Positions 1-29,224 of a DNA stretch of 29,224 nt are shown here, piece after piece. Origin of the DNA: a virus; the IMG/VR virus record IMGVR_UViG_3300020195_000128, positions 1-29,224 of that record; one strand, 5' to 3'. The notes beneath the pieces were generated by a model. It searched no databases. It was not told the origin of the DNA and worked only from the letters and a program-made list of their open reading frames with translations. Made by a program: the position numbers and the translations under genes. Each line of letters begins with the position of its first letter. Position 1 is the first letter of the stretch.

Positions 1-24
1 TAGATATATAGATATATAGATATA
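1..24. repeat. Tandem repeat TAGATATA x3
   Basis: Three perfect head-to-tail copies of an 8-base AT-only unit (TAGATATA) occupy the very start of the window, followed by AAGG. More copies could lie before the window. It is the first of three tandem-repeat families in the gene-free left end, and its AT-only content would make the DNA easy to melt. Confidence 0.85.
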
Positions 25-43
25 AAGGTTCAATTTAGTGGAT

Positions 44-150
44 TAGCCGTCATGCCGTCACTATAGTATAGTTTTCCTGATTAATTTCATATGCTTAGGT
101 CAGTGACGGCTCGAAAAAACTAGCCGTCACTAGCCGTCACTAGCCGTCAC
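44..150. repeat. TAGCCGTCAC repeats with an inverted copy (hairpin)
   Basis: TAGCCGTCAC is present in three perfect tandem copies at 121-150. An inverted copy, AGTGACGGCT, lies at 102-111, so 102-111 and 122-131 can form a perfect 10-bp stem around a 10-base loop. Related direct words (TAGCCGTCA, GCCGTCACTA) lie at 44-63. The spacing suggests protein-binding sites or an RNA/DNA hairpin, for example at a replication origin or genome end. The function is inferred only from the arrangement. Confidence 0.85.
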
Positions 151-350
151 TACAGCGTATATCCCTTTGGTTCAATCGCATCATAATACTTTGTGTCACT
201 CAAAAAACAGCAACACGAAGCGTAAGCCGCGCAGCGTGAAGCGCAGATGCATGAGCGCAGATAAGTAAGGCACAACGCACGACTCGCGCCGCGCGGATGC
301 AATGCGTAGAATAAACACAGAGAGACGCGATGCGCGAGTCACGGTGCACA

Positions 351-480
351 GGTTAAGATGCTGAGCAATAGATGCGATGCGTGGGTGAGAGTATAGGTTA
401 AGATGCTGAGCAATAGATGCGATGCGTGGGTGAGAGTATAGGTTAAGATGCAAAGCGATATATGCGGTGCGTGGGTGAGA
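351..480. repeat. 45-base tandem repeat, about 3 copies
   Basis: A unit starting GGTTAAGATG and ending in GTGGGTGAGAGTATA is repeated with a period of exactly 45 bases, starting at 351, 396 and 441. Copies 1 and 2 are identical and copy 3 has diverged in its middle. Shorter relatives of its words (GATGCGATGC, GCGCGAGTC) are scattered over 230-540. They include an inverted pair, GACTCGCG at 281-288 and CGCGAGTC at 333-340, and a further direct copy at 488-495. The period is a multiple of three, so minus frames stay open by accident. The layout resembles iterons next to the AT tract at 505-523. Confidence 0.85.
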
Positions 481-504
481 TACGGTGCGCGAGTCGTGGT
501 GCGT

Positions 505-523
505 CTATATATATATATAAATA
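505..523. repeat. AT-dinucleotide tract next to the 45-base repeats
   Basis: A run of alternating T and A (about seven TA units, then AATAA) directly follows the repeat block. With the neighbouring repeats it has the look of a DNA-unwinding element, but it could simply be low-complexity sequence. Confidence 0.6.
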
Positions 524-840
524 AGATGCGATGCAATAGAGGATTATAGGGTGCGTTACTGTTTTAGTAATCGCGAAACGCGGTGCGCGGTGCTGCTAAG
601 TGTTGGAAATCATAGCGATATTAAGGAATCTTAGGGTCCGGTACCCCCAAAATACGCGGTTCTGGTGTGGGTGATACATCCCGAATCGCGTCACAACTTA
701 ACCTGGTAAAATACCCGACCAATACACTCCGAGACTTCTCCGCACCTCCTCTCCGCACACCAATACATCCACATATCCACCTCTCCGCAACCAATAATCC
801 CTCTTTCCCCCACCTGAAAAATCCTAAAATTCCTACACTA

Positions 841-869
841 TTGACACATACACCCTTTACTTTTAAAAT
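841..869 (+). promoter_or_regulatory. Sigma-70-like promoter P1 for the late operon
   Basis: TTGACA at 841-846 (perfect -35), a 17-base spacer and TAAAAT at 864-869 (five of six -10 bases). The expected start is near 876, about 70 bases before the small terminase gene. It implies host RNA polymerase reads the structural genes. Confidence 0.7.
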
Positions 870-909
870 CAGCTCCCATGCGGTAGTTATCCCCCGAACC
901 GTAAATCTC

Positions 910-939
910 TTGACTCTCCTCGACTTTTGCCTTTACACT
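910..939 (+). promoter_or_regulatory. Second sigma-70-like promoter P2
   Basis: TTGACT at 910-915, an 18-base spacer and TACACT at 934-939. Transcription would begin near 946, almost on the ATG at 948, giving a nearly leaderless message. This agrees with the lack of a Shine-Dalgarno sequence before that ATG. It is weaker than P1. Confidence 0.45.
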
Positions 940-947
940 TATTGATT

Positions 948-1634
948 ATGCAATCCCCAAAACTCTTATCTACGCCGGTGACTGACGTTATCGAAATGAA
1001 CAATAAAGTTTATTTCCGTGCGAATCTCTATTCATTTATTGATGAGAGCAGGAACTTGGTTACTGTGGACCTCGTCTCGGGGGATATTCTCAATAAGAAA
1101 ACTGATATTATCAATAACATATCCAAAGGGGTTATTGAGGCCTGTAACTCTTATGAGGGTAAGATCTATTTATACTCTGAAGATATGAAGAATATTATTT
1201 ACGCTCTTATGTGTGAGGGCAACTCTCTGACTAAAATATCTCAAATGCCTGGGATGCCTACTATGTCTACTATTGCTCGTTGGCGCCACGAGTACCATGA
1301 ATTCGAATCGCTGATCCGTAGAGCGAAGAAGGTACGGGCGGAGCTGTACGCGGATTTAATTCATGATTCTTTGACGGATATGAGGGAGATTGATTCAAGG
1401 CAGGTATCAGGGGAGCGTCTTTGGTTTGATAAAGTTAAGTATTTGGCGGAGAAGAACGATCCGGATACTTATGGGAATAGGCAGATGTTGGTGGGCGATA
1501 GAGCGGCACCGGTTTCTTTTTTGATTGATACGGGTGTAAGAGACGCGGACGATTACAAAGCGGCCGGAGTGGATTCTAATTACATTGAGGTTATTCCTGA
1601 CGAAACAATAGTTAATACTGAGGAGTGTGAATAA
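948..1634 (+). CDS. terS: Terminase small subunit
   Basis: Recognises phage DNA and loads the terminase motor for packaging. The central part, about residues 84-130 from this start, has a helix-turn-helix layout in which MPTMSTIARW is followed by a charged helix. This is the pattern of Sf6-type small terminases. It sits first in the late operon, two genes before the large subunit. The first 80 or so residues before the HTH are longer than I would expect and unrecognised; they may be an extra N-terminal domain. The start is uncertain. A TTG at 927 is in frame, but it would lie upstream of the P2 start site. I prefer the ATG at 948, although no ribosome binding site precedes it. The stop overlaps the next ATG by one base (TAATG). 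Confidence 0.85.
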   Translation: MQSPKLLSTPVTDVIEMNNKVYFRANLYSFIDESRNLVTVDLVSGDILNKKTDIINNISKGVIEACNSYEGKIYLYSEDMKNIIYALMCEGNSLTKISQMPGMPTMSTIARWRHEYHEFESLIRRAKKVRAELYADLIHDSLTDMREIDSRQVSGERLWFDKVKYLAEKNDPDTYGNRQMLVGDRAAPVSFLIDTGVRDADDYKAAGVDSNYIEVIPDETIVNTEECE

Positions 1635-1900
1635 TGAGATCTTCTGAAAGAGTGTTGGACAAGAACGGTAGTTTTGTATTCGTAGAAAACGCTGAGATCA
1701 CTAACGAAGCGTCGGAGTTTAATAAACTGAAGGAGACTCTCGTCTCGCGGACCGCGGCCCTAAAGGACCAGCAGTTTTTGAATAAGGAGTTAACGTTAGA
1801 GATATCTAAGCTGAAGGGGCAAATAGACCAGATTCGTAAAGAGGTTACTGAGGCGAACGAGACCCTTCTTAATTTTAATCCTGATAAAAAAAAGAAATAA
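1634..1900 (+). CDS. Small coiled-coil protein between the terminase genes
   Basis: An 88-residue charged protein predicted from its heptad pattern to be mostly coiled coil in residues 25-80 (KLKETLV, LNKELTLEISKLKGQI). It ends in a lysine-rich tail. I do not recognise a family. It is coupled to the small terminase gene by a TAATG overlap, has GAGGAG upstream, and ends three bases before the large terminase ATG. The position suggests a packaging or head-assembly accessory, but there is no direct evidence. Confidence 0.8.
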   Translation: MRSSERVLDKNGSFVFVENAEITNEASEFNKLKETLVSRTAALKDQQFLNKELTLEISKLKGQIDQIRKEVTEANETLLNFNPDKKKK

Positions 1901-1903
1901 GTA

Positions 1904-3220
1904 ATGGCGGTTTCGCTTAAGACTGGGTATGTCCCTCGCCCTTTGCAGAGGATACTCCACGCTTCGATGAAGCGTTTCAATGTTATTGTAGCGCACCGTC
2001 GTTTTGGGAAGTCTGTTTTTACGATTAATCACATTTTGCATAAAGCGCTTAAGTGTTCTCATACTAATCCTCAGTATGCTTATATAGCTCCTACTTACAA
2101 GCAGGTGGAGATGATTGCTTGGGAGTATATGAAGGAATACACAAAGAAGATGCCTGGGGTTAAATACAATAACCAAAAACTGACTGTTACGATTGATCGT
2201 CCTTCTCGTCCTGGTGGTGGGGAGAAGGATAAGGTTAAGATTATGCTTTTGGGGGTTGAGAATAAAGACTCGCTTCGGGGGTTATATTTAGATGGGGCAG
2301 TGTTGGATGAATACGCCCAGTATGACCCTACAGTATGGTCCCAGATCTTACGTCCTGCCTTATCTGATAGGTTGGGGTGGGGGATTTTTATTGGGACTCC
2401 TAATGGCAGGAATGACTTCTATAAGAAGTATATAATAGCGAAGACGTCCCCTGATTGGTATGAAGTGCTTCTTGATGGTGAGAAGACGGGGGTACTTCCT
2501 CCTTCAGAGCTAGCGGATCTAAAGCGGACTATGAGCGACGAGGATTATGAGCAAGAGATTAGGTGTAGTTTTAATTCTGGTGGTCGGGGATCATATTATG
2601 GAAGTTTTCTCACTTCTGCTGAAGACCAGGGAAGAATTACAGACGTCCCTTATAATCCTGCTTATCCTGTTGATACGTACTGGGATTTGGGGATTAGCGA
2701 TTCGTGCGCTATTTGGTTTAGACAGAGACTTCCTGGCGGAAAATTAAACTATATTGATTACTATGAAGAGACGGGTAAAGGCATTAAACACTATGCTGAC
2801 GAGATAAGAAAGAAGAGTTATTCGTTCGGGAGGCATGTTTTGCCTTGGGATGCGAACACTAAAGAGTTGGGTACAGGAGTTACTGTTTCGGAGGTACTCC
2901 GTGGGCACGGATTTCGGCACGAGATCCAAAAAAGACAGAGCGTACAGAATCGGATAGAGGCCTCACGCTTAATGCTTCCTATAAGCTATTTTGATACAAT
3001 CAAGTGCGAATGGTCCCTTGATGCCCTGAGGAACTACACCAAGGTATGGGACGAACAGATTCAGGCATTTTCGAGGACGCCTAAGAAAGATTGGACTTCC
3101 CACGCTGCTGATAGTTATGGGTATTCTGCTTTTGATACCCGACCTAGTTCTTTTGCTAATGACTACGGGAAAGACTTGCAGAGACAAGCTATGGGCGATT
3201 ACAATGAATTAGGAGATTAA
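1904..3220 (+). CDS. terL: Terminase large subunit (ATPase and nuclease)
   Basis: The motor that pumps DNA into the prohead and cuts it. The ATPase domain shows a Walker A motif (HRRFGKS, residues 31-37), a Walker B with the catalytic acid pair (AVLDEY, D135-E136) and the coupling motif GTPNG (164-168). The RNase H-like nuclease domain follows, with WDLGISDS (D261), LPWDAN (D316) and a late Asp in HAADSYG. At 438 residues it is complete and compact compared with T7 gp19. The start at 1904 lies three bases after the preceding stop. It pairs with the small subunit at 948. Confidence 0.97.
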   Translation: MAVSLKTGYVPRPLQRILHASMKRFNVIVAHRRFGKSVFTINHILHKALKCSHTNPQYAYIAPTYKQVEMIAWEYMKEYTKKMPGVKYNNQKLTVTIDRPSRPGGGEKDKVKIMLLGVENKDSLRGLYLDGAVLDEYAQYDPTVWSQILRPALSDRLGWGIFIGTPNGRNDFYKKYIIAKTSPDWYEVLLDGEKTGVLPPSELADLKRTMSDEDYEQEIRCSFNSGGRGSYYGSFLTSAEDQGRITDVPYNPAYPVDTYWDLGISDSCAIWFRQRLPGGKLNYIDYYEETGKGIKHYADEIRKKSYSFGRHVLPWDANTKELGTGVTVSEVLRGHGFRHEIQKRQSVQNRIEASRLMLPISYFDTIKCEWSLDALRNYTKVWDEQIQAFSRTPKKDWTSHAADSYGYSAFDTRPSSFANDYGKDLQRQAMGDYNELGD

Positions 3221-3222
3221 TT

Positions 3223-3681
3223 ATGAGTAGTGGTGGTGGCGGAATTTCGGAGACGTTTTCTGGGATAGCTAATAGTATCTCCAAGCCTGCGACTAATTTG
3301 GCCAAGGGGCTAGGGGTTAAAGGTGTAGCTGCTGATGTATTCGGTGGGCTTTTTACAAGCGGCGGGAATCCTGTATTTGGGCTTATGGCAATAGATAGAG
3401 AGAGGAAGATCCGCGAAGCGAGAAAGCAGGCAGAAGGTGATGAATCTTCTAGACAGCGCTTTAATAATGATATTTTCAATCAAGTACAGGCATTAGGTGG
3501 GGATTTGGCCCAGAAGCAGAATGAAGGACTTGATCCAGAAGCGTATAAGTTTTCTGGTAATGATCCTAGACAACAACAACTAGAGCAGCTTGTTAGTGCT
3601 TTTGGGGCCCGACAATCACAGATTAAACAAAGCAAGTTTCAGCCTGGGTCAGTACAGACTCGGCTGACCTTAATGGGATAA
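3223..3681 (+). CDS. Hypothetical head-region protein
   Basis: A 152-residue protein between large terminase and portal. It starts with a Gly/Ser-rich stretch (SSGGGGIS). Residues about 20-60 are small and hydrophobic (GVKGVAADVFGGLF, NPVFGLMAI). A charged helical part and a Gln-rich C-terminus follow. No family is recognised. Genes at this position in related phages are often small head or internal proteins. AGGAG lies about nine bases before the ATG. Confidence 0.8.
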   Translation: MSSGGGGISETFSGIANSISKPATNLAKGLGVKGVAADVFGGLFTSGGNPVFGLMAIDRERKIREARKQAEGDESSRQRFNNDIFNQVQALGGDLAQKQNEGLDPEAYKFSGNDPRQQQLEQLVSAFGARQSQIKQSKFQPGSVQTRLTLMG

Positions 3682-3684
3682 AAA

Positions 3685-5307
3685 ATGAAAGGCGATATAC
3701 TTAAGGACAAGGCCTCCAAGATTTTGAAGATTCACAATCAGATGGAGGGAGGGAGAGTTAATTGGGATCAACACTGGTATGAGTGTGCTAAATACCTTAT
3801 CCCACGCAAGGACGACGTTTATGGCTACATGGTGGCCGGTGAGAAGAAGGGTAACACTCTCTATGACTCAACTGGAATCATTGCTAATGAGCTTTTGGCC
3901 TCAGCTTTACACGGTATGCTTACTAATCCTTCTATTCAGTGGTTTGACCTTACTACTGGTATCGATGAAATTGATAAGAATGAGAATGTACGTCTTTGGT
4001 TACAAAAAGCTGTAAAGGTTATTCATCAAACTTTAAATAATTCAAATTTTCAACCGGAAATACATGAGGTTTACATTGATCAAGGAGCGCTTGGGACAGG
4101 GATTCTTAGGATTGAGGAGGATGACGAGCTGGATGTTCGTTTTCATGCTCGTCCTATTTATGAGCACTATATTAAAGAGAACTTCAAGGGCTTCATTGAT
4201 ACAGTTTCGAGAAAGCTTAAGGAAGATGGTCGTCAAATTCTACAAGAATATTCGTTAGAAATGATTAAAGCACAATTAACTGATCACGATATTGGTAAAA
4301 TACATGAGATGCACGATCAAGAGGTTATTCATTTAGTTTTACCTCTAGAAGACGCTAAATTTCACGGGATAGTACCTAGTGGGAAACAATTCCCGTTCCC
4401 TTCATTTCATGTGATGAAATCAAATGGAATTTTATTAAAAGAGGGCGGCTTCGAGGAGTTTCCTTACGCTGTTCCTCGTTGGTCTAAGGTTACTGGTGAA
4501 AGCTACGGTCGCGGGCCTGGTATGAAGTCTCTTCCTGATGTTAAGATGATCAATGAGATGATGAAGGCCACGATTCGAGGAGCACAGAAGGTAGTAGATC
4601 CTCCTTTACAAGTTCCTGATGACGGAATGGTTATGCCTCTTCGTACTGTTCCTGGTGGGATTAACTATTATCGTGCTGGTTCTGCTGATCGTATTGAGCC
4701 TCTTATTACTCAAGCGCGAATCGATATAGGTTTTGAAGTAATGAACGATGTACGTAAACGTATACGAGAATCATTCTTTATTGACCAACTGCAATTGAAT
4801 GAGGGACCTCAGATGACCGCTACTGAAGTTCTTCAGCGTACAGAGGAGAAATTGCGTTTAATGGGACCTGTTTTGGGCCGGCAACATTTTGAGTTACTTA
4901 AACCTTTGATCAATCGTGTTTTCGGTATTTTAGCTCGTAAAAATAAACTTCCTGAGAATCCTCCACAAGAACTGAAGGAAATAAAGCTTAATGTTCAATA
5001 TTCTTCTATGATTGCTCGAGCTCAGAGGACTTCTGAAATAGAGAACTTGAATCGTGCTATGCAGGCGGTTGGACCTATTGTTCAGATGGACCCTTCAATT
5101 ATGGACAATATTAACGGGGATGAGTATCTTAAATACGTTGGAAATATATTCAATGTACCTCAAGAGTTATTTAACTCTGAGAAAGATGTGGCCAGTATTA
5201 GACAATCAAGACAAGAGCAGGCCCAAAAACAGCAGCAGCTTCAAGAGCAAAATATACAGGCGGATAGCATGAATAAGGTAGCGCCTGCTTTAAAACAAGT
5301 GCAGTAA
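3685..5307 (+). CDS. Portal (head-to-tail connector) protein
   Basis: Forms the dodecameric ring at one capsid vertex through which DNA passes and to which the tail attaches. The 540-residue length and the N-terminal pattern (NWDQHWYECAKYLIPR, then YDSTGIIANELLASALHGML) are typical of the podovirus 'bacteriophage head to tail connecting protein' family, the equivalent of T7 gp8. The FIDQLQ..GPQMTATEVLQR stretch near residues 365-390 is another family hallmark. The Gln-rich C-terminal tail (about residues 508-540) is helical. It lies between the terminase and scaffold genes, as expected. Confidence 0.95.
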   Translation: MKGDILKDKASKILKIHNQMEGGRVNWDQHWYECAKYLIPRKDDVYGYMVAGEKKGNTLYDSTGIIANELLASALHGMLTNPSIQWFDLTTGIDEIDKNENVRLWLQKAVKVIHQTLNNSNFQPEIHEVYIDQGALGTGILRIEEDDELDVRFHARPIYEHYIKENFKGFIDTVSRKLKEDGRQILQEYSLEMIKAQLTDHDIGKIHEMHDQEVIHLVLPLEDAKFHGIVPSGKQFPFPSFHVMKSNGILLKEGGFEEFPYAVPRWSKVTGESYGRGPGMKSLPDVKMINEMMKATIRGAQKVVDPPLQVPDDGMVMPLRTVPGGINYYRAGSADRIEPLITQARIDIGFEVMNDVRKRIRESFFIDQLQLNEGPQMTATEVLQRTEEKLRLMGPVLGRQHFELLKPLINRVFGILARKNKLPENPPQELKEIKLNVQYSSMIARAQRTSEIENLNRAMQAVGPIVQMDPSIMDNINGDEYLKYVGNIFNVPQELFNSEKDVASIRQSRQEQAQKQQQLQEQNIQADSMNKVAPALKQVQ

Positions 5308-5310
5308 AAA

Positions 5311-5586
5311 ATGAGTTTATTTAAAAAACGGGAAAAACTAGCTTCTATTGTAGTAGATTACAGGAAAGTCTTTGCCTCTGAAGAGGGCAGGAGCGTTCTA
5401 CTTGATATTGTAAAGAGGGGGCATTTCTTTGCTACTTCTTATAATGGCAATGTAAACGATATGCTTTTTCGTGAAGGTGAACGGAATATAGTCAATCAAA
5501 TTCTCTTATTACTAGACCAAGATCCTATGAAGATATTAGAAGAAATCAAGAAACAAGAAAAAAAGGAAAGGGAATATGATGATTAA
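5311..5586 (+). CDS. Small Bbp19-like phage protein
   Basis: A 91-residue protein with the pattern FASEEGRSVLLDIVKRG, then MLFREGERNIVNQI. This matches small proteins lying between portal and scaffold genes in many podoviruses, such as the Bbp19 type first seen in Bordetella phage BPP-1. Its role is unknown but probably concerns the head. The C-terminus is strongly charged (EEIKKQEKKEREYDD). It overlaps the following scaffold gene by 11 bases, which suggests translational coupling. Confidence 0.75.
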   Translation: MSLFKKREKLASIVVDYRKVFASEEGRSVLLDIVKRGHFFATSYNGNVNDMLFREGERNIVNQILLLLDQDPMKILEEIKKQEKKEREYDD

Positions 5587-6556
5587 ATTTTTGGGTCAGA
5601 TGTTAAGATTAGTAAATAACTCTATTGGAGCCACCGGGCTTATGGGGGACTTTACTAATGAAAGCGATAAAACTGGGGCACCAGATGCTAACGGAGGCAG
5701 TCCTCCAGCTAGTACAGGAGTTGGAGAAACAAAACCAGCATCTACAGTTAATAGTATTGGAAACGCCATCAAGATTAATTTTCCTGATGGTCTAGAAGAT
5801 ATTATTAAAAATGACCCTAGTTTAAAAGTTTTCATTGATGATGAGAAAGGCGATATCAACTACGCTAATTTGATTAAAAGCTATGTCCATGCTCAGAAGA
5901 AGATTGGAGCAGATAAGGTTGTTATCCCAGGTAAAAACGCTACTGATGTTGAGTGGAGCGAATATTATAATAAGCTTCGTGACCCAGATCAAACTAAATA
6001 CGATTTCCAGGCAGAGTTACCTGCTGGAGTAGTTCTTGATGAAACTCTATTTAAAGACTTCAAAGCAATGGCACATAAGAAGGGCCTTACTACTTCTCAA
6101 GCTAAGGGACTCTTTGACTGGTATAACAAATTCTCCTCTGATGCTTATAATGGACATAATGCTACAGCTCAAGAAGAACATAAAGGGCTAGTTGAGAATC
6201 TTAAACAAGAGTGGGGCACTAAGTTTAAAGACAATATAGTGCTAGCTAAGCGTGCGCTTAAGGAATTCGCTGATGAAGGTATGGTAGAGTACTTTGATAA
6301 AAAAGGCTTTTTAGAAGACCCTATCTTTACTAAATTTTGCAATAAGGCGGCGGCGGTTTACAAAGAAGACACATTCGCTCAAGAAGCTAGGGGATCTTTT
6401 GGTTATTCTAAAGATGAGGCGGAGAGAAAATACAAACAGATTTTAGGTGATATAAATGGGGCTTACTATAATGGCGGGCATCCTGATCACTCTAATATAG
6501 TTAAGGAAGTAACTAAACTGATAACTATTGCATCAGGGGACTTTGAAAACGCTTGA
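5576..6556 (+). CDS. Capsid assembly scaffold protein (probable)
   Basis: A 326-residue protein directly upstream of the major capsid gene, where T7-type phages keep the scaffold that guides prohead assembly and then leaves. The N-terminal 65 residues are low in complexity (Gly, Ser, Pro, Thr, Asn). The rest is charged and helical, with a recognisable scaffold-like segment WSEYYNKLRDPDQTKYDF near residue 125. Two ATGs are adjacent (5576 and 5579) with AAGGAAAGGG upstream. A third possible start is at 5642. The assignment rests on position, composition and that segment. Confidence 0.75.
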   Translation: MMIKFLGQMLRLVNNSIGATGLMGDFTNESDKTGAPDANGGSPPASTGVGETKPASTVNSIGNAIKINFPDGLEDIIKNDPSLKVFIDDEKGDINYANLIKSYVHAQKKIGADKVVIPGKNATDVEWSEYYNKLRDPDQTKYDFQAELPAGVVLDETLFKDFKAMAHKKGLTTSQAKGLFDWYNKFSSDAYNGHNATAQEEHKGLVENLKQEWGTKFKDNIVLAKRALKEFADEGMVEYFDKKGFLEDPIFTKFCNKAAAVYKEDTFAQEARGSFGYSKDEAERKYKQILGDINGAYYNGGHPDHSNIVKEVTKLITIASGDFENA

Positions 6557-6581
6557 CGCGGTTTTGATTTCCTCTTAGCAT
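6553..6581 (+). promoter_or_regulatory. Promoter-like site before the capsid gene
   Basis: TTGACG at 6553-6558 (overlapping the scaffold stop codon), a 17-base spacer and TAGCAT at 6576-6581 form a moderate sigma-70-like promoter. It would give the capsid gene an extra transcript with a leader of about 125 bases. The 156-base gap is the largest within the head genes. Confidence 0.45.
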
Positions 6582-6603
6582 ATTAATAGGTTTACTTGGA
6601 TAA

Positions 6604-6615
6604 TCGATTAATCGA
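6604..6615. promoter_or_regulatory. 12-bp palindrome in the capsid leader
   Basis: TCGATTAATCGA is a perfect 12-bp palindrome about 15 bases downstream of the expected start of the capsid promoter. It is a suitable size and place for an operator, but no binding protein is known. Further down, GGTAA (6626-6630) can pair with TTACC (6661-6665), so the leader RNA may be structured. Confidence 0.4.
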
Positions 6616-6712
6616 CCCTTTTAAAGGTAATACCAGGAAGACCCTCTTTTGGGGATAATCTTACCGAAAAATAAAACATTTTTTAGTATGAAAGTTCACA
6701 AATGGAGGACAC

Positions 6713-7654
6713 ATGTCTAGTCAAATTCCTACAGCGTATATAAAACAATACAGCGCTAATGTATTTCATCTTTCTCAACAAATGGCTTCTCGTTTACGCC
6801 CAGCTGTTCGTAACGAATCTCAAAGCTCTGATTCAGCTTACTGGGATCGTATTGGAGCAGTAACTGCTGTTCGTAAGACCAGCCGCCATTCTGATACTCC
6901 TCAAATTGATACTCCTCATAGCAGACGCCAAGTCACTATGAATGACTATGAATATGCTGATTTGGTCGACAAGCAAGACAAATTGCGCACAATCATGGAC
7001 CCAGAAAATCAATATGCTAAAGCCGCCATTATGGCCATGGGACGCGCAATGGATGACGAAATCATTGCTGCTGCTCTTGGTAGTGCTTACGGTGGTGTGA
7101 GTGGAGCTACTGCTGTAGTTCTTCCTACTGCTCAGAAAGTAGCTGCTTTTGACGGCTCTACTACTACTGGTGTTAATCTTAACGTTAAAACTCTTAGAGC
7201 TGTAGCTCAGAAACTTGACGCTGCTGAAGTTGATCCTTCAATTGCACGTTTCTTTGCTTTCAGTGCTTCTCAGAAAGCTTCTCTACTTGCTGAGACTGAA
7301 GTCACTAGCAGCGATTTCGCTATGGTAAAAGCTTTGGTTGACGGAAAAGTTGATACTTTCATGGGATTTAAGTTTATTCATACTGAAAGACTTCCTCGCT
7401 CTAGCACTAATGTTACCTATACAGTAACTAACGGAGTTACTGCTGCCGGTACTGGTACAATTTCTGCTGCTAGCAGCAGACGTTGTATTGCTTGGGCACA
7501 GGATGGACTTCTTCTTTCTGTTGGACAAGATGTACTAGCTAGAATCAGCGAAAGATCAGACAAGTCATACTCTATGCAGGTGTACGCTTGTTTATCTCTA
7601 GGTTCTACTCGTATGGAAGAAGAGAAAGTAATTGAAGTTATTTGTTCAGAGTAA
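6713..7654 (+). CDS. Major capsid protein
   Basis: The shell protein of the head, 313 residues. It follows the scaffold gene. The sequence shows the pattern of T7-like/Bbp17-type capsid proteins: an early Gln-rich helix (IKQYSANVFHLSQQM), RRQVTMNDYEYADLVDKQD near residues 71-89, IMAMGRAMDDEIIAAALG near 107-124, and a C-terminal domain with GFKFIHTERLPR. It has the strongest ribosome binding site in the window (GGAGG at 6704-6708) and its own promoter-like leader. Hairpins follow it. All this fits the most abundant virion protein. Confidence 0.93.
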   Translation: MSSQIPTAYIKQYSANVFHLSQQMASRLRPAVRNESQSSDSAYWDRIGAVTAVRKTSRHSDTPQIDTPHSRRQVTMNDYEYADLVDKQDKLRTIMDPENQYAKAAIMAMGRAMDDEIIAAALGSAYGGVSGATAVVLPTAQKVAAFDGSTTTGVNLNVKTLRAVAQKLDAAEVDPSIARFFAFSASQKASLLAETEVTSSDFAMVKALVDGKVDTFMGFKFIHTERLPRSSTNVTYTVTNGVTAAGTGTISAASSRRCIAWAQDGLLLSVGQDVLARISERSDKSYSMQVYACLSLGSTRMEEEKVIEVICSE

Positions 7655-7661
7655 TTAAAAC

Positions 7662-7687
7662 AGGGGAGCTAGTCTCCCCTTAAATTT
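7662..7687 (+). terminator. Hairpin after the capsid gene (leaky terminator?)
   Basis: AGGGGAG (7662-7668) and CTCCCCT (7674-7680) form a perfect 7-bp stem around CTAGT. It is followed by TAAATTTTT, so the T-run is delayed by four bases. It may be a weak terminator or an mRNA 3'-end stabiliser that sets capsid message level above the downstream genes. Confidence 0.6.
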
Positions 7688-7700
7688 TTAAGGAGTACTT

Positions 7701-8162
7701 ATGGCCACTATTTATGGGGTATATCACACTGACGCTTATATCGATGTCCCTGCTAACGCAGTAGACGCTTCTTTATGGCATGGTGGATCTCGTCGTCTTT
7801 ATGACGAATATGTTCTTGTCGGCGAAGCTTCGATAGCTGATGTAGTTAAACTTTTCAAACTTCCTTCAGGCGCTCGCGTGCATAATGCTAGATTTGTAGC
7901 TCCTTCTGACGGAACTACTGGTCAATGGGATATTGGTTGGGAGCTAAATGAAGCTGGTGACGCTGCTGATGCTGACGGCTTTATCGCTGGAGCCTCTGCC
8001 GATACTGGTGCAGGCGCTGTAGATTTTAAAATGCTTGCTACTCGTCCAGGCTGGAACAAGAAGTTTGGCGCTGAAACTCAAGTAGTACTTACTTGTCTTG
8101 AGGCGACTACTGCTTCTCTTGGCGACACTTTGAAGCTAGAAGTTCTATATACTGTAAACTAA
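7701..8162 (+). CDS. Head decoration-like structural protein
   Basis: A 153-residue protein rich in Ala, Gly, Asp and predicted beta strands, next to the capsid gene and with its own strong ribosome binding site (AAGGAG at 7689-7694). Its features are a LPSGARVHNARFVAPS segment, an Asp/Ala-rich loop (AGDAADADGF) and a closing strand GDTLKLEVLYTV. Small proteins of this type next to the capsid are usually head decoration or stabilising proteins. It lies between two hairpins, a layout that suggests high separate expression. The exported protein at 24059 seems to follow the same pattern. Confidence 0.7.
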   Translation: MATIYGVYHTDAYIDVPANAVDASLWHGGSRRLYDEYVLVGEASIADVVKLFKLPSGARVHNARFVAPSDGTTGQWDIGWELNEAGDAADADGFIAGASADTGAGAVDFKMLATRPGWNKKFGAETQVVLTCLEATTASLGDTLKLEVLYTVN

Positions 8163-8186
8163 GTTCTTCCTGCGTGTTTTTGGTGG

Positions 8187-8213
8187 ATAGGGGACGTATG
8201 TCCCCTATTTTTT
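8187..8213 (+). terminator. Intrinsic terminator after the decoration gene
   Basis: ATAGGGGAC (8187-8195), loop GTAT and GTCCCCTAT (8200-8208) form a perfect 9-bp stem directly followed by a T-run to 8213. This is a textbook rho-independent terminator. Since the tail genes continue on the same strand with no clear promoter, it is probably read through in part. Confidence 0.88.
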
Positions 8214-8223
8214 AGGGGGAAGA

Positions 8224-9039
8224 ATGGCCACAAGTAGTTTAGAAATTTGTAATATTGCTCTATTAAAAATAGGAGCGGACTCTATAACCGCCCTTTCTGA
8301 TGCTAATAAAAGAGCGCGTCTTTGCACTCTTCTTTATGACTTCATGAGAAAGAAGCTACTAAGAGCGCATCCCTGGAATTTTGCTATTAAGAGATCTTTT
8401 CTTCAAAAAGTCACGGATACTTCTACTTCAGTAAATGATGGAACAGATATATTTACTTCAGCAGCAGCATTAAATTCTGTGACAGGGGATACGGCCATTG
8501 TAACTTTGACCAGTGGAACTATTCCTACAGGTATTTCTGAAGACTCTACTTACTACATAATTAAAACAGGAACTTCAGCTTTTAAATTAGCTGAGACTCA
8601 GGCCTCTGCCCTTGCTGATACGGCAATAGATATTACTGCTAATGGTGTTTTTAATATCTCATTAAACATTGGCGCTCCTTTTGGATATTCTCAAAAGTTT
8701 ACCCTTCCTACTGACTACATAAGAGCAGTAAAAGAGGAAGACAAGAACCGCGAGTGGAAGAAAGAAGGAAGTTTTATTCTTTCAAACGATTCAGATTTTA
8801 ACCTTGAATATATTTATAATGTTACTGATACCACAACTTTTGACCCTAGTTTCGATGAGCTACTAGCTCACTTAATTGCCATTGAATTAGCTTTTCCTCT
8901 TAATCAATCTCAGACTTTAAAAGATCGTTTGCTTGATGAATGGAAAAACTTTTCTCTTAAAGATGCTAGATCTTTTGATGCCCAAGAAGGTACACCTGAT
9001 GACCTAGAGACTAATCTTTGGCTTAATTCGAGGTTATAA
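8224..9039 (+). CDS. Tail tubular protein A with an inserted beta module
   Basis: Adaptor ring between the portal and tail nozzle, the equivalent of T7 gp11. The N-terminal helical region (SLEICNIALLKIGADSI, then LYDFMRKKLLRAHPW, residues 5-51) and FTLPTDYIRAV (159-169) are typical. The protein has 271 residues against about 196 for T7 gp11. The excess is an inserted segment at about residues 63-150, rich in Thr, Ser, Ala and Asp with the motif SGTIPTGISEDSTYYII and FKLAETQASA. It looks like the small Ig-like or beta repeat seen in many phage tail proteins. The stop overlaps the next ATG by one base (TAATG). AGGGGGAAG precedes the ATG. Confidence 0.88.
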   Translation: MATSSLEICNIALLKIGADSITALSDANKRARLCTLLYDFMRKKLLRAHPWNFAIKRSFLQKVTDTSTSVNDGTDIFTSAAALNSVTGDTAIVTLTSGTIPTGISEDSTYYIIKTGTSAFKLAETQASALADTAIDITANGVFNISLNIGAPFGYSQKFTLPTDYIRAVKEEDKNREWKKEGSFILSNDSDFNLEYIYNVTDTTTFDPSFDELLAHLIAIELAFPLNQSQTLKDRLLDEWKNFSLKDARSFDAQEGTPDDLETNLWLNSRL

Positions 9040-11573
9040 TGGGAAAATATAGATATATTCAAAACTCTTTTTCATCAGGAGAACTTTCCCCAACATTTTT
9101 TCGTACCGATTTAAAAGAATATTATCAAGGCTGTGATGTTGTAGAGAATTTTATTGTAGGGAAAAATGGTGGTCTATATAAAAGACCAGGGACTAAGTAC
9201 GTGGCCGCTCTCTCCGCTATAAGCCCAGAAAGAATTATCCCTTTTATCTTCTCTAAAAAAGAATCTTATATTGTCATTTTAGATGACGGGAACCCTGTTT
9301 TTCAGATAATAAGCAATACAGGCGTAGCGGCTACATTAACTTATGCAGGGTTAAATGCTTCTCCTACCTTAATAGGAGATCCAAAAAAGTATAAGTACTC
9401 TCAGTCAGGGGATATATTAATTTTAACCCATTCTCCTGATGATGCTACTCAAAGTTCTAATTCATACCCTCCTATATTAATAATAAGAACAGCACTTGCT
9501 GCTTTTACTATTATGTTTTTCCATCATCCTTCATACCTAACTGGATTTCCTTCAATAGGGGAAGTAGCCACGGCAGCAATGGTTCCTTATGGTAATAGTA
9601 ATGTTGACCCTGATATAAGATTCTATGTAGCTTCTGCTACACAAGGGACAGGAGGAACTGTTTTTGCAGTAGACTCCGCCAATAATCCTATTCCTTTTTT
9701 CAAGGCAGGGCATAAATTCTCAGATAGTAGTTCTCTTGTTACTCAAGTTGGGTCCTATTTTCGTTTAGTAGAGGGAACTAGCGAGCTAGTTCTTTTTGGG
9801 ACTACAACAGCAGCAGACATACTTGTAACTTCTGCTAATTTAGATGCGACCAGTAACCAAGTAACCATAACATCACATGGACTTGTTACAAGAGAACAAT
9901 TCACACTAGAAGTCACGGGAGCTGGTGGGGCCAATCCTACTTTTACTAATATTACTTTTGGTACTGTTGTTTTTGTTAAAAGCATAAACGCCAACGCAAT
10001 TACTTTACACCTAACTGATGCCGGGGCCGTAGCTGGTACAGGTCCAGTAGATATTGTTACTGTTGGGGGCGCGGGCCTTAGATTAGTCCCTCATAAACTC
10101 CAGAAAATGACTTGTACTATTGTAGAGGATTCAGGCGCAGCAATGACAATAACATCAGCAGCAAATGCTACTGATCAATGGGCGGAGTCTGCCTGGTCTA
10201 CAGAGAGAGGCTTCCCTAGATTAGGCGTGTTTCATGAACAACGTTTATATCTAATGGGAACAGCGAAAGAGCCTGATACTGTTTGGGCCTCTCAGGTTGG
10301 GAATATTTTTAATATGATGCAAACTCGTCTAGCTCAAGATTCTTCTGCTAGATCGGTCGATCTATATGTTAGGGATTTCCCTTTAAAAGGAGCGGTCCTC
10401 CCTACTGACCCTTTCTCTTTTAATATAGCTTCAAAACAGGCCAATGTTATTAATTGGGTAGAGTCTACTAGGGCATTACAAATAGGAACAGCAGGCTCGG
10501 AATATATTGTTAATGGATTCGATTCTATTATTTCAAGCTCTAGTATAAATGTTAAGAAACAAACGGATTATGGCTCAGGGAATATTCAGTCTACGTCTAT
10601 AGGAAACTCTACTTTATTTGTGTCTAGAGATGGGAAATCAATTAGAAGCTATATCTACAATGAAGCTAATGGATCTTATATCTCTGTAGATTTAAGCTCG
10701 ATCTCTGACTTAATGGTATTTAAAGGATACGGCGAAACGTCTACTGATGAAATGAAAGATAGCGCTTTTACTGAATTTTATTATCAGCCTTCAAGAAAAG
10801 TTATTTGGATACTTACGAATAATTTTCAATTAGTAGGCATAACTATAAATGAAGAACAGCAAACAGCAGCTTGGCATTATCATCCAATAAGATCAACGGA
10901 CAGAGTAAACTCTATTTGTGTTATTCCTAGTACAGACGGATCATATGATGAACTTTGGATGGTATGCCAAAGAAGCGTAAATGGAACTACTGTAGGATAT
11001 TTGGAAAAGATGGGGGACGATTTCGACCACGCAGTCATTACTAATACTTCTACCGTGGATGACGATCATCCTTATTACTCAGATTGCTCTAAGCGAGTAG
11101 TTTTAGGCTCTTTAACCGCTACAGTAACAGGCCTTAGTCACCTCATAGGAGAAACGGTTAAAGTCTTGGTTAACGGGGTAGTTCATGCAGATCGTGTTGT
11201 AAGTGTATCGGGAGAGATAACTTTAGCTACTTCTTACGCTTCTGGTACTGAGGTAATTGCAGGGCTTCCCTATACCTCTAAATTTCGTACTAAGGACATA
11301 GAGGCAGGGGGCGATTTCGGATCAGCACAGGGGACCATCCAGAGAATTGATAGAGTAGATGTTCGTATGTATAAATCCCAAAAAGGATCTTACGGAAAAG
11401 AGTCAGGGACACTAGATGATTTCGAGTATGAAGATTCTACATTGTTTACAGGGATTAAAAAAATCTTCCCCACTAATTCTCCTGATGAAAATACACAAAT
11501 AGAAATACAACATGAAGACCCAGTCCCATTTAATATATTAAACCTCACTATGAGAGGTGTGACGTACGACTAA
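9039..11573 (+). CDS. Tail tubular protein B (tail nozzle)
   Basis: Nozzle of the short tail, the equivalent of T7 gp12 (about 794 residues; 844 here). The start is typical (QNSFSSGELSPTFFRTDLKEYYQGC, with YKRPGTKYVA near residue 47). RGFPRLGVFHEQRLYLMGT near residues 389-407 is also characteristic. A segment at about residues 262-345 (VTITSHGLVTREQF to GPVDIVTVGG) has the look of an inserted beta module like that in tubular protein A. The start ATG overlaps the preceding stop. In the -1 frame the acetyltransferase coding sequence already begins inside this gene's 3' end. Confidence 0.92.
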   Translation: MGKYRYIQNSFSSGELSPTFFRTDLKEYYQGCDVVENFIVGKNGGLYKRPGTKYVAALSAISPERIIPFIFSKKESYIVILDDGNPVFQIISNTGVAATLTYAGLNASPTLIGDPKKYKYSQSGDILILTHSPDDATQSSNSYPPILIIRTALAAFTIMFFHHPSYLTGFPSIGEVATAAMVPYGNSNVDPDIRFYVASATQGTGGTVFAVDSANNPIPFFKAGHKFSDSSSLVTQVGSYFRLVEGTSELVLFGTTTAADILVTSANLDATSNQVTITSHGLVTREQFTLEVTGAGGANPTFTNITFGTVVFVKSINANAITLHLTDAGAVAGTGPVDIVTVGGAGLRLVPHKLQKMTCTIVEDSGAAMTITSAANATDQWAESAWSTERGFPRLGVFHEQRLYLMGTAKEPDTVWASQVGNIFNMMQTRLAQDSSARSVDLYVRDFPLKGAVLPTDPFSFNIASKQANVINWVESTRALQIGTAGSEYIVNGFDSIISSSSINVKKQTDYGSGNIQSTSIGNSTLFVSRDGKSIRSYIYNEANGSYISVDLSSISDLMVFKGYGETSTDEMKDSAFTEFYYQPSRKVIWILTNNFQLVGITINEEQQTAAWHYHPIRSTDRVNSICVIPSTDGSYDELWMVCQRSVNGTTVGYLEKMGDDFDHAVITNTSTVDDDHPYYSDCSKRVVLGSLTATVTGLSHLIGETVKVLVNGVVHADRVVSVSGEITLATSYASGTEVIAGLPYTSKFRTKDIEAGGDFGSAQGTIQRIDRVDVRMYKSQKGSYGKESGTLDDFEYEDSTLFTGIKKIFPTNSPDENTQIEIQHEDPVPFNILNLTMRGVTYD

Positions 11574-11647
11574 CCTTAGTAGCTTTCCAGCTAGACCATT
11601 TAGATAAGTTTATACCGAAGCATAATTATCCATCTTTACTAGAGGAT

Positions 11648-12013
11648 ATGAAGCGTAATATCTTAGACGTTAAGAAAACAATATTATCACTTATGTCATG
11701 GGATAATAAGGCTTGTGTGGCGGTGGTAGGAGTCACGGAACACCGTCTCGGAGTGGGCGAAGTGTGGCTTCTCCCGTCTGTTTTAGTGGATAAAACTAAA
11801 CTAAATTTTTTTAAAGCTGTTAAACTTATAGTCGATGAACTAGCTTTAAAAATACTTAAGTTTAGACGCTTAGATTTAGCTGTGATGGAAGGTGATCTTC
11901 AAGGCTATAAATGGGCAGAAAAACTAGGATTCAAACAACAAGCACTTATTGAGGCTTATGATGAGTATTACAATAATGCTATGATGTTTTATAAGGTGGA
12001 TAAATGGCTGTAG
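11648..12013 (+). CDS. GNAT-like virion-region protein (T7 gp13 position)
   Basis: A 121-residue protein from this ATG. Residues 55-120 have the end of a GNAT acetyltransferase fold, with the RRLDLAVMEGDLQGYKWAEKLGFKQQALIEAY pattern of the acetyl-CoA-binding region. Such proteins often lie at the T7 gp13 position in podoviruses; whether they acetylate anything is unclear. This ATG is doubtful. The purine run GAGG sits only two bases before it, and the same frame stays open back to 11534 with protein-like sequence (LVAFQLDHLDKFIPKHNYPS) that fits the usual N-terminal part. There is no ATG, GTG or TTG in that stretch. The 3' end overlaps the next gene by 10 bases. Confidence 0.7.
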   Translation: MKRNILDVKKTILSLMSWDNKACVAVVGVTEHRLGVGEVWLLPSVLVDKTKLNFFKAVKLIVDELALKILKFRRLDLAVMEGDLQGYKWAEKLGFKQQALIEAYDEYYNNAMMFYKVDKWL

Positions 12014-12453
12014 GAGCAGTAGCTTCAATTGTCGGATCTTCTCTTGGTGTTTACTCACAATACAAACAAAGCCAAGTAGAAGAAAAAAATATAAGGGAGA
12101 GATCCTCTTCTAAACGAACACAAGGCTTCGAGCTACTTGCTCGCTCTGAAATTAACATAGAGCAGTTAAAACAAGAGGCCGAGAAGTTTAAAGCAGGACA
12201 GGTAGCGGCTTTTGCTGCTTCTGGGGTAGACATATCCTCCAATGCTACTTTGACTCAATTGGAACAAACTAATCGAGATGTTTCTAATCAAATAGTTTTA
12301 GAAAGAAGAGAAGCTTCCTTTAGGGCCACACAGATTTTTAAAGATGCAGACAATGATGTTAGCTTAATGAAAGACATAAAAAGCGCTAGAGGAATCAATA
12401 TGTTTGCCGGGGTACTATCAGGGGCAGGTCAAGTCTCCTCTAAAATAAAGTAA
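12004..12453 (+). CDS. Internal virion protein B-like (T7 gp14 position)
   Basis: A 149-residue protein with an N-terminal hydrophobic, glycine-containing segment (VGAVASIVGSSLGVY, residues 3-17) and then a long helical, Gln/Glu/Lys/Arg-rich body. In T7-like phages a protein of this size, shape and place (gp14) is part of the inner core and is ejected to form a channel in the host outer membrane. The segment AGQVAAFAASGVDI near residue 66 is common in podovirus proteins of this class. It starts inside the preceding gene (10-base overlap). Confidence 0.75.
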   Translation: MAVGAVASIVGSSLGVYSQYKQSQVEEKNIRERSSSKRTQGFELLARSEINIEQLKQEAEKFKAGQVAAFAASGVDISSNATLTQLEQTNRDVSNQIVLERREASFRATQIFKDADNDVSLMKDIKSARGINMFAGVLSGAGQVSSKIK

Positions 12454-12462
12454 TGGAGAGTT

Positions 12463-14694
12463 ATGCCTAAAATACCTGTATCTAGCTTTAGTGGAAAAAT
12501 AAGCAGCGACGTTCCCCAGATTACTCCTGATCAAATATCAGGGGCTCCTTTTCAGGCCTTAGCGAATCTTGGGAAAGGTGTTCAGGATTTCGGAGTAGGA
12601 GTAGACAGGCTAATTGAGGCCCGTCAAAAGGCTACCTCTGACGATTTCATGCAAACAGAAAAAACTAATTTCGTTAAAGGGTACTCAGCTTTCAAAGAAG
12701 GCCAAGACGCTTCTTTGAGTGGGACAGGACACGAAGGGTATACAGAAACGAACCAAAGCTACATTGAGAATAATAAGAATCTTGCTATGGGGGATGCGCC
12801 TAACGACCAGGCTAAAGAAAGAGTAAAACAATTTTACGAAGACTTCTCCCTTAATAGCTTTGTTAGCGATTCGGCCTATGAAAACAAACAGAGAGGGGAT
12901 TTTTATAAAACAAACTTTTTTAAGAATAGAGATGAGAAGCTTAATACCTTAAGCCAATTTACTTCCTTAAAAGAAACAGAGTTTGCATTTAGAGAGTTTA
13001 ATAAAGATCTAAACGATAGCAATCTTTTTGACTCTAAAGAGAAGTTCTCACTTCAAAGTAAAAACTCTGATTTTGCTGAAACATTCCTTAATGCCTCACT
13101 AGCTAAAGGTAGCGGGCATTTAATTGAAGCGGAGGCATTCCTTAAATCAAATACTGACTTATCTAGAACAATAGACCCTAAAGCAAAAATTTCTTATCTA
13201 AGTAAGATTGAGAATCTAAGAGAGAATGAGTTCAATAAAGTATTTAGGACATCATTATCTAATGTGGATAACGCTATTTCCCTTATGTCTTTAAAAGGCC
13301 AAGACCCTAATACTAAGGCCATTCTAGATAAATCGATAAGAGATGTTCAAGCATTCCAAAACTTACCTGGGGTAGACAATGCTGTTATCGAAAAGGCTGT
13401 TAATAGAATACAAAACGCTAAAGACGATCTTAGTTTCAACAGTGAAATTAAAGGGCTTCGTTATGATCAGATAGTACAAAATGGGCAAATAAGTATTAAC
13501 CATAGGGCAGCCCTAGCTAAAGATACTACTTTAGCAACTGCTGGGGATGATTTAAAAGTTGCTGATAGGCGAGCACATTTAGTTGCCGATTATGTTAAGG
13601 CCATTCAGAGTGATCCGGTTAAAGTAGCAGTAGGGAATAACCCTAATTTGGCTCAAGGTACTCAAGACATTTATGATTATCAAGTATCCATGGGATACCC
13701 TAACCCTGATTATTTCTCTAAAGATACGGGTAAAAATATAATGGGCTCCTTTAAAATGTCTAAGGATAAGAAAAACGAATTGGACCAATTCCAAAGCGAG
13801 TATGGAGAGATAGGGGTTAAGTGGTTAAACAAGAAGAGTAGTGAAGGGGACAAAGAAGCGTCTGTTCTAGCATTAGCTGCTTCTATGGATGATCCTTATA
13901 CCAAGTATCTTTTACTAAATATTAAGGATAAGGAAGTTAGGACTCTATTTGAGGCAGACACTTCTCTTAAAGAAAACACTCCTTCTATAATTGACGAGTC
14001 TTTAAATGAGCACAGTAATGGATTCAGAGGAGCTTTCAATACTCCTTCTACTGCTCCCTTCGCTAATGTTATGAATACCAAAATGCAGACAGAGGTACGT
14101 AAATTAATGCTAGAAGGATACTCTTTGGAAGATGCTTCTAAAAATGCTTACAAGACGGTTATTGAAAATAATATACAATTAGTCAGCACTGATACTGCTT
14201 CTGTTATCCCTTTAATGGGAAAATACAATAATCCAATATTGGCCGATAAAGTTAAATCTTTTATTAAAGGTTATTCTAATAGTATTAAACAAAACTCTTT
14301 TGGAAATCCCTTCTCTAATGAAACATCTAAAGAACAAGAGCAAGTGGCCAAAGAACTAGATATAGCTAAAGATGCTAACGGACTTAATTTCCCCTCTGAT
14401 GGTGCTTTCATGAAATTTGTATCTGAAAATGAGCCTAAGTTTGAAATGGCACCAACGGGAGATGGATTAATTCTTACCTATGTGAATCCTCAAACTGAGA
14501 GAAGACAAAGAGTTAAAGGATTCGTTAACCTACCTAATAAAAAGAAAATTATACAAGACAAAACATTTAGCTTCGATGAGATCCAGAATTCATCGTCAGA
14601 ATTTGAGGCCATGAATAACCATAGGGCCGATAATAACTCCTTGATAGGAAAGCTAAAGAAAATGGTTAAGATACAAACGGGACAGGAGGACTAA
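12463..14694 (+). CDS. Internal core protein (T7 gp15 position)
   Basis: A 743-residue, mostly helical, Lys/Asp/Asn-rich protein, almost exactly the length of T7 gp15 (747) and in the same place. In T7, gp15 is an inner core protein ejected with DNA into the periplasm to help build the DNA-transfer conduit. I recognise no enzymatic motif. The start has GGAG seven bases upstream, and the stop overlaps the next ATG by one base (TAATG). The assignment rests on length, composition and order rather than a diagnostic motif. Confidence 0.72.
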   Translation: MPKIPVSSFSGKISSDVPQITPDQISGAPFQALANLGKGVQDFGVGVDRLIEARQKATSDDFMQTEKTNFVKGYSAFKEGQDASLSGTGHEGYTETNQSYIENNKNLAMGDAPNDQAKERVKQFYEDFSLNSFVSDSAYENKQRGDFYKTNFFKNRDEKLNTLSQFTSLKETEFAFREFNKDLNDSNLFDSKEKFSLQSKNSDFAETFLNASLAKGSGHLIEAEAFLKSNTDLSRTIDPKAKISYLSKIENLRENEFNKVFRTSLSNVDNAISLMSLKGQDPNTKAILDKSIRDVQAFQNLPGVDNAVIEKAVNRIQNAKDDLSFNSEIKGLRYDQIVQNGQISINHRAALAKDTTLATAGDDLKVADRRAHLVADYVKAIQSDPVKVAVGNNPNLAQGTQDIYDYQVSMGYPNPDYFSKDTGKNIMGSFKMSKDKKNELDQFQSEYGEIGVKWLNKKSSEGDKEASVLALAASMDDPYTKYLLLNIKDKEVRTLFEADTSLKENTPSIIDESLNEHSNGFRGAFNTPSTAPFANVMNTKMQTEVRKLMLEGYSLEDASKNAYKTVIENNIQLVSTDTASVIPLMGKYNNPILADKVKSFIKGYSNSIKQNSFGNPFSNETSKEQEQVAKELDIAKDANGLNFPSDGAFMKFVSENEPKFEMAPTGDGLILTYVNPQTERRQRVKGFVNLPNKKKIIQDKTFSFDEIQNSSSEFEAMNNHRADNNSLIGKLKKMVKIQTGQED

Positions 14695-15938
14695 TGTCTT
14701 TAACTCCAAGTTTTGATCAATACAGCGACTTTACTCCAGTTCAATATAAGACTTCTTTATCTGAAGTAGCAGGAGCCTCTTTTAAACTAGGCAGCTTTGA
14801 GTCAGAGACTCAGAGTATAGGAAGATTTGTACAGAAGGCCAATACAGGGGGAGAAAATGACATAGTTTCTCCTGAACAAGCTAACGAATTTTACCCTAAG
14901 CTAGAAAAGCCTATAACTGAGCGAACCTCTCTCGCTAAAGTAGCTTTAATGGATGCTTACAGGGAAGAAAGACACGAACTTCAAAAAACTATTGATTTGG
15001 GTGGGGATGATTTGGTTACCAAAGGAGTCTCATTTATAAGCTCACTAGGCGGAGCCTCTATTGATCCAATAGGTTTAATCTCAGGGAAACTAATAGGAGC
15101 AGGTATAGCCGCTTCTTCTTTTGCAAGAAGGGCCATGGCCAAGGGTATTTTAAATCAATCTACTGCTACAGGAAGAGTACTCAAAGAAGGGGTTGAAGGC
15201 CTTATAGGTAACGTAGCGTCTGAGGGCCTAATTAATATTCCTATAGGGCTAGATGAGCATAGAGATATAGAAGTAGATAAGGCCTTAATTTTTGCGGCCG
15301 GATCAGGGTTTATAGGCGGAGCAGGACTAAAGAGTATAGGAGAGGTTTACACTAAACTTAAAACTAAAAGCTTAAACATAGATACAGTAGATAAATTAAT
15401 TTCAGTGCATGAACAAAAAATAGCTACAGGAAAAGTCCCGATACTATCGGACACTGAAGTAGAACTAGCTACAGCTAGTACAGGGATAGAATTAAATAAT
15501 AAAATGGGTGTAGTTTCTGCTGAGGTTGATGCTTTAAAAACTGAGATGAATGGGGATATCCCTCCTAACAGACTTAACGCCTTAACAGAGGAATTCAACA
15601 CAAAAAAACAAGAGTTAGATAGCTTATCGGACGAGATGAGCGAGTATAAAGAGAAGTACTCTAATCAAGAAGAATTTAGAAAGGAGGCCAATGCTCCTGA
15701 AAGAGATCTTTATTATGATGAAGAATCTAAATTACAATATGATGCCATAGAGAGGGGAGAGTTTGCCTCTGCTCCTAAGGATGAATTTGAATTAGAGTTA
15801 GATGAAATACGGAAGGATCCTGATATAGATGAAGATGTTAAAGCTATGTTAGAGCAAGATGATGAAGTATTTAGAGTATTCGAGACTAAAAGAGATGAAA
15901 TAGTTAAAGCGGCACGTAAGTGTTTAACAGGGAGTTAG
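14694..15938 (+). CDS. Internal core protein, N-terminal half (gp16-like)
   Basis: A 414-residue protein with two small-residue hydrophobic stretches (VSFISSLGGASIDPIGLISG near 110-130 and ALIFAAGSGFIGGAGL near 198-213) and a coiled-coil, acidic C-terminal part. This is the pattern of the N-terminal region of large podovirus internal virion proteins that cross the host envelope. T7 gp16 is one chain of about 1318 residues. Here this gene plus the next give about 1209 residues. I do not see the lytic transglycosylase motif found at the N-terminus of T7 gp16. The stop lies one base before the next ATG, in a different frame. Confidence 0.7.
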   Translation: MSLTPSFDQYSDFTPVQYKTSLSEVAGASFKLGSFESETQSIGRFVQKANTGGENDIVSPEQANEFYPKLEKPITERTSLAKVALMDAYREERHELQKTIDLGGDDLVTKGVSFISSLGGASIDPIGLISGKLIGAGIAASSFARRAMAKGILNQSTATGRVLKEGVEGLIGNVASEGLINIPIGLDEHRDIEVDKALIFAAGSGFIGGAGLKSIGEVYTKLKTKSLNIDTVDKLISVHEQKIATGKVPILSDTEVELATASTGIELNNKMGVVSAEVDALKTEMNGDIPPNRLNALTEEFNTKKQELDSLSDEMSEYKEKYSNQEEFRKEANAPERDLYYDEESKLQYDAIERGEFASAPKDEFELELDEIRKDPDIDEDVKAMLEQDDEVFRVFETKRDEIVKAARKCLTGS

Positions 15939-15939
15939 T

Positions 15940-18327
15940 ATGTCCGAATCTTGTGAAGCGGCTCTAGTTAAACAATACGGAAAGGATGTACCTACTGAGC
16001 TTTTAAGAAAAGTAATAGCCGATGTAGGTGACTTTAAAGCAGGATCAGCAGGCCAAAAAAGCTTCATAGAGTACTTAAGAGATAAATCCCCTGAGACTAT
16101 ATCTTTTTTAAAGAAAGAAAGATTTGAGAGACTAAAGATCAAAAATGATTTTGCGAAAAGAATGCTTAAGGGGGAGAGTCCCCATAGGATCATAGAAGAG
16201 ACTTTAGTAGGAAGTACAAGAACGGCAGACGGGAGTAAAGACTCTATCTCTGTTAATAGGGATGCTAGGTATCAATCTCATAAGACTTATTTGAACAGCG
16301 CTCTTGATCCTGAAACAGAAGTGCACTTAAGAGACTCCGCATTTACTAAAGACGTTATAGTTGAGGTTTACAATATAAATAAAGGAATTGAGTCAAATTC
16401 CTCTTTTACTAAAGCTGCTAAATTAATAAAAAACATGAATGAATATGTAGTTTCTTCATTAGAAAGAGCAGGTATTCCTATCAAAAACAGAGCAGACTAC
16501 ATTATCAGACAAACGCATGATCCTGGTAAGATGGCCAAAGATGGATATCAAAAATGGAGTTCAAAAATACTAGAAAAGTTAGATCATGAGCTAACCTTCG
16601 GAAGTGAGATGGACCCTAAAGCTAGAACGAAAATGCTGAAGGATATGTACGATGACTTAACAGTTAATTCTTTTTCTGGTCAGGGGCATTCTTCTTTAGG
16701 AAAAGCACGCTCTATTCACTTTAAAGATGGAGCCTCTTTTGCTGATTACCATTTAGAGTATGGGGAAGGCTCTATTCTAGAGGTTATGGACAGGACTCTT
16801 AAAAGTGCTGCTAAAGCTGAGGCCATAAGACGGAAGTTAGGGCCTAGGCCTTTGGAGGCCTTAGAGTTTATTGAGACTGTAGGGAGAAAGTATATTGAAA
16901 AAACTAAAGGTAAAGAGGCAGCAGATGCCTTCTCTGATAGAAATATTACTGGCCAGGGAGCTTCAAGGGATCGCTGGAAGAAGCAAATATTTGGTTATGA
17001 GCACGTAGGAAGAAGCTTGCTTTCAGACGTCCTTGTGGATGGCCTAAAAGGGGCCCAAACTATTTCGGCGGCGGCCAAGCTTGGTTTTGCAGGGACTACT
17101 ACTCTTTCAGATATGACTACTTCTACTGCTGCTTTAATGTCCAAAACTGGGATGGGCTTTGTTAAGTCACAAACAACTTTAATAAAAAATTACTTCTCTT
17201 TGATTAAAGATCCTGTTTTAAGACAAAAGGTAGGGACTATCCTAGGGCTAGACTTTGACCATGATTCTTTTAGATTTATTGATCAAGGGGTAGACGCTAC
17301 TTCTGGTTTTACTAGATTTACAAACGGAGTAATGAAATTAACATTTCTCGATAAGCTTACTAAACAAAATAGAAAGACTATGGCCGTTTCCCTTTCTAAT
17401 CATATTAGTGATGCGGACCCAGATTTTTCCAAGGTTGATATTAGATTAAAAAATGAATTAGCGGCCTTTGGTATTAAGACAGAAGACCAATGGATGGATA
17501 TAAAAAGTTCTACAGAAACATATAATAATACACTAAATTTTATAAATCCTGAAAAGATTATTTCATCAGATACAGCGATTAGGTTTCAAAACTTTATGTG
17601 GCATAACACTAAGTTTGGGGCCATTTCTCCTGGGGATGCTACTAAGTCTTTAGCAAGAATGGGAGTATCTCCTGATTCAGTAATGGGGCAGACTCTTAAC
17701 GCTCTTTTACAGTTTAAGAATTTTCCGATGGAGGCGACTAGGACACTTAAAGAGTTAGCTGGTCAAAATCCTAAAGCGGATAATTCTTCTTTTATGAAAT
17801 CTGTTTTTAAAAATGCGGACAATGCTAAGATTATGGGGATTATGGCCACTCATGGATTTTTTACGGCCTTAACTGGGATATGGATTGGGGATATTTTAGC
17901 AGGAAAAGTCCCTAGACCGATGAATGCTCTTACTGCTTTTGATGCTATGGCCAAGGGGGTTTACCCTTTGTGGGCCGGGTACTTTAATGATATGGCAAAA
18001 GGTTCTTACGGATCGATGAAGAGGAACATTTTACAAGAAGCTGCTGGTCCTATTTTCGGTCAAATACAAGATGTAGTGGAACTAGGCTCTACTATTATGG
18101 AGGACTCTTCTGGGAAGAGAAGAAAAGGAAAAGCAGGCAAGGTAGGCTCTCAAGCGCTACGTTTGGTAAGACAGAATACTCCACTTATTAACTTTCCTAT
18201 TATTAGGCCTATTCTCGATCATTATTTCTTAGATGAGTTATCTGAGTCTTTGAATCCTGGGTATAAGGCAAGGCGTGTACGTAGGATGAGAAAGCAAGGA
18301 CAGGAATTTCTTCCAATTTTTAAGTAA
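15940..18327 (+). CDS. Internal core protein, C-terminal half (gp16-like)
   Basis: A 795-residue helical protein that would complete a gp16-like core protein with the gene before it. Residues about 340-440 (YEHVGRSLLSDVLVDGLKGA, then TTLSDMTTSTAALM) match the conserved 'helical plus TTLSD' pattern of podovirus internal core proteins as I know them. The end is very basic (GYKARRVRRMRKQGQ). It is probably ejected with gp14- and gp15-like proteins. The ATG at 15940 lies one base after the preceding stop, with GGGAG about seven bases upstream, so the two are likely translated in tandem rather than produced by a broken gene. Confidence 0.7.
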   Translation: MSESCEAALVKQYGKDVPTELLRKVIADVGDFKAGSAGQKSFIEYLRDKSPETISFLKKERFERLKIKNDFAKRMLKGESPHRIIEETLVGSTRTADGSKDSISVNRDARYQSHKTYLNSALDPETEVHLRDSAFTKDVIVEVYNINKGIESNSSFTKAAKLIKNMNEYVVSSLERAGIPIKNRADYIIRQTHDPGKMAKDGYQKWSSKILEKLDHELTFGSEMDPKARTKMLKDMYDDLTVNSFSGQGHSSLGKARSIHFKDGASFADYHLEYGEGSILEVMDRTLKSAAKAEAIRRKLGPRPLEALEFIETVGRKYIEKTKGKEAADAFSDRNITGQGASRDRWKKQIFGYEHVGRSLLSDVLVDGLKGAQTISAAAKLGFAGTTTLSDMTTSTAALMSKTGMGFVKSQTTLIKNYFSLIKDPVLRQKVGTILGLDFDHDSFRFIDQGVDATSGFTRFTNGVMKLTFLDKLTKQNRKTMAVSLSNHISDADPDFSKVDIRLKNELAAFGIKTEDQWMDIKSSTETYNNTLNFINPEKIISSDTAIRFQNFMWHNTKFGAISPGDATKSLARMGVSPDSVMGQTLNALLQFKNFPMEATRTLKELAGQNPKADNSSFMKSVFKNADNAKIMGIMATHGFFTALTGIWIGDILAGKVPRPMNALTAFDAMAKGVYPLWAGYFNDMAKGSYGSMKRNILQEAAGPIFGQIQDVVELGSTIMEDSSGKRRKGKAGKVGSQALRLVRQNTPLINFPIIRPILDHYFLDELSESLNPGYKARRVRRMRKQGQEFLPIFK

Positions 18328-18383
18328 ATACCTTAAAATTATCTATATAATCTACAAAGAGGCCCAAAAGGAGCGGAGAGGTT

Positions 18384-20192
18384 ATGCCATTATCAATTAA
18401 AGGTTTCTCATATTCTGGTAAACTCCAGGACATTAATGACACGGCTTTTTCTCGTTTGGAAGAAAGATTCGTAACGGTCATTCCTATTGGGCCTATTCGT
18501 GCAGCGCTCGACACTGTTGCTATGGGATACTACAGACTTACTGCGGGAGCGACGGCCGAGGCAGGATCTAATAGTTCAAAAATTGTTCTTTCTGGGCATT
18601 CGGCCAAGAAGGGTGATCTTATCCGTTTGCTTACTACTTCAAATACAATTAGTGAATATGAGATAACAGTTAAATCGATTACTGCTTCCGATATAGTTCT
18701 AGAAGGGGTGCTTTCTGCCGGTATTAGTACTGGGGATACTTTTGATATTCTTCGCTCTGTTTCTCCACGCTATGATTCTTCGGGTGCTGCTATTGCTACT
18801 CTTACTCAATCTCCGATTCAAATTAATCGTGGCCCGGGCGGGGTTTTTGTTGCTACGACTATTGTTAAAGACACAACTACTCCTGGGAACACTATTCCTC
18901 TTCCTGTAGAGATAGTAGGGGCTTCAGGTACTGCTATAAATTTAACTGCTGGGGACATCGGTATTCAGCTTACGCATACTGGGGCCACTCCTGATTCAGT
19001 TAGGTTAGGGGATGGTACTACTCTTGTTTCTGTTTCTGCTTCTAATGAGTTACTAACTCTCCCAGGCGGAAACGTTGCTTCTGGGGCGGCGGATTCTGGC
19101 AATCCTATTAAGATGGGGGGAGTGTATAATTTAACTCTTCCTACTTTAGATTCTGGGGACAGGGGTAATTTACAACTTACCGCTAGTGGGGAACTTCTTG
19201 TTTCCGCTAGTCTTTCCTCTGCTATTGCCGACCAAGATGCCGATTCAGGCAATCCTATTAAGATAGGGGGAAAATATGTTGCAAGCTTACCTACTTACAC
19301 TGATGGTGATCGGAGTAATTTACATACTGATGTTAGAGGACGATTAGTTACTACTAGTTCTTCCTCGTTTATTGAGGACGCTGCTTCAAGTAATGCGGAT
19401 ACAGGACTTCATCTTCTCTCGGTGAGGCAAGATTCTGTAGCCTCTTCTACTAGTACAGACGGGGATTATGCTTCAATTAAATCTAATGCTGCTGGTGAAA
19501 TTTATGTAGTAGATTCTACTGCTAGAACTACTCTTTCAGCAATCAGCGCTAAACTTCCTACAGCTATAGGGCAGCAATTATCGGCAGCAAGCCTTTCAGT
19601 AGTTTTTTCTACTGAAACAGAAGCTATTCTAAACGCTATTAAAGTTGCTGTAGAGATCATTGATAATTCTATTTCTGGGAGTGAAACTCAAGTAGACATT
19701 GTTAGCGGTGGACCTTTGGCCACTCAAGCAACACTAGCTACTTTAAATGCTAAAGATTTCGCTACTGAAGTTACTCTAGATGCTATTCACGATAAGCTCC
19801 CGGCTTCTTTGGGACAAAAAGCTATGGCAGCTTCTCTCGCTGTGACTATGGCGAGTGATCAAAGTAACCTTCCTGTAATTGTTAAAGGTAAAACAGTAGT
19901 TACTACTGTACGGAATGCTTATGCTTCTGTTTCAGTTACTACTGGGACATGGGTACAATTAGTAGCTTCTACAGGAGCGGCCGTCACTGAGATGGAGATT
20001 TTTGATTCTTCCGGTCAAACTTTAGAAATAGGGATAGGGGCGGCGGCTTCCGAATCGCGTCTCGTGCTTCTTCCTCCTGGTGGGAATGGCAGAATCCCAG
20101 CAGCGATAGCAAACGGTATACGCGTCGCGATTCGTGCAGTTTCGGCAACCGCTAGTGTTGGAGAGCTTGTTATTAATTTTTACGGGGTATAA
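18384..20192 (+). CDS. Tail fibre/appendage protein with repeats
   Basis: A 602-residue, Thr/Ser/Ala/Gly-rich beta-structured protein after the core genes, where podoviruses carry tail fibres. Residues about 237-273 and 287-322 are two copies of a module (DSGNPIKxGGxY, then GDRxNLxxxxxGxL) with a 50-residue period. A third, weaker copy lies near 360-375 (TDGDYASIKSNAAGEIYV). LGQKAMAASLAVTMASDQSNLPV near 475-500 is another common phage structural motif. The last 100 residues may form a C-terminal beta domain. It has a good ribosome binding site (AAGGAGCGGAGAGG). A TATAAT at 18346-18351 lies upstream but has no good -35. Confidence 0.8.
   Translation: MPLSIKGFSYSGKLQDINDTAFSRLEERFVTVIPIGPIRAALDTVAMGYYRLTAGATAEAGSNSSKIVLSGHSAKKGDLIRLLTTSNTISEYEITVKSITASDIVLEGVLSAGISTGDTFDILRSVSPRYDSSGAAIATLTQSPIQINRGPGGVFVATTIVKDTTTPGNTIPLPVEIVGASGTAINLTAGDIGIQLTHTGATPDSVRLGDGTTLVSVSASNELLTLPGGNVASGAADSGNPIKMGGVYNLTLPTLDSGDRGNLQLTASGELLVSASLSSAIADQDADSGNPIKIGGKYVASLPTYTDGDRSNLHTDVRGRLVTTSSSSFIEDAASSNADTGLHLLSVRQDSVASSTSTDGDYASIKSNAAGEIYVVDSTARTTLSAISAKLPTAIGQQLSAASLSVVFSTETEAILNAIKVAVEIIDNSISGSETQVDIVSGGPLATQATLATLNAKDFATEVTLDAIHDKLPASLGQKAMAASLAVTMASDQSNLPVIVKGKTVVTTVRNAYASVSVTTGTWVQLVASTGAAVTEMEIFDSSGQTLEIGIGAAASESRLVLLPPGGNGRIPAAIANGIRVAIRAVSATASVGELVINFYGV
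19092..19349 (+). repeat. In-gene repeat in the tail fibre
   Basis: Two 150-base-spaced copies of a module in the fibre gene. The DNA starts of the two (GATTCTGGCAATCCTATTAA and GATTCAGGCAATCCTATTAA) differ by one base, which points to recent duplication or exchange. The encoded motif is DSGNPIK-x-GG-x-Y. Confidence 0.8.
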
Positions 20193-20194
20193 TT

Positions 20195-20866
20195 ATGGGC
20201 AGTCCTGCATTATTCAAAGCTAATAACGTACTTCTTTTAAAGAACAACATAGAGTTTTTTACTGGACAGTTTATTTTGTCCGGTGATTCTGATGATCCTA
20301 CTTCAGTGGCCAAGTCTGCTCCTATAAGCTCGTTGTATTTACGAGCTGGGACTAGTGGTGTTTACTTTAAAACTGATAGTGGAAGTACTACTAATTGGAC
20401 ATTAATTGCCGGATCTTCTGTCACTGATGACCCTACAGCAATGACTAATACCGTGGCCACGAGACTAGGGTATAAACAATACTTGAGCGGAACTAATTAC
20501 AACGGCGGTGTCTCTCCCACAACTACGGCCACCTCATGTACTGTCGCTAGAGCGGCCTTTGTTCCTTACAAGATGCAGGGGGGCGAATGGAGATGCAAAT
20601 TTAACATTACGATGACTAGGGCAACGGGCTCCAGCATCCTTGAGTTAACAGTGACCATAGTTGGAGTAGTCTTTAAAAATGTTTCCAGTAACGATCAGGC
20701 CATTTCAATATCGGCCGATAACTTAAGTAGTGACGCCAACATGGGTCACGCTTTTGTATTGAAAAACACTAATACACTTTTAGGAGCCTTCTCCTCTAAT
20801 AATATTTTATCATTTAGAGTTTCTGGTGACGTTGAACTAGAATCTATTCCAACTTGGGCCTATTAG
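20195..20866 (+). CDS. Tail appendage protein (fibre-associated)
   Basis: A 223-residue protein with an N-terminal attachment-like segment (FILSGDSDDPTSVAKSAPISSLYLRAGTSGVYFKTDSG), which is common in phage tail and fibre proteins. It is followed by a beta-rich domain with VPYKMQGGEWRCKFNITMTRA near residue 125. This looks like a jelly-roll-type C-terminal tail domain. It directly follows the fibre gene (two-base gap) and could carry receptor contact. It has no enzymatic motif. Confidence 0.75.
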   Translation: MGSPALFKANNVLLLKNNIEFFTGQFILSGDSDDPTSVAKSAPISSLYLRAGTSGVYFKTDSGSTTNWTLIAGSSVTDDPTAMTNTVATRLGYKQYLSGTNYNGGVSPTTTATSCTVARAAFVPYKMQGGEWRCKFNITMTRATGSSILELTVTIVGVVFKNVSSNDQAISISADNLSSDANMGHAFVLKNTNTLLGAFSSNNILSFRVSGDVELESIPTWAY

Positions 20867-20874
20867 GAGCTTTT

Positions 20875-21231
20875 ATGTTTATAGCAGTTAAGGGCGAAGA
20901 AATTATAGGACACGATTGGAAAAGACACGGGGAGTTTACAATTGAGGTTCCTGATCAGGATCTTTATGACATCACTAAAAGGATCTATAAGTTTAAATAT
21001 ACCTTAAATTCATTACGTGCCTTAACGGCCGGGGAGTCTGCCATTAAGGAGGCCGAGTCACAGGCGCTACAGGCCTTACAAAGAGAAAAACAAGCGGCCT
21101 TTAGGTATCTTGAAGAAACAAACTGGTATGTGTTTAGAAAGATTGAACAAAATATAAACATTCCTACAGAAATTAAAGATCTAAGAGATGCCGCATGGCT
21201 TAAACTCGACAAAGAAAATGATAAAAAATGA
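20875..21231 (+). CDS. Small tail-region protein, unknown
   Basis: A 118-residue protein from the ATG at 20875, chosen because AGGAG (20865-20869) is well spaced before it. A TTG at 20854 would add seven residues and overlap the preceding gene. The N-terminal part (IAVKGEEIIGHDWKRHGEFTIEV) looks beta-structured. The rest is helical and Ala/Glu/Arg-rich. It could be a fibre chaperone or minor tail protein by position. I do not recognise a family. Its stop overlaps the next ATG by four bases. Confidence 0.7.
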   Translation: MFIAVKGEEIIGHDWKRHGEFTIEVPDQDLYDITKRIYKFKYTLNSLRALTAGESAIKEAESQALQALQREKQAAFRYLEETNWYVFRKIEQNINIPTEIKDLRDAAWLKLDKENDKK

Positions 21232-21488
21232 TAAAGTTGGTTAAAGATCTTAAACATCTACATACCGCTACTCAGGCCGTATTTTTCTTTATTGCAATGG
21301 GGATTAGTTTGGGTACAATGATGTATAAATCAGACGCCATGGACAAACAATTAGTTGAAATAAAAACTAGGATAAATGACGATAAGACTAAGGCCGAAGG
21401 AAACTATACCAAAGTTCACAACCTAATCTGCCAATTAGCGATTGATATAAACGCTAAGAATGCTAAAAAAGCCTGTTTAAGGGAATAA
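21228..21488 (+). CDS. Small single-TM protein (possible spanin or holin)
   Basis: An 86-residue protein with a basic N-terminus, one membrane span at about residues 14-32 (TQAVFFFIAMGISLGTMMY) and a charged, probably coiled-coil C-terminal part. By topology the C-terminal part would lie in the periplasm, as in an inner-membrane spanin; a small holin-like role is the alternative. No family is recognised. The start is coupled by an ATGA overlap to the preceding gene. Confidence 0.65.
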   Translation: MIKLVKDLKHLHTATQAVFFFIAMGISLGTMMYKSDAMDKQLVEIKTRINDDKTKAEGNYTKVHNLICQLAIDINAKNAKKACLRE

Positions 21489-21491
21489 GAC

Positions 21492-21656
21492 ATGAAAGAA
21501 AAAAGGCATTTATGCTTGTGTGCTCTTGAGCAAGTACTCAAAACGCTTACAGAGTTATGCGAAAAAGACCCAGGAATTCATCATACCGTAGCCGAATCAA
21601 TGCTAAAAAGTGCTGTCCAATGGATGAAGCTTAAACAACAAGGAGATACGAAATGA
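21492..21656 (+). CDS. 54-residue hypothetical protein
   Basis: A short gene from ATG 21492 to TGA 21654-21656. It starts three bases after the preceding stop, with GGGAATAAG upstream, and ends in an ATGA overlap with the next gene. The product begins MKEKRHLCLCALEQVL and contains a His-His pair and AESMLKSAVQWMKLKQQ. It looks like a compact two-helix protein. Exact fit into the gap at both ends is the main reason to believe it. No function is recognised. Confidence 0.7.
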   Translation: MKEKRHLCLCALEQVLKTLTELCEKDPGIHHTVAESMLKSAVQWMKLKQQGDTK

Positions 21657-22114
21657 TTACCAAGAACATCGATGTTCGACTTTTAGGTAGAACAATTCTA
21701 CTTTTCAGGGATGAAGTTTTAAAATCAGCCTCTTCAGGCGTTTTTAACGTTGACGCTTATGATATGGCCCGACTAGAAAGCTATATTGCTAGACTTGAAA
21801 AAGATCTTGCACATGTAATTTCTCAGCCGAAGCTAGATCTTCCTAAGTCTCATCCTAATGTTATTCCTATGGAGGATCTTCCTACAGATTATAATTTAGA
21901 TAGTCCAGCAGTAGAGTACGTTCTTCGTATTTTTGACGCTGGTTATTTTGAGCTTGTTAATAGTCAGTCTTCTGATCTTTCAAACGGTCTTGAAGTAGCT
22001 GATTCTGGTCGTGTATCTAAACTTCTTGAAAGACTTAAAGGATGGGTAGCTACTCTTAAACAAACTCAAGAAATCGATGCTCCTGAACAAGCTAACGTAA
22101 ACTCACCTAAATAA
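21653..22114 (+). CDS. Hypothetical phage protein
   Basis: A 153-residue protein with an N-terminal helical part (RTILLFRDEVLKSASSG, DMARLESYIARLEKDLA), a Pro/Asp linker near residues 65-85 and a second helical part. The product shows no signal peptide or membrane span. The start is fixed by the ATGA overlap with the 54-residue gene. I recognise no family. Neighbours suggest a late, non-essential or lysis-associated role at best. Confidence 0.7.
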   Translation: MITKNIDVRLLGRTILLFRDEVLKSASSGVFNVDAYDMARLESYIARLEKDLAHVISQPKLDLPKSHPNVIPMEDLPTDYNLDSPAVEYVLRIFDAGYFELVNSQSSDLSNGLEVADSGRVSKLLERLKGWVATLKQTQEIDAPEQANVNSPK

Positions 22115-22123
22115 GGGAATATA

Positions 22124-22363
22124 ATGATTATCAAAAAAGAAGTTGAATTTGCTAAAGAGATAGGGGAAGTGCTTTCTTTTGCTGTTGCTATTATCAAAGT
22201 TGTTAAAGAGAAGGGGGACTATACTCCTCTTATCGGCGACCTTGTTAAAGCTATAGACGGTCTAAGTGATTTCAAGGAAGAAATTAAGAATATTCCTGCC
22301 TTGACTGTTACTGGTGCCGATGCTGTTGGAAAGATTATCGAGTTGTTTATTAAGAAGGACTAG
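22124..22363 (+). CDS. Small hypothetical protein
   Basis: A 79-residue protein of amphipathic helices (EIGEVLSFAVAIIKVVKEKG) with Gly/Asp turns. The hydrophobic stretch is short and interrupted, so a membrane span is doubtful. It is the last gene before two hairpins at 22364-22447. No family is recognised. AAGGGAAT precedes the ATG. Confidence 0.65.
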   Translation: MIIKKEVEFAKEIGEVLSFAVAIIKVVKEKGDYTPLIGDLVKAIDGLSDFKEEIKNIPALTVTGADAVGKIIELFIKKD

Positions 22364-22396
22364 TTAATCACTATACTACGAGTGGTGATATTAACC
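22364..22396 (+). promoter_or_regulatory. Imperfect inverted repeat directly after a stop codon
   Basis: GTTAATCACT at 22364-22373 can pair, with two small bulges, with AGTGGTGATATTAAC at 22382-22396. It could be a processing hairpin or a binding site just before the terminator. Confidence 0.4.
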
Positions 22397-22404
22397 GTTA
22401 TAAG

Positions 22405-22447
22405 AATGCCCTGGGTACGATTAAACCTCGCTATTCGGGGCATTTTT
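22405..22447 (+). terminator. Terminator-like hairpin with a large loop
   Basis: AATGCCC (22405-22411) pairs perfectly with GGGCATT (22438-22444), followed by TTT. The loop is 26 bases, long for an intrinsic terminator, and may fold further (GGT with ACC). It separates the small-protein genes from the envelope gene cluster. I see no convincing promoter after it, so read-through is likely needed. Confidence 0.55.
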
Positions 22448-22488
22448 GCAATCTACGATTTAATAAAAGAAAGACTAACGAGGAAAAA

Positions 22489-22725
22489 ATGAGTCCATTA
22501 CCTATAGGAGAAATTATCCAATTGACCTTATCGATAACCGATAAACTAATGGATAAGATCCCTAATTATGAACAAAGAAAACGCGAACAATTCCATAAAC
22601 TGAGAGATAAATATGAAAAAGAAATTGTTAAGAACTACCCTGACCGTGATGATACTCGCATCGACGATTATCGCGACAATCTCTTGCGCTTCCTCCAAGA
22701 CTTCAACAAGGAAGTGGCAGGATAG
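22489..22725 (+). CDS. Small hypothetical protein overlapping a lipoprotein gene
   Basis: A 78-residue protein with a mild hydrophobic N-terminus (IGEIIQLTLSITDKLMDKI) and a highly charged helical remainder (EQRKREQFHKLRDKYEKEI, then RDDTRIDDYRDNLLRFLQDF). It has no clear membrane span, which argues against a classical inner-membrane spanin. Its last 113 bases overlap the lipoprotein gene in another frame. Overlap of a charged helical gene with a lipoprotein gene recalls Rz/Rz1 spanin pairs, but the missing anchor makes this uncertain. GAGG lies four bases before the ATG's A-rich run. Confidence 0.65.
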   Translation: MSPLPIGEIIQLTLSITDKLMDKIPNYEQRKREQFHKLRDKYEKEIVKNYPDRDDTRIDDYRDNLLRFLQDFNKEVAG

Positions 22726-22957
22726 AAGATTCAGGCTTTGCCAGGATTTTGAAATAGCTCAATACAATGAAATTAATAAAACAAATATTGATTCTGTTGT
22801 GGGTAAAATATGTTCCCGTGAATGTACTAGACGCGCCTGGGTTGGGGATCGATGCGACAAGTGGGATATTATGATTAAAGACTTAACCAAGGAAGCAGAC
22901 TTTCATGAATTTAGGGCAGCGGCCTTTGTTCTTATTTCTGAAGATAGGATTAAGTGA
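22613..22957 (+). CDS. Outer-membrane-type lipoprotein
   Basis: A 114-residue protein with a type II (lipoprotein) signal peptide: basic start MKKKLLR, hydrophobic core LTVMILASTIIATIS and lipidated Cys25 (ATISC fits the relaxed lipobox). Residue +2 is Ala, which in E. coli would send it to the outer membrane. The mature part has four further cysteines (CQDF, KICSREC, RCDKW), so disulfides are possible. It overlaps the gene before it out of frame and the O-antigen ligase-like gene by four bases (GTGA). Candidates are an outer-membrane spanin or a T5 Llp-like receptor-blocking lipoprotein. The second fits its neighbours better, but there is no direct evidence for either. Confidence 0.8.
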   Translation: MKKKLLRTTLTVMILASTIIATISCASSKTSTRKWQDRRFRLCQDFEIAQYNEINKTNIDSVVGKICSRECTRRAWVGDRCDKWDIMIKDLTKEADFHEFRAAAFVLISEDRIK

Positions 22958-24066
22958 GAAAGCAGTTCTCTTTTTACTGGGCATTCATGTTGAATGTCCT
23001 AATTCTTTACTTCTCCACTAATGGAAACGTACAGGATGCTTCCTTTGTAAAAGATCGGTTTTTTATTTTCGCAGTCGGGTTATCTCTTGTTCTTTATCCT
23101 TCTAAAATTTCTAGTTTACGTTTAAGGGTAGGGATAGGCGGTCTATTCATGTTGAGTTTCTTTAATCAATATCTGATTACTTCCCAAGCGGTTATTTTAC
23201 AGTGGCAGACTTTTATGGCGGGGGTAATTTTATTACCTCAGGTTGTTCATTTAGGGGATAGGAAGGTTTTAGGGAATGGGATCTTGTTAGCTGGGGTAAT
23301 TCAAGCAATATGCCTTATATTGAATCAATGGGGGCTAGAGCCTCTACGTATCTACTCTTATTTTTTAAATGCTGATTTATACTATGTTGGTGCGGGGGTA
23401 GCAGTTCCTCATAATGTAGTTATGCCTATTGGCACCTTAATGAATATTAATATGTCATCGGTACTATGTGTAGCGGCCTTACCTTTTGCGATAAGGGCAT
23501 TCCCTTTATTTATTCTCCCTTTGGTTTATGCTGTTCTTTTAAGCAAATCCAGTATGTCCTATTTAGGGGCACTTAGTGTGATCTTTTGGTATATCTATAG
23601 TCAAACTAGGGCCAAGAAAAAGTTTATTGCAGCGTCTATTTTTGTTCTTCTTTGTTCTTTATATTTACTAAAAGGACACTATCTTTTAGATGGTGGTAAC
23701 CGATTCAAGATATGGGAGATAGCTCTTAAAGTTCTCTCTATTAGGCCATTTACTGGGATGGGCCTAGGCTTTGTTTATGACAACTTCCCTATGTACTTTA
23801 CTGCTCAAGAATTCAGGCAGCTACATAATGAGCCTTTGGAGTTTTTGGTTAATTTTGGTCTAGTAGGTGTCTTTTTTCTAGGACTTATCCTTTCAAAGGT
23901 TACCTTGGTGAAGAAAAACTGGAGCTTTTTTGCGGTTATTTTTGCTTTATTAGTTAACTCGTTGGGTAATTTGACCTATCATATCTCGTCTTTGTCATTG
24001 ATTACATTGCTTTGTTTAGGCATACTATTACAAAATAACTATCTAGAGGAGAAATGCTATGTTTAG
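22954..24066 (+). CDS. O-antigen ligase/polymerase-like membrane protein
   Basis: A 370-residue protein with about ten or more membrane spans. It has the signature layout of the Wzy_C/WaaL superfamily: GTLMNINMSSVL near residue 161, a large loop opening with GGNRFKIWEIALKVLSIRPFTGMGLG (Arg then Trp), and QLHNEPLEFLVNFGLVG (the His-Asn-Glu motif) near residue 290. Members transfer or polymerise O-antigen or other surface glycans in the periplasm. Phage D3 encodes an O-antigen polymerase that changes host serotype, so a surface-altering role is plausible here. The start is a GTG overlapping the lipoprotein stop; ATG at 22987 is an alternative. It is coupled by overlap to the next gene. Confidence 0.88.
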   Translation: MRKQFSFYWAFMLNVLILYFSTNGNVQDASFVKDRFFIFAVGLSLVLYPSKISSLRLRVGIGGLFMLSFFNQYLITSQAVILQWQTFMAGVILLPQVVHLGDRKVLGNGILLAGVIQAICLILNQWGLEPLRIYSYFLNADLYYVGAGVAVPHNVVMPIGTLMNINMSSVLCVAALPFAIRAFPLFILPLVYAVLLSKSSMSYLGALSVIFWYIYSQTRAKKKFIAASIFVLLCSLYLLKGHYLLDGGNRFKIWEIALKVLSIRPFTGMGLGFVYDNFPMYFTAQEFRQLHNEPLEFLVNFGLVGVFFLGLILSKVTLVKKNWSFFAVIFALLVNSLGNLTYHISSLSLITLLCLGILLQNNYLEEKCYV

Positions 24067-24532
24067 TAAAATGATTGCTTTGTTTTGTTTAATTGTAGGC
24101 GCACAGGCTTACGCTGTTACTCCTTTCCTTCCTCATGAAGAATCTCGCTTTAAAGAGCTTGAGAGAATCAAGGTCCGTAGAGATGTCTTTAATATCTCTA
24201 GTACTCTAGCTTCTGGAGCTACTGTTATAGTAGGAAGTCTTCCTACCAGTGCTGTAGTTAAGCAAGTTGTGGTTATAGTTGAGACTCCATTCACTTCAGC
24301 TTCAAGCAATACTTTAAAATTAGGTTGTTTATCTACTAACGATTTATTAACCGCTACTGATTTTGCTGATGATAGTGCTAACACTTTGGTAGCAGGCGCT
24401 CCTGTTGATACTGCTGCTTCAATGGTATATGTGACTAGCGGATGCGACATGACTGCTACTGTAGGATCAGGCGCTACTGGGATTTCTGCCGGCAAGTTAA
24501 TCTTCCATACTGTTTATATGATGGGCGAATAA
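24059..24532 (+). CDS. Sec-exported protein with decoration-like domain
   Basis: A 157-residue protein with a clear type I signal peptide: MFSK, then a hydrophobic core (MIALFCLIVGA) and cleavage after AYA at residue 19. The mature part is beta-rich with Ser, Thr, Ala and Asp. It has a LPTSAVVKQVVVIV segment, TLKLGCLSTNDLL, an Asp-rich loop (ATDFADDSAN) and the closing strand AGKLIFHTVYMM. This order resembles the head decoration candidate at 7701 (LPSGARVHNARFV, Asp/Ala loop, GDTLKLEVLYTV). Two cysteines (C85 and C131 by my count) could form a disulfide in the periplasm. It overlaps the ligase-like gene by eight bases and has GAGGAGA upstream. Confidence 0.82.
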   Translation: MFSKMIALFCLIVGAQAYAVTPFLPHEESRFKELERIKVRRDVFNISSTLASGATVIVGSLPTSAVVKQVVVIVETPFTSASSNTLKLGCLSTNDLLTATDFADDSANTLVAGAPVDTAASMVYVTSGCDMTATVGSGATGISAGKLIFHTVYMMGE

Positions 24533-24874
24533 TTCCCTAAATATCTCCTGATAATTCTCAGGATACAGAAAGCAGGCATAACCTCCTGCTTTTTTTATTT
24601 TATCTAAATTGTATTTTTGTAAAACAGTTCTACCGCTAATCTTCTCCCTTCCATCTTTGTAGTACACTTCAGATTTCGCTCTTTTAACTTCAAAAGCGAA
24701 CATTCTTCCGTTATAACACCCTATGATATCGGGGATACCGCGAATCGCGGCGGCTTCCTTCACGAAGTAGTAACAGTTATAGAGGCCGAGTTTCTTTAGG
24801 ATTTTCTTTTGAAAGTTCTTCTCTAAGGGAATCGACTTCTTTTTGAAGTCTTTCTTTTTCGCGTCTTTGTTCAT
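24497..24874 (-). CDS. VRR-NUC domain nuclease
   Basis: A 125-residue protein with the compact PD-(D/E)xK core of the VRR-NUC family: RGIPDIIGCYNGRMFAFEVK (Asp in GIPD, then Glu and Lys in EVK, residues about 45-64) and TVLQKYNLDKIKKAGGYACFL. Such small phage proteins are thought to cut branched or flap DNA in replication or recombination. It is the last gene of the minus-strand operon and overlaps the 3' end of the + strand secreted-protein gene by 36 bases. The start is uncertain; the first 15 residues are Lys-rich and overlap the preceding gene by about 100 bases. Confidence 0.85.
   Translation of the reverse strand: MNKDAKKKDFKKKSIPLEKNFQKKILKKLGLYNCYYFVKEAAAIRGIPDIIGCYNGRMFAFEVKRAKSEVYYKDGREKISGRTVLQKYNLDKIKKAGGYACFLYPENYQEIFRELFAHHINSMED
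24546..24597 (+). terminator. Terminator of the late operon (two hairpins)
   Basis: TCCTGA (24546-24551) pairs with TCAGGA (24558-24563). Just after it AAAGCAGG (24569-24576) pairs with CCTGCTTT (24585-24592), ending in a seven-base T-run (24590-24596). The second is a good rho-independent terminator for the + strand. Both lie inside the 3' end of the convergent nuclease gene, so the arms meet with no spare sequence. Confidence 0.85.
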
Positions 24875-25091
24875 CAGCTTCGATGATAAACTTACCTAGT
24901 TGTTGCTGTAAAGAGTTGTTCTCTGCTTTTACTTCGCCGATCACATGTACCCACAACATTTCATAAAATCCTTTAACTACTTGATCAGTGGTGGTCATTT
25001 TGGTGAAGTCTGTATTTTTGATAATAAGGTCATAGAAGTACCAATCAACGCCGGTAAGATCATCAGTGTGTTTGTGCCCAGTTTTTTCCAT
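24777..25091 (-). CDS. Coiled-coil protein of the replication operon
   Basis: A 104-residue protein from the ATG at 25091, chosen because GGAG lies eight bases upstream on the minus strand. An in-frame ATG at 25106 would add five residues. The first half (DDLTGVDWYFYDLIIKN) may form a small domain. Residues about 50-95 form a strong coiled coil (LQQQLGKFIIEADEQRREKERLQKEV). It overlaps the DNA polymerase gene before it and the nuclease gene after it. No family is recognised. Confidence 0.65.
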   Translation of the reverse strand: MEKTGHKHTDDLTGVDWYFYDLIIKNTDFTKMTTTDQVVKGFYEMLWVHVIGEVKAENNSLQQQLGKFIIEADEQRREKERLQKEVDSLREELSKENPKETRPL

Positions 25092-26820
25092 ACTTATATT
25101 CTCCATCTAAAGGGACTCTAAGATTATAGAATTCCCCTGCTTGTTTAATGCTATCAACTAATATCTGTCCTACGATAGGGATAAGATCTTCTCTTAAGAC
25201 TTCGCATTGTATTTCATCATGGACATTTAATACTGGAAATACATGGTTTGATAGGTCCATTTCTTCCATCTTTTGTGCCCATATAACTGCTGCTCTTTTC
25301 ATTATAATAGCGCCGCAAGATTGCAGTAGTGTATTAAGTGCTAGGTGGGAGGATCTTATGTAAAGATATCTTCCATCTATTGCGGTTAAATACCCACGCG
25401 AATCGGCGATTCGTTTAACTTGATTAACAAGTTGTTCGATACCAGCGATATTTCGTAAAAACATATATTTTATCTTTGCGCCAATACTTGCTTGCTGTTC
25501 TTTGCTGGCCTCGGGTTTAAGAATACTGCCTAATTTCTGCTGCCCTGCTCCATAAAGGAACGCATAGATAAATGTCTTGGCCGAATCGCGATTCGGGAGT
25601 CCTGCGGCCTTCATATTTAAGGTATGAACGTCTCCAGTGACTACGGCCTTACCATAGTTCCCTTCATCATATGCGCCTAAGTAATGAGCAAAGCACCTTA
25701 GTTCTATCCCTGAGGCATCGGCACCTACTATCCATCCTTTGGGACTATGGAACAAAGTTCTAAACTCATTACCATATAATGATCTTTTAGAGGGAACCTG
25801 CGCTAGATTAGGTGAATTATGGGAGCATCTTCCTGTTACTGTTCCCAGGGTAAAAACTTTTCCGTGTATTCTGGAGTTTTGGACACATTTAAGCCATGCC
25901 GTATCCCCTTCTGACAACATAGAGAAGGCCTTATTCATATCTAGGTATTCGCTTAGGATTTTTGCTTCTGGGAAGGGAAGTGAGGCCAAAACTTCTCGCT
26001 TGAGCTGGGGAGCGTTCTTCTCAGTTCTATCTGAAGTCTCCCATCCATATCGTAGTCTGAGTTCTTCAAGAATTTGAGGGCGAGAGTTTGGGTTGAATTT
26101 TTCGTACGATATTTTAATAAAAGAACTGTTGGGGTAGAGTCCAGTTTTAGAATTGCGCTTCTTAGGTGTGAATAGCTTTCCTCGTTTAAGATGAAAAGGG
26201 ATAATTCTTTGGATTTCTTCCTCTCTAATCGTGATTTCACCACCGATTTTAGTTTGTAGAGCAAGCGCTTTTTCCATGTCAAAACTGATTCCATAATTCT
26301 CCTGTTTATCCATGAGTCTTTTGAAAGAGGTTTCAAGCTCTAGGGCCTGCGAGGATAATCTTTTAGTTTCTTCTATGTAATTAAACAATTTAGTATTAAT
26401 TTCGACGTCTCGTTCACAATACCTTTGCATTTCTTCTGACCAGTGGTCAAAAGAGTTATCTTCTTTGAAGGATAGCTTATCTATTTTTAGCCTTTGACCC
26501 CATACCTTAAGCGAGTTTCCTTCCTTGTACATATCTTCAGTAAAGCACATCTGACAGGCCAAGAGGGTATCAAACACTGGATTACTAAACGATCGTTTAG
26601 TTATTTTGAGAATGGCCGGGAGGTCAAAAGAAGTAATGTTATGGCCGATAAGTAGATGGGCGCTTTGTAAAACATCAAGCCCTTGATCAATACTTGGGTA
26701 ATTAGGCCGATCAGCGTACGAGCCCCTCTCTTGAGTATCTAGATTATAAATAACAAGCGAGTGAATCACACTCGCCTGCTTTAATAATCCGTTAGTTTCA
26801 ATATCGAAAACTAGTCTCAT
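25063..26820 (-). CDS. DNA polymerase, family A, with 3'-5' exonuclease
   Basis: Replicative polymerase of the phage, 585 residues (T7 gp5 has 704). The N-terminal proofreading exonuclease has its four acids: D6 and E8 in FDIETNG, D66 in NITSFDLPA and D138 in YCERD. The polymerase domain has motif A (GADASGIELR, D368), motif B (RDSAKTFIYAFLYG, 411-424) and motif C (VHDEI, D535). GTVTGRCSHNSPNLAQVP near 327-343 is also typical. Its start overlaps the preceding gene by four bases (ATGA). It carries two of the paired CGAATCG motifs, including the 16-bp palindrome. Confidence 0.97.
   Translation of the reverse strand: MRLVFDIETNGLLKQASVIHSLVIYNLDTQERGSYADRPNYPSIDQGLDVLQSAHLLIGHNITSFDLPAILKITKRSFSNPVFDTLLACQMCFTEDMYKEGNSLKVWGQRLKIDKLSFKEDNSFDHWSEEMQRYCERDVEINTKLFNYIEETKRLSSQALELETSFKRLMDKQENYGISFDMEKALALQTKIGGEITIREEEIQRIIPFHLKRGKLFTPKKRNSKTGLYPNSSFIKISYEKFNPNSRPQILEELRLRYGWETSDRTEKNAPQLKREVLASLPFPEAKILSEYLDMNKAFSMLSEGDTAWLKCVQNSRIHGKVFTLGTVTGRCSHNSPNLAQVPSKRSLYGNEFRTLFHSPKGWIVGADASGIELRCFAHYLGAYDEGNYGKAVVTGDVHTLNMKAAGLPNRDSAKTFIYAFLYGAGQQKLGSILKPEASKEQQASIGAKIKYMFLRNIAGIEQLVNQVKRIADSRGYLTAIDGRYLYIRSSHLALNTLLQSCGAIIMKRAAVIWAQKMEEMDLSNHVFPVLNVHDEIQCEVLREDLIPIVGQILVDSIKQAGEFYNLRVPLDGEYKYGKNWAQTH
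25581..25596. repeat. 16-bp perfect palindrome of the CGAATCG motif
   Basis: CCGAATCGCGATTCGG within the polymerase gene is a perfect palindrome made of CGAATCG and its complement back to back. A nearby inverted pair with one base between (25399-25413) and CCGCGA-A-TCGCGG at 24738-24750 are close relatives. The motif also lies at 682-690, 20051-20059, 20126-20134 and 28238-28246. Confidence 0.8.
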
Positions 26821-27035
26821 TTCTTTCTTGAAGCTTTCTTAACCCGAGGACGCTTTAGCTCTTCTTGTGGTTTAAACGTGGAACTAACCGTCACGATATA
26901 GTTACCTCCACCTTTATCACTTGATAACTCTACTTGAGCAGATCCGGTCCTGCTCTCCAATACTCCGATCAAAACTTGATCGGCCATTTTGTGTAGAGTA
27001 TTAGAAACATCTAAAATTCTTTTTGGTATAGACAT
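26817..27035 (-). CDS. Small basic protein upstream of DNA polymerase
   Basis: A 72-residue protein with an N-terminal helix (PKRILDVSNTLHKMADQVL), a middle that looks beta-structured and a very basic C-terminus (KRPRVKKASRKK) that suggests nucleic-acid contact. No family is recognised. On the minus strand AAAGGAGAAATT precedes its ATG and its end overlaps the polymerase start by four bases, so the two are probably translated together. A role as a polymerase accessory is only a guess from position. Confidence 0.65.
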   Translation of the reverse strand: MSIPKRILDVSNTLHKMADQVLIGVLESRTGSAQVELSSDKGGGNYIVTVSSTFKPQEELKRPRVKKASRKK

Positions 27036-27045
27036 AATTTCTCCT

Positions 27046-27795
27046 TTAAAACTCTACATTCTCTGAAGCATGGTTATTAGGGGTAGAGGTTACCTGGGCA
27101 TCTTCGCTATGGTCTACTTTAGTTTTTCCAGCTTTAATCATTTTGAACATATTGAAGCTTTCCCTTTGCTCCACTTCGTTAGAAGGTCTTGAAGGATATA
27201 CGTCAAGAACTACATAAGTCCCCTTGTCGTTAGTATCAAGCTTCCCTGACAACATGAACGCTTCACAGTTAGGCGCTTTGTTTAGTTGTCGGTTATATAC
27301 AAACATTCTGTTGAAAAGCTTCTTTCCGCCCTTAACTGAAGTTGATCTAAAGTTAATCACGTAAGGAAAGGGGATACCTTCTGCTACCTTTGAAGCTATT
27401 AAGACATAGAAAGAATAGGTCCAGGTATAACGAAAATTACCTTCTTCCCAGGCGCGTCCTTCGTTTGATGGAGTAACTGCTTCAGTTCTAGCGTACTCCC
27501 ACTTTCCGTTTATCTTCTCATTAATCACCCATAGTCTTTCTACATGAAAGGGAATAATTTCAAGAGGGGTATCGATGCTACCGAGTAACTCCCCTGAAAG
27601 GCTGTCTCTAAACTCTCCTAGTTGCGCTTTTCTGTTTAGAACCAGTTTACTCATACCTTGCATGGGCAGAATTTTAGGGATCATTAAATCTTTAGCGCTT
27701 ATTTCCTGAGTTCCCCACGCTTCGAGATGCGAGGGAGTAGCTATAGTTGGAGCTACGGCCTGTTCAGTAGTTTTTGTGATCTCTTTCTTAGTCAT
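27046..27795 (-). CDS. Putative ssDNA-binding protein (gp2.5-like role)
   Basis: A 249-residue protein two genes before the polymerase. It has a pattern I associate with podovirus replication proteins: IPKILPMQGMSKLVLNRKAQLGEFRDSL near residue 38 and then PLEIIPFHVERLWV. Aromatic and basic residues are spread through the beta-rich middle. The C-terminal 20 residues are flexible and acidic and end in Phe (ASENVEF), as in T7 gp2.5 (232 residues, acidic tail ending in Phe) and bacterial SSBs, which use the tail to bind partners. The role is inferred from tail, length and location; I see no OB-fold motif for certain. AAAGGAGAC precedes the ATG on the minus strand. Confidence 0.55.
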   Translation of the reverse strand: MTKKEITKTTEQAVAPTIATPSHLEAWGTQEISAKDLMIPKILPMQGMSKLVLNRKAQLGEFRDSLSGELLGSIDTPLEIIPFHVERLWVINEKINGKWEYARTEAVTPSNEGRAWEEGNFRYTWTYSFYVLIASKVAEGIPFPYVINFRSTSVKGGKKLFNRMFVYNRQLNKAPNCEAFMLSGKLDTNDKGTYVVLDVYPSRPSNEVEQRESFNMFKMIKAGKTKVDHSEDAQVTSTPNNHASENVEF

Positions 27796-27983
27796 TTTGT
27801 CTCCTTTAAATCAATTAAGTAAAAATTAGTTTTGTCTCTATATAAACTTGAAAATACACACATTTTAGTGCTAGTTACCTCTCTTGAAGCACACCATCTA
27901 TAATCGTAATAAAGAATGTTAATGGTGTTATAAATATGCACAACTATTAAGATGGATAGTAAGAAGAAAGCTAGTCGAATCAT
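27792..27983 (-). CDS. Small membrane protein
   Basis: A 63-residue protein with one N-terminal membrane span (LAFFLLSILIVVHIYNTINIL, residues 4-24). The rest is soluble and contains two cysteines. It might be a signal anchor with a periplasmic tail. It is joined to both neighbours by 4-base ATGA overlaps inside the replication operon, which supports it being a real gene. No family is recognised. Confidence 0.6.
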   Translation of the reverse strand: MIRLAFFLLSILIVVHIYNTINILYYDYRWCASREVTSTKMCVFSSLYRDKTNFYLIDLKETK

Positions 27984-28432
27984 TTTTTCTTCCTAAAAGA
28001 TAGTCCGATCTTCTCTGTAGGCTCGTTAACTCCTGGAATAGTTGTCTCACCATTATCAAATTCTTTTCTACAAAAAGAATTAAATGTCATAGCATTAACT
28101 CCGAATAGTGACCAAAACATATCTTTGCCGTATTTTGTCTCAAGCCACTTCGCAAAGGCAATCTTTTCCGTAGGATCTTTAATTGTGGTGTACTCCATGC
28201 GAGTAGTCTTACTTATTTTCCCTGCTTTACCATCCCACGAATCGCGGCCCGTCTTGTCTAGAAGATCCAATATGGCTTCTTCCTTTTCTACCATGATAGC
28301 GTGTTTCCCATTAGATACGGCCTTTGCTGCTTCATACTCTGCCCTAGCAAGGGTATAATCTTCTAGCGCTTTCTCCATTGTGGCCAAGGAAACTTCTTCT
28401 TTCGGCGTGTTCCATTCCTGTAAGTCCGTCAT
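27980..28432 (-). CDS. Conserved phage protein, unknown
   Basis: A 150-residue protein with an N-terminal helical hairpin (MEKALEDYTLARAEYEAAK), then KTTRMEYTTIKDPTEKIAFAKWLETKYG and a C-terminal pattern FNSFCRKEFDNGETTIPGVNEPTEKIGLSFRKK. This ending (NSF-[YC]-[KR]-KE ... IPG ... LSFRKK) is one I recognise from small proteins near replication genes in several phages, without a known function. It is joined to both neighbours by ATGA overlaps. Confidence 0.75.
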   Translation of the reverse strand: MTDLQEWNTPKEEVSLATMEKALEDYTLARAEYEAAKAVSNGKHAIMVEKEEAILDLLDKTGRDSWDGKAGKISKTTRMEYTTIKDPTEKIAFAKWLETKYGKDMFWSLFGVNAMTFNSFCRKEFDNGETTIPGVNEPTEKIGLSFRKKK

Positions 28433-29224
28433 TTCATGCTCCTTATTAAGCGTGTAAGTTGTATAACATTATCGGCAATTGCCTGCTTCTTTGATAACAT
28501 TTCGATTGCTTCTACTTCGATTGAATCTTCTAAAATTAAATTAATTTTTGTAATTTTTTCATGTATTTGGCTTCCGCCTCTGAAATTTCTTGCTTCTGAT
28601 TGGAGTTCGTCTGCTAGGTTAAAATTTCTTGAGAAAACAATGGAGTAGGAGGCTTCGACTAGATTAATCCCTATCCCTCCAGCTTTACGATTCGCTATGA
28701 TAACTTTACAGTTAGGATCTTTCCTAAACTCTTTGACGTTCTCATTTTTTTGCTCGGTATCTTGTTCTCCAGTTAAGAGGACATACTTAATGCCTAACTC
28801 CTCACAGACTTTTGCTAGTTGTTTATAGTTGTATTTAAAAGCGCACCATAAAATAACTTTATTGTTTACAGTAATTTGCTGCAATAATTCTTTTAGCACA
28901 GGTATTTTGGGATTATCTTGGATAGGGATAGTATTGCCTTCATCAGTTGTAACAAAGCCTGAGGCTATTTGCATAAGCCTAAGCGCTTTTACTATAGCAA
29001 GATTTGCCACGACGGCTTCGCTTATACCCTGTTGATTATCTATCCAAGTAAGGAAGTCTTCTTTTAGTGAGTCGTACATGCGTTTTTGATCAGTAGACAT
29101 TTTTACTTTACGATTAATAACGACCATGGGGGGAAGATCTTTCAGTACTTCCTCTTTTTTCACGGACATAGATGAAGTGCTTATAGCTTTCTGGATTTCC
29201 GGCATGCGTTCATTTCTAAACACC
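28429..29224 (-). CDS. SNF2-type helicase, C-terminal part (cut by window)
   Basis: The second RecA-like domain of a superfamily 2, SNF2/DEAD-box-type ATPase. It shows NNKVILWCAFKYNYKQL (start of helicase C domain), VIIANRKAGGIGINLVEA (motif V) and QSEARNFRGGS (motif VI, with its arginines). Walker A, DEAH and the first domain must lie beyond the window's right edge, since the frame is open there. The GTG at 29223 is not a credible start. Small helicases like this take part in phage replication or recombination. It is the first visible gene of the minus-strand operon. Confidence 0.9.
   Translation of the reverse strand, partial: VFRNERMPEIQKAISTSSMSVKKEEVLKDLPPMVVINRKVKMSTDQKRMYDSLKEDFLTWIDNQQGISEAVVANLAIVKALRLMQIASGFVTTDEGNTIPIQDNPKIPVLKELLQQITVNNKVILWCAFKYNYKQLAKVCEELGIKYVLLTGEQDTEQKNENVKEFRKDPNCKVIIANRKAGGIGINLVEASYSIVFSRNFNLADELQSEARNFRGGSQIHEKITKINLILEDSIEVEAIEMLSKKQAIADNVIQLTRLIRSMK

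Follow-up and report, generated by a model that had tools for sequence, protein, structure and literature searches.

A repeat-rich, gene-free region upstream of the small terminase gene in an HTVC010P/phiVC8-type podophage and its possible role in packaging initiation

The genome fragment and its genes

The DNA analysed here, referred to as the window, is the entire 29,224-base IMG/VR record IMGVR_UViG_3300020195_000128, which is classed as linear and without end repeats. It is part (29.2 kb) of the genome of a podophage whose relatives include HTVC010P and VP2/phiVC8; the large terminase, portal, and capsid genes are homologous and in the same order, and the early arm is on the opposite strand. 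The plus strand encodes a small terminase (TerS; 927–1634, with a likely ATG start at 948 as read from the sequence), a large terminase (TerL; 1904–3220), a portal protein (3685–5307), a major capsid protein (6713–7654), and tail tube proteins. TerS is of the Sf6 type, both by Pfam and by its match to solved Sf6 gp1 chains, and the portal and TerL are ~42–44% and ~40% identical, respectively, to those of Pelagibacter phages. In one relative, L016, TerL and portal are on one strand and the major capsid gene (7504–8439) is on the other, an arrangement that differs from the other relatives.

The minus strand carries a family-A DNA polymerase (25063–26820) and a helicase that is cut by the contig end (28429–29223). 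Adjoining replication-arm proteins on the same strand (27046–27795 and 27980–28432) match the Pam3 cyanophage families Pam3_Gp34 and gp33-like DUF7307.

Tandem repeats and other features of the gene-free region

Upstream of TerS lies a stretch dense in repeats. Tandem Repeats Finder (TRF) confirms the three families of 8, 10, and 45 bases, each of about three copies, that a preliminary description of this DNA had reported. The first is the AT-rich 8-bp unit TAGATATA (×3.0; 1–24), an array cut by the contig end. Iteron-like AGCCGTCACT repeats follow at 45–152, with single copies near 45–61, an inverted copy at 102–111, and three tandem copies at 119–152, where TRF reports the 10-mer array ACTAGCCGTC (×3.4). 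Within this part CCGTCAC occurs at 55, 124, 134, and 144 and GTGACGG at 103, and the DNA fold z-score is −2.77. The perfect 10-bp hairpin noted earlier is present, with its stem at 102–111 and 122–131, but it does not stand as a separate feature from the array, since the 3' arm is the 10-mer and the 5' arm its inverted copy. A terminator scan did not select this hairpin (102–131) as an intrinsic terminator; the three terminator-like sites it returned all lie on the minus strand, at 213–294.

Further downstream, a GCG-rich stretch with imperfect direct and inverted repeats (196–349) raises the GC content to 55% over 200–360, versus 39% in the rest of the window. It is followed by the 45-bp tandem repeat at 350–484 (×2.9 by TRF, 350–480), whose third copy is 80% identical, and by the previously described TA-dinucleotide tract at ~504–523. 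This density of repeats is genuine and far exceeds chance. Tandem arrays cover 189 of the first 540 bases with a best score of 227. None of 200 dinucleotide shuffles exceeded 43 bases or a score of 52, and none of the 53 other 540-base tiles of the window exceeded 45 bases or a score of 58. A search of IMG/VR for the exact repeat units, which may omit the window's own and very near records, returned no match.

The region had been called gene-free over 1–540. The absence of genes is borne out, but that boundary is too short, as the gene-free stretch extends to ~947, up to the likely TerS start. Open reading frames that read through it (196–453 on the minus strand and 667–945 on the plus strand) have no family match, and Rfam returns no structured RNA at E-values up to 1. 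Immediately before TerS, on the plus strand, are a sigma-70-like promoter (TTGACA-N17-TAAAAT, 11/12; 841–869) and a weaker promoter-like site (TTGACT-N18-TACACT, 9/12; 910–939). The promoter scan found three sites against 2.0 expected by chance, which is no excess. Two contigs of the same species are variable relative to the window at 625–800 and nearly identical to it at 800–900, with the stretch around the stronger promoter unchanged in both.

The corresponding position in relatives

Comparison with relatives indicates that a gene-free, repeat-prone stretch is kept upstream of TerS while its repeat sequences differ. A gene-free gap is found at the corresponding place in contigs G004 and G020 and in Greip, Skadi-3, phiVC8, and 23E28.1. 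The window itself was left out of the count, and an array had to score 45 or more. On that basis, 7 of the 17 clade relatives carry tandem arrays within the 700 bases preceding TerS, compared with 14 of the 207 control tiles (Fisher test, p = 0.0002, an optimistic value because the clade list was hand-chosen by TerL and portal similarity after some of the arrays had been seen). The remaining 10 of the 17 have no scoring array, and the contrast weakens to 13/58 versus 70/708 when all usable loci are taken together.

The repeat unit is different in every relative. The slot of 23E28.1 holds a 37/38-bp repeat (×3.5), and those of VP2 and JSF9 hold essentially one copy of the phiVC8 repeat; the stretches compared among these three phages are L127 39247–39310, L130 270–300, and L133 1633–1670. 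Copy number is therefore not conserved and repeats are not strictly required. Neither the sequence nor the copy number of the tandem repeats is likely to be essential, and the repeats resemble the fast-evolving contents of a conserved slot. A broader order of parts is shared by L055 and G020/L045, in which GTGTCA/TGACAC-type repeats are followed by GCGC-rich DNA, a G/C-tract element, and TerS; L010, L013, L043, and L135 contain parts of this order. Of two further phages considered, BPP-1 showed no comparable element, and phiGT1, which is headful by PhageTerm, was set aside as a guide because it has a Terminase_3-type TerL and no comparable gap.

The preliminary description also placed the region between two arms. 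This holds broadly: in G004, G020, and phiVC8 the slot separates the early or replication arm from the late arm and immediately precedes TerS. In G004, whose portal is 55% identical to that of the window, TerS directly follows a gene-free gap of 1.39 kb, and the minus strand encodes the helicase and polymerase. The G004 arms are not strictly divergent, as the far-side open reading frame adjoining the gap is on the plus strand.

A conserved G/C element upstream of TerS

The sharpest conserved element of the region falls outside the 540 bases first described. It is a plus-strand near-palindrome of a G-run and a C-run (GGTACCCCCAAAATACGCG / AGGGTCCGGTACCCCCAAAATACGCGGTTC) at 633–662, ~290 bases upstream of the TerS frame, and is proposed to be a packaging-related site. 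The pattern, first suggested by reading relatives, continues with A's and often GCG (GGGGGTACCCCC-AAA), and recurs ~270–330 bases upstream of TerS in several relatives. A strict model was built from 11 relatives, excluding the window and every pelagiphage. It ranks 633–662 first among the 58,390 positions of the window with 20.5 bits, the runner-up scoring 11.7.

The same model finds gap sites in L002 (same species), L026, L043, HTVC034P, and HTVC010P, of which only L026 had not previously been inspected by eye; L043 is outside the model, but its site had been seen earlier. The match in HTVC028P is weak (6.9 bits) and was left uncounted, and the model finds no element in L006, L045, L016, phiVC8, 23E28.1, ZP6, P26218, OH, and eight other pelagiphages. 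In leave-one-out models the chosen site ranked first in 14 of 16 sequences, a count inflated by the sites having been picked by eye. The window element does not appear to form a stable hairpin, folding no better than shuffles, in contrast to that of L073.

A second group of relatives carries a C-rich element like CACCCCCCGCAAAACCGCCCGCC between TerS and TerL, ~60–270 bases before TerL. It was seen at ~26 loci, including L051, L052, L056, L058, L059, L064, L069, L075, L080, L093, and L117, and a similar element lies upstream of TerS in L079 and L085. Homology to the window element is not supported, as a model built from the C-rich element does not select the window site.

Packaging initiation and its alternatives

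Taken as a whole, the region is of an ordinary kind, apart from one conserved element that was not expected. The reading we favour, tentatively and at a little under even confidence, is that of a non-coding control and packaging-initiation region between the early and late arms of an HTVC010P/phiVC8-type podophage. The preliminary description had offered a packaging site and an iteron origin as options, and both are plausible; adjacency to TerS favours the former and a D5-like primase-helicase encoded by relatives keeps the latter, its main rival, in play. A packaging role is suggested by position and comparison: the region lies directly upstream of TerS and TerL and has its repeats, promoter-like sequences, and G/C element beside a TerS of the Sf6 type, in a slot that is repeat-prone in relatives. 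From these we infer binding by TerS, a nicking step, and what each repeat does. The Sf6-type TerS from the adjacent gene would bind the region on concatemeric DNA, via the repeats and/or the near-palindrome at 633–662, and would bring TerL to nick nearby and start packaging. The sigma-70-like promoters at 841–939 would drive the terminase operon.

The layout is familiar from lambda cos and SPP1-type pac, where repeat-containing DNA beside terS forms the terminase recognition region. This likeness is one of layout, with no sequence similarity claimed, and the window site is a candidate. TerS is known in general to recognise packaging initiation sites (PMC9611059). The intergenic region of phiVC8 (Enhodamvirus; 39029–39422) resembles the window in having a late arm, an opposite early arm, and a gap before TerS, and this gap contains a 27-bp tandem repeat (×2.4), a GCGC-rich hairpin, and a sigma-70 promoter. 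It differs in its repeat sequences, in a TerS that is not alignable and a TerL only 26% identical, and in having no G/C element by the strict model. The authors of the phiVC8 study proposed that cos lies within this tandem repeat, as a prediction rather than a measurement (PMC4802629). For ZP6, in which TerS starts at base 336, termini were called with PhageTerm (PMC8515928), and base 1 is presumably the terminus so called.

HTVC010P and HTVC034P likewise have a gene-free stretch before the packaging genes, here upstream of TerL, and it contains the G/C element; their portals are ~44% and their TerL proteins ~40% identical to those of the window. Their gaps differ in being AT-rich and free of strong tandem arrays. 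The annotation of HTVC010P shows no DNA polymerase or helicase, and Skadi-1, a pelagiphage of the same group, is reported to have no helicase and primase genes (PMC10504331). The G/C element therefore does not track the replication module, and its presence in these pelagiphages together with its place beside TerS favours a packaging role. A more specific proposal, which we regard as speculative and rather unlikely, is that terminase recognises or nicks the DNA at the near-palindrome. This would be a hitherto undescribed site shared by an aquatic podophage clade that includes the HTVC010P pelagiphages, and a rapidly evolving iteron origin would lie next to it within the same control region.

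A replication origin is the main alternative, possible but on balance doubtful. Iteron origins of D5/P4-alpha-type replicons combine AT-rich DNA with short repeats, direct and inverted, beside it, and the window has several short direct repeats adjoining an AT-rich stretch. On this account the AGCCGTCACT copies and/or the 45-mers would be iterons bound by a D5-like primase-helicase of the P4-alpha type, with the adjacent AT tracts melting. A protein carrying D5_N and DUF5906 domains is encoded by relatives that share this map, and strong arrays are missing from the gaps of HTVC010P-group pelagiphages, which reportedly have no helicase or primase (PMC10504331). The sign of the GC skew also changes near the region, but the skew tracks gene direction and is therefore confounded. 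Against an origin, the repeat units are not conserved between relatives and fall to about one copy in VP2 and JSF9, and the region differs from D5/P4-alpha-type origins in lying beside terS rather than a replication gene. The primase gene is absent from the window, so that the candidate initiator is found in relatives only, and no DnaA-box consensus was found in 1–950. Both roles may share the region: a division in which the repeats are D5-type origin iterons and the G/C element serves packaging fits the absence of strong arrays from HTVC010P-type gaps.

It is less probable still that the region is only a promoter-bearing spacer, in which the promoters matter and the repeats are slippage products accumulating in non-coding DNA. 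Such a spacer would agree with the promoter-like sites preceding TerS, with repeat units that differ in every relative, and with the variability of 625–800 beside the near-identity of 800–900 between same-species contigs. The enrichment of repeats at this place over other tiles speaks against it, and a G/C element recurring at a similar distance from TerS in several relatives exceeds what a drifting spacer would be expected to retain.

The left end of the contig

That the region is a physical end of the genome, with a direct terminal repeat or a cohesive end, or else an artefact of assembly, is very improbable. In favour are the end of the window itself, the breaks of two same-species contigs close by (at window ~581 and ~625), and the 125-bp terminal repeat that some Skadi isolates are reported to have (PMC10504331). 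Against it, the region has no second match in the record, the G004 contig spans the equivalent gap, and the deposited genomes of Greip, Lederberg, and JSF9 are circular. Contig ends show no excess here, and the gene-free slot recurs in unrelated assemblies and isolates.

Position 1 is a contig break and not the end of the phage genome. The suggestion that a genome terminus explains why the window ends here is not supported, as G004 runs through the gap and contig ends are not concentrated upstream of TerS. Among 71 contigs with TerS, 20 of 71, 12 of 51, 11 of 39, and 6 of 28 end in successive kilobases upstream of the gene; this flat rate disfavours a fixed physical end, and clustered ends were rejected as proof of a terminus. 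In the 37.1-kb relative G020, whose helicase is 53% identical, the helicase lies at about the same distance from TerS as in the window and is followed by ~7 kb more, including the D5-like primase-helicase. The window therefore probably lacks ~8 kb of early genes. The direct terminal repeat raised in the preliminary description, for which the same sequence was sought at the far end, was rejected since the region has a single match in the record, itself; the window is incomplete at its right end. The two same-species contigs do not reach the repeats, and bases 1–580 were seen in this contig only. A helicase-based search turned up no same-species contig that spans the left end.

Ends of other assemblies in this group also involve repeats. 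Phage OH has an annotated 55-bp end repeat (L124, 1–55; L126, 1–55), which more likely represents an overlap left by the assembler than a genuine terminal repeat, since the genome was assembled with SPAdes and its circularity validated by PCR. Both ends of the 40.7-kb contig G021 (L217, 4383–4679; L218, 10–316) lie in TCCGTA/CCGCCA-type simple repeats, the likely cause of the assembly break. The right end of G020 in TerS orientation (L215, 95–417) has ~16 copies of the 18-bp unit AAACTCTAGCATTACCAG inside an open reading frame near the contig end.

Implications for HTVC010P-type phages

HTVC010P-type phages are abundant marine viruses, and where and how their packaging starts is not settled in the literature surveyed. 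If the conserved element marks the start of packaging, it would provide a testable site for the group and would help in closing metagenomic genomes whose contigs stop within this stretch of repeats.
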